Assembly (NCBI RefSeq): GCF_012933465.1
Contig: NZ_JABBND010000007.1
Location: 124,001 to 188,000 of the forward strand
Direction of reading: 5' to 3'
DNA: 64,000 nucleotides
Origin: Actinomycetospora sp. TBRC 11914
Lineage (GTDB): Bacteria; Actinomycetota; Actinomycetes; Mycobacteriales; Pseudonocardiaceae
Every line of letters starts with the position of its first letter. Within the stretch, counting starts at the first letter, position 1. The notes beneath the pieces are model-generated. The model was given only the letters and a program-made list of their open reading frames with translations. It was not told where the DNA came from and searched no databases. Made by a program: the position numbers and the translations under genes. Positions 1 to 64,000 of the stretch are shown in pieces.

Positions 1-1310
1 CCCTGTCGAAGAAGGGCACCGCCGCCGACGGGGCCACCGACATCCTGCTCGTCGGCACCGACAGCCGGACCGACGCGCAGGGCAACCCGCTGCCGCGTGA
101 CGTGCTCGCCCAGCTCGACGCCGGCTCGGCGGACGGTGAGCTCAACACCGACACGATGATGCTGGTGCGGGTGCCGAACGACGGCAGCCGCGCGGTCGCC
201 TTCTCGCTGCCCCGCGACAGCTTCGTCCCGCTGCCCGGGGGCGGCAAGGGCAAGCTCAACTCGGTCTACCCGGGCGCCAAGGCCGCGATGACCCAGCAGC
301 TGATCTCCGACGGCGACTCGAACTCCGCCGACGTCGACGTCAAGTCCTCCGAGGCCGGTCGCCAGGCACTGATCGACGCGGTCCAGGAGCTCACCGGCAT
401 CGGGGTCGACCACTACGCCGAGGTCAACCTGCTCGGCTTCTACAACCTGACCAACGCGATCGGCGGCGTCGACGTCTGCCTGAAGAACGCCGTCGACGAC
501 GACTTCTCGGGCGCCCACTTCCCCGCCGGTCCCCGCACCGTGCAGGGCCGGGACGCGCTCGCGTTCGTCCGGCAGCGCCACGGGCTGCCGCTCGGCGACC
601 TCGACCGGGTGCGCCGCCAGCAGGCCTTCCTGGCCGGGCTCTCCCACAAGGTCCTCTCGGCGGGCACCCTCGCCGACCCGGTGACGCTCACCCGCCTGCT
701 GGACGCGGTGAAGCAGTCGGTGATCCTCGACCAGGGCTGGGACCTGCTCGGCCTCGCCCAGCAGATGCAGGGCGTCTCCGGCGGCGCGGTCACGTTCATG
801 ACGATCCCGACCCAGGGCGGCGAGAACACCTCGGCCGGCGACGCGCTCAAGGTGGACCCCGCGGAGGTCCAGCAGTTCGTCGCCGACGCCATCGGCCCCA
901 AGCAGGCGCCGGCGGCGGCCCCCGCGGGCCCGGCGCCCGCGACCATCCCGGTCGACGTCCGCAACGGCTCGGGCACCGAGGGCGCGGCGGCCCGCGTCGT
1001 GCAGATCCTCGGCGCCCAGGGCTACACCCACGTCACCTCGGGCAACGCCGGCCAGCGCACCGCGAGCTCGGCCGTGGAGGTCGCGCCCGGCAGCGAGGCG
1101 GCCGCGGGCGTCGTCGCCAAGACGCTCGGGGGCCTGCCGACGCGGACCGACGCGACGGTGCCGCCCGGCACCGTGCGCGTGCTGCTCGCCTCGGACTACA
1201 AGGGCCCCGGTGCGGTGACGACCCAGCCGAACGGCGACTCCGCGGACGCGGCCCCGCCGCCGCCCGCCCAGCCGCCGATCACCGCCGACGGGATCCCCTG
1301 CGTCAACTGA
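1..1310 (+). CDS. LytR-CpsA-Psr (LCP) family protein with LytR_C domain, 5' partial
   Basis: The frame is open from the first bases, so the true start and the N-terminal membrane anchor lie upstream of the window. LCP proteins act outside the membrane and transfer lipid-linked glycopolymers onto peptidoglycan. The visible part opens with the core strand DILLVGTDSR, followed by NTDTMMLVRV, the substrate-binding segment FSLPRDSFVPLP and the Arg-rich FVRQRHGLPLGDLDRVRR, all diagnostic of the family. A Pro/Ala linker (near base 905-945) leads to a LytR_C domain starting VDVRNGSG and ending near LLASDYKGPG. It is followed 23 bases later by a TIGR03089 gene, the same order as Rv3267-Rv3268 in mycobacteria. 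Confidence 0.93.
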   Translation, partial: LSKKGTAADGATDILLVGTDSRTDAQGNPLPRDVLAQLDAGSADGELNTDTMMLVRVPNDGSRAVAFSLPRDSFVPLPGGGKGKLNSVYPGAKAAMTQQLISDGDSNSADVDVKSSEAGRQALIDAVQELTGIGVDHYAEVNLLGFYNLTNAIGGVDVCLKNAVDDDFSGAHFPAGPRTVQGRDALAFVRQRHGLPLGDLDRVRRQQAFLAGLSHKVLSAGTLADPVTLTRLLDAVKQSVILDQGWDLLGLAQQMQGVSGGAVTFMTIPTQGGENTSAGDALKVDPAEVQQFVADAIGPKQAPAAAPAGPAPATIPVDVRNGSGTEGAAARVVQILGAQGYTHVTSGNAGQRTASSAVEVAPGSEAAAGVVAKTLGGLPTRTDATVPPGTVRVLLASDYKGPGAVTTQPNGDSADAAPPPPAQPPITADGIPCVN

Positions 1311-1318
1311 GCCGGCCG

Positions 1319-1324
1319 TAGGGT
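1319..1324 (+). promoter_or_regulatory. TAGGGT -10 element, probably leaderless start of the next gene
   Basis: TAGGGT lies 9 bases before the ATG of the TIGR03089 gene, and no Shine-Dalgarno sequence is present. This matches the TANNNT element of actinobacterial housekeeping promoters feeding leaderless mRNAs. Confidence 0.45.
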
Positions 1325-1333
1325 GCCGACCCG

Positions 1334-2041
1334 ATGACCGTCACCGACGCGCTCCTGGCCCCCGTCCTCGCCGCCGACCCGCGCCGGCCGCTGATCACGT
1401 TCTACGACGACGCGACCGGCGAGCGGCTCGAGTTCTCCGGCGAGACGCTGGCCAACTGGATCGCCAAGACCGCGAACCTCCTGCGTGACGAGTGCGACGT
1501 CGAGCCGGGTCAGCGCGTGGCCGTGCTGCTGCCGGCGCACTGGCAGACCGCGGTGGCGCTGCTGGGCGCCTGGTGGAACGGCGCCGTCGTCGTCGGGGAT
1601 CCGGCCGGGGCCGACGTCGCGCTGGCCGACGCCGAGCACCTCGACGCGGCGGCCGCGGCCGGCCTCGTCGTCGGGTTCTCGCTCGACGCGTTCGGGCGCC
1701 CGCTCGCGGACCTGCCGGGCGACGCCGTCGACTACGCGAGCGAGGTCCGGATGCACGGCGACGCGTTCGCCCCGTCGCCGGTGCCCGGCGACGCGCCCGC
1801 GCTGGCGGACGCGAGCGTGGACGACGTCGTCGGGACCGCGCGACGGCGGGCGGCGGAGCTCGGGTACGACGCCGGGTCGCGGGTGCTGTCGACGGCGGAC
1901 TGGCCGCTCACCCCGGACGGCGACCTCGTCGACGGTCTGCTCGCGGTGCTGGCCGCCGGCGGGTCGCTCGTGCAGGTGCGCCACGCCGACGAGGCGGGGC
2001 TGGCGCGCCGGGCGGAGACGGAGCGGGCGACGCTCCGGTGA
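1334..2041 (+). CDS. TIGR03089 family protein
   Basis: 235 residues, matching the short actinobacterial TIGR03089 family, which resembles the N-terminal part of AMP-forming acyl-CoA synthetases but lacks the adenylation catalytic core. Visible landmarks are ITFYDDATGERLEFSGETLA, the segment NLLRDECDVEPGQRVAVLLP and the terminal region SRVLSTADWP. Function is unknown. It lies directly downstream of the LCP gene, as in mycobacteria, but probably has its own leaderless promoter. It ends 25 bases before the convergent acyl-CoA dehydrogenase gene. Confidence 0.85.
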   Translation: MTVTDALLAPVLAADPRRPLITFYDDATGERLEFSGETLANWIAKTANLLRDECDVEPGQRVAVLLPAHWQTAVALLGAWWNGAVVVGDPAGADVALADAEHLDAAAAAGLVVGFSLDAFGRPLADLPGDAVDYASEVRMHGDAFAPSPVPGDAPALADASVDDVVGTARRRAAELGYDAGSRVLSTADWPLTPDGDLVDGLLAVLAAGGSLVQVRHADEAGLARRAETERATLR

Positions 2042-2066
2042 GCGCCCGGGGCGCGCCGCTGCGGCG

Positions 2067-3224
2067 TCAGCCCCGCAGGACCTGGCGGGCCATCACCATG
2101 CGCTGGATCTGGTTGGTGCCCTCGTAGATCTGGGTGATCTTGGCGTCGCGCATCATCCGCTCCACCGGGAAGTCGGTGGTGTAGCCGGCGCCGCCGAAGA
2201 GCTGCACGGCGTCGGTGGTGACCTCCATCGCGGTGTCGGAGGCGAAGCACTTCGCCGCCGAGGCGATCAGCCCGATGTTCTTCTCGCCCCGCTCGGCCTT
2301 GGCCGCGGCGACGTAGACCAGGTGGCGGGCCGCCTCGATCTTCATGGCCATGTCGGCGAGCATGAACTGGACGCCCTGGTTCTCCGAGATCGCCCTGCCG
2401 AACTGCTTGCGGTCCTTGACGTACTCCACGGCCGCGTCGAGCGCGCCCTGCGCGATGCCGACCGCCTGGGCGCCGATCGTCGGGCGGGTGTGGTCGAGGG
2501 TGGCGAACGCGGTCTTCAGGCCGGTGCCGGGCTCCCCGATGATGCGGTCGCCGGGGACGCGGCAGTTCTCGAAGTAGATCTCGGTGGTCGGCGAGCCCTT
2601 GATGCCGAGCTTGTGCTCCTTGGGGCCCACGGAGAAGCCCTCGTCGTCCTGGTGGACCACGAAGGCCGAGATCCCGTTGGCGCCCTTGTCGGGGTCGGTC
2701 TTGGCCATGACCGTGTACCAGTCGGAGATGCCGCCGTTGGTGATCCAGCACTTGGTGCCGTTGAGGACCCAGTCGTCGCCGTCGGGCTGCGCGCGGGTGC
2801 GCATCGAGACGGTGTCGGAGCCGGCCTCGCGCTCGGAGAGCGCGTAGCTGATCATCGCCTCGCCGGACGCGATCGTCGGCAGGACCTTCTGCTTCAGCTC
2901 CTCGGAGCCGGACAGGATGATCGGCATCGAGCCGAGCTTGTTCACCGCCGGGATCAGCGACGCCGACGCGTCGACGCGCGCGACCTCCTCGATGACCATG
3001 CAGGCGACGATCGAGTCCGCGCCCTCGCCCTGGTAGGCCTCCGGGATGTGGATGGCCTGGAAGCCGGCCGCGGTGAGCGCGTCGCGGGCCTCCTGCGGGA
3101 ACCGGGGCGTCGCGTCGACCTCCGCCGCGAAGGGCGCGATCTCCTTCTCGCACAGCGCGCGCACCGACTCGCGCAGCGCGGCGCGCTCCTCGCCCAGGTC
3201 GTAGACGTCGAACTCCGGGTCCAC
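2067..3224 (-). CDS. Acyl-CoA dehydrogenase (FadE25-like)
   Basis: FAD-dependent alpha,beta-dehydrogenation of acyl-CoA. The 385-residue protein has the usual three parts: an N-terminal helical domain, a middle beta domain with the flavin-binding ALSEREAGSD and CWITNGG segments, and a C-terminal helical domain with GGAGYTTDFPVER and the catalytic-base region QIYEGTNQIQR, where the Glu of YEGT is the expected base. The GTG at 3224 is chosen because GGGAGGAG sits 6 bases upstream; a longer frame upstream lacks family similarity. Divergent to a TetR gene that may control it. FadE25 lies near purE-purK in mycobacteria, as here. Confidence 0.93.
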   Translation of the reverse strand: MDPEFDVYDLGEERAALRESVRALCEKEIAPFAAEVDATPRFPQEARDALTAAGFQAIHIPEAYQGEGADSIVACMVIEEVARVDASASLIPAVNKLGSMPIILSGSEELKQKVLPTIASGEAMISYALSEREAGSDTVSMRTRAQPDGDDWVLNGTKCWITNGGISDWYTVMAKTDPDKGANGISAFVVHQDDEGFSVGPKEHKLGIKGSPTTEIYFENCRVPGDRIIGEPGTGLKTAFATLDHTRPTIGAQAVGIAQGALDAAVEYVKDRKQFGRAISENQGVQFMLADMAMKIEAARHLVYVAAAKAERGEKNIGLIASAAKCFASDTAMEVTTDAVQLFGGAGYTTDFPVERMMRDAKITQIYEGTNQIQRMVMARQVLRG

Positions 3225-3429
3225 CGCGAACTCCTCCCGCCGCAACACGTGGCACTCACGGTACAGCCAGGTGCTAGGACGTCCTATGGTTCGCGCTGTT
3301 GACTCCGTCTCGCCCGCCGGGAACGGGTCTCGACGTGCCCGTCTCCGTCGTCCCCCCGTTCCCCGCCTCGTGGCAGTACGCTCGGACCGTCCCCGGGGGC
3401 CGTGCCGGACCGGGCCGCGAGGAGCACGG

Positions 3430-4014
3430 ATGCCGAAGCTGGTGGACCACGACCTGCGCCGCGGCGAGATGGCCGAGGCGCTCTGGCGCATCGCCGCGCG
3501 CGAGGGGCTCGAGGCGGTCAGCCTCAACCGGGTCGCCGAGGAGGCCGGGGTCTCGAAGGGCCGCGTCCAGCACTACTTCCCGTCGCGGGACGCCCTGCTC
3601 GCCTTCACCGCGGAGCACCTCGTCGACCGCGTGACGGACCGGCTGCGGGCCGCGGTCGCGGCGGCGCCCGACGCGCTCTCCGCCGTCCGCCGCGCCCTGC
3701 TCGAGGCGCTGCCGCTGACCGACGACTCGGTCGCCGACACCCGCGTCGGCGCCGCCTTCCTCATCCGCGCGCTCGGCGACGACGCGCTGCGCGCCCGCTA
3801 CCGCGCGCGGAACGCCGAGTTCCTCGGCCTGCTCGCGACGCTCCTGACGACGGCCCGGGACCAGGGCGCCCTGCGCCCCGGCCGGGAGCCGGGCGCGCTC
3901 GCCGTCGAACTGGCCGCACTGGTCACCGGGCTCGCCGAACCGCTGCTGCTCGGCGACCTGACGCCGTCGCTGGCCACGGCGATCGTCGACGACGCCCTGG
4001 CCCGGCTCGTCTGA
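3430..4014 (+). CDS. TetR family transcriptional regulator
   Basis: 194 residues. The N-terminal helix-turn-helix is clear: ALWRIAAREGLEAVSLNRVA followed by EEAGVSKGRVQHYFPSRDAL (about residues 12-52). The C-terminal ligand domain is the usual all-helical type (VGAAFLIRALGDDALRARYR). The ATG has GAGGAG 6 bases upstream. It is transcribed away from the acyl-CoA dehydrogenase across a 205-base gap, so it may bind there and respond to an acyl-CoA or related ligand; that role is inference. The gap itself shows no other gene. Confidence 0.9.
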   Translation: MPKLVDHDLRRGEMAEALWRIAAREGLEAVSLNRVAEEAGVSKGRVQHYFPSRDALLAFTAEHLVDRVTDRLRAAVAAAPDALSAVRRALLEALPLTDDSVADTRVGAAFLIRALGDDALRARYRARNAEFLGLLATLLTTARDQGALRPGREPGALAVELAALVTGLAEPLLLGDLTPSLATAIVDDALARLV

Positions 4015-4047
4015 CCCGGCCGGTCTGACCTGGCCGGGCCGGCGGGG

Positions 4048-4977
4048 TCAGACCAGCTGGGGCGCGACCTGGGAGGCGACGATCTCGAGCTGGTCGAGGT
4101 CGGCGAGGTCGAGGGTCTGCAGGTAGACGCGGGTGATCCCGGCCCGCTCCCGCCACCGCCCCAGGGCGTCGACGATCTCGGCGGGCGTCCCGGCGAGCGG
4201 GTTGTCGCCCAGCTTCTCCCGGTCCGCGCCCAGGGTCTCGGCCCGGCGGGCGACCGCGGCGTCGTCGCGCCCGATCACCAGCTGGTGCGCGGCGGAGCGG
4301 ACGATCTCCGCCGGGTCGCGGCCGGCGGCGGTGCACGCCTCGGCGACCCGCTCGAACTGGGCCGCCGCGACGTCCAGCGTGGCGAACGGGATGTTGAACT
4401 CGGTGGCGAACCGGGCGGCGAGGGCCGGCGTGCGGCGCGGGCCCAGCCCGCCGACGATCACCGGCACCGGGTGCGCCGGCTTGGGCAGCGCGGGCGAGTC
4501 GACGACGGTGTAGTGCTCGCCGTCGAACGAGTAGGTCCCGCCGACCGGGGTCTCCCACAGCCCGGTGACGATCTCGAGCTGCTCGGCGAGCCGGGCGAAG
4601 CGCTCCTTCGTCGGCGGGAACGGGATGCCGTAGCCGGTGTGCTCCGCCTCGAACCACCCGGCGCCCAGCCCGAGCTCGACCCGGCCACCGGACATCTGGT
4701 CGGCCTGCGCCACGGCGATCGCGAGCGGGCCGGGGAGGCGGAAGGTCGCGGACGTGACGAGCGTGCCCAGCCGGATGCGCTCGGTCTGCACCGCGAGCGC
4801 CGAGAGCGTGGTCCAGGCGTCGGTCGGTCCGGGCAGCCCGGACGTCCCGCCCATGGCCCGGTAGTGGTCGGAGCGGAAGAACGCGTCGAACCCCGCGTCC
4901 TCGGTCGCGCGGGCGATGCGCAGGAGGTCGGCGTAGGAGGCGCCCTGCTGGGGCTCGGTGAAGATCCTCAGGTCCAC
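4048..4977 (-). CDS. LLM class F420-dependent oxidoreductase
   Basis: Luciferase-like TIM-barrel oxidoreductase, probably coenzyme F420-dependent (TIGR03560-like subgroup). Features include the N-terminal strand LRIFTEPQQGASYADLLRIA, the segment GFDAFFRSDHY, RIRLGTLVTSATFRLPGPLA, the cofactor-contact strand GRVELGLGAGWFEAEHTGYG and VPVIVGGLGPRRTPALAARF. The GTG at 4977 (309 residues, VDLRIF) is preferred over GTG 4986 because a TAGCGT promoter element ends 7 bases upstream and would overlap the earlier codon. Substrate is not predictable. It sits between TetR and a P450 operon. Confidence 0.88.
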   Translation of the reverse strand: MDLRIFTEPQQGASYADLLRIARATEDAGFDAFFRSDHYRAMGGTSGLPGPTDAWTTLSALAVQTERIRLGTLVTSATFRLPGPLAIAVAQADQMSGGRVELGLGAGWFEAEHTGYGIPFPPTKERFARLAEQLEIVTGLWETPVGGTYSFDGEHYTVVDSPALPKPAHPVPVIVGGLGPRRTPALAARFATEFNIPFATLDVAAAQFERVAEACTAAGRDPAEIVRSAAHQLVIGRDDAAVARRAETLGADREKLGDNPLAGTPAEIVDALGRWRERAGITRVYLQTLDLADLDQLEIVASQVAPQLV

Positions 4978-4984
4978 GATCCCC

Positions 4985-4990
4985 ACGCTA
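4985..4990 (-). promoter_or_regulatory. TAGCGT -10 element of the LLM oxidoreductase gene
   Basis: Read on the minus strand, TAGCGT ends 7 bases before the GTG at 4977 with no ribosome binding site, suggesting a leaderless transcript. It decides the start choice for this gene. Confidence 0.45.
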
Positions 4991-5027
4991 GCCGCCGTCC
5001 TCCGGGATCGGCCGCCGTCCTCCGGGG

Positions 5028-6284
5028 TCAGCCGCCGGCGGGGAGGACCCCGCCGATCGCGACGCGCAGGTGCTGGGGCCCGCGCAGGACCGGGTTGGCC
5101 CGGTACGGCGGCGGGTCGACGACGAGCCGCGGGTCGACCAGCCGGCGGCTCAGCTCCGTCAGGGCGATCTGGGTCTCGAGCCGGGCCAGGGGCGCGCCGA
5201 AGCAGTAGTGGGGGCCGCCGCCGAACCCGAGGTGCTGGTCGGTGTCGCGGGCGAGCCCGAACCGGTCCGGGTCGAAACGGTCGGGGTCGAACCGGTCCGG
5301 GTCGCGGACGTGGGCGGGGTCGCGGCTGCCGGCGGCGAGCACCAGCGTCACCGGGGACCCCGCCGGGATGGTGGTGCCGCCGATCTCGATGTCGTCGAGG
5401 GCGGAGCGGTTGGGCAGGAACTGCACCGGGGGCTCGTAGCGCAGCAGCTCCTCGACCAGGTGGATGACCAGCTCGGGCTCGCGCCGCAGCCGCGCGAGCA
5501 CGTCGGGGTGGCGCAGCAGGGTGAGCATGCCGTTGGCGATGAGGTTGACGGTGGTCTCGTGCCCGGCGTTGAGCAGCAGGAACGCCGTCGTCAGCAGCTG
5601 CGGGTCGGTGAGCCGGCCCTCGGGGCTGTCGTCGGTGGCGAGCGCCGACAGCAGGTCGGACCCGGGCGCCTGGCGGTGGGCGTGGATGAGCCCGGCGAAG
5701 TACTGGCCCATCTCCGTCATGGCCGAGACGCGGCGGCGCTGCCGCTCGGCCTGGTCGCCGCTGCCGGGGTCGAGCGCCGAGATCAGGGCCTCCGACCAGG
5801 GGTGGAACCGGGGCTCGTCCTCGCGCGGGACGCCGAGCAGGTCGCAGATCACGGTGACCGGGAACGGGTAGGCGACCTGGTCGACCAGGTCGACCTCGGT
5901 GCTCCCGTCGAGGCCGTCGACGAGCCCGCTGACCACCCGCCGCAGGTCGGGGATCATGGCGTCGACCCGGCCGGGGGTGTGCGGCGGGCCGTAGTGACGC
6001 GTCACGATGCGGCGCAGCCGGTCGTGCTCGGGCGGGTCGAGCTGGAGGAAGGCCGGCGGGAGGGGCGACGCGGCCGCACCGGCCGGGAGGTCGTGCTGCT
6101 CGGAGCTGATCCGCGGATCGTGCAGGAGCGCGACGATCTCGGCGTAGCCGGAGACGATCCAGGTGCCGTCGGTCTGCCGGGCGACCGGGGTCCTGCGCAG
6201 CTCCGCGTAGAGCGGGTACGGGTCGGCGCGGTGGGCGGGGTCGAGGATCTGGTCGAAGACGCTCGGCGGCGCGGTGATCGCCAT
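5028..6284 (-). CDS. Cytochrome P450
   Basis: 418-residue soluble bacterial class I P450. The I-helix LLLNAGHETTVNLIANGM has the acid-Thr oxygen-activation pair, the K-helix has ELLR (ExxR), and the heme loop is FGGGPHYCFGAPLARLE with the axial cysteine. The N-terminus (VFDQILDPAHRADPYPLYAEL) is typical of CYP107-like enzymes. The start ATG has GGAGGAGG about 8 bases upstream. It is the second gene of an operon: the ferredoxin-ferredoxin reductase fusion ends 47 bases upstream, supplying electrons. A 15-bp triplication gives DPDRFDPDRFDPDRF in the segment before the heme loop. Substrate unknown. Confidence 0.95.
   Translation of the reverse strand: MAITAPPSVFDQILDPAHRADPYPLYAELRRTPVARQTDGTWIVSGYAEIVALLHDPRISSEQHDLPAGAAASPLPPAFLQLDPPEHDRLRRIVTRHYGPPHTPGRVDAMIPDLRRVVSGLVDGLDGSTEVDLVDQVAYPFPVTVICDLLGVPREDEPRFHPWSEALISALDPGSGDQAERQRRRVSAMTEMGQYFAGLIHAHRQAPGSDLLSALATDDSPEGRLTDPQLLTTAFLLLNAGHETTVNLIANGMLTLLRHPDVLARLRREPELVIHLVEELLRYEPPVQFLPNRSALDDIEIGGTTIPAGSPVTLVLAAGSRDPAHVRDPDRFDPDRFDPDRFGLARDTDQHLGFGGGPHYCFGAPLARLETQIALTELSRRLVDPRLVVDPPPYRANPVLRGPQHLRVAIGGVLPAGG
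5260..5304. repeat. Three 15-bp tandem repeats inside the P450 gene
   Basis: Three copies of a unit like AACCGGTCCGGGTCG, the middle one with two changes, encode DPDRF three times in frame. P450s normally have one or two DPDRF-type motifs here, so this looks like a local in-frame expansion. Confidence 0.9.
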
Positions 6285-6331
6285 GGCGGCGGCCTCCTCC
6301 GTGCGGGCTGGTCGGGTGGTGTCGGCGCGGG

Positions 6332-7942
6332 TCACGGCGGGAGCAGGGTGGCGCGGCGCTCGTCGGGGTCGTGGCCGGTGAGGACGACGGTCGCGTCCTG
6401 GGTGGGGCTCGGGTGGGTGGGGAAGCCGGCGGGTTCCGGCTCGAGCGCCGCGGGCTGGTCGACGGTCCGCCAGCGCGGCGGGAACGGCGCCGCCCGCTCG
6501 ATCTGCCCCTTGTAGAAGTCTAGCCACGTGGAGTGGTCGACGGTGACCGCGCCGACCAGGCGGCCGCGCCGCCCGTAGGCCGCGACGAACCGGCGGTCGG
6601 GCACCGACCCCTGGGTGACGACGACCTCGTCGGCGATGTTCGGCACACCGACCGACTTGATCTCGTGGCCGAACTGGGTGGACCAGAAGACCGGCACCTC
6701 CAGGTGGGGCCAGCGGTGGGCCTGGTCGCTGAGCATGTTGTGCGCGGCCACCTCGGCCTGCGCGACCGCGTTGCCCCAGTGCTCGAGCGCCAGGAACTGG
6801 TAGCCGAACGCCGGCTGGGGCGCGCGGGCGACGTCGCCGGCGACGAAGACGTCGTCGGTGACCAGGCCGTTCGCGTCGAGGGCGCGGCAGCCGGCGTCGC
6901 ACGCGACCCCCCACGGGCCCGACGCGAGCCCGGAGCCCTCGAGCCACTCGACGTTGCGGATGCCGCCGAGCGCGGCCACCGCCACGTCGACGTCCAGGGT
7001 GCTGCCGTCGGACAGCCGGGCCCGCCGCAGCCGGCCGCCCTCGCCCTCGAGCGCGGAGACCCGGACCCCGCAGCGCAGGTCGACCCCGGCGTCGCGCTGC
7101 ACCTCGGCCGCGATCGCCCCGATCGTCCCGCCCAGGGCGGCCACCAGGGGCGCCGCCCCGGCCTCGGCGACGGTCACCGGGATGTCGAGGGTCCGGCACA
7201 CCGAGGCGACCTCCGACCCGGTGAACCCGGCGCCGATCACGAGGACCCGGCGCGGTCGCCCGGCCAGCAGCCGCGCAAGCCCGTCGGCGTCCTCCCGGGT
7301 GCGGAGGACGAGCACCCCCTCGAGCGCCGCCTCGTCGGGGTCCGGCCACGGCCGGGCCCGGACGCCGGTCGCGATCAGCAGCCGGTCGAACCCGACCGAG
7401 GAGCCGTCGGCGAGCCGCACCTGCCGCGCAGCCAGGTCCAGGCCGGTGGCCGCGACGCCCAGCCGCCAGTCGGCCTCGATGGCCCGCCGGCGGGGCAGCC
7501 CGGTGTGCCCCGCGTCGACCCGGCCCTCCTGGACCTGCTTGCTCAGCGGTGGCCGGTCGTAGGGGTCGTGGGCCTCGTCCCCGATCACGGTCAGCGAGCC
7601 GCGGAACCCCTTGTACCGCAGGGCGCCGGCGGCGCGGGCCCCCGCCAGCGAGGCACCGACGACCACGATCCGCCCCGTCCGCAGGAAGTCACCGGTCGAG
7701 CCGCCCCGGCGCGGGGCGGGCACCGCGGCGCGGTCACCGTTCCGGGCCGGTCCGCGGTCGAGGACGATGGCCTGGACGGGACACGCCGCGGCCGCACGCA
7801 GCACCCGCTCCCGCCGCTCGTCGGCGGGCTCGGGGTCGTAGAGCAGCGCCTCGCCCTGCCCCTGCATGGTGAAGTCGTCCGGGGCCAGGAAGGCGCACTG
7901 CGCGTACCCCTGGCACCGGGTCAGGTCCACGACGAGCCTCAT
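6332..7942 (-). CDS. Ferredoxin-ferredoxin reductase fusion protein
   Basis: 536 residues. Residues 1 to about 65 are a [3Fe-4S] ferredoxin with the pattern C-x2-Y-x2-C...C-P (CQGYAQC, then AAACPVQAIVL); the tyrosine replaces the second cysteine of a [4Fe-4S] cluster, as in actinobacterial P450 ferredoxins. A short linker leads to an FAD/NAD(P)H reductase of the rubredoxin/putidaredoxin reductase type: GRIVVVGASLAGARAAGALR, LLIATGVRARPWPDP, RVLVIGAGFTGSEVASV and DVFVAGDVARAPQP. The ATG at 7942 has GGAGAG 7 bases upstream. It should pass electrons from NAD(P)H to the P450 encoded next in the operon. Confidence 0.93.
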   Translation of the reverse strand: MRLVVDLTRCQGYAQCAFLAPDDFTMQGQGEALLYDPEPADERRERVLRAAAACPVQAIVLDRGPARNGDRAAVPAPRRGGSTGDFLRTGRIVVVGASLAGARAAGALRYKGFRGSLTVIGDEAHDPYDRPPLSKQVQEGRVDAGHTGLPRRRAIEADWRLGVAATGLDLAARQVRLADGSSVGFDRLLIATGVRARPWPDPDEAALEGVLVLRTREDADGLARLLAGRPRRVLVIGAGFTGSEVASVCRTLDIPVTVAEAGAAPLVAALGGTIGAIAAEVQRDAGVDLRCGVRVSALEGEGGRLRRARLSDGSTLDVDVAVAALGGIRNVEWLEGSGLASGPWGVACDAGCRALDANGLVTDDVFVAGDVARAPQPAFGYQFLALEHWGNAVAQAEVAAHNMLSDQAHRWPHLEVPVFWSTQFGHEIKSVGVPNIADEVVVTQGSVPDRRFVAAYGRRGRLVGAVTVDHSTWLDFYKGQIERAAPFPPRWRTVDQPAALEPEPAGFPTHPSPTQDATVVLTGHDPDERRATLLPP

Positions 7943-8070
7943 GGGGGCGCTCTCCCGTCGCGCGGAGGTGTGTGCCGGACGCACCCACTCTCCGGACGCC
8001 CCGGCGCCGCGGCATCACCCGACGAGGATGAGGCGCACCGTGGACCAGCGCGGATGTCAGGTGCCAGGCG

Positions 8071-8655
8071 TCAGGAGTCCGCCCCCGCCGGCCCCAGCTT
8101 GCGGACCGCCTCGTCCTTGCCCGCCACGGACGTGCGCAGGTCGGCCTGGAAGTCGGCCATCCGCGCGGCGAGGCCCGCGTCGGCCGCGGCGAGGATGCGC
8201 ACGGCGAGCAGGCCCCCGTTGCGGGCGCCCCCGATCGACACCGTCGCCACCGGCACCCCGGCCGGCATCTGCACGATCGAGAGGAGGGAGTCCATCCCGT
8301 CGAGGTGCTTGAGCGGCACCGGCACGCCGATCACCGGGAGCACGGTCGCCGCGGCGACCATGCCGGGCAGGTGCGCCGCGCCGCCCGCCCCGGCGACGAC
8401 GACGCGCAGGCCGCGCTCGGCCGCCGTCTCGGACCACTCGAGCATCGCCCGCGGGGTCCGGTGCGCCGAGAGGACGCGCGCCTCCCACGGCACGCCGAAC
8501 TCGTCGAGCGCCGTCGCGGCGGCCTGCATGGTCGGCCAGTCGGAGTCGCTGCCCATGACGATGCCGACGAGCGGGGGCAGGCGGGCGCCCGCCACCTGGT
8601 CGGCCTCGCCCCGGGTCGACACGGCCTGCCCGGGCACCAGCTCGCTGGAGGACAT
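8071..8655 (-). CDS. purE: 5-(carboxyamino)imidazole ribonucleotide mutase PurE
   Basis: Converts N5-CAIR to CAIR in purine biosynthesis. The 194-residue protein carries [28 protein letters not shown] and [18 protein letters not shown], the PurE active-site segments, plus [20 protein letters not shown]. The ATG overlaps the purK stop by one base (TGATG), so the two are translationally coupled. The N-terminus is about 25 residues longer than minimal PurE. Confidence 0.97.
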
Positions 8656-9857
8656 CAGTGCGCGCTCCATCCGTCGGTCCAGACACCCGTCGCGAGGTGG
8701 TCGGCGGCCAGGCGCGCCCGCCGCCGGACGTCGTCCATGTCGTCGCCCGTGACGTTCACGTGCCCGATCTTCCGGCCGGGCCGCTCACCCTTGCCGTAGA
8801 GGTGCACCCGCGCCTCGGGGAAGCGCGCGAGGGTGTGGTGCAGCCGCTCGTCCGGCCCGGTCGACGGCATCGTCGTCTCCCCGGCCGCCCAGCCGCCGAG
8901 CACGTTGGCCATCGCGCAGGCCGGGCGCAGCGTCGCCGTGGAACCCAGCGGATAGTCGAGCACCGCGCGGAGGTGCTGCTCGAACTGCCCGGTCACGGCA
9001 CCGTCCATCGACCAGTGGGCGGAGTTGTGCGGGCGCATCGCGAGCTCGTTGACCACGACACGCCCGTCCGGCGTCTCGAAGAGCTCGACCGCGAGCAGCC
9101 CGACGACGCCGAGCGCCGCGGCGATGCGGAGCGCGAGCTCCTCGGCGGCCTCGGCGGCGTCGTCGGAGAGCCCGGGTGCGGGCGCGAGGACCTCGGTGTT
9201 GATCCCGTCGACCTGCACCGTCTCCACCGTCGGGTAGACCGCCGCCTGCCCGAACGGCGAGCGCGCGAGCACCACCGCCAGCTCCCGGCGCAGCGCCACC
9301 TTCTGCTCGACCATCAGCGGCGTCCCGGCGTCGAGCAGTTCGGGGACGGTCCGCGCGGTGTCGTCGGCGGAGCCGAGCATCCAGACCCCGCGGCCGTCGT
9401 ACCCGCCCCGGACGGCCTTCAGCACGACGGGCCAGCCGTGCTCGGCCGCGAACGCCTCGACGTCGGCGGGCGAGGACACCGGAGCGAACGGCGGGACGGG
9501 CTCGCCGAGCTCGGCGAGGCGCCGACGCATCACCAGCTTGTCCTGGGCGTGGCGCAACGCCTCCGGGCCGGGGTGGACGGTGACCCCCTCGGCGACCAGC
9601 TTCTCGAGCAGCTCGCCCGGCACGTGCTCGTGGTCGAAGGTCAGGGCCTCGGCACCCGCGGCGGCGCGGCGCAGCGCGTCGAGGTCGCGGTGGTCGCCGA
9701 GGACGACGTCGGGGGCCACCAGCGCGGCCGGGTCGTCGGCGGAGACCGCGAGCACGCGCAGCGACTGGCCGAGGGCGATCGCCGCCTGATGGGTCATGCG
9801 GGCGAGCTGACCCCCGCCGACCATCGCGACCACGGGCAGGCCGGTGCGCTCCTCCAC
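8655..9857 (-). CDS. purK: 5-(carboxyamino)imidazole ribonucleotide synthase PurK
   Basis: ATP-grasp enzyme that makes N5-CAIR from AIR, bicarbonate and ATP, providing the PurE substrate. 400 residues with the N-terminal [17 protein letters not shown], the ATP-grasp core [19 protein letters not shown], and the metal and phosphate region [19 protein letters not shown]. The GTG start lies 9 bases after a TAGGGT element and lacks a ribosome binding site. First gene of the purK-purE operon. Confidence 0.97.
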
Positions 9858-9866
9858 GAGCAGGGA

Positions 9867-9872
9867 ACCCTA
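9867..9872 (-). promoter_or_regulatory. TAGGGT -10 element of purK
   Basis: On the minus strand TAGGGT ends 9 bases before the GTG of purK; no Shine-Dalgarno sequence is seen, so a leaderless or near-leaderless message is likely. Confidence 0.45.
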
Positions 9873-9894
9873 TCCGCCGCGGGCGTCCGGGGCC

Positions 9895-10839
9895 TCACGT
9901 GGACCCGTCGTCCGGCTCTCCGGTCGCAGGGACGTCGAGGCCGGGGATGCGGTCGCGGCGCGGGGCGGGCGGCTCGGCCTCGCGGAGGCGGGCGAGGGTG
10001 TCGCGCGCGCCGGCGAGGGTGGCCGGCAGCGCGACGATGCGCGCCCCCGGCGTCCCGGTCACCCCGGCCGCCCCGGACAGGCGGCGGGCGAGCAGGCCGC
10101 GCAGCACCCGGACACGACCGGCCAGGCCCTCGCGGGGCGCCAGCACCACGACGGTGGACCGCCCGACGACCGCGATCGTCTCGCCGGCGTCGAAGACCAC
10201 CGACGCGGCGTCGCCGGCCACGGTCAGCGGCGCGACGCGCGTCCACCCGGCGACGGGCAGGGTCACCGCGACGAGGGCGTGGGTCTCGGGGACGCGGGTG
10301 CCGCGGGCCCGGGCGGCGCGGTGGACCTCCGCGAGGCGGGTGATCAGGTACCGCGAGCTGGCGAGGCCGGAGAGGGGGTCGACGGCGGCGGCCTCGGAGA
10401 GGTCGCCGCACGCCACGTCCGTCCAGCCCAGCGAGACGACGCGCACCAGGCGCGAGCCGTCGGTGCCGGGCAGGGCGAGGCGCCGGCGGGGGCCGAGCTC
10501 GCCGAGCGCGCCGCTCACCGCGGTGTGCAGGGCGGCGAGGTCGGAGAGCGTCTCGTCGAGCCCGATCCCGGCGGACGCGCGGGCCCCGGCCCAGCGGGTC
10601 AGCGCCCGCTCCAGCGGCGGCCCGGCCGCGCCGTCGACGACGGCCCCGCAGACCTCGTCGACGGCGGGGTCCGGCCACTCGGAGGGGACGGACCAGCCGA
10701 GCGCGTTGGTGCAGGCGAACCAGCGTTCGCGCAGCGCCTCGAGGGCGAGCCCCCGACCCGGGCGGCGGGCGACGTCGTCGCCGTGCGGGCGGTCCTCCGA
10801 GGACGTGGTCTCCTCGGTCCGCTCGTCCGCGAGGGTCAT
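9895..10839 (-). CDS. Protein with degenerate GGDEF-like domain
   Basis: 314 residues. The middle contains AAAVDPLSGLASSRYLITRLAEV, matching the start of diguanylate cyclase GGDEF domains (DPLTGLxNRR), and the following region has GDAASVVFDAGETIAVVGRSTVVVLAP, but no GG(D/E)EF signature or metal ligands are visible, so catalysis is unlikely. The N-terminal half is helical and unrecognised. The ATG at 10839 has GGAGGAGG 8 bases upstream. It is divergent from the sigma-factor fusion gene, with 150 bases between, and could be functionally linked to it. No membrane segment is seen. Confidence 0.7.
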   Translation of the reverse strand: MTLADERTEETTSSEDRPHGDDVARRPGRGLALEALRERWFACTNALGWSVPSEWPDPAVDEVCGAVVDGAAGPPLERALTRWAGARASAGIGLDETLSDLAALHTAVSGALGELGPRRRLALPGTDGSRLVRVVSLGWTDVACGDLSEAAAVDPLSGLASSRYLITRLAEVHRAARARGTRVPETHALVAVTLPVAGWTRVAPLTVAGDAASVVFDAGETIAVVGRSTVVVLAPREGLAGRVRVLRGLLARRLSGAAGVTGTPGARIVALPATLAGARDTLARLREAEPPAPRRDRIPGLDVPATGEPDDGST

Positions 10840-10989
10840 GCCCCGTGCCTCCTCCGGGTCCGCCGGGCCCGCCCCCACGGCCGGGTCCTGTGGGGGCGAC
10901 GCGCGAGACGGTCATCCGTGACGGTGACGCTGCCCGGATCCTCCCGCGCGCGGCCGCAGACTCCCCCGCGAGGGGGGTGGTGTGCCCAG

Positions 10990-12609
10990 ATGGTGGACGG
11001 CGGAGTTCCCGAGCACGGGCCCGCGACCGGCGACGAGCCGGCCGGGCCCTCGGGCACGGACGCGCGCAGCGACGCCGAACTGCTGGCCGACCTGCGGGGA
11101 CGGCCCGCCGACCACGCCTCCTCGTCGGCGTTCGCCACCCTCTACGACCGCCACCGCGACGCGGCCCGCGGCCTGGCCCGCCAGCTGGCCCGCTCCCCCT
11201 CCGACGCCGACGACCTCGTCTCGGCCGCCTTCGCCCGCCTTCTGGAGATCCTCCGGGCGGGCGGCGGTCCGACCGAGGCGTTCCGCGCCTACCTGCTCAC
11301 CTCGCTGCGCCACCTCGCGTACGACCGCACCCGCGCCGAGCGCCGCCTCGACCTCACCGAGGACATGGGTGAGGTCATCGGCATCGACCCCGAGCGCACC
11401 GTCATCCCGTTCACCGACCCCGCGGTCGCGGGTCTCGAGCGCTCGCTCGCGGCGCGGGCGTTCGCGACGCTGCCCGAACGGTGGCAGGCCGTGCTGTGGC
11501 ACCTGGAGGTCGAGGGCGACTCCCCCGCCGACATCGCCCCGCTGTTCGGGCTGACGGCCAACGCGGTGTCGGCGCTGGGCTACCGCGCCCGGGAGGGGCT
11601 GCGGCAGGCCTACCTCCAGGAGCACCTGGCCGGTGGGGCTGCGACCCCGCCGCGCGACCGCCGGCACCGCGAGACCGAGGAGAAGCTCGGGGCCTACACC
11701 CGGGGCGGGCTCTCGAAGCGCGACGCGGCCAAGGTCGAGGAGCACCTGCGCGAGTGCGCGGAGTGCCGGGCGCTGGCCGGCGAGCTCCGCGAGGTCAACT
11801 CGGGGATCCTGCGCTCGACGATCGCGCCGCTGGTGCTCGGCGCGGCCCTCGTCGGGTACCTGGCCGACCGGGCGGCGCCCGGGGTGTTCACCGGGGCGTG
11901 GCCGACGACGGCGGAGTGGGTCGTCGCCGGGGGCGGGGTCCTGGGGGTGCTGGGCGCGGTCGGGGGCGTGGCGCGGGCCGCCGAGGTGCCGCGGGCCCGC
12001 CGGCTCGGGATCGCGGCGGTCGGGCTGGCGGGACTGGGGGTCGCGACGGCGACCGCGCTGGGACAGGGCCCGACGACGCCCGAGGCCGCGCCGCCGACGT
12101 CGGTGGCGGTGCCTGGGGCGGTCGTGCCGGGAGCGGTCGTGCCGGGGGCGGTCGCGCCGGGAGCGGTCGTGCCGGGAGCGGTCGCGCCGGGCTCGGCGCT
12201 GCCCGGGCCGGGGCTCCCGGGCACCCCGACGCGCCCCCCTCCCACCACCGCACCCGCGTCGCTGCCCACCACGGATCCCCCGGGGTCGGACGCCGTCGAA
12301 CCCGACGCCCCGCCGCGCCGGTCCGCCGCCTCGTCACCGGAGGCGTGGCGGACCGGCGCGGCAGCGCGCCCGGCGGATGTCCCGGCCAGCGGCACGGTGA
12401 CCGCCGGCACCTGGACCTCCGGCGCCTCCGCCCGCCACGCGACGGCGGTGCCGACCGCTACCGCGCGACCGGGTCACGACGACCCGGTCGGCGACGACCG
12501 CACGACCCGGACCTCCCTGGTCGGCCTCCGCGTCGTCGGGCTGGGCCTCGACGTCCGCGCCGCACGCCGCGGGCCCGTCGAACCCGCCCTCGACGTCGTC
12601 CTGCGCTGA
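10990..12609 (+). CDS. ECF-type sigma factor fused to a zinc-finger, membrane anti-sigma-like domain
   Basis: 539 residues. Sigma region 2 (about residues 45-115, ATLYDRHRDAARGLARQLAR and DADDLVSAAFARLLEILRAG) and region 4 (about 160-215, FATLPERWQAVLWHLEVEG, then AVSALGYRAREGLRQAYL) are clear. They are followed by a zf-HC2 finger, His252-x3-Cys256-x2-Cys259 in EEHLRECAECRALAG, then about three hydrophobic segments and a long Pro/Ala/Val tail. So sigma and anti-sigma-type modules are joined in one membrane-associated chain, an architecture found in some actinomycetes. The ATG follows a GAGGGGGG tract. How the sigma part would be released is not evident. Confidence 0.88.
   Translation: MVDGGVPEHGPATGDEPAGPSGTDARSDAELLADLRGRPADHASSSAFATLYDRHRDAARGLARQLARSPSDADDLVSAAFARLLEILRAGGGPTEAFRAYLLTSLRHLAYDRTRAERRLDLTEDMGEVIGIDPERTVIPFTDPAVAGLERSLAARAFATLPERWQAVLWHLEVEGDSPADIAPLFGLTANAVSALGYRAREGLRQAYLQEHLAGGAATPPRDRRHRETEEKLGAYTRGGLSKRDAAKVEEHLRECAECRALAGELREVNSGILRSTIAPLVLGAALVGYLADRAAPGVFTGAWPTTAEWVVAGGGVLGVLGAVGGVARAAEVPRARRLGIAAVGLAGLGVATATALGQGPTTPEAAPPTSVAVPGAVVPGAVVPGAVAPGAVVPGAVAPGSALPGPGLPGTPTRPPPTTAPASLPTTDPPGSDAVEPDAPPRRSAASSPEAWRTGAAARPADVPASGTVTAGTWTSGASARHATAVPTATARPGHDDPVGDDRTTRTSLVGLRVVGLGLDVRAARRGPVEPALDVVLR
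12118..12192. repeat. Five 15-bp tandem repeats encoding PGAVV/PGAVA units
   Basis: Five in-frame copies of a 15-bp unit like GCGGTCGTGCCGGGA encode a repeated (A/V)VPGA motif in the extracytoplasmic tail of the sigma/anti-sigma fusion. Copy number is likely to vary between strains. Confidence 0.9.
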
Positions 12610-12630
12610 TCCCAGCTCGCCCTGACCCGA

Positions 12631-12677
12631 GCGAAGGGCCCCCTCGCTCGGATAGATGGGCCGGGGGCGCCCCTCGC
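12631..12677. repeat. 47-bp palindromic repeat, family A (divergent copy)
   Basis: Imperfect palindrome whose minus strand begins GCGAGGGG and ends near CCCTTCGC, matching the family A copies around 26.9 and 33.8 kb. It lies between the convergent sigma-factor gene and FAD oxidase gene, so it may also terminate transcription. Confidence 0.7.
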
Positions 12678-12705
12678 CGGAAGACCCCACCGTCGATCCC
12701 GATGA

Positions 12706-12752
12706 CCGACGGGCCCCTCCGATCGAATAGAGCGACCGAAGGTGCCCCTCGC
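12706..12752. repeat. 47-bp palindromic repeat, family A
   Basis: The minus strand reads GCGAGGGGCACCTTCGGTCG followed by CTCTATTCG, sharing the family A core CGGTCGCTCTA. It ends one base before the stop codon of the FAD oxidase gene. Confidence 0.8.
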
Positions 12753-14102
12753 TCAGCACGGCCCGAAGACCCCCCGCGGGTCGTGCTCCGCCCGCACTCG
12801 GGCCAGCAGCTCGCGGACCGCGGGCGAGTGCAGCTCCGCCGCCGACACCGGCGACCCGCCGTAGACGAACGCCGCCATCCGCCCCAGCCCCGCGTCCGCC
12901 ACCGGCGCGAGGACCGCCGCGTGCGCGGCCCGCACCGCCGCCGTCGACTCCCCCTCGGTCGACGACAGCACCCGCACGATCCACCCCGCGTCCCGGAACG
13001 ACACCGCGTCGGGCCCGTCCGCCGGCCGGGCCAGCGCCCCGCCGAGCCGGCGCACGTCGACCACGCACCCCACCGACGCCGACCGCGCCGCGGCCACCAC
13101 CGACCCCAGCGCCTCGTCCGACAGCGTCGTCACCAGCACGTTCGTCCCCTCGTAGGCGTGCGGCACCTCGGGCTCCCCGACGATCGACCCGCTCTCGGTC
13201 CACGGCAGTTCCCGCAGCCCCCCGAGCAGCACCGGCGCCGCCTCCCGGACGGCGTCCTCGGCGGCGCGGGCCACGGCGGCGTCGGGAGCCACGAGCCGCA
13301 CGTGGAGCACCGTCCGCCCGCGAATCGGGGCCGGGACGACGTCGAGGTCCGGCACCGGCACGACGCCGAGCGAAATCCCCAGCGACTCCGGCGCCTCGTC
13401 CCCCAGCCGCCGGACCACCGGCACCAGCCGGCCCGCGTCCTCGGCCTCGACGAAGAGGCCCCCGCCCACGACCTCGCCGAGCGGGACGAGGCCGACCTCC
13501 ACCGCGGTCACGATCCCCACCTCCGGCCGGCCCCCGCGCAGCGCCGCGAACAGCTCGTCGCCCGGACCCACCCGGCGCAGGATCCCGTCGGCGGTGACGA
13601 CCTCGGCGGCCCGCAGGTGGTCGGAGGCCCATCCGTGCTCGCGGCCGAGCAGCCCCAGCCCGCCACCGAGGGTGTAGCCGACCACCCCCACCCCCGGGAA
13701 CGAGCCGGACACCGGCGCGAGCCCGTGCCCGGCCGCCGCGCCCACCAGATCCGCCGAGCGCGCGCCCGCCCCGACCCGCGCGGTCCGCGACACCGGGTCG
13801 ACACTCACCCCGCGCATCCGGCCGGTGGTGACGACGACGCCGCGCTCGAGGCCGGTGGTGTGCCCGTGGCCCGTGGCCTGGACGGCGACCGGGAGGTCGT
13901 GGGCGGCGGCGTGGCGGACGGCGGCGACGACGTCGTCGGCGTCCCGGGCCCCGACGACGACGTCGGGCCGGTGCGGGTGCGCGGTCTGGAACCCGGCGAG
14001 CTCGTCGGGCAGCCGGTCGTCGCCGCGCCGGAGGACGGCGCCACGGACGTCGCTGGTCAGGGCGGTCTCGGTGCTCCTCATGAGCTCATCGTCGGGAGCC
14101 AT
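12753..14102 (-). CDS. FAD-binding oxidoreductase (VAO/berberine-bridge type)
   Basis: 449 residues with the PCMH-type FAD domain: PDVVVGARDADDVVAAVRHA, the flavin-attachment-like loop VQATGHGHTTGLERGVVVTT, ARVGAGARSADLVGAAAGHG and GVVGYTLGGGLGLLGREHGW. The C-terminus AEHDPRGVFGPC matches the usual D-P-x-x-x-F end of berberine-bridge-like oxidases. The histidine in TGHGHT is a candidate for covalent FAD. The start is uncertain: ATG 14102 or ATG 14081, neither with a strong ribosome binding site. It lies 64 bases downstream of a lactate-monooxygenase-like gene and is probably cotranscribed. Substrate unknown. Confidence 0.88.
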   Translation of the reverse strand: MAPDDELMRSTETALTSDVRGAVLRRGDDRLPDELAGFQTAHPHRPDVVVGARDADDVVAAVRHAAAHDLPVAVQATGHGHTTGLERGVVVTTGRMRGVSVDPVSRTARVGAGARSADLVGAAAGHGLAPVSGSFPGVGVVGYTLGGGLGLLGREHGWASDHLRAAEVVTADGILRRVGPGDELFAALRGGRPEVGIVTAVEVGLVPLGEVVGGGLFVEAEDAGRLVPVVRRLGDEAPESLGISLGVVPVPDLDVVPAPIRGRTVLHVRLVAPDAAVARAAEDAVREAAPVLLGGLRELPWTESGSIVGEPEVPHAYEGTNVLVTTLSDEALGSVVAAARSASVGCVVDVRRLGGALARPADGPDAVSFRDAGWIVRVLSSTEGESTAAVRAAHAAVLAPVADAGLGRMAAFVYGGSPVSAAELHSPAVRELLARVRAEHDPRGVFGPC

Positions 14103-14166
14103 CGAGCAGAAGTCCAAGACCTGCTGGTGACCCCGGCCAGAAGCCCTGGTTCTGACCCGGGAGTCG

Positions 14167-15450
14167 TCACCCTCGCGGACGCACCTCCACCCCGGCCGGC
14201 GTCCGCGCCCCGGCGAGCCCGACGGTGAGGTCGAGCTCGGCGAGGACGTCCTCCACGACCTGCGCGACGCCCTCCGCGCCCGCCAGCGCGAGCCCCCACA
14301 CCCACGGCCGGCCCAGGCAGACCGCCGTCGCGCCGAGCCCGAGCGCGATCGCCGCGTCCGACCCGGAGCGCACCCCCGAGTCGAGCAGCACCGGCACCCG
14401 CCCGTCGACCGCGCCCACCACCTCGGGCAGCGCGTCCAGGGCGGCGACGGCCCCGTCGATCTGGCGGCCGCCGTGCGTCGAGACCAGCACGCCGTCGACC
14501 CCGGCGTCGACCGCGCGGCGGGCGTCGTCGGGGTGCAGCACGCCCTTGAGCACGATCGGCAGCCGGGTGCGCCCGCGCAGCGTCGCGAGGTCGTCCCAGG
14601 ACAGGTGCGGGCGGGAGTAGACGTCGAGGAAGGTCTCGACGGCGGCCCGGGGCAGCGGCGAGGTGAGGTTGTCGAGGAAGCCACCGGGGTGGTGGCGGCT
14701 GATCTCGAGGAACGTCCGCACCGCGCGTGGGGTGATCCGCGGCTCGGGCCCGGACCGCGGGGCCGCGGCCCGCTCGGCGGCCAGCCGGAGGAAGACCGGG
14801 TCGGAGGTGTACTGCGCGATCCCGAGGCCGCGGCTGAACGGCAGGTGGCCGAGGTCGAGGTCGCGCGGGCGCCAGCCGAGCATCGTCGTGTCCAGCGTGA
14901 CCACCACCGCGTCGCACGCGCTGGCCTCGGCGCGGGCGAGGAAGCTGTCGACGAGGTCGTCGGAGGTCGACCAGTAGAGCTGGAACCAGCGCGGGGCGGC
15001 GCCGCCGGCGGCCGCGATGGCCTCCGTCGGCGACCCGGCCTGGTTGCTGATGATCATCGGGACGCCCGCGGCGGCGGCGCCGCGGGCGACGGCGAGGTCG
15101 GCGTCGCGGCGGACCAGGTCGAGCGCACCGATCGGGGACAGCAGCAGCGGCGCCGCCAGCGGCCGGCCGAAGAGCTCCAGCGAGAGATCCCGCTCGGCCG
15201 ACCCCCGCAGCACGCGCGGGACGATCTCGTACCGGGCGAAGGCGGCCCGGTCGGCGCGCATCGTCGCCTCGGCGCCCGCACCCCCGCTGACGTAGGCGTC
15301 GGCGGCCCGGCCCATCGCCCGCCTGCCCCGGTGCTCCCGCTCCGCCGGACTGGTGGGGACGCGGGGCCGACGCCCCGAGACGCCGTCGCGGTAGATCTCC
15401 TCCTGGCGGGTGCGACCCGGTCCGACCGTCACGTCCCGGTCGTCTAGCAC
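14167..15450 (-). CDS. FMN-dependent alpha-hydroxy-acid oxidase, lactate 2-monooxygenase-like
   Basis: 427-residue TIM-barrel flavoprotein closest in pattern to mycobacterial L-lactate 2-monooxygenase. Matching blocks include ERDLSLELFGRPLAAPLLLS, WFQLYWSTSDDLVDSFLARA, VTLDTTMLGWRPRDLDLGHL, PIVLKGVLHPDDARRAVDAG and the active-site loop STHGGRQ, where His326 is the expected base and the Arg binds the carboxylate. GTG 15450 has GGGGAGGG 5 bases upstream. It is probably the first gene of a two-gene unit with the FAD oxidase, and divergent from a methyltransferase gene. Confidence 0.9.
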   Translation of the reverse strand: MLDDRDVTVGPGRTRQEEIYRDGVSGRRPRVPTSPAEREHRGRRAMGRAADAYVSGGAGAEATMRADRAAFARYEIVPRVLRGSAERDLSLELFGRPLAAPLLLSPIGALDLVRRDADLAVARGAAAAGVPMIISNQAGSPTEAIAAAGGAAPRWFQLYWSTSDDLVDSFLARAEASACDAVVVTLDTTMLGWRPRDLDLGHLPFSRGLGIAQYTSDPVFLRLAAERAAAPRSGPEPRITPRAVRTFLEISRHHPGGFLDNLTSPLPRAAVETFLDVYSRPHLSWDDLATLRGRTRLPIVLKGVLHPDDARRAVDAGVDGVLVSTHGGRQIDGAVAALDALPEVVGAVDGRVPVLLDSGVRSGSDAAIALGLGATAVCLGRPWVWGLALAGAEGVAQVVEDVLAELDLTVGLAGARTPAGVEVRPRG

Positions 15451-15574
15451 GGAACCCTCCCCGGTGACCACGCGTACACGACGCGTGTCGACATCGTCAC
15501 CCTCCGCTTGCACGCCGGGAGATCCTCGCGGACGCTCGTTGCTGAGGCTAACAACCAATGCGAGGAGGTACCCG

Positions 15575-16474
15575 GTGGCGGACGACCGATCGCTGGCGAG
15601 CCGGTTCGAGCAGTGGGACGTCGTGTCGAGCGTGGGCCTGACCGCCCTCGTCGTGGCCGCGGGCCGCGCCGTCGACACCCACCGTGCGGACTCCCTGATC
15701 AACGACCCGTACGCCGAGTCGTTCGTCGCCGCGGCGAACCCGCCGAAGGCCCTGCCGACGCGTCCCACCTCGCCCAAGGACGACTCCGAGGACGAGACCT
15801 GGCAGATGATGTCGGGCTACATGGGGACCCGGACGCGGTTCTTCGACGAGTTCTTCGCCGCGGCCGGCGAGCGGGGCATCCGGCAGGTCGTCGTCCTCGC
15901 CGCGGGCCTGGACACCCGCGCGCAGCGCCTCGACTGGCCGGAGGGCACCGTCCTGTTCGAGGTCGACCAGGAGCTCATGATCCGGTTCAAGGACGAGGTC
16001 CTCGACGCCGAGGGCGCCACGGCCCGCTGCGACCGCCGCACGGTGCGCGTCGACCTGCGCGACGACTGGCCGGCGGCGCTCGAGGCCGCCGGGTTCGACC
16101 CGACGGCGCCCACCGCGTGGCTCACGGAGGGCCTCCTCCCCTACCTGCCCCCGGAGGCCCAGGACGCGCTCATGCGGGCCATCGACGAGCGCTCGGCGCC
16201 GGGCTCGGAGTGGGCGATCGAGGACTTCACCAACATCGGGCAGCAGCTGGCCGACCCGGCCTTCCGCCGCATCGCGGCGAACATCGGCGTCGACATGACC
16301 CAGCTCATCTACACCGACGAGCGCCCCGACCCCGCGGCCTGGCTGCGGGACCGGGGCTGGACCACGGACGTCTCGGTGGCCATCGAGGTCGCGAAGTCCT
16401 ACGGCCGGGAGCTCGACACGCTCACCCAGCGGCTCAACGGGCAGAGCTTCCTGGTCGTCGCCCGCAAGCCCTGA
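15575..16474 (+). CDS. SAM-dependent methyltransferase, TIGR00027 family
   Basis: 299 residues of the actinobacterial O-methyltransferase family related to leucine carboxyl methyltransferases. Landmarks are the N-terminal SLASRFEQWDVVSSVGLTAL, the FFDEFF segment before the SAM-binding strand VVVLAAGLDTRAQRLDWP, the acidic VLFEVDQE loop, and TAWLTEGLLPYLPPEAQDAL. GTG 15575 has GAGGAGG 6 bases upstream. Substrate unknown. It ends one base before the convergent VC0807-like gene stop, so there is no room for a separate terminator between them. Confidence 0.92.
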   Translation: MADDRSLASRFEQWDVVSSVGLTALVVAAGRAVDTHRADSLINDPYAESFVAAANPPKALPTRPTSPKDDSEDETWQMMSGYMGTRTRFFDEFFAAAGERGIRQVVVLAAGLDTRAQRLDWPEGTVLFEVDQELMIRFKDEVLDAEGATARCDRRTVRVDLRDDWPAALEAAGFDPTAPTAWLTEGLLPYLPPEAQDALMRAIDERSAPGSEWAIEDFTNIGQQLADPAFRRIAANIGVDMTQLIYTDERPDPAAWLRDRGWTTDVSVAIEVAKSYGRELDTLTQRLNGQSFLVVARKP

Positions 16475-17191
16475 TCAGGCCTGCGCCCGGGCGGCCGCCA
16501 GCCGGGCGGCCGCCAGCCGGGCGGCCGCCCGCCGGCGCCGGCGGAGGGTCACGAGCACGACCGGCCCGATGATCGCGGCGGCGAGGAACGGCGAGACGGC
16601 CAGCAGCGTCCCCGGGGCCAGCACGAAGGCCAGCGCCGTCCGCACCCCGGCGTCGAGCAGGAGCGCGGCGCCCCATTGGAGCGTCGTGCGACGGTGCCCG
16701 GAGCGGATGCGGTCGTCGTCCCAGCTCGCCTCGAACGCGGCCAGCTCCGCGGGGGTCGAGGCCATCATCGAGCGGGAGAGCAGGAACGTCAGCGGCCGCG
16801 CCGCGAGCAACGAGGAGAGGAACACCAGCCCGATCGAGCCGGTGACCACCGACTCCTTCAGCAGCAGGAACAGCGGGCTGTGGAAGAGCAGGGCCCCGAG
16901 CAGGCCCAGGACGATGCCCGCGAGGGTCATCAGCGCGACCGGGTCGGGACGGCGGGTGCGCACCAGCGTCCACAGCGTGGCCGCGGCCGGGAACGCGGCC
17001 CCGACGGCGAGGGCGGTCGCCTCCGAGGTGCGCCCGCTCAGCAGCTCGTAGACCACGAACGGCGCGACGATCCCGCACAGCAGCGTCGGGTTCGCCGCTG
17101 CCCGCAGCGCCCGGCGCAGCCGGTTCCCCGACGGCGCCGCGCGGTGGGCGGCTGCGGTGCGCCGCGGCGTGGGGTCGGTGGCGGTGGTCAT
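16475..17191 (-). CDS. VC0807-like family membrane protein
   Basis: 238 residues with about five to six hydrophobic segments (ALAVGAAFPAAATLWTLV, LMTLAGIVLGLLGALLFH, SVVTGSIGLVFLSSLLA, TLLAVSPFLAAAIIGPVVLV). The pattern, including RPLTFLLSRSMM, fits the VC0807 group of integral membrane proteins distantly related to intracellular septation protein A. Function unknown. ATG 17191 has GGGGAGGA upstream. The Arg/Ala-rich C-terminus is built from 15-bp repeats. Confidence 0.8.
   Translation of the reverse strand: MTTATDPTPRRTAAAHRAAPSGNRLRRALRAAANPTLLCGIVAPFVVYELLSGRTSEATALAVGAAFPAAATLWTLVRTRRPDPVALMTLAGIVLGLLGALLFHSPLFLLLKESVVTGSIGLVFLSSLLAARPLTFLLSRSMMASTPAELAAFEASWDDDRIRSGHRRTTLQWGAALLLDAGVRTALAFVLAPGTLLAVSPFLAAAIIGPVVLVTLRRRRRAAARLAAARLAAARAQA
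16487..16531. repeat. 15-bp tandem repeats at the 3' end of the VC0807-like gene
   Basis: Three near-identical copies of CCGGGCGGCCGCCAG encode repeated ARLAA units in the basic C-terminal tail. In-frame expansion of a GC-rich unit. Confidence 0.85.
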
Positions 17192-17274
17192 CTGGTCCTC
17201 CCCGGTGGTCCGTGGCCCGGTGTCCCGGACGGCGACGACGCTAGGGAGACGCCGGGCCCGCGACCTCGTCCTGC

Positions 17275-17321
17275 GGGTGGAGGCCGGGTGGAGGCCGGGG
17301 TGGAGACCGGGGTGGAGGCCG
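17275..17321. repeat. GGGTGGAGGCC short tandem repeats upstream of the sedolisin gene
   Basis: Four copies of an 11-12 bp unit GGGTGGAGGCC/GGGGTGGAGACC lie in the 202-base gap between the divergent membrane-protein and protease genes. They may affect spacing of divergent promoters; no role can be read from sequence. Confidence 0.8.
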
Positions 17322-17393
17322 CGGCGGCGAGCGGCAACCCGACCGTCACACGCCCGGACGAACCGCGCCCGGCACCGGCTCGTTGGGCCGTTC

Positions 17394-19223
17394 GTGTCGG
17401 TAACCACACGGCTGCTCCCCGTGGCAGCCGCCGCGGCCCTCGCCGTCGCGTCCCTGCTCGTCCCGGGCGCGGCGACCGCGGCGACGCCCGCACCGGGCCT
17501 CGTCTCGCTGCACAACGTGCTGCCCGGGCTCTCGAAGGCGACCGACACCGGCGCGGCGCCGGCCGCCGCCCCGATGCACGTGGTGGTGACGCTGCAGCGC
17601 CCCGACGTCGCCGGCGAGGAGGCGATGCTGGACGCGCAGCGGAACGGTCGGGCGACGCCGATGTCGGTCGGCGCGTTCGTCGACCGCTTCGGGGTGCCCG
17701 CCGCGACCGCGGACGCGGCGAAGGCCTGGCTGGGCTCCACCGGCATGCGCGTGGTGTCGGTGTCGGCGGCGCGCGACCAGATCGCCGCGGACGGTCCGGC
17801 GAGCGCGGTGTCGCAGCTGTTCGCGACGCCGATCGACGCGTTCACCGGCCAGGACGGGAGGTTCCTCGCCAACACCGCGGAGCCGCGGGTGCCGGGGGAC
17901 CTGGGGATCACCAACGTCGTCGGGCTCAACACCGTCCAGCAGATGCACACCCCGCACCCGCTGCCCCGCGGGCCGCAGCAGTCGACGTGCGCGACCGGGG
18001 CCTGCACGGGCGGCACGACGCCGGCGGACCTCTGGTCGGTCTACGAGCAGCCCGCCGCGCACACCGGGGCGGGCCAGCGGGTCGCGATCTTCGGCAACGG
18101 GGCCACCGACGGCGTCATCACCGACCTGCGGGCCTTCGAGAAGCACTTCGGGCTGCCGAACCCGCCGGTGACGGTCAAGCACCCGGCCGGCGACACCGAC
18201 TTCGCCGACGACTCCGGCCACGTCGAGTGGAACATCGACACGCAGGCGGCCCACGGGATGGCGCCGGCCCTCGGCGGGCTGGACCTGTACTTCGGCACGG
18301 ACCTCTCCGACGCCGACGTCGCCAAGGTCTTCAGCCGCTACACCGACGACCAGGACTCCCCGCGGCAGGCGTCCGCGAGCTACGGCGAGTGCGAGTCGGT
18401 GCCGGTGGTGTCGGGGATCCTCAACAACTCGATCACCAACCCGCAGCCCGCGCCGCCCGTCGCGCAGGGGCTGGGCAACGCCCTGGACACCACGCTGACC
18501 GCGATCACCCGGCAGGCGGCGCTCGAGGGCAAGACGATCTTCTCCTCGACCGGCGACACCGGCTCGTCGTGCCCGGTGGTCTCGCTGCCCGTCGTCGGGG
18601 CGGGCAACGGGGTGCTCAACCAGGGCGTGCCGATCACCAACTCGCCCGCCTCGCTGCCCTACGTCGTCGGGGTCGGCGGCACGGTGCTCTACACCGACGG
18701 CCACGGCGGGCGGGCCCGCGAGTACGGCTGGACCTTCGGCGGTGGCGGCTCGTCGCTGTTCACCCCGGCCCCGGCCTACCAGCAGGGGACGCCGGGCCTG
18801 ACGATCCCGTGCGTCACCGCGCCGACCAGCGTGTGCCGCGGCATCCCCGACGTGTCGGCCCAGTCCGGCGACGTCCTCGGCAACGGCTACGACATCGTCA
18901 CCAACGGGGAGCTCACCGACGGCGGGGGCGGTGGGACGTCGTTGTCGTCGCCGCTGTGGGCCGGGATGTGGGCGCGGATCCAGTCGGCGTCGGCGAGCGC
19001 CCCGCAGGGCGGGCTCGGGTTCGCCGACTTCGGCTTCTACCGGGTCGGGAAGAACCCGGCGACCTACGCGCGGGACTTCCACGACATCACCCCGACCGAC
19101 CTCGGCTCGGGGCTGCCGAGCACGAACGGCGCCTACCCGTCGCTCCCGGGCTGGGACTACCAGACCGGGTGGGGCGTGCCCCGCGTCGGCGGGCTGATGT
19201 GCGACCTGGCCGGCGCCTGCTAG
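17394..19223 (+). CDS. Secreted S53 family (sedolisin) serine-carboxyl peptidase
   Basis: 609 residues. A signal peptide covers about residues 1-30 (LLPVAAAAALAVASLLVPGA). A propeptide with PMHVVVTLQRPD and a Pro-kumamolisin-like segment runs to about residue 200. The catalytic domain has Glu278 and Asp282 in HVEWNIDTQ, the SASYGECES segment, and Ser516 in GGGGTSLSSP. The C-terminal calcium site DFHDITPTDLGSG...PGWDYQTGWGVP is intact. Such enzymes are secreted endopeptidases, usually acid-active. The GTG at 17394 is the best start before the signal peptide, though its ribosome binding site is weak. Confidence 0.92.
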   Translation: MSVTTRLLPVAAAAALAVASLLVPGAATAATPAPGLVSLHNVLPGLSKATDTGAAPAAAPMHVVVTLQRPDVAGEEAMLDAQRNGRATPMSVGAFVDRFGVPAATADAAKAWLGSTGMRVVSVSAARDQIAADGPASAVSQLFATPIDAFTGQDGRFLANTAEPRVPGDLGITNVVGLNTVQQMHTPHPLPRGPQQSTCATGACTGGTTPADLWSVYEQPAAHTGAGQRVAIFGNGATDGVITDLRAFEKHFGLPNPPVTVKHPAGDTDFADDSGHVEWNIDTQAAHGMAPALGGLDLYFGTDLSDADVAKVFSRYTDDQDSPRQASASYGECESVPVVSGILNNSITNPQPAPPVAQGLGNALDTTLTAITRQAALEGKTIFSSTGDTGSSCPVVSLPVVGAGNGVLNQGVPITNSPASLPYVVGVGGTVLYTDGHGGRAREYGWTFGGGGSSLFTPAPAYQQGTPGLTIPCVTAPTSVCRGIPDVSAQSGDVLGNGYDIVTNGELTDGGGGGTSLSSPLWAGMWARIQSASASAPQGGLGFADFGFYRVGKNPATYARDFHDITPTDLGSGLPSTNGAYPSLPGWDYQTGWGVPRVGGLMCDLAGAC

Positions 19224-19225
19224 GT

Positions 19226-19291
19226 GGCCTCCGGCCTCGTGAGCACCAACTGTCGGTATAGCGACACTTGGTGCTCACGGGGCCGGAGGCC
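19226..19291 (+). terminator. Very long hairpin downstream of the sedolisin gene
   Basis: A 24-base arm starting GGCCTCCGGCCTCGTGAGCA pairs with its complement ending GGGGCCGGAGGCC with one G-U pair. After one mismatch the pairing continues for 5 more bases (TGTCG/CGACA) around a GTATAG loop. No T-run follows, as is common in high-GC actinobacteria. It begins three bases after the protease stop codon and ends 5 bases before the gtrA promoter element. Confidence 0.75.
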
Positions 19292-19295
19292 GCCT

Positions 19296-19301
19296 TAGAC
19301 T
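19296..19301 (+). promoter_or_regulatory. TAGACT -10 element of the GtrA-family gene
   Basis: TAGACT lies 8 bases before the ATG at 19310, directly after the long hairpin, with no Shine-Dalgarno sequence: a probable leaderless start. Confidence 0.45.
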
Positions 19302-19309
19302 CGGGCCCG

Positions 19310-19804
19310 ATGGAGCACCCGACGACGCGGAACCGCGGCTCCCTCGCGTCGCTCACGACGCTCCTGGGGCGCCACGCCGAGCTGGTCCGGTTCGCCGTCG
19401 TCGGGGCCGGCACGTTCGTCGTCGACACCGGCGTCTTCCTGCTCCTCAAGACCACCGTGCTCGAGCCGAAGCCGGTCACCGCGAAGATCCTCGCAGTGCT
19501 CGTCGCGACGCTGGTCGGCTACCTGGCCAACCGCGAGTGGTCGTTCCGCGCCCGTGGCGGCCTCGCCCGGCGGCGGGAGGCGACCCTCTACTTCGTGGTC
19601 TCCGGGATCGCGCTGCTCGTCAACGCCGCGCCCCTCGGCGTCTCGCGCTACGTGCTCCACCTCGCCGAGCCGTTCGTCTCCGGCTTCACCGAGCAGGTCG
19701 CCGACCTGGTCAGCGCCCAGGTCGTCGGGACGCTGCTCGCCATGGCCTTCCGGTGGTGGGCGTTCCGCCGCTGGGTGTTCCCGACGGCGCTCGGGTCGGC
19801 CTGA
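19310..19804 (+). CDS. GtrA family membrane protein
   Basis: 164 residues with four predicted membrane helices: LVRFAVVGAGTFVVDTGVF, AKILAVLVATLVGYLANREW, ATLYFVVSGIALLVNAAPLG and VSAQVVGTLLAMAFRWWAF. The conserved RFAxVG, N-R-x-W-(S/T)-F and W-x-FRRWVF motifs define the GtrA-like family, small proteins implicated in moving polyprenyl-linked sugars for cell-surface glycan synthesis. Mycobacteria have a GtrA protein (Rv3277) at the same place between purK and birA. Confidence 0.92.
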   Translation: MEHPTTRNRGSLASLTTLLGRHAELVRFAVVGAGTFVVDTGVFLLLKTTVLEPKPVTAKILAVLVATLVGYLANREWSFRARGGLARRREATLYFVVSGIALLVNAAPLGVSRYVLHLAEPFVSGFTEQVADLVSAQVVGTLLAMAFRWWAFRRWVFPTALGSA

Positions 19805-19822
19805 CGGCCTCGGGTCCCCGAC

Positions 19823-19893
19823 GACGCGCCGTTCCTGCCACGGGATGCCAGCGAAGCGTCGTTGCTTGCGTCCAGTGGCAGGAAAGCCGCGTC
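19823..19893. repeat. Split palindromic repeat, family E copy 1
   Basis: Outer arms GACGCGCCGTTCCTGCCAC and its near-complement pair with two mismatches. The interior holds GCGAAGCGTCGTTGCTTGCG. The block from 19851 to 19897 recurs with five changes in 47 bases at 30722-30768. It sits between convergent gtrA and the histidine kinase gene and may terminate both. Confidence 0.8.
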
Positions 19894-19897
19894 CTCG

Positions 19898-21178
19898 TCA
19901 GCGCGGACCGGTCGCGGGCAGCGGTCGCGGGGCCGCGACGACCTGGTCGGTCCGGGGGACGGGCAGGAACACCGCGAACACCGCGGGCCGGGTCCGGGCC
20001 AGCTCGAGCCGCCCGCCGTCGGCCTCCACGAGCGCGCGGGCGAGCGCGAGCCCCACGCCGGTGGACGCGGCGCCGGACACGCCACGATCGAACACGTGCG
20101 GCGCGAGCTCGGAGGGCACGCCGTCGCCGTTGTCGGACACCTCGACGACGATGGTGTCCTTGTCGGAGTGCCGCCCGGTGAGGGTGATGGTGCCGGCGCC
20201 GTGGCGCAGCGCGTTGTCGACCAGTACGCCGAGCGCCTCGCGCAGCCGCGCCGAGGTCGCCCGGGCCACCAGCCCCTCGGCGCTGCGGACCCGCAGGGTG
20301 CGCCCCTCGGCCGTCACCGGGCCCTGCCACTCGTCGCGGACCGCCGCGAGCTCGCCGTCGAGCTCCAGCGGTGACGCGCTCGCGGCGCGCGCCGCCCGGG
20401 CCGAGCTCAGCAGCTCGTCCAGGACCTCGGAGAGCCGCTCGGCTTGCTCGAGGGCCGCCGCGCCCTCGACCGACACGTCCGGGTCGGGGTGCGAGGACAG
20501 CTCGTCGAGTCGCAGCTGCAGCGCGGTGAGCCGGCTGCGCAGCTGGTGGGAGACGTCGCCGACGAGGTCGCGCTCGCGCTGGACCAGCTCGGCGAGCGCG
20601 ACGGCCGAGGAGTCGAGCACGTCCGCGACGCGGTCGAGCTCCGGGATGCCGTGACGGTGCGGCGCGGGCCGGAAGTCGCCCGCGCCCAGCCGGGCCGCGC
20701 GTCCCGCCACCTGCTGCAGCGGGTCGGCGAGGCGGCGCGCGGTGAGGGTGGCGACGACGGCCCCGACCGCCACCGAGAGCAGGACCGCGGACAGCACGAG
20801 CGCGGTGGCCTGCAGCTGCCGCGAGCGCATCTCGGCGGCGGGTTCGGAGAGCACGGCCGACCCGTTGAGCCCGAACGGCAGGGTCTCGGCGACCTGGGTG
20901 TGGTCGGTGGTGTCGCCGATGGCGCTCACACCCCGCGGGGTGCGGACGACGAGCGACCCGCCGGGCGGGACCGCGATCGCCACCGCCTCGAGGTTCACCG
21001 CGTGGTCCGACTGCGCCTGGGCGTCGAGGGTGTTGACCACCTGGCGCAGCCGCCCGGCCAGCTCGGCGTGGGTGAAGTCCTCGACGAGGCGCCACGTGGT
21101 GATCGCGAGCGGGCCGCCGAGCACGGTCACGGTGATCGCGACGACGAGCAGCGTCGAGACCAGGATGCGGCGGCGCAC
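19898..21178 (-). CDS. Two-component sensor histidine kinase
   Basis: 426 residues, inner-membrane. TM1 is about residues 5-28, an extracytoplasmic sensor of about 95 residues follows, TM2 is about 125-147, then a HAMP linker (ARRLADPLQQVAGRAARLGA). The HisKA box GDVSHQLRSRLTALQLRLDE places the phospho-accepting His at residue 211. The ATPase domain has LVDNALRHGAGTITL (N box), VSDNGDGVP (G1) and ASTGVGLALARALVEADGG (G2). The GTG lies 13 bases after the response regulator stop, so the pair is cotranscribed. The signal is unknown. Confidence 0.95.
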   Translation of the reverse strand: MRRRILVSTLLVVAITVTVLGGPLAITTWRLVEDFTHAELAGRLRQVVNTLDAQAQSDHAVNLEAVAIAVPPGGSLVVRTPRGVSAIGDTTDHTQVAETLPFGLNGSAVLSEPAAEMRSRQLQATALVLSAVLLSVAVGAVVATLTARRLADPLQQVAGRAARLGAGDFRPAPHRHGIPELDRVADVLDSSAVALAELVQRERDLVGDVSHQLRSRLTALQLRLDELSSHPDPDVSVEGAAALEQAERLSEVLDELLSSARAARAASASPLELDGELAAVRDEWQGPVTAEGRTLRVRSAEGLVARATSARLREALGVLVDNALRHGAGTITLTGRHSDKDTIVVEVSDNGDGVPSELAPHVFDRGVSGAASTGVGLALARALVEADGGRLELARTRPAVFAVFLPVPRTDQVVAAPRPLPATGPR

Positions 21179-21191
21179 GGTTCGACCCGCC

Positions 21192-21866
21192 TCAGGTGTT
21201 GAAGCGGAACCCGACCCCGCGCACCGTCGAGATCCGCTTGGCCGTCGACGGCGCGGCGTCGGTGTCGCCGAGCTTGCGGCGCAGCCACGACATGTGCATG
21301 TCCAGGGTCTTCGAGGTCTTCATCTCGGGGTCGTTCCAGACCTCGCGGAGGATCTCCTCCCGCGAGACGACCTGCCCGGCGTGGGCGAGCAGCACCCGGA
21401 GGAGCTCGAACTCCTTGTTGGCGAGCCCCACCTCGACGCCGTCGACGAGCACGCGCCGCGCCGACGGCTCCATCCGCACCCCGCCCGCGTCGAGGATCTC
21501 GGGCGCGCGCCGGCGCAGCAGCGCCCGCACCCGGGCGAGCAGCTCGGCGAGGCGGAAGGGCTTGCCCACGTAGTCGTCGGCGCCCGCGTCGAGACCGACG
21601 ACGAAGTCGACCTCGTCGGTGCGCGCGGTCAGCATGAGCACGGGCAGGTCGGGCTTGCCGGCCCGGACGCGACGGCAGACCTCGAGACCGTCCATGCCGG
21701 GGAGGCCGAGGTCCAGGACCATGAGGTCCACCTCGCCCTCGCCGGCACGCGTGACGGCCGACGGCCCGTCGTCGATGACGTCCACCTCGTAGCCCTCGCG
21801 GGTCAGGGCGCGCGAGAGGGGTCCGGCGATCGCCGCATCGTCCTCGACGAGCAGCACGGTGGTCAT
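21192..21866 (-). CDS. OmpR/PhoB-family response regulator
   Basis: 224 residues. The receiver domain (1-120) has the acidic pocket Glu8/Asp9/Asp10, phospho-acceptor Asp52 in VLDLGLPGMDG, Thr in MLTARTDE and Lys in DDYVGKPFRL. The C-terminal winged helix (about 130-224) ends HMSWLRRKLGDT...ISTVRGVGFRFNT. First gene of the operon with the histidine kinase. A TACTCT element 7 bases before the ATG and the lack of a ribosome binding site indicate a leaderless message. Confidence 0.95.
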   Translation of the reverse strand: MTTVLLVEDDAAIAGPLSRALTREGYEVDVIDDGPSAVTRAGEGEVDLMVLDLGLPGMDGLEVCRRVRAGKPDLPVLMLTARTDEVDFVVGLDAGADDYVGKPFRLAELLARVRALLRRRAPEILDAGGVRMEPSARRVLVDGVEVGLANKEFELLRVLLAHAGQVVSREEILREVWNDPEMKTSKTLDMHMSWLRRKLGDTDAAPSTAKRISTVRGVGFRFNT

Positions 21867-21873
21867 GGCAGGC

Positions 21874-21879
21874 AGAGTA
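21874..21879 (-). promoter_or_regulatory. TACTCT -10 element of the response regulator gene
   Basis: Minus-strand TACTCT ends 7 bases before the ATG at 21866; no Shine-Dalgarno sequence. Confidence 0.45.
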
Positions 21880-21936
21880 GTCCCCACGTGCGTGATCTCC
21901 GTGCGGCGACGACGGCGGCCCCGGCGCGGTGGCTGG

Positions 21937-21942
21937 CAGGAT
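21937..21942 (+). promoter_or_regulatory. CAGGAT -10-like element of hisN
   Basis: CAGGAT, a variant of TANNNT, lies 8 bases before the GTG of hisN, again without a ribosome binding site. It is divergent to the response regulator promoter about 60 bases away. Confidence 0.35.
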
Positions 21943-21950
21943 GCGCGGCC

Positions 21951-22748
21951 GTGACCGACGCGTCCGCACTCGCCGCCGACCTCGACCTCGCCCGCCGGAT
22001 CGCCGACGCGGCCGACGCCGTGACCCACGGCCGCTTCCGGGCGAGCGACCTGCGCGTCGACCGCAAGCCCGACCGGACCCCGGTCACCGACGCCGACGTC
22101 GCCTGCGAGGACGAGGTCCGGCGGCTGCTCGCCGCGGAGCGCCCGGACGACGCGGTCCTCGGCGAGGAGCGCGGCGGCGACACCACGGCCCGCCGGCACT
22201 GGATCGTCGACCCCATCGACGGCACCAAGAACTACTCCCGCGGGGTCCCGGTCTTCGCGACGTTGCTGGCGCTGGTCGCCGACGGCGAGCCGGTGGTGGG
22301 CGTGGTCAGCGCCCCGGCGCTCGGGCGCCGCTGGTGGGCCGCGCGCGGGCTCGGGGCCTTCACCTCCGACGTCGCCCGCGGGATCGACGCGGCCCCGATC
22401 GGGGTGTCCGCGGTGGCCGAGCTCGGCGACGCCTACGTGTCCACCACCGACCTGGACTACTGGCGGGAGATCGGGTCCCAGGACCGCTGGCTCGCCCTCA
22501 CCCGCGCGACCTGGGAGAGCCGCGCGTTCGGCGACTTCTTCCACCACGTCCTGGTGGCGGAGGGCCTGCTGGACGCGGCCGTGGAGCCGGGGGCGAGCGC
22601 GTGGGACCTCGCCGCGCCCGCCGTCGTCGTGCGGGAGGCCGGCGGCCGGCTCACCGACTTCGCGGGCACCGAGCGCATCGACGGCGGGGACGCGCTGTCG
22701 ACCAACGGACGGCTGCACGACGCCGTGCTGGGCCTCGTCGGGCGCTGA
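21951..22748 (+). CDS. hisN: Histidinol-phosphatase HisN, inositol monophosphatase family
   Basis: 265 residues, colinear with M. tuberculosis HisN (Rv3137). It removes phosphate from histidinol phosphate in histidine synthesis. Metal-binding motifs are present: VLGEERGG, WIVDPIDGTKNYSRGVPVFA and the distal SAWDLAAPAVVVREAGGRLT. The block VVSAPALGRRWWAARGLGAF is typical of HisN rather than of general inositol monophosphatases. A broader inositol-phosphatase role cannot be excluded. It is not next to other his genes here. Confidence 0.88.
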   Translation: MTDASALAADLDLARRIADAADAVTHGRFRASDLRVDRKPDRTPVTDADVACEDEVRRLLAAERPDDAVLGEERGGDTTARRHWIVDPIDGTKNYSRGVPVFATLLALVADGEPVVGVVSAPALGRRWWAARGLGAFTSDVARGIDAAPIGVSAVAELGDAYVSTTDLDYWREIGSQDRWLALTRATWESRAFGDFFHHVLVAEGLLDAAVEPGASAWDLAAPAVVVREAGGRLTDFAGTERIDGGDALSTNGRLHDAVLGLVGR

Positions 22749-22762
22749 GGGCCCACCCGGGG

Positions 22763-23041
22763 TCACCGGCCTGCGGCGACCGCGCCGCGCAGCATCTGGG
22801 TCCAGGCCAGTCGGCCGAACAGGTGCAGGCAGGCGCTCGACTCCTCGTCGAACCGCGTCCACGACCACCGCGCGCCCTCCTCGGCCCAGTAGACGTCCCA
22901 GCCCTCGGGCCCGGAGACCACGCACCAGATCCGGTCGGCGCCGTCGGGGAGCGCGCCGTCCTCCCGCGCCCGGGCGACGAGGACCGTCGGCGGCGGTAGC
23001 CCGAGCGCCTCGAGCCAGCCCGGCAGTGCGTCCACTCCCAC
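22763..23041 (-). CDS. Hypothetical protein
   Basis: 92 residues from GTG 23041 (or 90 from GTG 23035). The sequence [40 protein letters not shown] and [20 protein letters not shown] is well folded and globular with no signal or membrane segment. It is recognisable as a conserved actinobacterial small hypothetical, but no function can be assigned. It converges on hisN, whose stop is 14 bases away. Confidence 0.65.
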
Positions 23042-23084
23042 GGGTCTCCGACGACGCCGGGCCGGCGGCGGTTCCGATCTTCGT

Positions 23085-23139
23085 CGAGGGGCACGTGGGG
23101 CAGCCCCGAAACCCGCCCGACCTGCACACTGTGCCCCTG
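23085..23139. repeat. Palindromic repeat, family C (divergent copy)
   Basis: Begins CGAGGGGCAC and ends GTGCCCCTG, like the four copies at 40.55-40.86 kb, but the interior is diverged. It lies between two minus-strand genes. Confidence 0.5.
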
Positions 23140-23165
23140 ATCGGGGCCTTCCCGGGCGCGCGGAC

Positions 23166-23897
23166 CTAGCGGGCGGCGGGGAGGGCCCGACGGCGGGTGA
23201 ACGGCAGGCGGCGCCGACGCCGTGGGGCGGGCACGGCGGCCAGCGGACCACCGCCGTCGTCCCACTCGGCGAGGTCCTCGTCGTCCCGGTCGTCGGCGAC
23301 GTCCCAGTCGTCGTCCCAGTCCTCGAGGTCCTCGTCGAGGTCCTCGTCCAGGTCGTCGTCGAGATCGTCGTCGCCCCGCCAGGCGCCCCACCGGTCCGGG
23401 CGCAGCCCGCCGCGTCGGCGCGCCATCCGCTCGACCTCGGACGCGACCCGCTCGATGCGCCCGATGCCGTCGAACTGCCACGGCTCGCGGCTGTCGTCGA
23501 CGGCCACGACCAACGTCCCGCAGCCGAGGAACCGCTCGGACATCGTGCGGGTGGTGCGCACCGCGGTGATCGACGCGCCGACGACGGCGACGCCGGTGCG
23601 GGAGAGCACGCCCTCGCGCACCAGGATGCGCCGGTCGGTGACGACGAAGTGGGTGGAGCGCCACCGCATCACCGGCGCCAGCGAGAACCACCCGACGAGA
23701 CCGAGCCCCACCACGAGGACAGCGACGAGGACCGGCACCGACCACGACGTCGGGCGCGTGAGCGCCACGAGCCACGCCCCCAGGAACGCCACCACCGGCG
23801 GGAGCGCCGCGGGCAGCACGAGCATCCGCCAGTGCGGCCGCACGTGCCGCGCGACCCGCTCCCCCGCCACGAGCAGGCGCTCCGGGTAGGCCGCCAC
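23166..23897 (-). CDS. PH domain-containing membrane protein with acidic tail
   Basis: 243 residues. Two membrane helices (about residues 24-75, [20 protein letters not shown] and [20 protein letters not shown]) precede a bacterial PH domain (bPH_2/YdbS type: [20 protein letters not shown]...). The last 70 residues are an Asp/Glu-Asp repeat tail ([20 protein letters not shown]) ending in a basic RRRRR patch. GTG 23897 has GGAGGGG upstream. An equivalent PH protein lies beside birA in mycobacteria (Rv3278c). Function unknown. Confidence 0.85.
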
Positions 23898-24029
23898 GGT
23901 CCCCTCCCTCCGGTGCTCGTGGCCGAGCGTATCCGCAGGAAGAGCCGGATCCGAGCGCCGCGCCGCGCGCGTCCGCCGGTCGGAGGGCGGTCAGGGCCCG
24001 CCGTCAGGACCCGCCGTCGGGACCCGCCG

Positions 24030-24878
24030 TCACGACTCCACGGTGCGCACGTGCACGACGTCACCCGCCGACACCGTCGTCAGGGCTCCGTCGGTGCCGC
24101 GGACGACGAGGCGCCCGTCGTCGTCGATGTCCTCCGCGACCCCGTCGAGCTGCCGGTCCCCGGGCAGGGCCACCCGCACGGTGGAGCCGAGGGTCGCGCA
24201 GCGGCGCCGGTACCCCGCGAGCAGGCCGGCCCGGGCGGCGTCACCGCGGGCGGCGCGCCAGTCGGCGTCGAGGGACGCGAGGGTGGCCAGGACGTCGCCG
24301 AGCACGTCGGGCCGCGACCGCCGCACGCTCTGGGCGAGCAGCGAGGTGCCGCCCTCGGGCAGCTCGGCCTCCGGGGTGGCGACGTTGATGCCGATCCCGA
24401 CGACGAGCGCGTGCCCGCCGTCACCACCGTCCACCACCTCGGACAGGATCCCGGCACCCTTGCGCTGGGCGGGACCCAGCAGCAGGTCGTTCGGCCACTT
24501 CAGCGCCGCGGTGACGGCGGCGTCGCCCGCGGCGGGCCGGTAGTCCTCCATGGCGACGACGAGGGCCAGCCCGGCGATCAGTGGCGCCCACCCCCACTGC
24601 TGCAGCGGCACCTCGGCCGGGCGCAGCAGCACCGAGAAGGTGAGGCCCTCCGACGGGGCGGACTCCCACGTCCGCTCGCGCCGCCCGCGCCCGGCGTCCT
24701 GGTGGTGGGCGACGAGCACGGTGCGGTCGGGCGCGCCGTCCGCCGCCGCGGCGGCGAGGTCGGCGTTCGTCGAGCCCGTGCGGTCGACGACGTCGAGCCG
24801 CGCCCACGGCCCCTGCGGCGCGACGGCGGTCTGCCGCAGCGCGGCCCAGGCCGCGGCTTCCTGGATCCCGGGTGGCAT
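24030..24878 (-). CDS. birA: Biotin--[acetyl-CoA-carboxylase] ligase
   Basis: 282-residue class I biotin protein ligase without the N-terminal DNA-binding domain. It activates biotin as biotinyl-AMP and attaches it to the carrier lysine, here presumably that of AccA3. Motifs are [11 protein letters not shown], the adenylate loop [29 protein letters not shown] and [11 protein letters not shown], with the C-terminal SH3-like [20 protein letters not shown]. The ATG at 24878 follows a TAGCGT element by 7 bases. It is divergent from accD5, the usual mycobacterial arrangement. Confidence 0.96.
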
Positions 24879-24885
24879 GCGCCGC

Positions 24886-24891
24886 ACGCTA
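24886..24891 (-). promoter_or_regulatory. TAGCGT -10 element of birA
   Basis: Minus-strand TAGCGT ends 7 bases before the birA ATG, with no ribosome binding site between: a leaderless-type start. Confidence 0.45.
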
Positions 24892-24969
24892 TCGGCCACC
24901 CCCGACACCGACGCCGACGTGCCCGTTCTCACTCCCGGGTTCGTCTGGGTACGCGGCACCGGGTGTCGC

Positions 24970-24975
24970 TAGGGT
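24970..24975 (+). promoter_or_regulatory. TAGGGT -10 element of accD5
   Basis: TAGGGT lies 8 bases before the accD5 ATG, with no Shine-Dalgarno sequence. Together with the birA element it forms a compact divergent promoter pair. Confidence 0.45.
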
Positions 24976-24983
24976 CCGCGCTC

Positions 24984-26627
24984 ATGACCGCCGCGACGAC
25001 GCCGCCGCCCGAACCAGACGAGGCCGCGGACGAACCCGACGTCCACACCTCCGCCGGCAAGCTCGCCGACTGGTACCGCCGCCAGGACGACGTCGTCCAC
25101 GCCGGGTCCGAGCGCGCCGTCGAGCGCCAGCACGCGCGGGGGCGCAAGACCGCCCGCGAGCGCATCGACCTCCTGCTCGACGAGGGCAGCTTCCTCGAGT
25201 TCGACGCCATGGCCCGGCACCGGTCCACGAACTTCGGCCTGGAGGCGAACCGCCCGTACGGCGACGGCGTCGTCACCGGCCAGGGCACCGTCGACGGCCG
25301 CCCGGTCTGCGTGTTCTCCCAGGACGCGACGGTGTTCGGCGGGGCGCTCGGCGAGGTCTACGGCGAGAAGATCGTCAAGGTCATGGACGTGGCCATGAAG
25401 ATCGGCTGCCCCGTGATCGGCATCAACGACGGCGGCGGCGCGCGGATCCAGGAGGGCGTGGTCGCGCTCGGGCTCTACGGCGAGATCTTCCGCCGGAACT
25501 CGCACGCGTCCGGCGTCGTCCCCCAGATCTCGCTGGTCATGGGCCCGGCCGCCGGCGGCGCGGTGTACTCCCCGGCGCTCACCGACTTCACGGTGATGGT
25601 CGACGAGACGTCGTTCATGTTCATCACCGGCCCGGACGTCATCAAGACGGTCACCGGCGAGGACGTGGAGTTCGAGACCCTCGGCGGGGCCCGCACCCAC
25701 AACACCACCTCCGGCAACGCGCACTACCTCGCCTCCGACGAGGAGGACGCGATCGCCTACGTGCAGGAGCTCCTGGGCTACCTGCCGTCGAACAACCTCG
25801 CCGAGCCCCCGCGGCTGCCCGCGGAGGAGGAGACCGGGTCGGTCGAGGACGGGATCACCGACGAGGACCGGGCGCTCGACGCCCTGGTGCCCGACTCGCC
25901 GAACCAGCCCTACGACATCCGTGAGGCGATCCGCGGCGTCGTCGACGACGACGAGTTCCTCGAGGTCCAGGAGCTGTACGCGTCGAACATCGTGGTCGGG
26001 TACGGCCGCGTCGAGGGCCGGGCGGTCGGGGTCGTCGCCAACCAGCCGACGCAGCTCGCCGGCTGCCTCGACATCGGCGCGTCGGAGAAGGCCGCCCGGT
26101 TCGTGCGCACCTGTGACGCCTTCAACATCCCGGTGCTGACCTTCGTCGACGTCCCGGGATTCCTGCCCGGCACCGACCAGGAGTACAACGGCATCATCCG
26201 GCGCGGCGCGAAGCTGATCTACGCCTACGCCGAGGCCACGGTCCCGCTGATCACGGTGATCTGCCGGAAGGCCTACGGCGGCGCGTACGACGTCATGGGC
26301 TCCAAGCACCTCGGCGCCGACCTCAACATCGCCTGGCCGACCGCCCAGATCGCCGTCACCGGCGCGTCGGGGGCGGTGAGCATCCTCTACCGCAAGGAAC
26401 TGAAGAAGGTGGAGGACGAGGGCGGGGACGTCGAGGCCCGGCGTGCCGAGCTCCAGCAGGAGTACGAGGACACGCTGGCCAACCCGTACGTCGCGGCCGA
26501 GCGCGGCTACGTCGACGCGGTCGTCCCGCCGTCGTACACCCGCGGCTACGTCGCCCGGGCGCTGCGCTCGTTCGGCAACAAGCGCGAGACGCTGCCGCCC
26601 AAGAAGCACGGGAACATCCCGCTGTGA
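24984..26627 (+). CDS. accD5: Acyl-CoA carboxylase beta subunit (propionyl-CoA carboxylase type)
   Basis: 547-residue carboxyltransferase that moves CO2 from carboxybiotin to acetyl- or propionyl-CoA for fatty and methyl-branched lipid synthesis. The two crotonase-like halves are visible: the N-half with [20 protein letters not shown] and [20 protein letters not shown], and the C-half with [40 protein letters not shown] and [20 protein letters not shown]. It ends [11 protein letters not shown] like mycobacterial AccD5. Followed by accE5 and maf. Substrate preference for propionyl-CoA is inferred from the locus. Confidence 0.96.
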
Positions 26628-26661
26628 GACGCAGCGGAGCGGAGCTCGACCGGAGGGTGCT

Positions 26662-26907
26662 GTGAGCGGCGAGCAGGAGGGTCCCGACGGCGAGGCGGTG
26701 CCGCAGCGACCCCTGCTGCGGATCGTGCGGGGCGACCCGTCGCCCGAGGAGGTCGCCGCGCTGACCGCCGTGCTCGCGGCCGCCTCCGGCGGCTCCGGGG
26801 AGCCGGAGGACACCGGCCCGGCGTCGGCGTGGGTCGAGCGGGAGTCGCTGGTCCGCCGGCCGCTCACGCCCGGGCCGCACGCCTGGCGGATGTCGGCCTG
26901 GCGCTGA
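26662..26907 (+). CDS. accE5: Acyl-CoA carboxylase epsilon subunit
   Basis: 81-residue small subunit. The N-terminal part is Gly/Glu/Asp-rich, followed by the conserved helix RPLLRIVRGDPSPEEVAALT AV-type segment and the end SLVRRPLTPGPHAWRMSAWR, the ACC_epsilon signature. It stabilises and activates the AccA3-AccD5 complex in relatives. GTG 26662 follows GGAGG by about 5 bases, 34 bases after accD5. Confidence 0.9.
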   Translation: MSGEQEGPDGEAVPQRPLLRIVRGDPSPEEVAALTAVLAAASGGSGEPEDTGPASAWVERESLVRRPLTPGPHAWRMSAWR

Positions 26908-26930
26908 CGGGCCCTCCGCCTCCGCCGGGC

Positions 26931-26977
26931 GCGAGGGGAACCCTCGTGCGGCTGGAGCGACCGCATCGTCCCCTCGC
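26931..26977. repeat. 47-bp palindromic repeat, family A (direct pair, copy 1)
   Basis: Starts GCGAGGGGAACCCTCGTGCG and ends CGTCCCCTCGC. Its reverse complement is nearly identical to the copies at 33747 and 33813. Lies between accE5 and maf. Confidence 0.92.
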
Positions 26978-26994
26978 GTCCCGCCCCGCCGGGC

Positions 26995-27041
26995 GCGAGG
27001 GGAACCCTCGTGCGGCTAGAGCGACCGGACCGTCCCCTCGC
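26995..27041. repeat. 47-bp palindromic repeat, family A (direct pair, copy 2)
   Basis: Same unit as the preceding copy, 64 bases further on in the same orientation, with four differences. The central GGCTAGAGCGACCGG matches the family core on the opposite strand. Confidence 0.92.
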
Positions 27042-27071
27042 ACCCGGCGCGCACCGGCCCGGCCCCACCCC

Positions 27072-27077
27072 TAGGGT
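27072..27077 (+). promoter_or_regulatory. TAGGGT -10 element of maf
   Basis: TAGGGT lies 8 bases before the maf GTG, with no Shine-Dalgarno sequence, so maf can be transcribed separately from accD5-accE5. Confidence 0.45.
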
Positions 27078-27085
27078 CCCGGGCC

Positions 27086-27745
27086 GTGCGCCTGGTCCTC
27101 GCGTCCGCGTCCCCCGCCCGCCGTGCCGTGCTGAGCGCGGCGGGCGCCGAACCCGACGTCGTGGTCTCCCACGTCGACGAGGAGGCCCTGCTCGGCGAGC
27201 TCGGCGAGGCCGACCCCGCCGAGAAGGTGACGGCCCTGGCGCTGGCCAAGGCGCGGGTGGTCGCGGGGCAGGTGGCCGCCGAGGTTGACGGGGACGGGAT
27301 GCCGTTCGACGGCGTCGTCGTCGGGTGCGACTCGATGCTCGACCTCGGCGGCGAGCTGGTCGGCAAACCGGGCACCGTCGAGGCCGCCCGGGGCCGCTGG
27401 GACCAGATGGCCGGCGGGCACGGCGAGCTCGTCACCGGCCACGCCGTCATCCGCGTGCACGACGGGGCACCCCAGGCGGAGATCTCCGGCCACGCCGCGA
27501 CGTTCGTGACGTTCGCGACGCCGACCACGGCCGAGCTGGAGGCCTACCTGGCGGCGGGCGAGCCGTTGTCGGTGGCGGGGGCGTTCACCCTCGACGGGCT
27601 CGGCGGCTGGTTCGTGGAGGGCATCCAGGGCGACCCGAGCAACGTCGTCGGGATCAGCCTGCCGCTCACCCGCCACCTGCTCGCCGAGCTGGGCGTGGGG
27701 ATCAACGATCTGTGGGCGGCGCCGGCCGGGCCGGTGGGCGGCTGA
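27086..27745 (+). CDS. maf: Maf family nucleoside triphosphate pyrophosphatase
   Basis: 219 residues. Maf proteins hydrolyse non-canonical or dTTP/UTP-type nucleotides to monophosphates. The phosphate motif RLVLASASPARRAVLSAAG at the very N-terminus, the GVVVGCDSML acid segment, GKPGTVEAARGRW and GAFTLDGLGGWFVEGIQGDP are all present. Its 3' end overlaps the convergent hypothetical gene by 44 bases. It stands in the accD5-accE5-maf order of mycobacteria (Rv3280-Rv3282). Confidence 0.94.
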   Translation: MRLVLASASPARRAVLSAAGAEPDVVVSHVDEEALLGELGEADPAEKVTALALAKARVVAGQVAAEVDGDGMPFDGVVVGCDSMLDLGGELVGKPGTVEAARGRWDQMAGGHGELVTGHAVIRVHDGAPQAEISGHAATFVTFATPTTAELEAYLAAGEPLSVAGAFTLDGLGGWFVEGIQGDPSNVVGISLPLTRHLLAELGVGINDLWAAPAGPVGG

Positions 27746-28676
27746 CCGGGGGTCGCGACGACGGCGGGCCCGCCACGGGCGCGCGCGAGACGCCGGGCCG
27801 CGGTGGCAGGCCCGGCGCGGCCGACGCGGGCGGTGCCGCGGCGCGACCGGCCGCCGGCGGCGCCTCGGCAGGTGCCGAGGAGAGCGAGCGGACGACGCGG
27901 TCGGCGGCGGTGGCGTCGGCGGCCTGCCGGGGTCCCGGGCCGGCCACCGCGAGCAGCACCAGGCCGGGCTCCCCGCGTCCGCCCGCGACGGTGGTGACGC
28001 GGACCAGCGACCCGGGCCCGTCGGCCGTCGTCACCCGGCGCACGGTGGTGTGGGCGTCGCGCCCGTCGAGGGTGCCGGCGTCGTCGGACACGTCGGCGAT
28101 GCGAGCCCGGTCCCCGGGGGTCTGGCGCATCGCGCCGTCGGCGAAGGCCCCGACGAGGCGGCGGGCCTCGTCGGCGAGAGCGTCCCGGCCGAAGCCCCGC
28201 GCCGGATCGAGCCGGCCGACGAGGACGGCGGCGCGGTCGGCGAGGGTCACGACCGTGGGGAAGCGCCCCGGCGGGACGGGCACGAGGTCCTGCGACCCGT
28301 CCGGCGCCCAGCCGGGGAGCACCTGCACCGTCGCCCCGAGGCTCGGCGCGCCGGCGCGGCCCGGGGCGGCCGCCAGTCTCGGGGCGGCCGCCGCGGTGTC
28401 CGCCGCGGGCACCGGCGTCGGCTGGCGCGACGCATCCGCGGCCACGCGCAGAGCCGCCTCGCGCTGGGCCGCATCGCGCTGGGCCGCCTCACGCTGCGCC
28501 GCGTCGCGGGCGGCCTCGGCGTGGCCGGCCTGCTCGCCGTCCGCGCCCGCGGCCGTGGCCACCGCCGCCACCGTGCCCGCCAGCGCCGCCAGCGACGCGC
28601 ACGCGACGACGGCCTTCCCCCACCAGCGGCTCGCCCCGGCTCCGCCCGGGACGGGCTCGCTCTCGCGTCGGCTCAT
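27702..28676 (-). CDS. Hypothetical membrane-anchored Ala-rich protein
   Basis: 324 residues. After a short cytoplasmic N-terminus (MSRRESEPVPGGAGASRWW) comes one membrane helix (AVVACASLAALAGTVAAVAT), then a coiled stretch with repeated AAQREAAQRDAAQREAAL, and a globular extracytoplasmic domain (ATVQVLPGWAPDGSQDLVPV...VRVTTVAGGRGEPGLVLLAV) followed by a Pro-rich tail. I do not recognise the domain; it looks like a secreted or surface stress domain similar in style to the extracellular part of the kinase at 45-48 kb. It occupies the place of the sseA thiosulfate sulfurtransferase in the mycobacterial locus. It overlaps the 3' end of maf. Confidence 0.7.
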   Translation of the reverse strand: MSRRESEPVPGGAGASRWWGKAVVACASLAALAGTVAAVATAAGADGEQAGHAEAARDAAQREAAQRDAAQREAALRVAADASRQPTPVPAADTAAAAPRLAAAPGRAGAPSLGATVQVLPGWAPDGSQDLVPVPPGRFPTVVTLADRAAVLVGRLDPARGFGRDALADEARRLVGAFADGAMRQTPGDRARIADVSDDAGTLDGRDAHTTVRRVTTADGPGSLVRVTTVAGGRGEPGLVLLAVAGPGPRQAADATAADRVVRSLSSAPAEAPPAAGRAAAPPASAAPGLPPRPGVSRAPVAGPPSSRPPVSRPPARPAPPTDR

Positions 28677-28853
28677 CGGGGACCGACGGTAGCGACCACC
28701 CCCGACGGTCCCGCCACCGACGCCCCCTGCCGCTGTGGCCATGACCACGCGGGGACCGGTGGTCCACGTGGCCTGACGTACGGGAGAGTCGCCGGAACGG
28801 TCACGGTGGACCGTTCGGTCGCGGCCCGGCCGGTCCGACGGCGACTCCACCCC

Positions 28854-28859
28854 TACACT
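28854..28859 (+). promoter_or_regulatory. TACACT candidate -10 element upstream of accA3
   Basis: TACACT lies 55 bases before the accA3 ATG, giving a normal leader that carries the GGAGG ribosome site. No clear -35 box is seen. Confidence 0.35.
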
Positions 28860-28914
28860 GCGCGCGGATTCACCGACCAGTCCACGCAACGAAGCGCCCC
28901 TTGGAGGCAGTCCG

Positions 28915-30705
28915 ATGGCATCGCCCGCTCCGCTGCACACCGTGCTGATCGCCAACCGCGGGGAGATCGCCGTCCGCGTGGCACGGGCGTGCAAGGACGC
29001 CGGGCTGACCAGTGTCGCCGTCTACGCCGAGCCCGACCGGGACGCGCCGCACGTGCGGATCGCCGACCAGGCCTTCGCGCTGGGCGGCGAGACCGCCGCG
29101 GACTCCTACCTGGACATCGAGAAGATCATCGCGGCGGCGAAGGAGTCCGGGGCGAACGGGATCCACCCCGGCTACGGCTTCCTCTCCGAGAACTCCGACT
29201 TCGCGCAGGCCGTCCTCGACGCCGGGCTCATCTGGATCGGCCCCTCACCGCAGGCCATCCGCGACCTGGGCGACAAGGTCACCGCCCGCAAGATCGCCGA
29301 GCGCGCCGGGGCGCCGCTGGTGCCCGGCACCAAGGACCCCGTGGCCGACGCCGACGAGGTGGTCGCCTTCGCCGACGAGCACGGCCTGCCGGTGGCCATC
29401 AAGGCGGCCTTCGGCGGCGGCGGCCGCGGCATGCGCGTCGCCCGTGAGCGCGACGAGATCAAGGACATGTTCGACGCGGCGGTCCGCGAGGCGGTCTCGG
29501 CGTTCGGCCGCGGCGAGTCGTTCGTGGAGCGCTACCTCGACCGGCCGCGCCACGTCGAGGCCCAGGTCCTCGCCGACCAGCACGGCAACTGCATCGTCGT
29601 CGGCACCCGCGACTGCTCGCTGCAGCGCCGCCACCAGAAGCTCGTCGAGGAGGCGCCCGCGCCGTTCCTGACCGACGAGCAGCGCAAGCGCATCCACACC
29701 TCGGCCCGCGACATCTGCGTCGAGGCCGGCTACTCCGGCGCCGGCACCGTCGAGTTCCTCGTCGGCGAGGACGGCACGATCTCGTTCCTCGAGGTCAACA
29801 CCCGCCTCCAGGTCGAGCACCCGGTCTCGGAGGAGACCAGCGGGCTCGACCTGGTCCGGGAGCAGTTCCGGATCGCGAACGGCGAGGAGCTGCGGTTCAC
29901 CGAGGACCCGGAGCCGCGCGGCCACTCCATCGAGTTCCGGCTCAACGGCGAGGACGCCGGCCGTGGCTTCCTGCCCGCGCCGGGCACGGTGACGCGGTTC
30001 GTCGCGCCCGCCGGGCCGGGCGTGCGCGTCGACGCCGGGGTCGAGGACGGCACCGTCATCGGCGGGCAGTTCGACTCCATGGTCGGCAAGCTGATCATCA
30101 CCGGCGAGGACCGCCAGCAGGCGCTGGAGCGCTCGCGCCGGGCCCTGGACGAGATCGTGGTCGAGGGCCTGCCGACGGTCATCCCGTTCCACCGTCTGGT
30201 GGTCACCGACCCGGCGTTCACCGCCCCCGAGGGCGCCTCGTCGTTCACGGTGCACACCCGGTGGATCGAGACCGAGTGGGACAACACCGTCGAGCCGTAC
30301 GTGGCCTCCGGCGGGGGCGAGGAGGACGACGACGAGGCGGCGGCGCGGCAGACGGTCGTCGTCGAGGTCGGCGGGAAGCGCCTGGAGGTGTCGCTGCCCG
30401 GTGGGCTCTCCCTGGGCGGGGGCGGCGCCGCGGCGCCGGCGGCCAAGAAGAAGTCGCGGAAGCGGACCGGCGGCGGCGCCAAGGTCTCGGGCGACGCGGT
30501 CACCTCGCCGATGCAGGGCACCGTCGTGAAGGTCGCCGTCTCCGAGGGCGACACCGTGTCCACGGGCGACCAGATCGTCGTCGTCGAGGCCATGAAGATG
30601 GAGAACCCGGTGACCGCCCACAAGGACGGCACGGTGACCGGGCTGTCGATCGAGCCCGGCGCGTCGGTGAACCAGGGTGCGGTGATCTGCGAGATCGCCG
30701 ACTAG
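28915..30705 (+). CDS. accA3: Acyl-CoA carboxylase alpha subunit (biotin carboxylase plus biotin carrier)
   Basis: 596 residues, usual length. The biotin carboxylase half has [20 protein letters not shown], the ATP-grasp segments [19 protein letters not shown] and [19 protein letters not shown] basic Ala/Lys linker ([16 protein letters not shown]) leads to the carrier domain, with biotinylation at Lys561 in [10 protein letters not shown]. It pairs with AccD5 and AccE5 encoded nearby and is the likely target of BirA. The ATG has TTGGAGG about 8 bases upstream. Confidence 0.97.
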
Positions 30706-30717
30706 GGCCCGGGGGTT

Positions 30718-30768
30718 GCAAGCGAAGCGGCGTTGCTTGCATCCAGTGACAGGAAAGCCCCGTCGTCG
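30718..30768. repeat. Split palindromic repeat, family E copy 2
   Basis: GCAAGC GAAGCGGCGTT GCTTGC forms a small stem, followed by the shared ATCCAGTGACAGGAAAGCC block. It matches 19851-19897 at 42 of 47 positions, but the outer left arm present there is missing here. Lies between the accA3 stop and the next promoter. Confidence 0.8.
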
Positions 30769-30778
30769 TGGCAGCGCC

Positions 30779-30784
30779 TACCCT
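30779..30784 (+). promoter_or_regulatory. TACCCT -10 element of the DUF1707 gene
   Basis: TACCCT ends 7 bases before GTG 30792, which selects this codon over GTG 30768, since the latter lies upstream of the element. Confidence 0.45.
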
Positions 30785-30791
30785 GGGTCGG

Positions 30792-31271
30792 GTGGGCGAG
30801 CTGCGGATCGGGACCCGGGAGCGTGAGCTCGCCATGGCCGCCCTCGACGAGCACCTGCGCGAGGGCCGGCTGGACCCGGGCGAGTACGCCGAGCGGTCCG
30901 CGACCGCCGCCAACGCCCGGTTCCGCTCCGAGCTCGACGGGCTGTTCACCGACCTGCCCGCCCCCCACCCGGCGTTCCCGTCGGCGCCCGCTCCCCCGCC
31001 GGGTCCCGACGCCGGGTCGGTGCCGGCTCCGTCGCCGGCCGCCGCTCCCACGACCGAGGCCCGGCACGAGCGCCCCGAGGCCGACCTCCCCGAGCTCGTG
31101 GCGCCGCTGGGTGCCCGCCTCGGCCGCAACGCCGGGAAGCTCTCGGCGCTCGTCCCCGTCGTCGTGTTCGCGCTGTTCGTGCTGACCGGCTTCCGCTTCC
31201 CGCAGCTGTTCCTGCTGATCCCGGCCTCGATCGCCCTCCTCGGCTACCTCGGGCACCGCCACGGCGGCTGA
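30792..31271 (+). CDS. DUF1707 (SHOCT-like) membrane protein
   Basis: 159 residues. The N-terminal DUF1707 domain reads RIGTRERELAMAALDEHLREGRLDPGEYAERS, ending in TDLP, a short actinobacterial module. A Pro/Ala linker of about 70 residues precedes two hydrophobic segments (LSALVPVVVFALFVLTGF and FLLIPASIALLGYLG). Function unknown; such proteins are often membrane-associated regulators. GTG 30792 is chosen because of the TACCCT element; an upstream GTG at 30768 would add eight residues. Confidence 0.8.
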   Translation: MGELRIGTRERELAMAALDEHLREGRLDPGEYAERSATAANARFRSELDGLFTDLPAPHPAFPSAPAPPPGPDAGSVPAPSPAAAPTTEARHERPEADLPELVAPLGARLGRNAGKLSALVPVVVFALFVLTGFRFPQLFLLIPASIALLGYLGHRHGG

Positions 31272-31433
31272 GCCCGGCACCGGATCCGCGTCACCCCCGG
31301 GGACAATCCGGTCGTCGGTTGTCAGGAGGTCGTGGTTCTCTGGGAAGAGTCGGCGGTGCGGCCGACGTTCCGACGACGAGCGGGCGGCCCTCCGTCCGCC
31401 CGCTGCTCCCGCCCATCCGAGAGGTTCTCGCCC

Positions 31434-33326
31434 ATGAGCTCGGCCCCGACCACGTCGGACGCGCCCGCCGGCCCGGCGCCGGACGCCGAGGCCGCGGTCA
31501 CCGCACCGGGCACCACGCGCGCCGGGGTGGTCATCGCGGTCCTCGTCGTCTCGGCGTTCGTGATGATCCTCAACGAGACGATCCTGTCGGTCGCGCTCAA
31601 GGACCTCACGGTCGACCTCGGCGTCTCGACCACCACCGTGCAGTGGCTGACCAGCGGCTTCCTCCTGACGATGGCCGTGGTCATCCCGACCACGGGCTTC
31701 CTGCTCGAGCGCTTCACGCCCCGCCAGGTCTTCCTCGCGTCGCTGACGCTGTTCAGCCTCGGCACGCTCATCAGCGCGCTCGCCCCGGGCTTCCCGGTGC
31801 TGCTCGTCGGCCGCGTGGTGCAGGCGTGCGGCACGGCAGTGATGATCCCGCTGCTGATGACCTCGATCATGCGTCTGGTGCCGCCGGAGCGGCGCGGTTC
31901 CACGATGGGCACGATCACGATCGTCATCGCGGTGGCCCCCGCCATCGGCCCGACGATCGGCGGGGCGATCCTGGCCTCGCTGAGCTGGCGGTGGATGTTC
32001 TGGATCGTGCTGCCGCTCGCGGTGGCGGCGCTGGTCCTGGGCGCGGTGCTGATGCGGCTCGACAGCGAGACGCGCTCGGTGCCGCTCGACCTGCTCTCGG
32101 TCCTGCTCTCGGCGATCGGCTTCGGCGGCATCCTCTACGGCTTCTCGACGCTCGGGGAGTCCGGCGGGTCGGGGCTGCCGCCGTGGGTGCCGATCGTGGT
32201 CGGCGCGGTCGCGCTGGTGCTGTTCGTGTGGCGCCAGCTCCGGCTGCAGCGTCGCGACGCGGCCCTGCTCGACCTCCGGCCGTTCACCCACCGGCAGTTC
32301 GTCGTGGCGCTCGTCCTGTTCGCCCTGCTGTTCATGTCGCTGCTGGGCGCGGCGGCGATCCTGTTGCCGCTGTTCCTCCAGACGGTGCTCGGCCAGGACA
32401 CGTTCTGGACGGGCCTCGCCGTGCTCCCCGGCGGCCTGGTGCTCGGGCTGCTCGGGCGGCCGGTCGGCGCGCTCTACGACCGTGTCGGGGCCCGTCCGCT
32501 GGTGATCCCCGGGGCGATCATGATGGCCGTCGCCCTCTGGCTGTTCACCCTGCTCGGGGCGGGCTCGCCGCTGGGTGCGGTGGTCGGCATCCACGTCGTG
32601 CTCATGGCCGGTCTCGGCCTGATGATGACGCCGCTGATGACCGAGGGACTCTCGACCCTGCCGGGCGCGCTCTACTCCCACGGCAGCGCGATCCTCGCGA
32701 CGCTGCAGCAGGTCGCCGGCGCGTTCGGCACCGCGGCGTTCGTGACGATCTCGGCGATCGCCTCGGTCACGGTGGGCGCGACGCCCGACGCGCAGGGGCT
32801 GCGGGTCGGGTTCATGGCCGCGGGCGTGGTCGGGGTCCTCGCGGTGATCGTGTCGCTGTTCCTGGGTGGCAAGCCGCAGCCGGTGGCCGACCGCTCCGCC
32901 GAGGTCGGGGAGCCGCTCGCCGCACCACCGGGCCCTGCCCCGGTGGACGACGCCTCCGACCACACCGGTCCGGTCGACGTCCGGCCGTCCCGCACGTCCT
33001 CCGCGGAGGGTCCGGCCGGGGTCCGCGTGCGGGGTCAGGTCGACCTCGCGGGTCCGGGCGAGGCCGTCGTCACGCTCGTCGACGAGCACGGCGCCCAGCA
33101 CGGCCGGGCGGGCACCCGGGGCGGGCGCTACGAACTGGTGCTCCCGACGTCGGGCGCGTGGCTGCTCGTGGTCAGCGCGCCGGGGCACGCTCCGACGGCG
33201 GCCCGGCTCGTGGCGGAGCCGGGCATCACCGAGCTCACCCACGACGCCACGCTGCCGGTCGCCACGCCGCCGGCGTCCGGTCCGTCGGCCACGCCGCGGG
33301 AGCCGCAGCCCGCCGCCGGGTCCTGA
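31434..33326 (+). CDS. DHA2-type MFS drug exporter with C-terminal beta-sandwich domain
   Basis: 630 residues. About 14 membrane helices cover residues 28-480 and follow the EmrB/QacA pattern (VQWLTSGFLLTMAVVIPTTG, LVGRVVQACGTAVMIPLLMT, APAIGPTIGGAILASLSWRW). Beyond the last helix, about residues 528-605 form a separate beta-rich domain, VRVRGQVDLAGPGEAVVTLV...GGRYELVLPTSGAWLLVVSA, resembling the carboxypeptidase regulatory-like/CnaB fold. Such a tail is unusual on a transporter. The ATG at 31434 has GAGAGG further upstream. Substrate unknown. Confidence 0.88.
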   Translation: MSSAPTTSDAPAGPAPDAEAAVTAPGTTRAGVVIAVLVVSAFVMILNETILSVALKDLTVDLGVSTTTVQWLTSGFLLTMAVVIPTTGFLLERFTPRQVFLASLTLFSLGTLISALAPGFPVLLVGRVVQACGTAVMIPLLMTSIMRLVPPERRGSTMGTITIVIAVAPAIGPTIGGAILASLSWRWMFWIVLPLAVAALVLGAVLMRLDSETRSVPLDLLSVLLSAIGFGGILYGFSTLGESGGSGLPPWVPIVVGAVALVLFVWRQLRLQRRDAALLDLRPFTHRQFVVALVLFALLFMSLLGAAAILLPLFLQTVLGQDTFWTGLAVLPGGLVLGLLGRPVGALYDRVGARPLVIPGAIMMAVALWLFTLLGAGSPLGAVVGIHVVLMAGLGLMMTPLMTEGLSTLPGALYSHGSAILATLQQVAGAFGTAAFVTISAIASVTVGATPDAQGLRVGFMAAGVVGVLAVIVSLFLGGKPQPVADRSAEVGEPLAAPPGPAPVDDASDHTGPVDVRPSRTSSAEGPAGVRVRGQVDLAGPGEAVVTLVDEHGAQHGRAGTRGGRYELVLPTSGAWLLVVSAPGHAPTAARLVAEPGITELTHDATLPVATPPASGPSATPREPQPAAGS

Positions 33327-33444
33327 CGCCCCCTCCTGGGCCCGGGGGCCTGGGCCGCTCGCGGTGGTGGCTCCGCTCCGCGGTGACAGCAACGGCACAT
33401 TGCTCTGGCTTCACACCGGCGGCCGACGCCGCTCACGCAGCCGG

Positions 33445-33490
33445 GCGAGGGGAGGATCCGGCCGCTCTATCCGCACGAGGGGCCCCTCGC
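33445..33490. repeat. 46-bp palindromic repeat, family A
   Basis: Starts GCGAGGGGAGGATCCGGCCG and continues CTCTATCCGCACGAGG to CCCCTCGC. The arms are the perfect inverted octamer GCGAGGGG/CCCCTCGC. Confidence 0.9.
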
Positions 33491-33534
33491 GCGCCGGCCG
33501 AAGCCGACCGGCGACGGTCCGCGGGCCTTGGTGG

Positions 33535-33586
33535 CGCCGAGTGGTCCCCCACGGCTGCCGCGAGAGCCACGGCCGCCCACTCGGCG
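33535..33586. repeat. 52-bp palindromic repeat, family B copy 1
   Basis: Arms CGCCGAGTGG and CCCACTCGGCG with interior CCCCCACGGCTGCCGCGAGA. First of three tandem copies. Confidence 0.9.
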
Positions 33587-33606
33587 GGAACCCCGGCCGG
33601 CTAAGA

Positions 33607-33658
33607 CGCCGAGTGGACCCCCACGGCTGCCGCGGCAGCCATGCAAGCCCACTCGGTC
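33607..33658. repeat. 52-bp palindromic repeat, family B copy 2
   Basis: Same unit with interior CCCCCACGGCTGCCGCGGCA; the arms are CGCCGAGTGG and CCCACTCGGTCG. Confidence 0.9.
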
Positions 33659-33669
33659 GCCCGCGCGGC

Positions 33670-33721
33670 CGTCGAGTGGACCCCCACGGCTGCCGCGAGA
33701 GCTATAGGAGCCCACTCGGCG
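33670..33721. repeat. 52-bp palindromic repeat, family B copy 3
   Basis: Same unit with left arm CGTCGAGTGG and interior CCCCCACGGCTGCCGCGAGA, followed by GCTATAGGAG before the right arm. Confidence 0.9.
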
Positions 33722-33746
33722 GGTCGGCCGTGCACGGCGGCGACAC

Positions 33747-33793
33747 GCGAGGGGACGATTCGGTCGCTCTAGCCGCACGAGGGCTCCCCTCGC
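33747..33793. repeat. 47-bp palindromic repeat, family A (tandem pair, copy 1)
   Basis: GCGAGGGGACGATTCGGTCG, then CTCTAGCCGCACGAGGGC, then TCCCCTCGC. Identical to the copy 66 bases downstream. Confidence 0.95.
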
Positions 33794-33812
33794 GCGCCGG
33801 GCAGCCACTCAC

Positions 33813-33859
33813 GCGAGGGGACGATTCGGTCGCTCTAGCCGCACGAGGGCTCCCCTCGC
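33813..33859. repeat. 47-bp palindromic repeat, family A (tandem pair, copy 2)
   Basis: Exact duplicate of the preceding unit. Exact identity suggests recent duplication or gene conversion. It lies 21 bases beyond the glpD stop. Confidence 0.95.
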
Positions 33860-33880
33860 GCCCGGGGAGAACGGGTCGGA

Positions 33881-35680
33881 TCAGCCCGTCCCGAGCGGCT
33901 CGAGGCGCTCCGCCCGCGGGTCGGGCGCCGCGACCCGGAGCTTGTCGGCCTCCTCGTCGGTGTCGACGGTCTGGGAGCGCCGCTCCGCCTCGACCCGCTC
34001 GACGTACGAGCGGACCTCCCGCTCGCGGGTCGCGTCGTCCCATCCCAGCAGCTCGGCCATCTGGTCACCGACGGACGCCGCGCACTCGGCCCCGCGGTGC
34101 GCGTACTCGATGGAGATGCGCGTGCGCCGGGTGAGGACGTCGTCGAGGTGCAGCGCGCCCTCGTAGGCCACCGCGTAGGCGACCTCGACCTTGAGGTAGT
34201 CGGACGCGCCCGGCACGGGCTCGAGCAGCGACCGGTCGTCATCGCTCATCGCGAGGAGCCCGTGCAGCAGGGAGCCGTACCGGTCGAGCAGGTGCCGGAT
34301 GCGGTGCGGGTGCAGCCCGTAGCGCCGCCCGAGGTGCTCCGACTGGTTCACCAGCGCGAAGTAGCCGTCGGCGCCGATGAGGGGCACCCGGTCGGTGATC
34401 GACGGGGCGACACGGGCGGGGATGTCCTCGGCGGCCGCGTCGAGGGCGTCCTTGGCCATGACCCGGTAGGTCGTGTACTTGCCCCCGGCGATCGACACCA
34501 TCCCGGGCATCACCCGCGACACCGCGTGCTCGCGGGAGAGCTTCGAGGTCTCCTCGCTCTCCCCGGCGAGCAGCGGCCGCAGGCCCGCGTAGACGCCCTC
34601 GATGTCGTCGTGCGACAGCGGCGTCACGAGCACCGAGTTGATGTGCTCGAGGAGGTAGTCGATGTCGTGGCGCGTCGCCGCGGGGTGGGCGAGATCGAGG
34701 CGCCAGTCGGTGTCGGTGGTCCCGACGATCCAGTGGTTGCGCCACGGGATCACGAACAGGACCGACTTCTCGGTCCGCAGGATCATCCCGACGTCGGACG
34801 GGATCTTGTCCCGGGCGACGAGGAAGTGCACGCCCTTGGAGGCCTGCACGTGGAAGCGCCCCCGGGTGCCCGCCTTCTGCTGCATCTGGTCGGTCCACAC
34901 CCCGGTGCAGTTCACGACGACGTGTGCGCGGACGTCGGTCTCGCGCCCGGTCTCGACGTCGCGCACCCGCACGCCGGCGACGCGGTCGACCTCGTGGAGG
35001 AAGTCGACCACCTGGGTCGATGTACGTACGACGGCGCCGTATTGCGCAGCGGTGCGTCCGACCATCATCGTGTGGCGGGCGTCGTCGGCCTGGGCGTCGT
35101 AGTACCGCACCGCGCCGACGAGCGCGTCGCGCTTGAGCGCCGGCGCCATCCGCAGCGCCCCGGACCGGGTGAGCTGGCGCTGCTTGGGCAGCGAGCTCTT
35201 GCCACCCATCGTGTCGTAGAGGGTGACGCCGGCCGTCACGTACGGCCGCTCCCACACGTGGTGGGTGAGCGGGTAGAGGAACGGCACCGGCTTGATCAGG
35301 TGCGGCGCGAGGCGGGTCATGTTGAGCTCCCGCTCGTAGAGCGCCTCGCGCACGAGCCCGAAATCGAGCTGCTCCAGATAGCGCAACCCGCCGTGGAAGA
35401 GCTTCGACGACCGGCTCGAGGTTCCCGCCGCCAGGTCGCGGGCCTCGACGAGCGCCACCGTGAGGCCCCGGGTGGCCGCGTCGAGCGCCGCTCCGACGCC
35501 GACCACCCCGCCGCCGACCACCACGACGTCGAACCGCTCGTCGGAGAGCCGCTGCCACGCGGCCTCCCGCTGGGCCGGGCCGAGCCGTGAGGGCTCCGCG
35601 GCGGCATCCAGGTCGTCGGCGTCCGTGGTGGGCGGCGTCGACCGCCGCCCCGGATCGTGCCCTGCGGACTGCGCGGCCAC
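33881..35680 (-). CDS. glpD: Glycerol-3-phosphate dehydrogenase, FAD-dependent
   Basis: 599 residues. It oxidises glycerol 3-phosphate to dihydroxyacetone phosphate and feeds electrons to the quinone pool. The N-terminal FAD motif VVVVGGGVVGVGAALDAATR follows an about 50-residue leader. Further motifs are GTSSRSSKLFHGGLRYLEQL, VVNCTGVWTDQMQ and SIAGGKYTTYRVMAKDALD, with the C-terminal DAO_C helical domain. GTG 35680 has GAGGAGG 7 bases upstream. Downstream of glpF in the same orientation (87-base gap), so likely cotranscribed. In mycobacteria glpD2 adjoins lpdA; here glpF-glpK are inserted between. Confidence 0.95.
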   Translation of the reverse strand: MAAQSAGHDPGRRSTPPTTDADDLDAAAEPSRLGPAQREAAWQRLSDERFDVVVVGGGVVGVGAALDAATRGLTVALVEARDLAAGTSSRSSKLFHGGLRYLEQLDFGLVREALYERELNMTRLAPHLIKPVPFLYPLTHHVWERPYVTAGVTLYDTMGGKSSLPKQRQLTRSGALRMAPALKRDALVGAVRYYDAQADDARHTMMVGRTAAQYGAVVRTSTQVVDFLHEVDRVAGVRVRDVETGRETDVRAHVVVNCTGVWTDQMQQKAGTRGRFHVQASKGVHFLVARDKIPSDVGMILRTEKSVLFVIPWRNHWIVGTTDTDWRLDLAHPAATRHDIDYLLEHINSVLVTPLSHDDIEGVYAGLRPLLAGESEETSKLSREHAVSRVMPGMVSIAGGKYTTYRVMAKDALDAAAEDIPARVAPSITDRVPLIGADGYFALVNQSEHLGRRYGLHPHRIRHLLDRYGSLLHGLLAMSDDDRSLLEPVPGASDYLKVEVAYAVAYEGALHLDDVLTRRTRISIEYAHRGAECAASVGDQMAELLGWDDATREREVRSYVERVEAERRSQTVDTDEEADKLRVAAPDPRAERLEPLGTG

Positions 35681-35767
35681 GCGAGAACCTCCTCGTGTCC
35701 GATCGATCTGACCTGACCGTGGTGTATGCCCCTCACCACCCTGCCGCACGCGTCGCGGCAGGGGGCG

Positions 35768-36748
35768 TCACACCTGTTCGGGAGGGACCCGCTGCGCGGT
35801 GCTCGAGGCCGCCCCGTCGCCCCGTCCCTGGGCCGGGACCTCGACCTCGTCCTCGGTGCGCCCGGGCGGCGGCGGGGGCTCGACGCCGCCGTGCGCGGCG
35901 GCGCGGGCGTCGAGCACCTGGCCGATGACCAGGTCGTACACGAGGATCCCGATGACCCCGCCCACCAGCGGCCCCACGATGGGGATCCACCAGTAGTTGT
36001 CGAAATACGTGCCCGCGCCGGGGAAGGCGAGCGGACCCCAGCCCTCGATGTAGGTCCACAACCGCGGACCGAGGTCACGGGCCGGGTTGATGGCGTAGCC
36101 CGCGGACGTACCGAAGCTGAACCCGATGCCGACGACGACCAGGCCGATGATGAACGCCCCGAGGTTGCCGGTCGGCGCCTGGTTGCGGTGGTCGACGATC
36201 GCGGCGATGAGGGCGACCAGGAGCGCGGTGCCCACGATCTGGTCGAACAGCGGGCCCCACAGCGCCCCGCCGAAGTACTTGGCGGGGAACGTCGCGAAGA
36301 TCGAGAAGGTGTCCTGCGAGGCAGCACGCGAGGCGATGTTCTTGGTCGCGTTGTACGTGTCGATCGCCGGGTAGTACACCGCGTAGATGAGCGCGGCTGC
36401 AACGAACGCGCCGGCCACCTGCGCCAACCAGTAGGCAGGGACCTTCCGCCACGGGAACCCGCGCCGCACGGCGAACGCCAACGTCACCGCGGGGTTGATG
36501 TGGGCACCGCTGACGCCGCCGGCGATGTAGACGCCGAAGACGACGGCCAGACCCCAGCCCCATCCGATGATGATCCAGTTGGCGGGTCCGAAGTCGGCGG
36601 TCTCGCGGCCCGAGCCGGGGAGCCCGACCACAGCGACCGCCACACAGCCGAGACCGAACATGATCAGGACGAAGGTCCCGAGGAACTCCGACAACATCTC
36701 GCCGCCCGTGCCGGACCTCCATCCGGCGGGCTTCTGCGCGCGGGTCAC
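35768..36748 (-). CDS. glpF: MIP family glycerol facilitator (aquaglyceroporin)
   Basis: 326 residues, six membrane helices and two half-helices with the pore motifs INPAVT (GAHINPAVTLAFAVRRG) and INPARD (GYAINPARDLGPRLWTYIEG). The Asp after NPAR is the glycerol-channel marker. An acidic and Pro-rich C-terminal tail of about 45 residues is longer than usual. GTG 36748 has GAGGAGGTGG upstream. Divergent from glpK across a 168-base regulatory gap containing an inverted repeat. Confidence 0.94.
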   Translation of the reverse strand: MTRAQKPAGWRSGTGGEMLSEFLGTFVLIMFGLGCVAVAVVGLPGSGRETADFGPANWIIIGWGWGLAVVFGVYIAGGVSGAHINPAVTLAFAVRRGFPWRKVPAYWLAQVAGAFVAAALIYAVYYPAIDTYNATKNIASRAASQDTFSIFATFPAKYFGGALWGPLFDQIVGTALLVALIAAIVDHRNQAPTGNLGAFIIGLVVVGIGFSFGTSAGYAINPARDLGPRLWTYIEGWGPLAFPGAGTYFDNYWWIPIVGPLVGGVIGILVYDLVIGQVLDARAAAHGGVEPPPPPGRTEDEVEVPAQGRGDGAASSTAQRVPPEQV

Positions 36749-36796
36749 CTGCCACCTCCTCGTGGAGCTGAACACGCCCGGCATCGATAGGGCGTG

Positions 36797-36824
36797 GGTC
36801 ACAGGCAAACGCCTGCTTGTGACC
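36797..36824. promoter_or_regulatory. Candidate operator in the glpF-glpK divergent promoter region
   Basis: Perfect inverted heptamer GGTCACA...TGTGACC with a 14-base spacer, which itself contains AGGC-AAAC-GCCT. A minus-strand TTGACG (36827-36832) lies next to it and could be the -35 box of glpF. It probably binds a glycerol-responsive or global regulator; the protein cannot be named. Confidence 0.45.
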
Positions 36825-36916
36825 TGCGTCAACCCCTTGCCACGGCGCGGTCCGTGGGCAAGCGTTCCGGGCGAACAGGGCGGTCGACGCCCGGGCGCGA
36901 GTAGAGGAGACACGTC

Positions 36917-38419
36917 ATGACCCAGTACGTCGCGGCGATCGACCAGGGAACCACCTCGACCCGGTGCATGATCTTCGACCACTCCGGTCGGGTGGTCGCC
37001 GTCGACCAGCTCGAGCACCAGCAGATCTTCCCGCAGGCGGGGTGGGTGGAGCACGACGCCGCGGAGATCTGGGGCAACACCCGACAGGTCTGCGGCGGCG
37101 CGCTCGCGCGCGCCGACCTGGACTCGTCGAGCATCGCCGCCGTCGGGATCACCAACCAGCGCGAGACCACCGTCATCTGGGACAAGGCGACCGGCGAGCC
37201 CATCCACAACGCGATCGTGTGGCAGGACACCCGCACCCAGGAGATCTGCGACGAGCTCGGGGCCCTCGGCGGCGGCGCCGAGCGGTACCGGGCCAAGACC
37301 GGACTGCCGCTGGCCACCTACTTCGCCGGGCCCAAGGCGCGCTGGATCCTCGACCACGTCGAGGGCGCCCGGGAGCGCGCGGAGCGCGGTGAGCTGGCGT
37401 TCGGGACGATGGACACCTGGGTGCTCTGGAACGCCACCGGCGGCGCCGAGGGCGGGCTGCACGTCACCGACCCGACGAACGCCTCGCGCACCCTGCTCAT
37501 GAACATCGACACGCTGGAGTGGGACCCGGAGCTCTGCGAGGAGATCGGGGTGCCGATGGCGATCCTCCCCGAGATCCGGTCGTCGTCGGAGACCTACGGC
37601 AACATCCGCGCCCGCGGCACGTTCCGCGACGTCCCCGTCGCCGGCATCCTCGGCGACCAGCAGGCGGCGACGTTCGGGCAGGCCTGCCTCGAGGTCGGCG
37701 AGGCCAAGAACACCTACGGCACCGGCAACTTCGTCCTGCTCAACACGGGCACCGAGAAGGTCGAGTCGAAGAACGGCCTGCTCACCACCGTTTGCTACAA
37801 GATCGGCGACCAGCCGCAGGTCTACGCCCTGGAGGGCTCGATCGCCGTCACGGGCTCGCTGGTGCAGTGGTTGCGCGACAACCTCGGGCTGATCTCGTCG
37901 GCCCCGGAGGTCGAGGACCTGGCGAAGTCGGTGGACGACAACGGTGGGGCCTACATCGTCCCCGCGTTCTCCGGCCTGTTCGCGCCGTACTGGCGCTCGG
38001 ACGCCCGCGGCGTCATCGTCGGGCTCACCCGCTACGTGAACAAGGGCCACATCGCGCGCGCCGTCCTCGAGGCGACGGCGTTCCAGACCCGCGAGGTCAT
38101 CGACGCGATGAACGCCGACTCGGGGGTCCCGCTGACCACGCTCAAGGTCGACGGCGGGATGGTCGGCAACGAGGTCCTCATGCAGTTCCAGGCCGACCTG
38201 CTCGGCGTCGAGGTGGTCCGCCCGGTGGTCTCGGAGACGACGGCGCTCGGCGCGGCCTACGCCGCGGGCCTCGCCGTCGGGTTCTGGGAGTCCGAGCAGG
38301 ACATCCGGGACAACTGGGCGCAGGACAAGGTCTGGGAGCCCTCGATGGACCCGGCCGAGCGGGACAAGCTCTACGAGAACTGGAAGAAGGCCGTCACCCG
38401 GACGTTCGACTGGGCGTAG
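36917..38419 (+). CDS. glpK: Glycerol kinase
   Basis: 500-residue FGGY-family kinase making glycerol 3-phosphate from glycerol and ATP. Motifs are [80 protein letters not shown] and [20 protein letters not shown]. The ATG has AGGAG 8 bases upstream. With glpF and glpD it makes a complete glycerol uptake and oxidation path. Confidence 0.97.
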
Positions 38420-38428
38420 CGCGGAGCG

Positions 38429-38474
38429 CATGTGAACGGATTCGGTCGTTCCGGCGACCACATCCGTTCACATG
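38429..38474. terminator. Long hairpin between convergent glpK and lpdA
   Basis: Perfect 13-base arms CATGTGAACGGAT and ATCCGTTCACATG enclose a second 5-bp stem GGTCG/CGACC around TTCCGG. The two-stage layout is like that of 19226-19291, and GGCCTCCGGCC abuts both structures. Likely a bidirectional terminator. Confidence 0.75.
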
Positions 38475-38483
38475 GCCTCCGGC

Positions 38484-39887
38484 CTAGTCCAGGTCGTCGT
38501 GCTGCATCAGGCGGCGACCCGCCTCGGTGACCGAGCCCGACAGCGACGGGTAGATCGAGAAGGTGTGGGCGAGGTCGTCCACCGTGAGGTTGTTCTGCAC
38601 GGCCATGGCGAGCGGCAGGATCAGCTCGCTCGCGACCGGCGCGACGATGACGCCGCCGATCACCACGCCGGTCGCCGGCCGACAGAACACCTTCACGAAG
38701 CCCTGCGAGACGGCCTGCATCTTCGCCCGCGGGTTGGTGCCGAGCGGGAGCAGCACCTCGCGGGCGGCGAACTCGCCCGACTCGACCTGCCTGTGCCCGA
38801 TCCCCACGGTCGCGACCTCGGGGCGGGTGAACACGGCGGACGCGACCGTCTTGAGCCGCAGCGGCGCCACGCCCTCGCCGAGCGCGTGCCACATCGCGAT
38901 CCGTCCCTGCATGGCGGCCACCGAGGCGAGCGGGAGCAGCCCGGTGCAGTCGCCGGCCGCGTAGACCCCCGGGACCGAGGTGCGGGAGACGCGGTCGACG
39001 TCGATGTGGCCGGACTCGCGGAGCTCGAGCCCGATCGCGTCGGCCCCGAGGTCGCCGGTGTTCGGCACCGAGCCGACGGTCATCAGCGCGTGCGAGCCGG
39101 TGACCTCGCGGCCGTCGGACAGCGTCACCCGCACCCCGTCGGCGGTGGCGACGACCTTGTCGGCCCGCGACCGCGGCTCGATCACCACGCCGCGCTCGGT
39201 GAAGACCTCCTCGAGCGTGGCCGCGGCGTCGGGGTCCTCGTGCGGGAGCACCCGGTCGCGGCTCGAGATGAGGGTGACGGGCACCCCGAGCTCGGCGTAC
39301 GCCGACACGAACTCGGCGCCGGTGACCCCGGACCCGACGACGATCAGGTGCTCGGGCAGCTCCTCGAGGTCGTAGAGCTGGCGCCAGGTGAGGATGCGGC
39401 GGCCGTCGGGCACCGCGTCGGGCAGCACGCGCGGCGACGCCCCGGTGGCGATGAGCGCGACGTCGGCCGTGACCGTCTCGGTCCGCCCGTCGGCGTGGGA
39501 GATCTCGATGTCGTGGGTGGCGCTGTGGGCGTCGCTGGTGCGAAAGCGCCCGCGGCCGTCGTGGACCCGGACGCCGGAGCGCTCCAGGTTCGCCTTGATG
39601 TCGGCGGACTGCGCCAGGGCCAGGCCCTTGACGCGACCGTTGACGCGCGGGACGTCGATGACGGCTTCGTCGTCGTCGACCTCGATGCCCATGTCGCCGT
39701 TGCGGCGGAAGCCCGCGCGCACCCCGGCCGAGGCGATGAAGGTCTTGCTGGGCACGCAGTCGTACGCCACGCAGTTCCCGCCGACGCTGTCCTCCTCGAC
39801 CAGGACGACGTCGGCCTCGTGCTGGGCGGCGACGAGGGCCGCCTCGTACCCGGCGGGTCCGCCGCCGAGGATCACGATGCGGGTCAT
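38484..39887 (-). CDS. lpdA: NAD(P)H-quinone-reductase-like flavoprotein LpdA
   Basis: 467 residues, colinear with mycobacterial LpdA (Rv3303c), a dihydrolipoamide-dehydrogenase-fold enzyme that reduces quinones rather than lipoamide. FAD motif RIVILGGGPAGYEAALVAAQ; NAD motif HLIVVGSGVTGAEFVSAYAE; second FAD site GVYAAGDCTGLLPLASVAAM. The C-terminal His-Glu pair of true lipoamide dehydrogenases is absent (SIYPSLSGSVTEAGRRLM). Unlike the mycobacterial protein as I recall it, Cys39 and Cys44 keep the redox Cys-x4-Cys spacing (GGNCVAYDCVPSK). The start ATG has AGGA about 10 bases upstream. Confidence 0.92.
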   Translation of the reverse strand: MTRIVILGGGPAGYEAALVAAQHEADVVLVEEDSVGGNCVAYDCVPSKTFIASAGVRAGFRRNGDMGIEVDDDEAVIDVPRVNGRVKGLALAQSADIKANLERSGVRVHDGRGRFRTSDAHSATHDIEISHADGRTETVTADVALIATGASPRVLPDAVPDGRRILTWRQLYDLEELPEHLIVVGSGVTGAEFVSAYAELGVPVTLISSRDRVLPHEDPDAAATLEEVFTERGVVIEPRSRADKVVATADGVRVTLSDGREVTGSHALMTVGSVPNTGDLGADAIGLELRESGHIDVDRVSRTSVPGVYAAGDCTGLLPLASVAAMQGRIAMWHALGEGVAPLRLKTVASAVFTRPEVATVGIGHRQVESGEFAAREVLLPLGTNPRAKMQAVSQGFVKVFCRPATGVVIGGVIVAPVASELILPLAMAVQNNLTVDDLAHTFSIYPSLSGSVTEAGRRLMQHDDLD

Positions 39888-40054
39888 GGGAAGGACGTCC
39901 TCCGTTCGGTGACGGCTCCGAGGCGACGGTGCGGCCCGGGGTGGTGATCTCGGGCGGGTGGTGGTGGGGTGCCCGATCTGCCGGTCACGGACCATCCTGC
40001 CCGTTCGGCGTAGTGGGTGGCCTTCCGGCGTCGGTGACGGCCGTCCCCCGTGGC

Positions 40055-40060
40055 TACCCT
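40055..40060 (+). promoter_or_regulatory. TACCCT -10 element of the cyclotransferase-like gene
   Basis: TACCCT ends 7 bases before GTG 40068, without a ribosome binding site; it supports that start. Confidence 0.45.
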
Positions 40061-40067
40061 GTCCGCC

Positions 40068-40532
40068 GTGCCGCTCTACGCCGCCTACGGGTCGAACATG
40101 GACCCCGCGCAGATGATGCAACGCGCGCCCCACTCCCCGGTGTCCGGCACCGGCTGGCTGGAGGGCTGGCGCATCACGTTCGGGGGCGAGGACCTCGGCT
40201 GGGAGGGCGCCCTGTCCACCGTGGTCGAGGACCCGACCTCACGGGTGTTCGTGGTGCTCTACGACGTCAGTCCCCTCGACGTCGACCAGCTCGACCGCTG
40301 GGAGGGCGGCGAGCTCGGCATGCACAAGAAGCTGCGACTGCGCATCCAGACCATGGACGGCCCCCAGCTGGCCTGGGTCTACGTCCTCGACGCCTACGAG
40401 GGTGGCCTGCCCTCGGCCCGCTACATCGGGGTGCTGTCCGACGCGGCCGAGGCTGCCGGGGCTCCCGACGACTACGTGCAGGCGCTGCGGGAACGCCCCT
40501 GCCGCTCGATCGGACCCGGCACGGCGACGTAG
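40068..40532 (+). CDS. Gamma-glutamylcyclotransferase-like protein
   Basis: 154 residues. The N-terminus PLYAAYGSNMDPAQMMQRAP has the YGSN substrate loop of the GGCT/AIG2 fold, followed by GTGWLEGWRITFGGEDLGWE, VVLYDVSPLDVDQLDRWEGG and AWVYVLDAYEGGLPSARYIG. The family acts on gamma-glutamyl amino acids or gamma-glutamylamines, releasing 5-oxoproline; the natural substrate here is unknown. It starts leaderless and is divergent from lpdA. Confidence 0.85.
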   Translation: MPLYAAYGSNMDPAQMMQRAPHSPVSGTGWLEGWRITFGGEDLGWEGALSTVVEDPTSRVFVVLYDVSPLDVDQLDRWEGGELGMHKKLRLRIQTMDGPQLAWVYVLDAYEGGLPSARYIGVLSDAAEAAGAPDDYVQALRERPCRSIGPGTAT

Positions 40533-40549
40533 GCACGGCCGGCCGACGT

Positions 40550-40605
40550 CGAGGGGCACAACAGGCAGGCCGGAGCGCCTCGGAGCCCGCACTCCGTGCC
40601 CCTCG
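40550..40605. repeat. Palindromic repeat, family C copy 1
   Basis: CGAGGGGCACAACAGGCAGG at the left and CCGTGCCCCTCG at the right. Confidence 0.88.
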
Positions 40606-40631
40606 CGCTCGGCACCGCGGCCGCGCCCCTC

Positions 40632-40687
40632 TCGGCGGGCACAACAGGCAGGGCGGAGCGCTTCCGAACCTGCACCCCGTGCCCCTC
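40632..40687. repeat. Palindromic repeat, family C copy 2
   Basis: Left TCGGCGGGCACAACAGGCAG, right CCCGTGCCCCTCG; 82 bases after copy 1 with the same spacer. Confidence 0.88.
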
Positions 40688-40713
40688 GCGCTCGGCACCG
40701 CGGCCGCGCCCAT

Positions 40714-40770
40714 CTCGACGGGCACAGCAGGCAGGCCGGCGAGGTCCGGCGCTGCGTCCAGTGCCCCTCG
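40714..40770. repeat. Palindromic repeat, family C copy 3
   Basis: Left TCGACGGGCACAGCAGGCAG, right CAGTGCCCCTCG; 82 bases after copy 2. Confidence 0.88.
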
Positions 40771-40796
40771 GCGACGCCGGCCCGCACCGGGTGGCT

Positions 40797-40856
40797 CTCG
40801 AGGGGTGCACCACGCAGGTCGCGGGGTGCCGCGGGCCGGGTGGTGTGCCCCTCGAG
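40797..40856. repeat. Palindromic repeat, family C copy 4 (divergent)
   Basis: Arms CTCGAGGGGTGCAC and GTGTGCCCCTCGAG; interior diverged from copies 1-3. Confidence 0.75.
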
Positions 40857-40864
40857 CCCGGACG

Positions 40865-43378
40865 TCAGCGGTCGAGGCCGGCCCGGCGCAGCGCGTCGGC
40901 CATGGCGCCGCCCGGCGCGGGGCGTCGGTCGTCGCCTCCACGACGACCGCCGCCCGACTGCCCGCCGCGGCCCTGCCCCTGCTGGCCGCCCCGGCCACCC
41001 TGGCCCTGGCCGCCGCGGCCCTGGCCACCCTGACCCTGGCCACCGCGACCCTGCCCCGACGACCCACGACCCTGCCCGCCGCGACCGCCCCGGCCCTGAC
41101 CCTCCTGGCCGCCGTCGCGACCCTGGCCACCGCCGCGGCGCTCTCCGGGCTGGCCGCCCGCACCGGGCTCGTCGTCGAGCCGCAGCGTCAGCGAGATCCG
41201 CTTGCGGGGGACGTCGACGTCGAGGACCTTCACCCGGACCACGTCGCCGGGGCCGACGACGGCCCGCGGGTCGGACACGAACTCCTTCGACATCGCCGAG
41301 ATGTGCACCAGCCCGTCCTGGTGCACGCCGACGTCGACGAACGCCCCGAAGGCGGCGACGTTCGTGACGACGCCCTCGAGCACCATCCCGGCCGCGAGGT
41401 CGGTGATCTGCTCGACGCCCTCGGCGAAGGTTGCCGTCTCGAACGCCGGCCGCGGGTCGCGTCCCGGTTTGTCGAGCTCGGCGATGATGTCGGTGACCGT
41501 CGGGACGCCGAAGGTGTCGTCGGTGAACTCGCGCGGGTCGAGCCGGCCGAGCAGCGAGGAGTTCCCGACCAGCGACGCCACGTCGGCGCCGGTCTTCTCG
41601 ACGATGCGCCGCACGACCGGGTAGGCCTCGGGGTGCACCCCGGAGCGGTCGAGCGGGTCGCTCGCGTCTGGGATGCGCAGGAAGCCCGCGCACTGCTCGA
41701 ACGCCTTCGCCCCGAGCCGCGGCACCTTCGTCAGCGCGGTGCGCGACGCGAACGGCCCGTGCTCGTCGCGGAACCCGACGATCGTCGTCGCCAGCCCGGA
41801 CGAGATGCCCGAGACGCGGCGCAGCAGCGGCGCGGAGGCGGTGTTGACGTCGACGCCCACGGCGTTCACGCAGTCCTCCACGACACCGTCGAGCGAGCGC
41901 GAGAGCAGCGTCGCGGAGACGTCGTGCTGGTACTGCCCGACGCCGATCGACTTCGGGTCGATCTTGACGAGCTCGGCAAGCGGGTCCTGCAGGCGGCGGG
42001 CGATGGAGACCGCGCCGCGGATCGAGACGTCGAGGTCGGGCAGCTCCTTCGAGGCCTCCTCCGACGCCGAGTACACCGACGCGCCCGCCTCGGAGACCAT
42101 CGCTGGGGTCAGCCCGGGAACGTTCCGTGCGAGTTCCTGGGCCAGCTTGTGGGTCTCCCGGGAGGCGGTCCCGTTCCCGATGGCGACCAGTTCCACCGCG
42201 TGCTGCTGGGCGAGCCGGGCGAGGGTGGCCAGCGACTGGTCCCACTGGTTGCGCGGCACGTGCGGGTAGATCGTCTCGTGCGCGACGACCTTCCCGGTGC
42301 CGTCGACGACCGCGACCTTCACGCCGGTGCGCAGCCCCGGGTCGAGGCCCATGGTCGGACGGGCGCCGGCGGGGGCGGCGAGCAGGAGATCGCGCAGGTT
42401 GCCGGCGAACACCCCGACCGCGCCCTCCTCGGCCACCTCGCGCAGCCGCACCCGCAGGTCGACCACCAGGCGCGACGAGATGCGGGTGCGCCACGCCCAC
42501 CGCGCGACGCCGAGCAGCCAGGTGTCGGCGGGACGGCCGTGGTCGGCGATCCCGGCGGCCGCGGCGATGCGGCCCTCGTAGGCCGAGGTGTCGCCGTCGT
42601 CGTCGGCGGAGCACGGGTCGAACGTCAGCGCCAGGACCTCCTCGGACTCGCCGCGCAGCAGCGCGAGGATCCGGTGGGAGGGGAGCTTGGTGTAGGGCTC
42701 GTCGAACGCGAAGTAGTCGGAGAACTTCGCTGCCGCCGGGTCCTCGGCCTTGCCCTCGCGGGCGACGGCGACGACGCGGCCGCGGGTCCACATCCGCTCG
42801 CGGAGCTCGCCGACGAGGTCGGCGTCCTCGGCGAGCCGTTCGACGAGGATCGCGCGGGCGCCGTCGAGGGCGGCCTCGGCGTCGGGGACGCCCTTCTCGG
42901 CGTCGACGAACGCGGCGGCGGCGGCCTGCGGCTCGACCGTGGGGTCACCCAGCAGGCCGTCGGCGAGCGGCTCGAGCCCGGCCTCGCGCGCGATCATCGC
43001 CTTGGTGCGGCGCTTCGGCTTGTAGGGGAGGTAGACGTCCTCGAGCCGGCTCTTGGTCTCGGCGCGGAGGATCTGCGCGTGGAGCTCGTCGGTGAGCTTG
43101 CCCTGCTCCCGGACCGACTCCAGGACCGCGGACCGTCGCTCCTCGAGCTCGCGCAGGTAGCCGAGACGCTCGTGCAGCGTGCGCAGCTGCGCGTCGTCCA
43201 GCCCGCCCGTGGCCTCCTTGCGGTACCGGGCGACGAAGGGCACGGTCGCGCCGCCGTCGAGCAGCTCGATCGCGGCGCGGACCTGGCCCTCGCCGACCTC
43301 CAGCTCGGTGGCGATCCGGCTCGGGACGGGCGGCAGCGCGGCGGGTGCGGGCGTGCTCGGAGCGGTCACGGCAACCAT
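40865..43378 (-). CDS. tex: Tex family transcription accessory / RNA-binding protein
   Basis: 837 residues. Order: N-terminal Tex helical domain (VPFVARYRKEATGGLDDAQL), YqgF-like nuclease-fold domain (TMGLDPGLRTGVKVAVVDGT), helix-hairpin-helix motifs (VGVDVNTASAPLLRRVSGIS, SRTALTKVPRLGAKAFEQCA) and an S1 RNA-binding domain at about 662-735 (GVVTNVAAFGAFVDVGVHQD). Then comes an unusual low-complexity tail of about 80 residues made of GQGRGG units. Tex proteins bind RNA and associate with transcription. ATG 43378 has no strong ribosome site. Confidence 0.95.
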   Translation of the reverse strand: MVAVTAPSTPAPAALPPVPSRIATELEVGEGQVRAAIELLDGGATVPFVARYRKEATGGLDDAQLRTLHERLGYLRELEERRSAVLESVREQGKLTDELHAQILRAETKSRLEDVYLPYKPKRRTKAMIAREAGLEPLADGLLGDPTVEPQAAAAAFVDAEKGVPDAEAALDGARAILVERLAEDADLVGELRERMWTRGRVVAVAREGKAEDPAAAKFSDYFAFDEPYTKLPSHRILALLRGESEEVLALTFDPCSADDDGDTSAYEGRIAAAAGIADHGRPADTWLLGVARWAWRTRISSRLVVDLRVRLREVAEEGAVGVFAGNLRDLLLAAPAGARPTMGLDPGLRTGVKVAVVDGTGKVVAHETIYPHVPRNQWDQSLATLARLAQQHAVELVAIGNGTASRETHKLAQELARNVPGLTPAMVSEAGASVYSASEEASKELPDLDVSIRGAVSIARRLQDPLAELVKIDPKSIGVGQYQHDVSATLLSRSLDGVVEDCVNAVGVDVNTASAPLLRRVSGISSGLATTIVGFRDEHGPFASRTALTKVPRLGAKAFEQCAGFLRIPDASDPLDRSGVHPEAYPVVRRIVEKTGADVASLVGNSSLLGRLDPREFTDDTFGVPTVTDIIAELDKPGRDPRPAFETATFAEGVEQITDLAAGMVLEGVVTNVAAFGAFVDVGVHQDGLVHISAMSKEFVSDPRAVVGPGDVVRVKVLDVDVPRKRISLTLRLDDEPGAGGQPGERRGGGQGRDGGQEGQGRGGRGGQGRGSSGQGRGGQGQGGQGRGGQGQGGRGGQQGQGRGGQSGGGRRGGDDRRPAPGGAMADALRRAGLDR

Positions 43379-43507
43379 CGTGCAACACCCCACCGACAGC
43401 CCGGGCCGGACCCGTGAAACGTCGTCGGGACCGCGTATGGCAGCCGGCACGACGGTGTGGATTTCCTGACGATGAGTGTCTGCGATGCGACACCGCTGAC
43501 GCCGGGA

Positions 43508-44752
43508 CTAGCCCTCCAGCGACAGCAGCGCCGCCTGCACCATCGTCCGCACGCCCACCGGCAGCGCCCGCTCGTCGAGCGCGAACGTCGGCTGGTGGAT
43601 GTCGGACTGCCGGCCCTCGCCGGACCACACGCCGAGCCGGCCCATGGCGCCGGGGACGTGCTCGAGGTACCAGCCGAAGTCCTCGCCGCCGGAGGACTGC
43701 TCGGTGTCCACCGCCGCCCCCGGGCCCGCTGCCCGCTCGGCCGCCCGGGCCAGCAGGTCGGCCGACACCGGGTCGTTCACCACCGGCGGCACCCCACGAC
43801 GGTGCTCGAGCACGTACCCGACCCCGGTGGGCGCCAGCAGCGCGGTGACGAGCTGGCGCACCAGCGGCTCGAGCTCGTTCCACGTGGCGTGCTGCGCCGT
43901 GCGCAGGGTCCCCGAGAGCGTCCCGATCTCCGGCACGGCGTTCGCGGCGTGCCCCGCGTCGACCTGACCCCAGACCATGACCGTGCCGGACCGGGGGTCG
44001 ACCCGGCGCGAGAGCAGGTCCGGCAGCCCGGTGATGACGGTGCCGAGGGCGTGGACCAGGTCGGCCGTCAGGTGGGGCCGGGAGGTGTGCCCGCCGGGCG
44101 AGGTGAGGCGCAGCTCCAGCATGTCGCAGGCCGAGGTGATCGGCCCGACGCGCGTGCCGACGTGCCCGACCTCGAGGCGCGGGTCGCAGTGCAGCGCGAA
44201 GATGCGGTCGACGTCGGCGAGCCCGTCGGCCGCGATGACGTCGAGCGCGCCCCCGGGCTGGACCTCCTCGGCGGGCTGGAACACCAGCCGCACGCGCCCG
44301 GGCAGGCGGTCGGCGACCGACGCGAGCGCGAGGCCCGCGCCGAGCAGCACCGAGGTGTGCGCGTCGTGCCCGCACATGTGCGCCACGCCGGGAACGGTCG
44401 ACGCCCACGGCACGTCGGCCTGTTCGTGCAGCGGGAGCGCGTCCATGTCGGCGCGCAGCGCGACGGTGCGCGGGCCGGAGCCGACGTCGCAGATCAGGCC
44501 GGTGCCCGGGAGCAGCCGCGGGCGAAGACCGGCGGACTCCAGGATCCGCGCGCAGAGCGCGGTGGTCGCCTGCTCGGAGCGCGCGAGCTCGGGGTGCGCG
44601 TGGATGGTGCGGCGCCAGGCGACGACGTCGGGGGCGTGCTCGGCGAGCCAGGCGTCGAGCCACTGCGGCCCGGTGCCGCTCCCGAGGTCCGTCACGCCGG
44701 CGTTCGCCCGCACGGTCCTCGGATCGTCCGGGCGGGTCTGCAGCAGCGTCAC
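43508..44752 (-). CDS. M20 family amidohydrolase
   Basis: 414 residues, di-metal hydrolase of the N-acyl-amino-acid/IAA-amino-acid amidohydrolase branch. Motifs: RRTIHAHPELARSEQATTAL, VALRADMDALPLHEQADVPW, the metal segment AHMCGHDAHTSVLLGAGLAL, VFQPAEEVQPGGALDVIAAD and TEQSSGGEDFGWYLEHVPG. The dimerisation lid domain sits between. GTG 44752 has GAGGAGGTGG upstream. Mycobacteria carry two such genes (amiA1, amiB1) between lpdA and the purine nucleoside phosphorylase gene; here there is one. Confidence 0.93.
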   Translation of the reverse strand: MTLLQTRPDDPRTVRANAGVTDLGSGTGPQWLDAWLAEHAPDVVAWRRTIHAHPELARSEQATTALCARILESAGLRPRLLPGTGLICDVGSGPRTVALRADMDALPLHEQADVPWASTVPGVAHMCGHDAHTSVLLGAGLALASVADRLPGRVRLVFQPAEEVQPGGALDVIAADGLADVDRIFALHCDPRLEVGHVGTRVGPITSACDMLELRLTSPGGHTSRPHLTADLVHALGTVITGLPDLLSRRVDPRSGTVMVWGQVDAGHAANAVPEIGTLSGTLRTAQHATWNELEPLVRQLVTALLAPTGVGYVLEHRRGVPPVVNDPVSADLLARAAERAAGPGAAVDTEQSSGGEDFGWYLEHVPGAMGRLGVWSGEGRQSDIHQPTFALDERALPVGVRTMVQAALLSLEG

Positions 44753-45088
44753 CGTTCCACCTCCTCGCGCCGCCGAACGGGTGCGTCCGGTAGCTGGTGA
44801 CCCCAATATGCCTGGCGAGGTCGCGTCACCGAGGGCGTCCGGCGGCGATGGCGCCGAGGGGTCCGGACGATGCTGTCAGTGGCGGGATGCCCGGTCGTCC
44901 GGCGAGACGAACGGCGGGTCGGTGCAGGTCACCGGGTCAGCGGGCCGGAAACCCCGGTCGTCGCCCGACGAGCGGTCGCACACCGCGTGACGAGCGGCGC
45001 CATCGGGTTGTCCACCACCGTTGGTCGCCGGGCGCGGCCGGACGGGTGGGGCGACGGTCACCGGTGCCGGGGGCGCCATCATGGGGGT
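44753..45088. other. Gene-free 336-base divergent promoter region
   Basis: Separates the divergent M20 amidohydrolase and protein kinase genes. Apart from a short AT-richer patch CCCCAATATG near 44800 and a CATCAT element near 45078-45083, I see no gene, repeat or strong hairpin. Confidence 0.6.
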
Positions 45089-48085
45089 GTGAGCCCCCGC
45101 CCCGCCGAGACGCGCCGCCTCGTCGGCCGCTACCGCCTCGACTCCGAGCTCGGGCGGGGCGCGATGGGCACGGTGTGGTCGGCCTACGACGAGGTCCTGC
45201 ACCGCCCGGTCGCGGTCAAGGAGGTGCGGCTCTCGCTGGTGCCGGTCTCCGAGCGGGCGATCGTGCGCGAGCGGACGCTGCGCGAGGCCCGCGCGACCGC
45301 GATGCTCAGCCACCCCAACGTCGTCACCCTCTACGACGTCGTCGAGGTCGACTCCGAGCCCTACGTCGTCATGGAGCTGCTGCCCTCGCGCAGCCTCGCC
45401 TCCTACATCGCCGAGCGCGGCACGCTGTCGCAGGCCGAGACCGCGGAGATCGGGTCGGCGGTCGCGTCCGCGCTGATGACCGCCCACCGCGCCGGGATCA
45501 CCCACCGCGACGTCAAGCCCGGCAACGTGCTGATCGGCACCGACGGGCAGATCAAGCTCACCGACTTCGGCATCGCGCGCAATGCCGCCGAGTCGTCGAT
45601 GACCCAGACCGGCACGGTCCTCGGGTCGCCGCCCTACATCGCGCCCGAGGTGGCGATGGGCCGCGCGGTCGGCCCGCCGGCGGACCTGTGGGGGCTGGGC
45701 GCGACGCTCTTCGCCTGCCTCGAGGGCCGGCCGCCCTACGACGCGGGCGATCCGGTCTCGACGGTGTCCGCGGTCGTCCACGGCGAGATCCCGCGGCCGT
45801 CGGGCCACGGCCCGGTGGTCGACGTCGTGCGCGGGCTGATGGTCAAGGACCCGTCGCTGCGCATGCCGCTGCCCGCGGTGCGTCGCCGGCTCCGCCCGCT
45901 GATGGCCGACCCGGAGGGCCCCATGCTCTCCGCGCCGCCCGCCCCGGCGACGACGGAGTTCCGCCTCCCGCCGACGCCGTCCGACCCGCCCGCCGACGAC
46001 GCCCGCTCCGGCCTGATCCGGGCGCAGGGCCGCAGCGGGACGCTCGTCGAGGGCGCGCAGCCTGCCGGGCCCTCCGGGAGCGCGCCGCCCGGCGCGCCGG
46101 CGCAGCCCCCGACGCCCAGCCCCCCGACGTCCAGCCCCCCGACGCCCAGCCCCGCGCCGCGCCGGCCCACGCCGACGCCCGGGGCGCCCCGCACCGCCCC
46201 CCTGGCCGGCCCGGCCGCCGAGGGCGCGGCCGGGGCGGCGAGCGGGGTGGCCGCCGCGGAGGCCGGGACCGGCGACCGCGAGGCCTCCGGACCGGGCGCG
46301 ACGACGGGTGCGGCGGGCACGCCGACGACCACGCCCGACGACGAGGCCGCCCCGGCGGCCGGGGAGACCGCGGCCGACGAGACCGTGGCCCCGGACGACG
46401 ACGCGGAGGTCGGTGCGGCCGAGGCGGAGGACCACACCGACGCGCCCGGGGCGGCCGACGCGCGGGACGGCGCCGCGGCGGGCACCGCCACCGCCGGGCG
46501 GGGAGCCGCCGACCCGGCCGCGGACGACGACGCCGACGCCGCCGACGACGACGACGACGCCGCGGAAGGCACGGACGCCGCGGCGGAGGCGGCCCCGGAC
46601 GTCAGCGGTGACGAGGCGGCCGGCCCGTCGTCGGGCCCGGTCCCGACGACGACCGACGGCACGGACGCCCCCGACGCCGCCGGCCCGGGGACGGGCGCCG
46701 GCCCGGGCACGGACGGCACCGCGACCGAGGAGGACGCGGCCGACGCCGACGGGACGGGCGCCTCCGCAGCGGCCGCCGGAGCCGCCGGAGCCGCGGTCGC
46801 GGCCGGAGCCGCGGTCGCGGCGGGAGCCGCGGCGCGGTCCGGTACGGGCGAGGCGGAGCCCGACCCCGCGGCGGCCGCCGGGGACGGGTCCGACGCCGAG
46901 GACGGGGCCGAGGACGGGGCCGAGGACGCCGACGCGGCCGACGACGGGGCCCCGACCGACCCGCCCGACGAGGACTCCCCCACCGACCCGCCCGCGGAGG
47001 AGGCCGCCGACGCCGGCCCCACCGACGAGCCCGGCTCCCCGACGCGGCCCGACGACTCCCCCGCCGGCACCGACACCCCCGCCGGCCGGCCGCCGAGCAC
47101 GCCCTCGTCCGGCACGCCCGCGCGGGGCCGCACCCCCACCCCGCCGTCGGGCACGTCCCGCACGTCGACGCCGTCGTCGGGGTTCACCCGCACCCCGACC
47201 CCGTCGTCGGGGACGGGCGTCCCCGAACCGAGCGCGGCCGAGACGACGATGGTCACGCCGCGGCTGCCCGAGAGCGCCCGCCCGGCGCCGCGGCCCGCGC
47301 CCTCGACGCCGGGGCCCTGGTCGCAGCCCTACCAGCGGCCGCCCCGGGCGCCGATGGCCGCGCCGATGCGGCCGGGAGCGCCCCAGGCCCTGGCGGCCGA
47401 CCCGGGTCCGCTGCCCTTCACCCCCTCGGCCCGCCCGGCCCCGGCCGCGAGCCGCGGGCGTCGCGTGGGAGTCGTCGTCCTCGTCGTCGTGCTGGCCCTC
47501 GCCGGGCTCGTCGGCGGCTACGCGGCCGCGCGGATGCTCGGCGGCCAGCAGCCGTTCGCGGTGTCGCTCGCGCCGCAGGGACCCGTCGTCGACGGCGAGC
47601 GCATGGTCTCCCACAGCGACGACAACGCCCGCTACAGCGGCACCGGGATGGGCTTCACCTCGCTGGTGCCCAGCACCTGGCAGCAGTTCCGGCTCCAGCA
47701 GCCCGGCGGCGACATCGTCGTGCGCTACGTCTCCGACGACGCCGACCGCGAGCTGCGCATCGACCGGCTCGCCGGCTTCTACCCCGCCCAGCGCGCCGCC
47801 GGGTACGCCGCGCTGCTCGCCCAGCCCTCGCGCATCGGCGCCGACGCGGTGCGGGTCGAGCCGCTCACCGTCGTCGCCCCGGCCCGGCCCGGCGCCGCGG
47901 AGCCGGTGCAGCAGACCGTCTACCGGGCGCGCAGCGGGAGCACGGACGACCGCACGACGTGGACCCGGCTCATCCCCTCCGGCCAGGACCTCTGGGTGGT
48001 GCGGATGACCGCGCCGAGCACCTCCCCGGGCGGGGCGCCCCAGCAGTTCTCGGTGATCGCGGACAGCTTCACCCCACCTGTCTAA
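45089..48085 (+). CDS. Serine/threonine protein kinase with long disordered linker and extracellular domain
   Basis: 998 residues. The Hanks-type kinase domain spans about 12-270: ELGRGAMGTVWSAYDEVLHR (P-loop), AVKEVRLS (Lys), THRDVKPGNVLIG with Asp141, LTDFGIA, and GTVLGSPPYIAPEVAMG. A linker of about 500 residues follows, almost entirely Ala, Asp, Glu, Pro, Thr and Gly. One membrane helix lies at about 792-814 (VVLVVVLALAGLVGGYAAAR), and the extracellular part of about 180 residues contains FTSLVPSTWQQFRLQQPGGD and no PASTA repeats. GTG 45089 is the likely start. It is upstream of the purine nucleoside phosphorylase gene, whose promoter overlaps its stop codon. Confidence 0.93.
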   Translation: MSPRPAETRRLVGRYRLDSELGRGAMGTVWSAYDEVLHRPVAVKEVRLSLVPVSERAIVRERTLREARATAMLSHPNVVTLYDVVEVDSEPYVVMELLPSRSLASYIAERGTLSQAETAEIGSAVASALMTAHRAGITHRDVKPGNVLIGTDGQIKLTDFGIARNAAESSMTQTGTVLGSPPYIAPEVAMGRAVGPPADLWGLGATLFACLEGRPPYDAGDPVSTVSAVVHGEIPRPSGHGPVVDVVRGLMVKDPSLRMPLPAVRRRLRPLMADPEGPMLSAPPAPATTEFRLPPTPSDPPADDARSGLIRAQGRSGTLVEGAQPAGPSGSAPPGAPAQPPTPSPPTSSPPTPSPAPRRPTPTPGAPRTAPLAGPAAEGAAGAASGVAAAEAGTGDREASGPGATTGAAGTPTTTPDDEAAPAAGETAADETVAPDDDAEVGAAEAEDHTDAPGAADARDGAAAGTATAGRGAADPAADDDADAADDDDDAAEGTDAAAEAAPDVSGDEAAGPSSGPVPTTTDGTDAPDAAGPGTGAGPGTDGTATEEDAADADGTGASAAAAGAAGAAVAAGAAVAAGAAARSGTGEAEPDPAAAAGDGSDAEDGAEDGAEDADAADDGAPTDPPDEDSPTDPPAEEAADAGPTDEPGSPTRPDDSPAGTDTPAGRPPSTPSSGTPARGRTPTPPSGTSRTSTPSSGFTRTPTPSSGTGVPEPSAAETTMVTPRLPESARPAPRPAPSTPGPWSQPYQRPPRAPMAAPMRPGAPQALAADPGPLPFTPSARPAPAASRGRRVGVVVLVVVLALAGLVGGYAAARMLGGQQPFAVSLAPQGPVVDGERMVSHSDDNARYSGTGMGFTSLVPSTWQQFRLQQPGGDIVVRYVSDDADRELRIDRLAGFYPAQRAAGYAALLAQPSRIGADAVRVEPLTVVAPARPGAAEPVQQTVYRARSGSTDDRTTWTRLIPSGQDLWVVRMTAPSTSPGGAPQQFSVIADSFTPPV

Positions 48086-48088
48086 GGT
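48083..48088 (+). promoter_or_regulatory. TAAGGT -10 element overlapping the kinase stop codon
   Basis: TAAGGT includes the TAA stop of the kinase gene and lies 9 bases before the ATG of the phosphorylase gene; no ribosome binding site is present. Confidence 0.45.
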
Positions 48089-48097
48089 GGCGCGGCG

Positions 48098-48922
48098 ATG
48101 AGCGCCGACCCCACCCCCCGCACCGACCCCGACGGCGCCGCCCGCGCCGCCGCCGCCGAGCTGGCCCGCCGGACCGGGGTGGCGCGCCACGACGTCGCCG
48201 TCGTCCTCGGCTCGGGCTGGGCGCCCGCCGCCGACGGGCTCGGGGCCCCCGACACCGAGATCCCGGTCGCGGAGCTGCCGGGCTTCACCCCGCCGGGCGC
48301 GCCCGACCACCGCGGCACCGCCCGGTCGGTCATCGTCGACGGGCACCACGTCCTGGTGCTGCTGGGCCGGACCCACGTCTACGAGGGCCACGGCGAGGCG
48401 CAGGCCGTGCACGCGGTCCGGACGGCCTGCGCCGCGGGCGCGGGCACCGTCGTGCTCACCAACGCCGCCGGCGGCATCGACCCCTCCTACGCCGTCGGCC
48501 AGCCGGTGCTCATCAGCGACCACCTCAACCTCACCGGCCGCTCGCCGCTGGTCGGGCCGGCCTTCGTCGACCTCACCGACGCCTACGACCCCGCCCTGCG
48601 CGCCGCCGCGCGCGACCTCGACCCCTCCCTCGCCGAGGGCGTGTACGCGGGCCTGCCCGGTCCGCACTTCGAGACGCCCGCCGAGATCCGCATGCTGCGC
48701 ACCCTGGGCGCCGACCTCGTCGGGATGTCGACGGTGCTGGAGACGATCGCGGCCCGCGCCGCCGGCGCCCGCGTCGCGGGGATCGCGCTGGTCAGCAACC
48801 CCGCCGCGGGCACCACCGACGAGCGCATCGACCACCTCGCGGTCCTCGAGGCGGTGCACGCCGCGGCGGCCCGCACCGGGGAGCTGCTGCGCGAGCTCGT
48901 GGCGGTGGCGGTCGCCGCGTGA
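48098..48922 (+). CDS. Purine nucleoside phosphorylase
   Basis: 274 residues of the trimeric PNP class (DeoD in mycobacterial nomenclature, PunA elsewhere), which splits guanosine- and inosine-type nucleosides with phosphate. Motifs: [92 protein letters not shown] and ALVSNPAAG. Its stop overlaps the GTG of the flavodoxin-like gene (GTGA), implying coupling. Confidence 0.95.
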
Positions 48923-49383
48923 GCCGGCTGCTCGTCGTCCACCACACCCCCTCGCCGTCGTGCCAGGCGCTGCTCGAGGCGGTCCTGGAGGGCGCGGGCA
49001 CCGACGAGCTGCCCGGGCCGGTGGAGGTGACCACCCGCCCGGCGCTGAGCGCCGGACCCGCGGACGTGCTCGCCGCCGACGCGGTGGTGCTCGGCACCCC
49101 GGCGAACATCGGGACGATGTCCGGGGCGCTCAAGCACTTCTTCGACCAGATCTACTACCCGTGCCTGCAGGACACCCGCGCCCTCGCCTTCGGGCTGTAC
49201 GTCCACGGCGGCGACGACGTGGCGGGAGCGGTCCGCGACGTCCTGCGGATCACCGGCGCGCTCGGCTGGGAGCAGGCGGCCGCCGTCGTCGAGGCCACCG
49301 GGTCGGTGGACGCCGCCGACCGGGAGGCGGCGTGGGAGCTCGGGGCGACGCTCGCCCTCCACGTGATCGAGGCCGATCCGTAG
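48919..49383 (+). CDS. Flavodoxin-like NAD(P)H-dependent oxidoreductase
   Basis: 154 residues with the flavodoxin fold: N-terminal [20 protein letters not shown] phosphate loop, then [20 protein letters not shown] and [20 protein letters not shown]. It probably binds FMN and reduces a quinone or disulfide; the substrate is not known. It starts at GTG overlapping the upstream stop. Confidence 0.82.
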
Positions 49384-49427
49384 CCCGGCGGCGAAATCCC
49401 CGGGTGCGGGCCGGTGTTGGCGCCCAC

Positions 49428-50360
49428 ATGACATCGCGAGCCGTGCAGTACGCCCGCTACGGCGGGCCGGAGGTGCTGGAGATCGTGGAGCGCGAGGACC
49501 CGCAGCCGGGCCCGGGCCAGGTCCGCCTGGCCGTGCGCGCCGCGTCGGTCAACCCGATCGACTGGAAGCTGCGCTCCGGGGCCATGGCCTCCACCGACGC
49601 GCCGGGGAAGCCCGTGATCGGCGGGGTCGACGTCGCGGGCACCGTCGAGGCCGTCGGCGAGGGGGTGACGGCGTTCGCGGAGGGCGACGAGGTGCTCGGC
49701 CGCGCGAGCGGCGGCGCCTACGCCGAGAAGGCGCTCGCGGACGTCGACGGGCTGACCGCCAAGCCGGCCGGGGTGGCCTGGGAGGTCGCCGGCTCGCTGC
49801 CGGTCGTCGTCACCACCGCCTACCGCGGGCTGGCCCTGCTCGGGCTCGGCGCGGACGACGACACCGCCGGCAAGGTCCTCGTGGTCACCGGGGCCTCGGG
49901 CGGCGTCGGGGTCGTCGCCACCCAGCTCGCCGTGGCCCGCGGGGTGACCGTGATCGGGTCCGCGAGCGAGCGCCACCAGGACGACGTCAAGGCGCTCGGC
50001 GCCACGCCGGTCGTCTACGGCGAGGGCTTCGCCGACCGTGTGCGGGCCGTCACCGACCACGTCGACGCCGCGCTCGACACCGCGGGCAAGGGCGACCTCG
50101 GCGACCTCGTCGCGCTGACCGGGTCGGCCGACCGCGTGCTCACCATCGCCGACTACGCCGGCGCCCAGGAGCACGGTGTCCGGTTCAGCTCGGGCGGGGA
50201 CGGCGAGGTCGAGGGCGCGCTCGCCGACTTCGTCGAGCACCTGGCCGCGGGCGACCACCGCGCGCCCGAGGTCGTCGTCTACCCGCTGGAGCAGGCCGCG
50301 CAGGCCCAGGAGGACAACCGCACGGGCGCGGTCAGCGGGAAGCTCGTCCTCACGCCGTAG
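49428..50360 (+). CDS. NADP-dependent oxidoreductase, quinone oxidoreductase (zeta-crystallin) type
   Basis: 310-residue medium-chain reductase without zinc ligands. N-terminal AVQYARYGGPEVLEIVERED, then RAASVNPIDWKLRSGAM, GVDVAGTVEAVGEGVTAFAE, the Rossmann site VLVVTGASGGVGVVATQLAV and VDAALDTAGKG. Probably reduces quinones or enones with NADPH. It follows the flavodoxin-like gene after 44 bases and ends flush against the convergent rsmI stop. Confidence 0.92.
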   Translation: MTSRAVQYARYGGPEVLEIVEREDPQPGPGQVRLAVRAASVNPIDWKLRSGAMASTDAPGKPVIGGVDVAGTVEAVGEGVTAFAEGDEVLGRASGGAYAEKALADVDGLTAKPAGVAWEVAGSLPVVVTTAYRGLALLGLGADDDTAGKVLVVTGASGGVGVVATQLAVARGVTVIGSASERHQDDVKALGATPVVYGEGFADRVRAVTDHVDAALDTAGKGDLGDLVALTGSADRVLTIADYAGAQEHGVRFSSGGDGEVEGALADFVEHLAAGDHRAPEVVVYPLEQAAQAQEDNRTGAVSGKLVLTP

Positions 50361-51197
50361 TCACTGCTTCGCGCGCAGGGCCGCCTCGTAGAGGGCCTTC
50401 GTCGAGACCCCGCGCTCGGTCGCGACCCGGCGGGCGGCGTCCTTGAGACGCTGCCCGCCGGCGACCAGGGCGAGCACCTCGTCGGCGAGCTCGTCGGGCT
50501 CCGGGGCGACGACGACCGCGCCGCCGAGCACGACGGTCACCTCCCCCAGCACGTCGCGCTCCCCCGCCCACGCCGCGAGCTCGGCGAGCGTGCCCCGCAC
50601 GACCTCCTCGTGGGTCTTGGTGAGCTCCCGGCACACCGCCGCCGGACGGTCGGCGCCCAGGACCTCGACGGCCACCGCCAGCAGCGACGCGAGCCGGCGG
50701 GGCGACTCGAAGAACACCGTGGTCCGCTGCTCGGTCGCGAGCGCGGCGAGCCACGAGCGCCGCTTGCCGTCGGGCCGCGGCGCGAACCCCTCGAAGCAGA
50801 ATCGGTCGGTCGGCAGCCCCGACACGGCCAGCGCCGTGAGCACCGCCGAGGGGCCGGGCAGGCAGCGCACCGTGAGGTCCTCGGCGGCGCAGGCCGCGAC
50901 GAGCCGGTAGCCGGGGTCGGACACCGCGGGCATCCCGGCGTCGGTGACCACCAGCACCGTCGCACCGCCGCGCACGTCGTCGACGAGCCGCGGGATCCGC
51001 ACCCGCTCGACGTCCTCGTAGAAGCTCACGACGGTGCCCGCCACGGTCACCCCGAGGGCGGCCGCCAGGCGGCCGAGACGGCGGGTGTCCTCGGCGGCGA
51101 CGACGTCGGCCGTGGCGAGCGCGGTGCGCAGGCGGACCGAGGCGTCGTCGGGGTCGCCGAGCGGGGTCGCCGCCAGGAGCAGCACACCGTCGGACAC
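50361..51197 (-). CDS. rsmI: 16S rRNA (cytidine-1402-2'-O)-methyltransferase
   Basis: 278-residue tetrapyrrole-methylase-fold enzyme that 2'-O-methylates C1402 of 16S rRNA. Motifs: LLLAATPLGDPDDASVRLRT, VVAAEDTRRLGRLAAAL, VVSFYEDVERVRIP, ATVLVVTDAGMPAVSDPGYR, RCLPGPSAVLTALAVSGLPT, FCFEGFAPR and TTVFFESPRRLASLL. GTG start with a TAGGGT element 8 bases upstream. Divergent from pmt, as Rv1003/Rv1002c in M. tuberculosis. Confidence 0.96.
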   Translation of the reverse strand: MSDGVLLLAATPLGDPDDASVRLRTALATADVVAAEDTRRLGRLAAALGVTVAGTVVSFYEDVERVRIPRLVDDVRGGATVLVVTDAGMPAVSDPGYRLVAACAAEDLTVRCLPGPSAVLTALAVSGLPTDRFCFEGFAPRPDGKRRSWLAALATEQRTTVFFESPRRLASLLAVAVEVLGADRPAAVCRELTKTHEEVVRGTLAELAAWAGERDVLGEVTVVLGGAVVVAPEPDELADEVLALVAGGQRLKDAARRVATERGVSTKALYEAALRAKQ

Positions 51198-51205
51198 GGT
51201 GGAGA

Positions 51206-51211
51206 ACCCTA
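51206..51211 (-). promoter_or_regulatory. TAGGGT -10 element of rsmI
   Basis: Minus-strand TAGGGT ends 8 bases before the rsmI GTG, without a ribosome binding site. Confidence 0.45.
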
Positions 51212-51243
51212 GGGCGGCGTCGGCGATCGAGCGCGTCCGGACC

Positions 51244-51249
51244 TACGAT
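51244..51249 (+). promoter_or_regulatory. TACGAT -10 element of pmt
   Basis: TACGAT ends 8 bases before the pmt GTG; with the rsmI element it makes a 44-base divergent promoter pair, both apparently leaderless. Confidence 0.45.
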
Positions 51250-51257
51250 CGGCGCCC

Positions 51258-52859
51258 GTGACCGCCACCTCGAACCTGGCTGGCAGCACCCTCGAGCGAC
51301 CCGTGGCGCCCGCCGCGGACCCGCGCGGGGTGCTGGCGCCGGGCCCGCGGGGCGTGGAGAGCCTGCTCGGCCGCCCGATGCCGACCGACCGGCTGCGCAG
51401 CTGGGTCGTCACCGTGGTCCTCACGCTGATCGCCGGGGTCGTGCGGCTCTGGGACCTCGGCTGGCCCACCGACAACGGCACGCCGGTCTTCGACGAGAAG
51501 CACTACGTCCCGCAGACCTGGCAGGCCCTGCGCAACGGCGGGTACGAGGACAACCCGGGCTACGAGCTCGTGGTGCACCCGCCGCTGTCCAAGCAGCTCA
51601 TGGCGCTCGGCCAGTGGGTGTTCGGGTACGACCCGGTCGGCTGGCGGGTGGTGTCGGCCCTCGCCGGCACGCTGTGCGTGCTGCTGGTCATCCGCATCGG
51701 GCGCCGGCTCACCCGCTCGACGCTGCTCGGTGCGCTCGCCGGCGTCATCCTCACCTGTGACGGGCTCTCGCAGGTCTCCAGCCGCGTCGGGATGATCGAC
51801 ATCTACCCGACGCTGTTCGTGCTCGCCGCCTTCGCCGCGATCCTGGTCGACCGGGACGACGTGCGGGGCCGGATGGCGGTCGTCGTCGCCGAGGGCCGGG
51901 TGCTGGACTCGCCGTTCGGGCCGCGTCTCGGGGTGCGCTGGTGGCGGTTCGTCGCCGGGGTCTGCATCGGGCTGTCGCTGGCCAGCAAGTGGTCGGGGCT
52001 CTACTACATCCTGTTCTTCGGCGCGCTGGTGCTCGGGTTCGACATCGCCGCGCGGCGGGCCGCGGGGGTGGCACGGCCGTGGGTCGGGGCCCTCGTGCGC
52101 GACGTCCTGCCGCTGGTGTGGGCGGCCCTCGTCGTCCCGATCCTGGTCTACCTGGCCAGCTGGCTGCCCTGGATCGCCTCCGAGACCGGCACCGACCGGC
52201 ACGTCGCCGACGCCAAGGCCGACTCCGTCGCGCTCGTCGCGCTGCTGCCCGACTGGCTCCCGGACTGGCTGCGCGGCATGGCGTACTTCTCGTCGAAGGT
52301 GCTGGAGTTCCACGCCACGCTGTTCACCCCGCGGGGCAACCCGCACCCCTGGGAGTCCAAGCCCTGGACGTGGCCGATGGGGCTGCGCCCGATGCTCTAC
52401 TACTACGAGTCCGGCGCGGGCGCGACCGGCTGCGGGTCGAACGACTGCGTGGGCGCGGTCATGGCGATCGGGACCCCGGCGCTGTGGTGGACCGCGTTCC
52501 CGGTGCTCGGCTGGGGCGTGTGGCGCTGGATCACCCGCCGCGACTGGCGCTACGCCGCCGTCCTCGTCGGCTACGGCGCGGGCATCCTGCCGTGGTTCAC
52601 CGACATCGACCGGCAGATGTACTTCTTCTACATGACGCCGGTGATCCCGTTCCTGGTGCTCGCCGTCGTGCTCGTGCTCGGGGAGATCCTCGGGCGGCGC
52701 ACCGCGGGCCCGGAACGGCGCTCGACGGGGCGGATGGTGGTCGCGCTCTACGTCGGGCTCGTGGTGGCGAACTTCGCGTGGCTGTGGCCGATCCTCGTCG
52801 GCGCCTCGATCACCGCCGCCCGGTGGAACGCCGAGCTCTGGCTGCCGTCCTGGCGGTAG
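51258..52859 (+). CDS. pmt: Dolichyl/polyprenyl-phosphate-mannose--protein O-mannosyltransferase
   Basis: 533-residue GT39 integral membrane enzyme that transfers mannose from polyprenyl phosphate to Ser/Thr of exported proteins. About 11 membrane helices. The catalytic extracytoplasmic loop has VFDEKHYVPQTWQALRNGGY (Asp-Glu) and VHPPLSKQLMALGQWVFG. Further PMT signatures are LTCDGLSQVSSRVGMIDIYP, GVCIGLSLASKWSGLYYI and the C-terminal PWFTDIDRQMYFFYMTPVIP. Matches the mycobacterial Rv1002c type. Confidence 0.95.
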   Translation: MTATSNLAGSTLERPVAPAADPRGVLAPGPRGVESLLGRPMPTDRLRSWVVTVVLTLIAGVVRLWDLGWPTDNGTPVFDEKHYVPQTWQALRNGGYEDNPGYELVVHPPLSKQLMALGQWVFGYDPVGWRVVSALAGTLCVLLVIRIGRRLTRSTLLGALAGVILTCDGLSQVSSRVGMIDIYPTLFVLAAFAAILVDRDDVRGRMAVVVAEGRVLDSPFGPRLGVRWWRFVAGVCIGLSLASKWSGLYYILFFGALVLGFDIAARRAAGVARPWVGALVRDVLPLVWAALVVPILVYLASWLPWIASETGTDRHVADAKADSVALVALLPDWLPDWLRGMAYFSSKVLEFHATLFTPRGNPHPWESKPWTWPMGLRPMLYYYESGAGATGCGSNDCVGAVMAIGTPALWWTAFPVLGWGVWRWITRRDWRYAAVLVGYGAGILPWFTDIDRQMYFFYMTPVIPFLVLAVVLVLGEILGRRTAGPERRSTGRMVVALYVGLVVANFAWLWPILVGASITAARWNAELWLPSWR

Positions 52860-52954
52860 CACGACCACGCCGAAACGCCGGCGACACGAGGATGTTCGCC
52901 GCCGTCACCCGGGGGACCTTGTCGCTGCCGGTCCCCCGCTGTCAGCGTGGGGGC

Positions 52955-53299
52955 ATGAGCCGGCCCGGCGCCCTGGACTGGGAACGGGTGCGCGCCCGGT
53001 ACGCCGACCGGCCGTCCCTCGCCTCGCTGGCCGGGTCCTCCCGGGTGCAGGTGCTGGAGGTCGACGACGAGCGCATCTGCCTGGGCCAGCGGCTCTGGCG
53101 CGACTGCGTGTCGCGCGACGACCTCGACGCGGCGCTGGTGCTGCTCCGGGAGGGCCGGCTCGCGGGCGGGCCGATGGCCGTCGCCGAGGGGCTGCGGGCG
53201 TACTACGCCTCCGGACCGCGGGTCGAGACCGGGTGCACCCGGGGACCGAACCTCGTCGCCGTGGTGCTCGCGGACCTCGGCTACCTCACGCCTCCCTGA
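52955..53299 (+). CDS. Small conserved protein, family X copy 1
   Basis: 114 residues; a member of a small family that occurs three times in this cluster. Shared pattern: W-x2-(V/I/L)-x3-(Y/F) near the N-terminus, an LP/SL-x2-(A/P)G stretch, the strand RVQVLEVDDERICLGQRLWR, the helix DDLDAALVLLREGRLAGGPM, then LRAYY and a C-terminal VLADLGYL. This copy has an inserted segment (SGPRVETGCTRGPN) before the terminal helix. No signal peptide or membrane segment. Function unknown. Its 3' end overlaps the convergent amiC-like gene by 14 bases. Confidence 0.75.
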   Translation: MSRPGALDWERVRARYADRPSLASLAGSSRVQVLEVDDERICLGQRLWRDCVSRDDLDAALVLLREGRLAGGPMAVAEGLRAYYASGPRVETGCTRGPNLVAVVLADLGYLTPP

Positions 53300-54410
53300 T
53301 CCCGGTCGACACCCGGGCGACGACCTCGAAGTGCACGTCGTGGGCACGGGCGATGTAGACGTCCTGCACGACGTGGGCCCCGCGCAGCACGGATTCCCCG
53401 CGCGCGCCCCCGAAGCGCACCTGCTCGCTCGCGGCGAGCACGTCCTCGCGGCGGATCGAGCCGGCGTCGCGGACCAGCTGGGCGTAGAGGTTCATCCCCT
53501 CGTAGCAGGACTCCCCGAGGCTCGAGGGCGCGGGCGCCGCCATCCCGAACCGGCTCGCGAAGCGGCCCGCGAACTCCAGCGCGTCGACCGTCGCCAGGTC
53601 CTCGAAGTAGCCGGCGGCCGAGTACAGCGACCGCGTCGCGGCCTCGCCGGACGCGAGCAGCATCGTCTCGTCCATGAGCGTGGACAGCCGGGTCTGGTGG
53701 AAGTCGAGCCCGGCTCCGGCGAACGCCCGGTTGAAGTGCACCGCGTCCTCACCGACCAGCAGCAGCAGGACGCCGTCGGCGTTGCTGCGCGCGAGGGTGC
53801 GCAGCACGGGGGTGAAGTCCCGGGTCCCGAGCGGGACGAAGACCTCGTCGACGATCGGGGTGCCCTGGGCGCGGGCCCACTGCGCCGCGGCGGCCGCCGA
53901 CGCGCGCGGCCAGACGTAGTCGTCCCCGACGACGGCCCACCGGCGGACGCCGAGCTCGGTGCGCATCCACTCCAGCGCCGGCCCGAGCTGGTTCGCCGGG
54001 GTCTCGCCGGTCAGGAGCACCCCCGGGGTGCGCTCGCCGCCCTCGTAGAGGGCCGTGTAGACGTAGGGGACCTGGGCGGCGACGCGCGGGGCGAGGCGCC
54101 GACGGACCGCCGAGATGTGCCAGCCCACCACCGCGTCGACCTCCGCGGTGCGCACCATCCGCTGGACGTCGCGGGCGACCGCACCCGGGTCGGCACCACC
54201 GTCGACGTGGTGGAGCTCGACGGGCCGCCCGAGCAGCCCGCCCGCGAGGTTGATCTCGGAGACCGCGAGGTCCGAGCACATCCGGCACGAGAGCCCGAAC
54301 ATCCCCGCCGGCCCCTGCCACGGCGTGACCAGGGCGACCCGGACCGCCTCCTCCCGCGCCCCCGTCCCCTCGGGGGGCGCGAGCACGGCTCGGGCGTTCG
54401 GCACCGGCAT
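53286..54410 (-). CDS. AmiC-like amide-binding periplasmic-type protein
   Basis: 374 residues with the type I periplasmic-binding fold of AmiC/UrtA/FmdD proteins (Peripla_BP_5/6). Features are VRVALVTPWQGPAGMFGLSC, SEINLAGGLLGRPVELHHVD, VDAVVGWHISAVRRRLAPRV, VPYVYTALYEGGERTPGVLL, ADGVLLLLVGEDAVHFNRAF and a C-terminal ESVLRGAHVVQDVYIARAHD. There is no signal peptide, which fits a cytoplasmic sensor such as Pseudomonas AmiC or Rhodococcus NhhC rather than a transporter subunit. Start options are ATG 54410 or GTG 54404; the latter sits 8 bases after GGAGG. Divergent from the MarR gene upstream of amiE. Confidence 0.85.
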   Translation of the reverse strand: MPVPNARAVLAPPEGTGAREEAVRVALVTPWQGPAGMFGLSCRMCSDLAVSEINLAGGLLGRPVELHHVDGGADPGAVARDVQRMVRTAEVDAVVGWHISAVRRRLAPRVAAQVPYVYTALYEGGERTPGVLLTGETPANQLGPALEWMRTELGVRRWAVVGDDYVWPRASAAAAAQWARAQGTPIVDEVFVPLGTRDFTPVLRTLARSNADGVLLLLVGEDAVHFNRAFAGAGLDFHQTRLSTLMDETMLLASGEAATRSLYSAAGYFEDLATVDALEFAGRFASRFGMAAPAPSSLGESCYEGMNLYAQLVRDAGSIRREDVLAASEQVRFGGARGESVLRGAHVVQDVYIARAHDVHFEVVARVSTGIREA

Positions 54411-54511
54411 CACCTCCGGGGCCTCGCCCCTCTGTCGCGAGTATGGCCACACCGGCGGGCGCGTGGGGAGCTTGTACTGTTTCGAGCAGGCAAACGTCGG
54501 GGAGGGCGGTC

Positions 54512-54994
54512 ATGGACGGGCCACGCCGTGCTCCGGACGTCCGCGTGGTCGACCTGCTCGACCTGGCGGACCGCACCGTCGGGTCCTGCCTCGCGCGCGC
54601 CTCCGCCACCTCGGGCATCACCCGCGAGCAGTGGCGCACCCTGATGCTGCTCGACCAGGGCGTCGGCGACGAGGCGCGGGACGCGCCCGGGCACGCCATG
54701 GGCGAGATCGCGGTCCGGGCCGCGGTCCCGGCGCCGACGGCCACCCGGCTGGTCGACAGGCTGGTCGCCGAGGGGCTCGCCTACCGCCGCAGCGATGACT
54801 GGGACCGGCGCCGCGTGCACGTCCACATCTCCTCGGAGGGCCACGCCCTCGTGGCCCGGATCGCCGCCGAGCTCGACGCGGCCTTCGGGGCCGAGCTCGC
54901 CGACCTCGACCCCGCCGACCGGACGCGGCTCCTCGGGCTGCTCGCTCGCCTCGACGGGGCCTCGGCCGACCGGGCGGAGCCGTCGCGCCGCTGA
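54512..54994 (+). CDS. MarR family transcriptional regulator
   Basis: 160 residues with a winged helix: ITREQWRTLMLLDQG, HAMGEIAVRAAVPAPTATRL VDRLVAEGL and the wing AYRRSDDWDRRRVHVHISSE. ATG 54512 has GGGGAGGG 7 bases upstream. The MarR plus AmiC-like pair recalls NhhD and NhhC, which control the amide-inducible high-molecular-mass nitrile hydratase of Rhodococcus rhodochrous J1, so control of amiE is likely. That assignment is inference. Confidence 0.9.
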   Translation: MDGPRRAPDVRVVDLLDLADRTVGSCLARASATSGITREQWRTLMLLDQGVGDEARDAPGHAMGEIAVRAAVPAPTATRLVDRLVAEGLAYRRSDDWDRRRVHVHISSEGHALVARIAAELDAAFGAELADLDPADRTRLLGLLARLDGASADRAEPSRR

Positions 54995-55011
54995 GCGTCG
55001 TGTGACATCGC

Positions 55012-55059
55012 GCGCAATCGTGTTTCGCGTCCATTACTTCTGATCCGGAAATATTGCGC
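55012..55059. promoter_or_regulatory. Inverted repeat in the amiE upstream region
   Basis: Perfect inverted heptamer GCGCAAT (55012-55018) and ATTGCGC (55053-55059), 34 bases apart, in an unusually AT-rich patch for this window. The right half overlaps the candidate -35 box. Candidate operator for the neighbouring MarR protein. Confidence 0.45.
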
Positions 55060-55081
55060 CGCCGCCGGAGGCTCGTACGGT
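55054..55081 (+). promoter_or_regulatory. Candidate promoter of amiE
   Basis: TTGCGC (55054-55059) and TACGGT (55076-55081) with 16 bases between, placing transcription start about 30-35 bases before the amiE ATG. Confidence 0.4.
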
Positions 55082-55121
55082 CGGTCCACGACAGCACGGA
55101 GCACGAGGGACGGTGGGACCG

Positions 55122-56147
55122 ATGCGGCACGGTGACATCAGCAGCAGCCACGACGGCGTGGGCGTCGCGGTCGTCAACTACACGATGCCGCGGCTCCACG
55201 ACCAGGCCGGCATCCGGGAGAACTGCGAGAAGATCGCCGAGATGGTGGTCGGCATCAAGCAGGGGTTCCCCGGCATGGACCTCATCGTCTTCCCCGAGTA
55301 CTCGACCCACGGGATCATGTACGACCGCGAGGAGATGTTCGCGAACGCCTCCCAGATCCCGGGGTTCGAGACCGAGATCTTCGGCGAGGCCTGCCGGCGG
55401 GCCGGGGTGTGGGGCGTGTTCTCCCTGACCGGCGAGCGCCACGAGGACCACCCCGACAAGAACCCCTACAACACGCTCGTCCTGATCGACGACCAGGGCG
55501 AGATCGTGAACAAGTACCGCAAGATCCTGCCGTGGGTCCCGATCGAGGGCTGGTACCCGGGCGAGCACACCACCGTCGTCGAGGGCCCCAAGGGCCTGAA
55601 GATCGCGCTGATCATCTGCGACGACGGTAACTACCCGGAGATCTGGCGCGACTGCTCGATGAAGGGCGCCGAGCTCGTCGTGCGGCCGCAGGGCTACATG
55701 TACCCGGCCAAGGAACAGCAGATCATGATGGCGAAGTCGATGGCGTGGGCGAACAACGTCTACGTCGCGGTCGCCAACGCGACCGGTTTCGACGGCGTCT
55801 ACTCCTACTTCGGGCACTCCTCGGTCGTCGGCTTCGACGGCCGGACCCTCGGCGAGTGCGGCACCGAGGAGATGGGCGTCCAGTACGCCGAGCTCTCGCT
55901 GTCGCTGATCCGCGACGCCCGGAAGAACTGGCAGTCCCAGAACCACCTCTTCAAGCTGCTCCACCGCGGCTACACCGGCGTGGTGCAGTCCGGCGACGGT
56001 GACAAGGGCGTCGCCGAGTGCCCCTTCGACTTCTACAAGACCTGGGTCACCGACCCGGCACTCGCCCAGAAGCAGGTCGAGGAGATGACCCGCGAGTTCG
56101 TCGGCACCCCCGAGGCGCCGATCGAGGGCATCCCGAACGGGGCCTGA
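55122..56147 (+). CDS. amiE: Aliphatic amidase
   Basis: 341 residues. Nitrilase-superfamily enzyme hydrolysing short aliphatic amides to acid and ammonia, also capable of acyl transfer. Near-colinear with Pseudomonas AmiE, starting MRHGDISSS in both, which fixes the ATG at 55122. The triad keeps identical numbering: Glu59 (VFPEYS), Lys134 (KYRKILPW) and Cys166 ([15 protein letters not shown]). Also [19 protein letters not shown] and [14 protein letters not shown]. First gene of the amide/tubulin-like cluster; followed by a hairpin and then the first tubulin-like gene. Confidence 0.97.
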
Positions 56148-56165
56148 CCACGCGCCGTGGGCACG

Positions 56166-56195
56166 GCGGACCGGGCGAGCGCTCCCCCGGTCCGC
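56166..56195 (+). terminator. Hairpin between amiE and the first tubulin-like gene
   Basis: Perfect 10-bp stem GCGGACCGGG/CCCGGTCCGC with a 10-base loop, no T-run. It could partly terminate amiE transcription and lower expression of downstream genes. Confidence 0.5.
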
Positions 56196-56265
56196 GGGTG
56201 GCGCGCGTCCCCGGCCGCCCCCGACACGCATCCGACGATCCGGACGATCCGCAGGAGGAACGGCC

Positions 56266-57810
56266 ATGGCCGCCGAGCACGACCACGACCACAGCCACGA
56301 CCACGGCGACGCCACGATGGCGCGCATCGAGGCGCTGCGCACCGAGGGCGTCCACCGGGCCGGGGACCACGAGGGCCCCTTCTCGCTGCACGTGCTCGGG
56401 CTCGGGAAGACCGGCGCGGACCTGATCACCTCGATCCTGACCCACCAGCCCGAGGGCTTCCTCTCGGAGCCGGGCACCCGGTTCTCCGCGCTCGCGGTCG
56501 ACATCGGCGACGAGGACCTGGCCCAGGTCCGCGAGGCGGCCGGGGCGGTGCCCGCCGAGAAGTCCTTCGTGAAGACGGTGGCGATGCCCGTGCCCAGCCA
56601 CGCGGATCTGTCGTACGCGCTCAACCGCTACCGCGAGTTCCTCAAGATGGAGTACCCGCGCTACTACTGGAACCCGAACTACGAGCCGTGGCTCCCGGCC
56701 GACGTCGCCATCGCGCCCTCGGACGGCCACCAGTCGCGGGCCGTCGCCAAGGCGATCTACGGCGCCGAGTACTACCAGGGCGGCGAGATCACCACCGCGC
56801 TCGACGCCTTCGCCGAGTCCGTGATGGCCAGCGAGGCCACCCCGCTGGTGGTGGTGGCGTTCAGCATGGCCGGCGGCGTCGGCAGCGGCATCGTCGTCGA
56901 GATCGCCCGGCACCTGTCGTCGATCAAGCTCGGGCGGCGCCCCTGGGTGGTCGGGCTCGGGATCCTGCCCAACGGCGCCGACCCGGCCGAGTACTCGGAC
57001 GGCTCGTTCTTCCCGGTGGTCAACGAGCTCGACTGCATGATCGACACCGAGAAGAACAAGGGGGTCATGGCGGTCTGGGGGGACCTGTACAAGAACCCGT
57101 TCACCGGCGGCTTCTTCCTGGTCGACCAGAACGACGTCCAGGCGATGACCGGCGACCTCGCGGCCACCCACGAGTACGTGGACACCGGGGTCGGGTCCTT
57201 CCTCGCCCGCGACGCGAGCGTGCACCTCTACGAGACGCTCAAGGCGCTGAACTGGCTGGCCGTCCCCGCGGACGCGTGGCACCCGGCGATCCGGGGCGAG
57301 CAGGGCGAGCGCTGGATCAACGTGCTCTCGGTGCGCCGGCTCGCCGACATCGGCTCGCTGGGCTCCTCCGGCCTGGTCAAGGGCTTCACGACGGAGTACG
57401 TCGAGGCCCGCGCCTTCGCCGGGGACCTCGACGACGCCACGGCGGCCTCGATCGCGGAGGCGGTGTCGGCGGTGGCGACCGCCGAGGTCGACCCGGTGGT
57501 GCTGGCGCTGCCCGGTTCCGACGACCTCGTCAGCGTGGTGCTCCCGCGGGCGAGCAAGCTCGACCTCGCCGCGTTCGTCCCGGCCCGCGACTACTACGAC
57601 ACCCTCGAGTGGGACGACAAGCTGCTCATCCACTCCTGGCTGCTCGACCTCGGCGTCATGCTCTGCGAACCGTCGATCCGCTTCGACGGCATGGGCGGCG
57701 AGTGCATCTGGGGCTGCGCCTGCTGGGTGGTCGTCCCGCACGCCGCCATCCGGGGCGAGATCAGCTCACCGATCCAGGTCGAGGCCGCCGACGCCCTCAC
57801 CGCGAGCTGA
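56266..57810 (+). CDS. Tubulin/FtsZ-fold GTPase-like protein 1, His-rich N-terminus
   Basis: 514 residues. N-terminus with alternating histidines 5, 7, 9, 11 and 13 (HDHDHSHDH), typical of nickel or cobalt handling. The nucleotide domain has a glycine T1-type loop (HVLGLGKTGAD, Gly45/47/50) and the tubulin signature-like T4 loop AGGVGSG at 202-208 after a hydrophobic strand, then an ELDCMIDTEKN and NPFTGGFFLVD region like tubulin helix H6 and the next strand. The C-terminus has Cys480-x3-Cys484-x-Cys486 (ECIWGCACW). The block KMEYPRYYWNPNYEPWLP is shared with the second copy. It is not FtsZ; no membrane segment. The ATG has GGAGGA 7 bases upstream. Function unknown. Confidence 0.8.
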   Translation: MAAEHDHDHSHDHGDATMARIEALRTEGVHRAGDHEGPFSLHVLGLGKTGADLITSILTHQPEGFLSEPGTRFSALAVDIGDEDLAQVREAAGAVPAEKSFVKTVAMPVPSHADLSYALNRYREFLKMEYPRYYWNPNYEPWLPADVAIAPSDGHQSRAVAKAIYGAEYYQGGEITTALDAFAESVMASEATPLVVVAFSMAGGVGSGIVVEIARHLSSIKLGRRPWVVGLGILPNGADPAEYSDGSFFPVVNELDCMIDTEKNKGVMAVWGDLYKNPFTGGFFLVDQNDVQAMTGDLAATHEYVDTGVGSFLARDASVHLYETLKALNWLAVPADAWHPAIRGEQGERWINVLSVRRLADIGSLGSSGLVKGFTTEYVEARAFAGDLDDATAASIAEAVSAVATAEVDPVVLALPGSDDLVSVVLPRASKLDLAAFVPARDYYDTLEWDDKLLIHSWLLDLGVMLCEPSIRFDGMGGECIWGCACWVVVPHAAIRGEISSPIQVEAADALTAS

Positions 57811-57821
57811 GGAGGACCGCG

Positions 57822-58121
57822 GTGGCCATCGCCTGGTCCGAGATCGTGGACCGATACAAGGACGGCGCGCAGCTGCCGTCGATGCCGGGCGCGCGCACGC
57901 TGCAGGTCACCGGGGCCGACGACGAGTACATCTACGTCACGCACCGGCTGTGGTCGGACAAGCTGACCCGGTCCTACCTCGAGAAGGCCATGGCGCTGCT
58001 CGACGAGGGCCGCATGACCCGCGACTACGCGTCGGTCATCGACCACTACCGCACCTTCATCGCCGACGAGCGCCCGACGACGGCCGCCACCGTCCTCAAG
58101 GACCTCGGCTACGTCGACTGA
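57822..58121 (+). CDS. Small conserved protein, family X copy 2
   Basis: 99 residues. N-terminal AWSEIVDRYKDGAQLPSMPG, strand RTLQVTGADDEYIYVTHRLW, helix RSYLEKAMALLDEGRMTRDY, then IDHYRTF and the terminal VLKDLGYVD. Same order of elements as copies at 52955 and 62095. GTG 57822 has GAGGAGG 6 bases upstream and lies 11 bases after the first tubulin-like stop, so the two are cotranscribed and probably work together. No known domain recognised. Confidence 0.82.
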   Translation: MAIAWSEIVDRYKDGAQLPSMPGARTLQVTGADDEYIYVTHRLWSDKLTRSYLEKAMALLDEGRMTRDYASVIDHYRTFIADERPTTAATVLKDLGYVD

Positions 58122-58160
58122 GGGCGATCCCGCCCCCGAGGCACCGATCCGCACGCCCCG

Positions 58161-58184
58161 GCGCCCCGCGCCACCCGGGGGCGC
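58161..58184 (+). terminator. GC-rich hairpin before the second tubulin-like gene
   Basis: GCGCCCC (58161-58167) pairs with GGGGCGC (58178-58184) around a 10-base loop, in the 96-base gap between the small family X gene and the second tubulin-like gene. Confidence 0.4.
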
Positions 58185-58217
58185 GATGCCGCGCGCCCGC
58201 AACAGGAAGGTTCCACC

Positions 58218-59873
58218 ATGGGAATGTCGCTCTACCACTCCGCGACCGGCAGCCAGTCCCCCCACTGCATCCACGCGCTCGGCATCGGCAAGACCGGCGC
58301 CTACATGGTCGAGGCGCTGCTGCGCACGGGCGAGATCGAGGACATGCTCGACGACCCGCGCGCCCGCTTCACCGGGCTGGCCGTGGACATCGGCGAGCAG
58401 GACATGCACGAGCTCAAGGAGTACGCCGGGGGGTTCACCCAGCGGCTCGAGGAACGGGAGATCCCGACCGACCGCCACCAGGTGCGCACGGTGGCCCTGG
58501 AGACGCCCAGCTCCGAGGAGCTGCGGACCAGCCTCAACCGCTGGCGCGAGTACCTGAAGATGGAGTACCCGCGCTACTACTGGAACCCGAACTACGAGCC
58601 GTGGCTGCCGGCGGACATGGAGATGCCGAAGCCGGGCGAGAGCTGCCCGCGGGCGATCGCCAAGGCGATCTACGGGCACTACTACTACGGCGGGGACAAG
58701 ACCCTGGAGAAGGAGCTCGACCTCTTCGTCGAGTCGATCAACAAGACCAAGCTGCCCTCGATGGTGCTCGTCTTCTTCTCCCTGGCCGGCGGGACCGGGT
58801 CGGGGATGGTCGTCGACATGGTCCGGCACCTGTCGAACGTCAAGCTCGGCCGCCGAATCCCGGTCATCGGCATCGGGGTCCTCCCGTTCTCCGGCGACGA
58901 GGAGCACGCCGGCGGCACGGCCGCGCTCTACCCCGTGATCAACGAGATCGACTGCATGCTCGACGACGAGAAGAACCAGGGCGTCATGGCGGTCTGGGGC
59001 GACCTGTACAAGAACCCCTTCACCGGCGGCTTCCTCGCGCTGCCCCAGGAGCACTCCTGGCAGCGGCTGTCGCAGTACACCAAGACCGGGGTCCCGACGA
59101 TCCGCGACGGCCTCCGCAAGGGCGTCACCCGCAAGTTCGTCGACGACTCCTTCACCCGCTTCGTGGTGCAGGACTACGGCCGCCTGCTGTTCAAGATGCT
59201 GCGACCGGCCGGCTTCACCGGCGCCCCGCACGAGCGCAACATCTCCGGCGACCGCGCCTGGACGATCTACGACGTCGCGAAGTACACCCACCCCGGCGTC
59301 GAGGTGCTGCCCGGCGAGCCGCGGGGGAAGTGGCGCGAGGTGGTCGGCAAGTGGATCGGTTACATCCCGAAGTGGTCGGGCCTCAAGGAGGGCTTCAAGA
59401 CCGACTACATCGAGGTCAACACCGTCGGCCCGCGCGAGATGTGGAACGACACGCTCCAGAAGAAGCTCGAGTCGGTGCTCGGGGAGTACCTGCTCGACGG
59501 CGACGACGGCACGCTCGTCACCACCAACGGCGAGTTCTTCGACGAGCTGACCTGCTACTCGAACATCGTCATCCCCGGTGTGGCCAAGACGGACCTGACC
59601 GCGTTCTACGCGGCCCGGGACGCCTACGACCAGATCGAGGACTGGGACACGAAGCTGATGATGCATTCCTGGCTGCTCGACCTCGGGGTGATCCTCTCCG
59701 AGCAGTCGATCCGCTTCGACGGCATGGCCGGCGAGTGCATCTGGGGCTGCGCGTGCTGGGTGGTCGTGCCGCACGCCGCCATCCGCGGCGACGCCCCCGG
59801 CTCGGCCGACATCACCGAGGTGCAGGGGGCGCACATCGCGCCCATGGTCCAGACGGTGGTCCCGACCCCGTGA
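58218..59873 (+). CDS. Tubulin/FtsZ-fold GTPase-like protein 2
   Basis: 551 residues, paralog of the preceding tubulin-like protein but without the His-rich start. T1-type loop HALGIGKTGAY (Gly22/24/27); T4 loop AGGTGSG at 190-196 in VFFSLAGGTGSGMVVDMVRH, closer to the tubulin GGGTGSG consensus than copy 1; guanine-side segment INEIDCMLDDEKNQGVMAVW, then GDLYKNPFTGGF. The C-terminal Cys507-x3-Cys511-x-Cys513 motif (ECIWGCACW) and VVVPHAAIRG are conserved. ATG 58218 has AGGAAGG 8 bases upstream. Possible heteropolymer partner of copy 1; this is inference. Confidence 0.82.
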   Translation: MGMSLYHSATGSQSPHCIHALGIGKTGAYMVEALLRTGEIEDMLDDPRARFTGLAVDIGEQDMHELKEYAGGFTQRLEEREIPTDRHQVRTVALETPSSEELRTSLNRWREYLKMEYPRYYWNPNYEPWLPADMEMPKPGESCPRAIAKAIYGHYYYGGDKTLEKELDLFVESINKTKLPSMVLVFFSLAGGTGSGMVVDMVRHLSNVKLGRRIPVIGIGVLPFSGDEEHAGGTAALYPVINEIDCMLDDEKNQGVMAVWGDLYKNPFTGGFLALPQEHSWQRLSQYTKTGVPTIRDGLRKGVTRKFVDDSFTRFVVQDYGRLLFKMLRPAGFTGAPHERNISGDRAWTIYDVAKYTHPGVEVLPGEPRGKWREVVGKWIGYIPKWSGLKEGFKTDYIEVNTVGPREMWNDTLQKKLESVLGEYLLDGDDGTLVTTNGEFFDELTCYSNIVIPGVAKTDLTAFYAARDAYDQIEDWDTKLMMHSWLLDLGVILSEQSIRFDGMAGECIWGCACWVVVPHAAIRGDAPGSADITEVQGAHIAPMVQTVVPTP

Positions 59874-59878
59874 CTGGT

Positions 59879-59900
59879 CATCTCATGGTGTGCTGAGATG
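59879..59900 (+). terminator. Small hairpin after the second tubulin-like gene
   Basis: Perfect 7-bp stem CATCTCA/TGAGATG with an 8-base loop, starting 6 bases after the stop codon. Confidence 0.4.
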
Positions 59901-59909
59901 TCGACGCAA

Positions 59910-59942
59910 CGGTGCCCCGAGGTCGACGACCCCGGGGCACCG
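59910..59942 (+). terminator. Strong hairpin upstream of the nickel/cobalt permease gene
   Basis: Perfect 10-bp stem CGGTGCCCCG/CGGGGCACCG with an inner GGTC/GACC stem in the loop. With the preceding small hairpin it makes a likely terminator or attenuator separating the GTPase genes from the metal transporter gene. Confidence 0.6.
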
Positions 59943-59983
59943 TGCGCCGTGGACGCGCCCGCCCCCGCCCGTGAGAGGACGCG

Positions 59984-61126
59984 ATGACCGCAATCGCCGC
60001 AGTACCCGGGACACGCTGGACCCGCAGCCAGCGCGTGCAGCTCTCGGTGATCGTCGCCGTGGTGTGCCTGCTGCACGTGGCCGGGTGGACGCTCTACCTC
60101 GCGCTGACCTCCGGGCCGTTGGGGGCGGGTGCGTTCGCCGGGGCCGGCGTGCTCGCCTACGTCCTGGGTGTCCGGCACGCCTTCGACGCCGACCACATCG
60201 CCGCGATCGACGACACCACCCGCCTGATGGTCCAGCGCGGGCGTCGCCCGGTCGGGGTCGGGTTCTTCTTCGCGATGGGCCACTCCTCGGTCGTGGTGAT
60301 CCTCGGACTGGTCGTCGCGCTGGCCGCGGGGCTCGCGAGCTCGAGCGGCATCGACACCTTCCGCGAGGTCGGCGGAGCGGTGTCCACCGTGGTCGCCATG
60401 GTGTTCCTGGGCCTCGTCGCGATCCTCAACGCGATGGTGCTCGTCGGGATCGTCGGGTCCTGGCGGGCGCTGCGCCGCGGCCGGCTCGACGAGGCCGAGC
60501 TCGAGCGCCAGCTGCTCAACCGGGGGCTGGTCAACCGCATCCTCGGCGGGCGCGCCCGCGCCCTCATCCGGCACTCGTGGCACATGTACCCGCTCGGACT
60601 GCTGTTCGGGCTCGGCCTGGAGACCGCCTCCGAGGTCACCCTGCTGACCCTGTCGGCGTCGACGGCCTCCACCGCCGGCGGGACCGGCGGCGGAGCGGCG
60701 CTGCTGGCCGCGCTCACGCTGCCGCTGCTGTTCGCCGCGGGGATGAGCGCGTTCGACACCGCCGACGGGCTGCTGATGTCGATCGCCTACTCCTGGTCGA
60801 ACCGCAGCCCCGCGCGGCGGCTGTTCTACAACATCGCGACGACCGCGGCGACGGTCACGGTGGCCGGGTTCATCGCCGCGGTCTACCTCGCCGGGGTCCT
60901 CGCCGACGACCTCGGGCTGAGCGCCCTCGCCGGCTTCGCCGGGCTCGCCGACGACTTCGAGCTGCTCGGCTACCTGATCGTCGGCTTCTTCGTGCTCGTC
61001 TGGGGTGGCGCCGCCCTGCTCTGGCGCCTCGGCGGCTTCGAACGACGTCACGAGGGCGCGGCCCTCGTGACCGCCGTGGGAGCGCCGGAGCAGGTTCCGA
61101 CCACCACCGAGGAGACACCGCCGTGA
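59984..61126 (+). CDS. NiCoT family nickel/cobalt permease
   Basis: 380-residue secondary metal transporter with eight predicted helices. The family signature in helix 2 is intact: GVRHAFDADHIAAIDDTTR (about residues 58-77, R-H-A-x-D-A-D-H-I). Other NiCoT motifs: FFFAMGHSSVVVILG, LFGLGLETASEVTLL and AAGMSAFDTADGLLMSIAYS. It imports Ni2+ and/or Co2+. The similar NhlF serves a cobalt nitrile hydratase in Rhodococcus, but no nitrile hydratase is encoded here. ATG has GAGAGGA upstream. Its stop overlaps the peroxiredoxin GTG. Confidence 0.94.
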   Translation: MTAIAAVPGTRWTRSQRVQLSVIVAVVCLLHVAGWTLYLALTSGPLGAGAFAGAGVLAYVLGVRHAFDADHIAAIDDTTRLMVQRGRRPVGVGFFFAMGHSSVVVILGLVVALAAGLASSSGIDTFREVGGAVSTVVAMVFLGLVAILNAMVLVGIVGSWRALRRGRLDEAELERQLLNRGLVNRILGGRARALIRHSWHMYPLGLLFGLGLETASEVTLLTLSASTASTAGGTGGGAALLAALTLPLLFAAGMSAFDTADGLLMSIAYSWSNRSPARRLFYNIATTAATVTVAGFIAAVYLAGVLADDLGLSALAGFAGLADDFELLGYLIVGFFVLVWGGAALLWRLGGFERRHEGAALVTAVGAPEQVPTTTEETPP

Positions 61127-61602
61127 TCGCCGTGGGAGCACAGGTGCCGGACGTGGCGCTCAAGGCCGTCACGCCGTCGGGCACCGAGGACGTGCGGACC
61201 GGTCAGCTGCTGAGCACCGGGAAGGTCGTGCTGTTCGGGGTGCCGGGAGCCTTCACCCCGGTCTGCAGCGACTTCCACCTCCCGGGGTTCGTCCTGCGGA
61301 CCGACGACATCAAGGCCAAGGGCGTCGACACCATCGCGTGCGTCTCGGTGAACGACGCCTTCGTCATGGCGGCCTGGGCGAGGACCGAGGACGCCGACGG
61401 CCTGGTGATGCTCGCCGACGACGCCGCCCGCTTCACCGCCGCGATGGGGCTCGACACCGACGCGTCGAGCTTCGGCCTCGGGACCCGCTCGCGGCGCTAT
61501 GCCGCGATCATCTCCGACGGCGTGATCACCTCGCTCGAGGTGGAGCGGGAGTTCGTCGACCACGAGGTGTCCACCGCCGAGCACGTGCTCGCCGCGCTCT
61601 AG
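61123..61602 (+). CDS. Peroxiredoxin (PRX5-like)
   Basis: 159 residues of the peroxiredoxin-5/AhpE-like redoxin family. Peroxidatic Cys48 lies in GVPGAFTPVCSDFH, with Cys73 in TIACVSVNDAFVMAAWART as a second cysteine. LGTRSRRYAAIISDGVI provides the conserved Arg. It reduces peroxides with thiol donors in the cytoplasm. GTG overlaps the permease stop (GTGA), so the two are coupled; the pairing suggests protection of a metal-dependent or oxygen-sensitive process. Confidence 0.93.
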   Translation: MIAVGAQVPDVALKAVTPSGTEDVRTGQLLSTGKVVLFGVPGAFTPVCSDFHLPGFVLRTDDIKAKGVDTIACVSVNDAFVMAAWARTEDADGLVMLADDAARFTAAMGLDTDASSFGLGTRSRRYAAIISDGVITSLEVEREFVDHEVSTAEHVLAAL

Positions 61603-61611
61603 GGGCGCCCG

Positions 61612-62088
61612 GTGGACGCCGCGCTCCTCCCGGAGTACGCCCGGTGGCTCGACCGGCTGACCGCGACGTACGAGGCGATCGCCTACACCTGCCGGGTCCG
61701 CCTCGGTGACCGCGCGACCGCGGACGCCGTCGCCGTGCGGGTGGCGGCCGGGCTCGTCGCCCGTCCCGCGGTGTTCCGCCACTGGGGGCTCCCCTACTCG
61801 GGCCGCATCGCGCGGCTCGCCGAGGACGCCATCGCGGACGCGCGGGCAGGCCGTCTCGACCGGGGCGGGAGCTGGCCCGCCCTCCACCGGGCCCTGGCCG
61901 AGGTCCCGGTCGACATCCAGACCACGTTCGTCCTGACCTGCGTCGACGGCCTCCCCGACGAGGAGGTGGCGGCGCACTGCGGCTGTGACCCGGCGACGGC
62001 GGGGCGGCGGCGGACCGACGCGGTGGAGCACGTCCGCGCCGTCGCCGGCGAGCACGGCGCGGCGGGCACCCACCACGAGGAGAGGTGA
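61612..62088 (+). CDS. Small protein with sigma-70 region-4-like helix-turn-helix
   Basis: 158 residues. The C-terminal half, ALAEVPVDIQTTFVLTCVDG followed by PDEEVAAHCGCDPATAGRR and TDAVEHVRA, follows the pattern of ECF sigma region 4. The N-terminal half, YEAIAYTCRVRLGDRATADA, weakly recalls a worn region 2. It may be a degenerate sigma factor or a small DNA-binding regulator of the cluster. It begins 10 bases after the peroxiredoxin stop with a GTG lacking a strong ribosome site. Confidence 0.6.
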   Translation: MDAALLPEYARWLDRLTATYEAIAYTCRVRLGDRATADAVAVRVAAGLVARPAVFRHWGLPYSGRIARLAEDAIADARAGRLDRGGSWPALHRALAEVPVDIQTTFVLTCVDGLPDEEVAAHCGCDPATAGRRRTDAVEHVRAVAGEHGAAGTHHEER

Positions 62089-62094
62089 CGACCC

Positions 62095-62394
62095 GTGCCC
62101 CTGGACTGGGCGGGCCTGCAGCGCGAGTTCGGCGCCGGCGGCGAGATCCCGACGGTCGCCGGCGGCAAGACCCTGCGCATCACCGCCGTGGACGACCGGT
62201 ACGTCCACATCGCGCACTCGCTGTGGCGTGACCAGCTCGCCCGCGAGCACCTGGAGAAGGCGGTCGCGCTGATCGAGGCCGACGCGATGACGCGCCACGC
62301 CGGACTGTTCGCCGAGGAGTACCGCACGATGGTCGCCGACGTCCGCGCGACGTCCGTCGCCCACGTGCTCAAGCATCTCGGCGTCCTGGAATGA
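62095..62394 (+). CDS. Small conserved protein, family X copy 3
   Basis: 99 residues. LDWAGLQREFGAGGEIPTVA, then KTLRITAVDDRYVHIAHSLW, RDQLAREHLEKAVALIEADA, EEYRTMVADVRATSVAHVLK and HLGVLE. Aligns end to end with the copy at 57822 without gaps. GTG start with GAGAGG upstream; 6 bases after the sigma-like stop. Its stop overlaps the ATG of the following unknown gene (ATGA). Confidence 0.82.
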   Translation: MPLDWAGLQREFGAGGEIPTVAGGKTLRITAVDDRYVHIAHSLWRDQLAREHLEKAVALIEADAMTRHAGLFAEEYRTMVADVRATSVAHVLKHLGVLE

Positions 62395-62918
62395 GCGCGG
62401 CCGGGACCACCTACGAGCTCCACGGTGTGGTCGCCGCCCCGGACGTCCTCGAGCCGCTGTGCGACAGGTACCCGCACGCGCGCCCCGCGCTGCTCGACGG
62501 CGCCGAGCTCGCGCTGCTGCCGCTCTGCGAGCAGCTGCTCCACGACATCGACCTCGCCGGGGTCCCCATGGGCCCCGAGTGGGCGTTCGACCGCCTGTCC
62601 TCCGGCCTGGCCGCGGTGCTCACCGCGGCCTCCCGCCGCGGCACCGTCGTCTACCTGGAGGCGGACTACGCCGGCGGCCTCGGGCGGCAGTCCGCGGTGG
62701 CGTGGCTGGACTGCCACCTCGTGTACGGCCCGGAGGTCCTGCTCCCCGACGAGCCGTTCCCCGTGCCGACCCGCGACGCCACCGGCGGCGCCCCCGTCGT
62801 CGCGGCCCTGCGCTACCTCGGCGTCCAGGCGGTCGGAGCCCGGGACGAGTTCGTCGTGCTGGGCCTCGGACGCCACCGCAGCACCCGGGAGTGGTGCACC
62901 GCGGGGCTCCGGAGGTGA
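62391..62918 (+). CDS. Hypothetical protein of the amide/tubulin-like cluster
   Basis: 175 residues, not recognised. A mixed alpha/beta protein with no membrane or signal segment: LHGVVAAPDVLEPLCDRYPH, LALLPLCEQLLHDIDLAGVP, GTVVYLEADYAGGLGRQSAV and FVVLGLGRHRSTREWCTAGL. Translationally coupled to the third family X gene, so it probably works with it. Confidence 0.7.
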   Translation: MSAAGTTYELHGVVAAPDVLEPLCDRYPHARPALLDGAELALLPLCEQLLHDIDLAGVPMGPEWAFDRLSSGLAAVLTAASRRGTVVYLEADYAGGLGRQSAVAWLDCHLVYGPEVLLPDEPFPVPTRDATGGAPVVAALRYLGVQAVGARDEFVVLGLGRHRSTREWCTAGLRR

Positions 62919-62952
62919 CGCGTCCGTCGGCGGCGCGGACCCGGACCCTCGC

Positions 62953-62958
62953 TAGCGT
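62953..62958 (+). promoter_or_regulatory. TAGCGT -10 element of the ZIP-type permease gene
   Basis: TAGCGT ends 6 bases before GTG 62965; no Shine-Dalgarno sequence. It indicates that the permease gene has its own leaderless promoter apart from the preceding cluster. Confidence 0.45.
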
Positions 62959-62964
62959 GGCCCG

Positions 62965-63684
62965 GTGCTCGCCCGCGCGGTCCTCTTCTCCCTGATCCCC
63001 GTCCTCGCCGCCGGCGTCTCGGGGGTCGTGGCGGCGCTGCGCCCACCCGGGCGGCGGGTGACCAGCGGCATCCAGCACTTCGCCGCCGGCGTCGTGTTCG
63101 CCGCGGCCGCGATCGAGCTGCTGCCCGGGGTGCTGCGCCAGCAGCCGTGGGTGGCGATCGTCGGGTTCGCGGCCGGGATCGTGGTGATGTTCGCCTTCCG
63201 GGCGGTCTCCTCGTCGCTCGAACGGCGCCGGACCGCCGCCGGCCCGGCGCTGCCGGTCGGGCTGGCCGTCGCCACCGGCGTCGACTTCGCCGTCGACGGC
63301 CTCGTGCTCGGGGCGGGGTTCGCCGAGGCGCCGACCACCGGGGTGCTGCTCACGGTGGCCCTGGCCGTCGAGTACCTCTTCGTCGGGCTCTCGCTGTCGG
63401 CCTCCATGAGCCGCGGGGCGTCCCGCCGGCTGACCGCGGCGGCGCCGACCGCGCTCTCGCTGCTCACCGTCGCCGGGACCGCCGTCGGGGCCCTGTTGCT
63501 CGCCAACGCCTCGCCGGCCCTGCTCGGCGGGGTCCTCGCCTTCGGGGCGGTCGCGTTCATGTACCTCGCCACCGAGGAGCTGCTCGTCGAGGCGCACGAG
63601 CAGGGCGAGACCGCCCTCGGGTCGGTGGGCTTCTTCGTCGGCTTCCTGATCTACCTGCTGCTCGACGAGCTCATCGGTCGGTGA
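62965..63684 (+). CDS. ZIP family-like metal permease
   Basis: 239 residues, about eight membrane helices. ZIP-like features are the helix IQHFAAGVVFAAAAIELLPG, the helix-4 segment ATGVDFAVDGLVLGAGFAEA, ALAVEYLFVGLSLSASM and the metal-site-like TEELLVEAHEQGET. The usual HExxG of helix 5 is not clear, so metal choice is uncertain. It follows the amide/tubulin-like cluster and adds a second metal-related membrane protein to the area. Confidence 0.8.
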   Translation: MLARAVLFSLIPVLAAGVSGVVAALRPPGRRVTSGIQHFAAGVVFAAAAIELLPGVLRQQPWVAIVGFAAGIVVMFAFRAVSSSLERRRTAAGPALPVGLAVATGVDFAVDGLVLGAGFAEAPTTGVLLTVALAVEYLFVGLSLSASMSRGASRRLTAAAPTALSLLTVAGTAVGALLLANASPALLGGVLAFGAVAFMYLATEELLVEAHEQGETALGSVGFFVGFLIYLLLDELIGR

Positions 63685-63723
63685 TCCCCGGGAGCGAGCG
63701 AGGGGCACCGTCGCTCGGGTAGA

Positions 63724-63747
63724 CCGGCGGTGGGCGCCCACCGCCGG
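63724..63747. terminator. Perfect 24-bp palindrome between convergent genes
   Basis: CCGGCGGTGGGC and its exact complement, with no loop beyond the centre. It is preceded by a partial family A unit (GCGAGGGGCACC... from 63698). Likely bidirectional terminator for the ZIP-like and VOC genes. Confidence 0.65.
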
Positions 63748-63754
63748 AACCGGC

Positions 63755-64000
63755 TCAGCCGCGCTCGAGCACCGCGAACCGCGCGCCCGACGGGTCGGCG
63801 AGGACGGCCCGGCGACCGAAGGCACCCGTCGTCGGGACCTCGAGGACCTCGCCGCCGGCGTTCCCGACGGCGGCCGCGGCGGCCTCCACGTCGGGCACGC
63901 CGAAGTGCACCAGCCAGTGCGGCAGCGCGTCGCCGGCGAACACGACCGCGCCCAGGGCCGGGCCGTCGCGGTGCAGCGTCGTGGTGCCGGGCTCGTCGGT
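63755..64000 (-). CDS. VOC (glyoxalase/bleomycin-resistance fold) family protein, 5' partial
   Basis: Open to the right edge of the window, so only the last 81 codons are visible. HWLVHFGVPDVEAAAAAVGN, GGEVLEVPTTGAFGRRAVLA and DPSGARFAVLERG are typical of the second half of a VOC module, with Glu/His-type metal ligands not all visible. Substrate unknown. Confidence 0.8.
   Translation of the reverse strand, partial: TDEPGTTTLHRDGPALGAVVFAGDALPHWLVHFGVPDVEAAAAAVGNAGGEVLEVPTTGAFGRRAVLADPSGARFAVLERG

Follow-up and report, generated by a model that had tools for sequence, protein, structure and literature searches.

A probable acetonitrile hydratase-type gene cluster with predicted tubulin-like subunits in Actinomycetospora

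A gene cluster of Actinomycetospora sp. TBRC 11914 (positions 52955 to 62918 of the window, by which we mean the whole 64,000-nucleotide stretch of contig NZ_JABBND010000007.1 that was analysed) very probably encodes a cobalt nitrile hydratase of the acetonitrile hydratase (ANHase) type, together with its downstream amidase and helpers for cobalt loading. This kind of enzyme is already known, and the departure most likely lies in the tubulin-like subunits and in a two-claw type accompanied by three AnhE paralogs. The original prediction had proposed a system of undescribed make-up in which tubulin-like GTPases form a scaffold, filament or metal-delivery device. However, the core matches the alpha-AnhE-beta organisation of the acetonitrile hydratase of the soil bacterium Rhodococcus jostii RHA1, and most likely the two proteins form the enzyme and not a scaffold or filament. 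Here the name Anh denotes only the RHA1 enzyme; in excerpts of PMC7329996 and PMC13243292 it is also given to the nitrile hydratase of Streptomyces canus and to other ordinary nitrile hydratases.

Open reading frames and Pfam or NCBIfam profiles placed the genes where they had been read, including the sensor, the MarR regulator, amiE, two tubulin-superfamily paralogs, the NiCoT permease, the peroxiredoxin, the sigma-region-4-like protein and three copies of a small family (X1, X2 and X3; 99-114 aa). The cluster opens with X1 (52955..53299, plus strand, 114 aa), an AnhE-family paralog convergent with the sensor gene (53286..54452, minus strand). The latter encodes an AmiC/UrtA-like ligand-binding protein (PF13458, Peripla_BP_6, E = 3e-82) that scores far under the cut-off of urea-transporter models in a profile search, has no signal peptide obvious by eye, and is probably an amide or nitrile sensor. 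A MarR-family regulator follows (54512..54994, plus strand; PF12802, E = 6e-10), its start picked by eye in a frame open from 54443, and then amiE (55122..56147, plus strand), whose start was also picked by eye (frame open from 55113). The equivalog model NF009802 (670.8 bits, cut-off 427) identifies AmiE as an aliphatic amidase, which converts an amide to acid and ammonia, and the proposed amide chemistry is borne out. TubA (56266..57810, plus strand, 514 aa, with a histidine-rich N-terminus) and TubB (58218..59873, plus strand, 551 aa), predicted from AlphaFold2 models and motifs to be AnhA-like and AnhB-like hydratase subunits, flank X2 (57822..58121, plus strand, 99 aa), a predicted AnhE-like cobalt metallochaperone.

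Metal import, also part of the original prediction, is upheld by the NiCoT permease (59984..61126, plus strand; PF03824, E = 1e-68), probably a cobalt importer, which scores slightly below the cut-off of TIGR00802 (329.9 against 333.05 bits). The peroxiredoxin (61123..61602, plus strand; PF08534 Redoxin, E = 5e-30) is possibly a redox helper for the claw cysteines described below. The remaining genes, all on the plus strand, encode the sigma-region-4-like small protein (61612..62088; PF08281, E = 5e-5, 23.4 bits, slightly below the cut-off of 25.7), which may also play a part, X3 (62095..62394, 99 aa), and a 175 aa protein (62391..62918) with no match in Pfam or NCBIfam. The tight binding of the downstream genes is real where NiCoT and the peroxiredoxin share a GTGA (61123-61126) and X3 and the 175 aa protein an ATGA (62391-62394), but the other gaps from TubA onward range from 6 to 110 bases. 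A defence or phage origin of the cluster was rejected: a PADLOC search of TubA, TubB, X2, the sigma-like protein and the 175 aa protein gave no defence match, and PHROGs gave a weak regulator match only, for the sigma-like protein.

The RHA1 acetonitrile hydratase was reportedly described in papers of 2007 and 2010 and purified, and its AnhE is said to measure 11.1 kDa and to contain a 'sole histidine'. The corresponding locus on the RHA1 plasmid pRHL2 comprises MarR (minus strand), sensor, amiE, TubA, X, TubB, a helix-turn-helix gene and NiCoT, with WP_011600030 and WP_011600032 as Tub subunits and WP_011600031 as X; sensor and MarR of the window are oriented oppositely to this arrangement. 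The order TubA-X2-TubB is the same in both and equals the alpha-AnhE-beta order given for ANHase in excerpts of PMC3511329, by which AnhE acts as a metallochaperone rather than as a swapping chaperone; excerpts of PMC7329996, to the contrary, count ANHase among the self-subunit-swapping enzymes. TubB is 57% identical to its pRHL2 counterpart, which is tied to AnhB by gene order and not by accession, and X2 shares 60% identity with the X protein of RHA1. The latter has a computed mass of 11.09 kDa and one histidine, fitting the values reported for AnhE, and X2 has two histidines. No NHase_alpha match was found on pRHL2, with a model that was also silent in 14 control genomes, yet gave three matches in the genome of the window. 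By its gene order and the size of X, the TubA-X-TubB set found in this search of pRHL2 is most likely ANHase and, because the core organisation is the same, family X is most likely AnhE and the 'GTPases' are most likely hydratase subunits. The likeness extends to the 99 aa gene between the subunits and to linked amiE, MarR, sensor and NiCoT genes. In contrast, both subunits carry a claw in the window and only TubA in RHA1, the RHA1 locus has a single AnhE gene where the window has three paralogs, and the window adds the genes for the peroxiredoxin, the sigma-like protein and the 175 aa protein. Counting against the ANHase reading, excerpts of PMC7329996 place C-x-L-C-S-C in all known nitrile hydratase alpha subunits, ANHase being counted among these enzymes, and the RHA1 Tub genes do not have this form.

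The copies of family X are related to one another (E-values in a three-sequence comparison: X1/X2, 1e-18, 34.9% identity; X2/X3, 1e-29, 39% identity; X1/X3, 1e-9). X1 was recovered at E = 1.6e-28 by an AnhE profile that itself contains X1. X2 has no Pfam match and, by analogy with RHA1, most likely serves as the AnhE-type chaperone for cobalt. A rule by which two claws call for extra AnhE copies was rejected, as cyanobacterial and most proteobacterial two-claw loci show a single X (a second is found at the two-claw proteobacterial locus L054) and three X matches were obtained in each of two genomes with one claw, G597 and G616.

The grouping recurs. Among 390 genomes of the same family (Pseudonocardiaceae), TubB was found in 24, with an adjacent TubA match in all 24. 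Family X was present in 24/24 of these genomes against 1/366 of the others, where the match is a partial one of 33 residues, and amiE in 13/24 against 63/366 (Fisher p = 9e-5), always on the same contig as the Tub gene and at most about 7 kb away (13/13). This co-occurrence of TubA, family X and amiE with TubB across genomes shows that the genes were not brought together by chance. The core TubA-X-TubB was found with amiE and cobalt-transport genes in four phyla, cyanobacteria and proteobacteria among the relatives. Across 59 relative loci, amiE is present in 32 (27/45 of those of at least 13 kb); as an absolute rule a nearby amiE was rejected, being absent from 27/59 loci, some of which end before it could appear, and from 18/45 of the longer ones. 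The scatter that the original prediction named as refuting a real cluster was not seen: the association is tight for family X and significant for amiE. NiCoT proper occurs in just 11/59 loci, but other cobalt import or CobW genes substitute for it. At least one cobalt import or CobW gene is present in 46/59 loci (40/45 among those of at least 13 kb). Homologues of the sigma-like protein occur in 26 of the 59, and those of the peroxiredoxin and of the 175 aa protein in 16 each.

TubA and TubB are 47% identical and, judging from their models, both appear to belong to the superfamily of tubulin, FtsZ and CetZ, consistent with the fold originally proposed. The AlphaFold2 model of TubA (pLDDT 90.2, pTM 0.91) has CetZ 3zid as best PDB match (E = 7.6e-10) and that of TubB (pLDDT 88.1, pTM 0.92) has FtsZ 1w5e (E = 9.8e-10), and in both cases the 50 listed PDB matches are, by description, tubulin-superfamily proteins. 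Besides the predicted fold, they share with this superfamily (FtsZ, CetZ, TubZ, tubulin; Pfam Tubulin_2) a glycine-rich nucleotide loop, AGGVGSG in TubA and AGGTGSG in TubB (GGTGSG from residue 191), close variants of GGGTG[ST]G. Unlike its known members, they have an insertion containing YYWNPN after the third strand, a C-terminal claw and an enzyme operon, and their identity to solved structures is only about 7-14%. No solved relative of ANHase was found among PDB sequences. We found no link of nitrile hydratase to tubulin or FtsZ in open-access PMC, as judged by titles and abstracts, and within that scope the tubulin-like build predicted for ANHase-type subunits would be a new element. In PMC5052560, as far as its text was available, the two term matches fall in the reference list.

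The claw, GECIWGCACW, starts at residue 478 of TubA and 505 of TubB, and YYWNPN at residues 133 and 120, respectively. Its C-terminal CxxxCxC pattern (C-[IL]-x-G-C-A-C) resembles the claw that holds cobalt in ordinary nitrile hydratases. Among 54 readable pairs, both subunits carry it in 33, TubA only in 10 (RHA1 included), TubB only in 11 and neither in 0; the last figure is partly built in, as the named loci had been retrieved through peptides matching YYWNPNY and IWGCACW. When the 390 genomes were searched with a full-length profile, itself built from these named loci, 22 two-claw, 2 one-claw and 0 claw-less loci were obtained. YYWNPN is present in 92/92 claw subunits and 0/22 claw-less ones (one truncated subunit excluded), a strict split that holds for the letters NPN only, since the claw-less TubB of locus L070 reads YYWNPD. 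Only three changes of claw status are independent, one in A and two in B, and they fall on different lineages; the tree behind this count was a quick one in which several branches are long. This pattern suggests that every subunit with a claw has one cobalt active site, and with both subunits clawed in this genus, two cobalt sites are predicted per TubA-TubB pair, against one in RHA1.

Ordinary cobalt nitrile hydratases (NhlBA/NhhBA with NhlE/NhhG) likewise combine a three-cysteine claw motif with a dedicated maturation protein, and have a cobalt permease (NhlF) and an amidase nearby, as in the window cluster. However, their claw is CxxCSC, with CxxCxC spacing, where the Tub subunits have CxxxCAC, with CxxxCxC spacing, and their alpha subunit is of about 200 aa, against about 500 aa and a predicted tubulin fold. 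Homology of TubA and TubB to the ordinary alpha subunit was rejected: neither matches NHase_alpha in Pfam, and hhalign of the TubB profile with an ordinary alpha subunit encoded in this genome gave 0.1% probability. The activators of Fe-type nitrile hydratases are of the CobW/G3E class, genes of which occur in 27/59 relative loci; none was seen in the window cluster. The NHase_alpha matches in this genome are three ordinary alpha genes outside the cluster, and the idea that the genome depends on the cluster alone for nitrile hydration was rejected. Like the claw spacing and the loci that lack a nearby amiE, these three genes weigh against the ANHase reading.

In the proposed mechanism, a TubA/TubB heteromer would hydrate nitriles (R-CN + water to R-CONH2) and AmiE would hydrolyse the product (R-CONH2 + water to R-COOH + NH3). 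NiCoT would take up cobalt, and X2, with its paralogs X1 and X3, may hand it to the subunits, where the three cysteines of the claw would hold it and, together with YYWNPN in that subunit, make up a single active site. Amide- or nitrile-dependent control may lie with MarR and the AmiC-like protein, which would turn the genes on in response to amide or nitrile.

Three other readings bear on this mechanism. The most serious, though we think it rather doubtful, holds that catalysis belongs to only one subunit, its partner, though clawed here, having a structural or maturation role, so that just one of the claws would be in use; a single claw is indeed enough in 21/54 readable pairs, but both claws and both YYWNPN segments are retained in the 33 two-claw pairs, which occur in four phyla. 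An unlikely variant keeps the cobalt enzyme and assigns it hydrogen cyanide, an isonitrile or a specialised nitrile as natural substrate. The three ordinary alpha genes, by which plain nitriles seem covered, would fit this, as would the spread to cyanobacteria and proteobacteria and one MAG of the set named SCN18, which we take to derive from thiocyanate reactors. Against it, AmiE as an aliphatic amidase fits acetonitrile or propionitrile, and RHA1 uses acetonitrile, acrylonitrile, propionitrile and butyronitrile according to excerpts of PMC6941271.

It is very improbable that TubA and TubB form a polymer driven by GTP, as a scaffold or filament organising the amidase or metal delivery, even with tubulin-superfamily folds predicted for both proteins and the GG[TSV]G[SG]G loop retained in 54/59 TubB and 43/56 TubA sequences read. 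The T7-like catalytic motif NxDxx[ED] is absent from both window proteins, the TubA of five Pseudonocardia loci (L025, L027, L028, L029 and L056) combines a degenerate nucleotide loop with an intact claw, and the gene set of the RHA1 counterpart fits a purified hydratase.

Returning to the nitrile hydratase, we lean towards a history in which a branch of the tubulin superfamily left the cytoskeleton and became a cobalt metalloenzyme, the claw chemistry of nitrile hydratases having arisen a second time. Duplication would have given two active sites, later silenced singly by lineage, and both would survive in the genus of the window, possibly with separate AnhE paralogs, while the nucleotide pocket may be structural or regulatory. 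If true, ANHase would be an enzyme on a cytoskeletal fold and represent a second origin of nitrile hydration via a cysteine claw. The reading offers exact targets, namely the three cysteines, YYWNPN and one or two cobalt per pair. Proteins presently annotated as 'tubulin-like' or 'hypothetical' would gain an explanation, and may include new enzymes for amide production.

The genes named in the original prediction were all found in the window. The two tubulin-superfamily paralogs, TubA (56266-57810) and TubB (58218-59873), are 47% identical, and the three copies of the small protein X (X1, 52955-53299; X2, 57822-58121; X3, 62095-62394) form a single family by sequence comparison. The genome comprises 6.5 Mb in 63 contigs, and its nearest named relatives are Actinomycetospora, whose TubA and TubB are 82-96% identical to those of the window. 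In the window, TubA and TubB both carry GECIWGCACW near the C-terminus, where a C-x3-C-x-C motif resembles the C-x2-C-S-C metal-holding claw of ordinary nitrile hydratases. TubA also starts with a His-rich stretch (56266-56320), likewise present in the RHA1 and BAA-870 homologs, for which metal binding or storage is possible. The next gene downstream of the cluster (62965-63684) encodes a ZIP-family metal transporter (PF02535, 39.5 bits, cut-off 35.1).

A tblastn search of plasmids matched pRHL2 of Rhodococcus jostii RHA1, which carries, in order, a MarR gene on the opposite strand, a substrate-binding protein, an aliphatic amidase, a 'tubulin-like' protein, a 99 aa hypothetical protein, a further hypothetical protein, a helix-turn-helix protein and a 'nickel transporter'; the sensor and MarR genes are swapped in the window relative to this arrangement. 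Acetonitrile hydratase comes from RHA1 (excerpt of PMC6941271) and is described in excerpts of PMC3511329 and PMC3680314 as a cobalt enzyme with the gene order alpha-AnhE-beta, AnhE being a cobalt metallochaperone. The RHA1 TubA, X and TubB proteins have masses of 55.8, 11.09 and 63.0 kDa, and RHA1 X has one histidine. The paper on AnhE reportedly gives it a mass of 11.1 kDa and one histidine, and finds no resemblance to the other nitrile hydratases. The NHase_alpha model gave no match on pRHL2, and the control panel also lacked the family; the model does detect three ordinary alpha genes in the window's own genome (L078-L080; C6:135628-136179, C5:155534-156076 and C62:167507-168064), the one in L078 having, by eye, a cobalt-type CTLCSC claw. 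Because of the pRHL2 gene order, the size and single histidine of RHA1 X and the absence of an NHase_alpha match on pRHL2, we take TubA, X and TubB as putative AnhA, AnhE and AnhB. The core of the window system, for whose overall make-up the original prediction knew of no described precedent, is most likely already known as the RHA1 acetonitrile hydratase, and the pRHL2 gene set matches it.

The cluster recurs, a point for which a neighbourhood search had been proposed as the check. Scanning 84,980 species, each represented by one genome, with loci picked by the peptide patterns YYWNPNY and IWGCACW, gave 59 relative loci, titled as Actinomycetota, Cyanobacteria, Bacillota and several proteobacterial classes. 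TubA and TubB were both readable in 55 loci or records (the window, three plasmids and 51 of the 59 fetched loci). In the window X stands between the two, an arrangement shared by 53 of the 54 others; only L049 (amiE-TubB-TubA-X-X) departs from it. Neighbours were counted in fetched stretches with flanks of 10 kb at most, shorter where a contig stopped earlier, and their family representatives named via Pfam. With related, hence non-independent, species included in these counts, amiE (at least 65% identity) occurs in 32/59 loci and in 27/45 of those of 13 kb or more, and at least one of NiCoT, CbiM, CbiN, CbtA, CbtB and CobW in 46/59 and 40/45, respectively (NiCoT alone, 11/59). X1, X3, the sigma-like protein and the unknown protein were found mostly in actinobacterial loci.

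Among 390 genomes of the window's family, 24 matched a TubB profile, with an adjoining TubA match in all 24. The X profile matched all of these versus 1/366 others, the latter a 33-residue partial match, and AmiE (E 1e-120 or better) was present in 13/24 versus 63/366 (Fisher p = 9e-5), in all 13 cases on the same contig as a Tub gene and within about 7 kb. Counting the window's own genome each time, the system occurs in 6/18 genomes of the genus, 2/348 of the order and 3/396 of the phylum, and is rare outside the family. Fifteen PLSDB plasmid records match, two of them from Shinella with a partial match only. Patchy distribution and plasmid carriage suggest horizontal spread. The TubB of L055, a MAG titled Deltaproteobacteria, branches inside Pseudonocardiaceae, so this contig was probably either binned wrongly or acquired by a recent transfer.

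The tubulin relation is weakly visible to Pfam, Tubulin_2 scoring 29.8 bits on TubB, above the cut-off of 27, and 23.7 bits on TubA, below it. AlphaFold2 models from 50-sequence alignments reached pLDDT 90.2 and pTM 0.91 for TubA, and 88.1 and 0.92 for TubB. All 50 PDB matches listed by Foldseek for each model belong to the tubulin superfamily by description (CetZ 3zid for TubA, E 7.6e-10; FtsZ 1w5e for TubB, E 9.8e-10; probability 1.00 for both), with TM-scores of about 0.4-0.6 by target length and identities of about 7-14%. Sequence and profile searches of solved chains found no close relative: weak matches to FtsZ, TubZ and Asgard tubulin reached E 4e-4 at best, and a single ribosomal match was at the level expected by chance. 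The original prediction of a scaffold or filament has in its favour that the nucleotide-site glycine loop is typical in 54/59 TubB and 43/56 TubA, so that many of these proteins likely bind nucleotide. However, five Pseudonocardia loci have a degenerate loop in a TubA whose claw is intact, and neither window protein contains the T7-type motif NxDxx[ED]; polymerisation is an unlikely first role for the pair.

Around the putative hydratase, NiCoT would import cobalt, and the sensor and MarR would respond to amide or nitrile; AmiR-like ANTAR regulators occur in some of the proteobacterial relatives (9/59 loci). The peroxiredoxin might serve redox control of the claw cysteines; in ordinary nitrile hydratases the claw cysteines are found oxidised (excerpt of PMC7329996). 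In five Pseudonocardia loci with no close amiE (L024, L025, L027, L029, L035), a divergent relative of amiE lies a short way upstream of TubA, and L056 has both that gene and a close amiE. By eye, some of the four translations read (L024, L025, L035, L056) lack the catalytic lysine or cysteine of AmiE, and the gene may encode a pseudo-enzyme or changed amidase. Nine proteobacterial relatives (L050, L052, L053, L067, L068, L069, L072, L077, L084) have a third tubulin-like paralog that lacks the claw; CbbQ-type AAA and VWA genes, which resemble a metal-insertion or activation pair, often lie close to it. What is left of a locus on a Shinella plasmid (L084:4711-9131) is a short gene for the claw-bearing end of TubB, together with CbbQ, VWA and the third paralog; this record was not among the matches listed in the X search of plasmids.

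Among the readable pairs, whose fetched loci had been chosen by YYWNPNY and IWGCACW, the claw is present in both subunits of 33/55, in TubB only of 11 and in TubA only of 10; the single pair scored as having neither, L071, has a TubB truncated where its contig stops. The 390-genome survey, which did not require the motifs but used a profile built from motif-fetched loci, yielded 22 loci with two claws and 2 with one. More than 340 residues from the claw, the YYWNPN site reads NPN in 92/92 claw subunits versus 0/22 claw-less ones, the cut-off L071 TubB set aside. This split is sharp for the letters NPN only: the claw-less L070 TubB has YYWNPD, and most other claw-less subunits are much further diverged at the site. 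RHA1 has the claw in TubA only, fitting the single cobalt per enzyme, alongside two copper and one zinc, that an excerpt of PMC3766881 reports. In the open-access papers searched, no tubulin fold for the enzyme, claw in a tubulin fold or alternating claw retention was found; some such proteins are already annotated 'tubulin-like' in records.

In a quick-search tree excluding the claw and YYWNPN columns (SH-aLRT support, several long branches, L071 omitted), a single split, with support 98, sets TubA apart from TubB and the third paralog. One claw change falls within A, in an alpha/beta-proteobacterial clade, and two within B, the first in RHA1, BAA-870, Gordonia, Williamsia, Mycobacterium, Tetrasphaera and Pseudonocardia sulfidoxydans, the second in Paenibacillus and an Alicyclobacillaceae MAG. 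By itself the tree fits gain or loss; our reading is that an ancestor bearing the claw was duplicated and that three silencings came later. The window system is most likely a two-claw, three-AnhE variant of acetonitrile hydratase.
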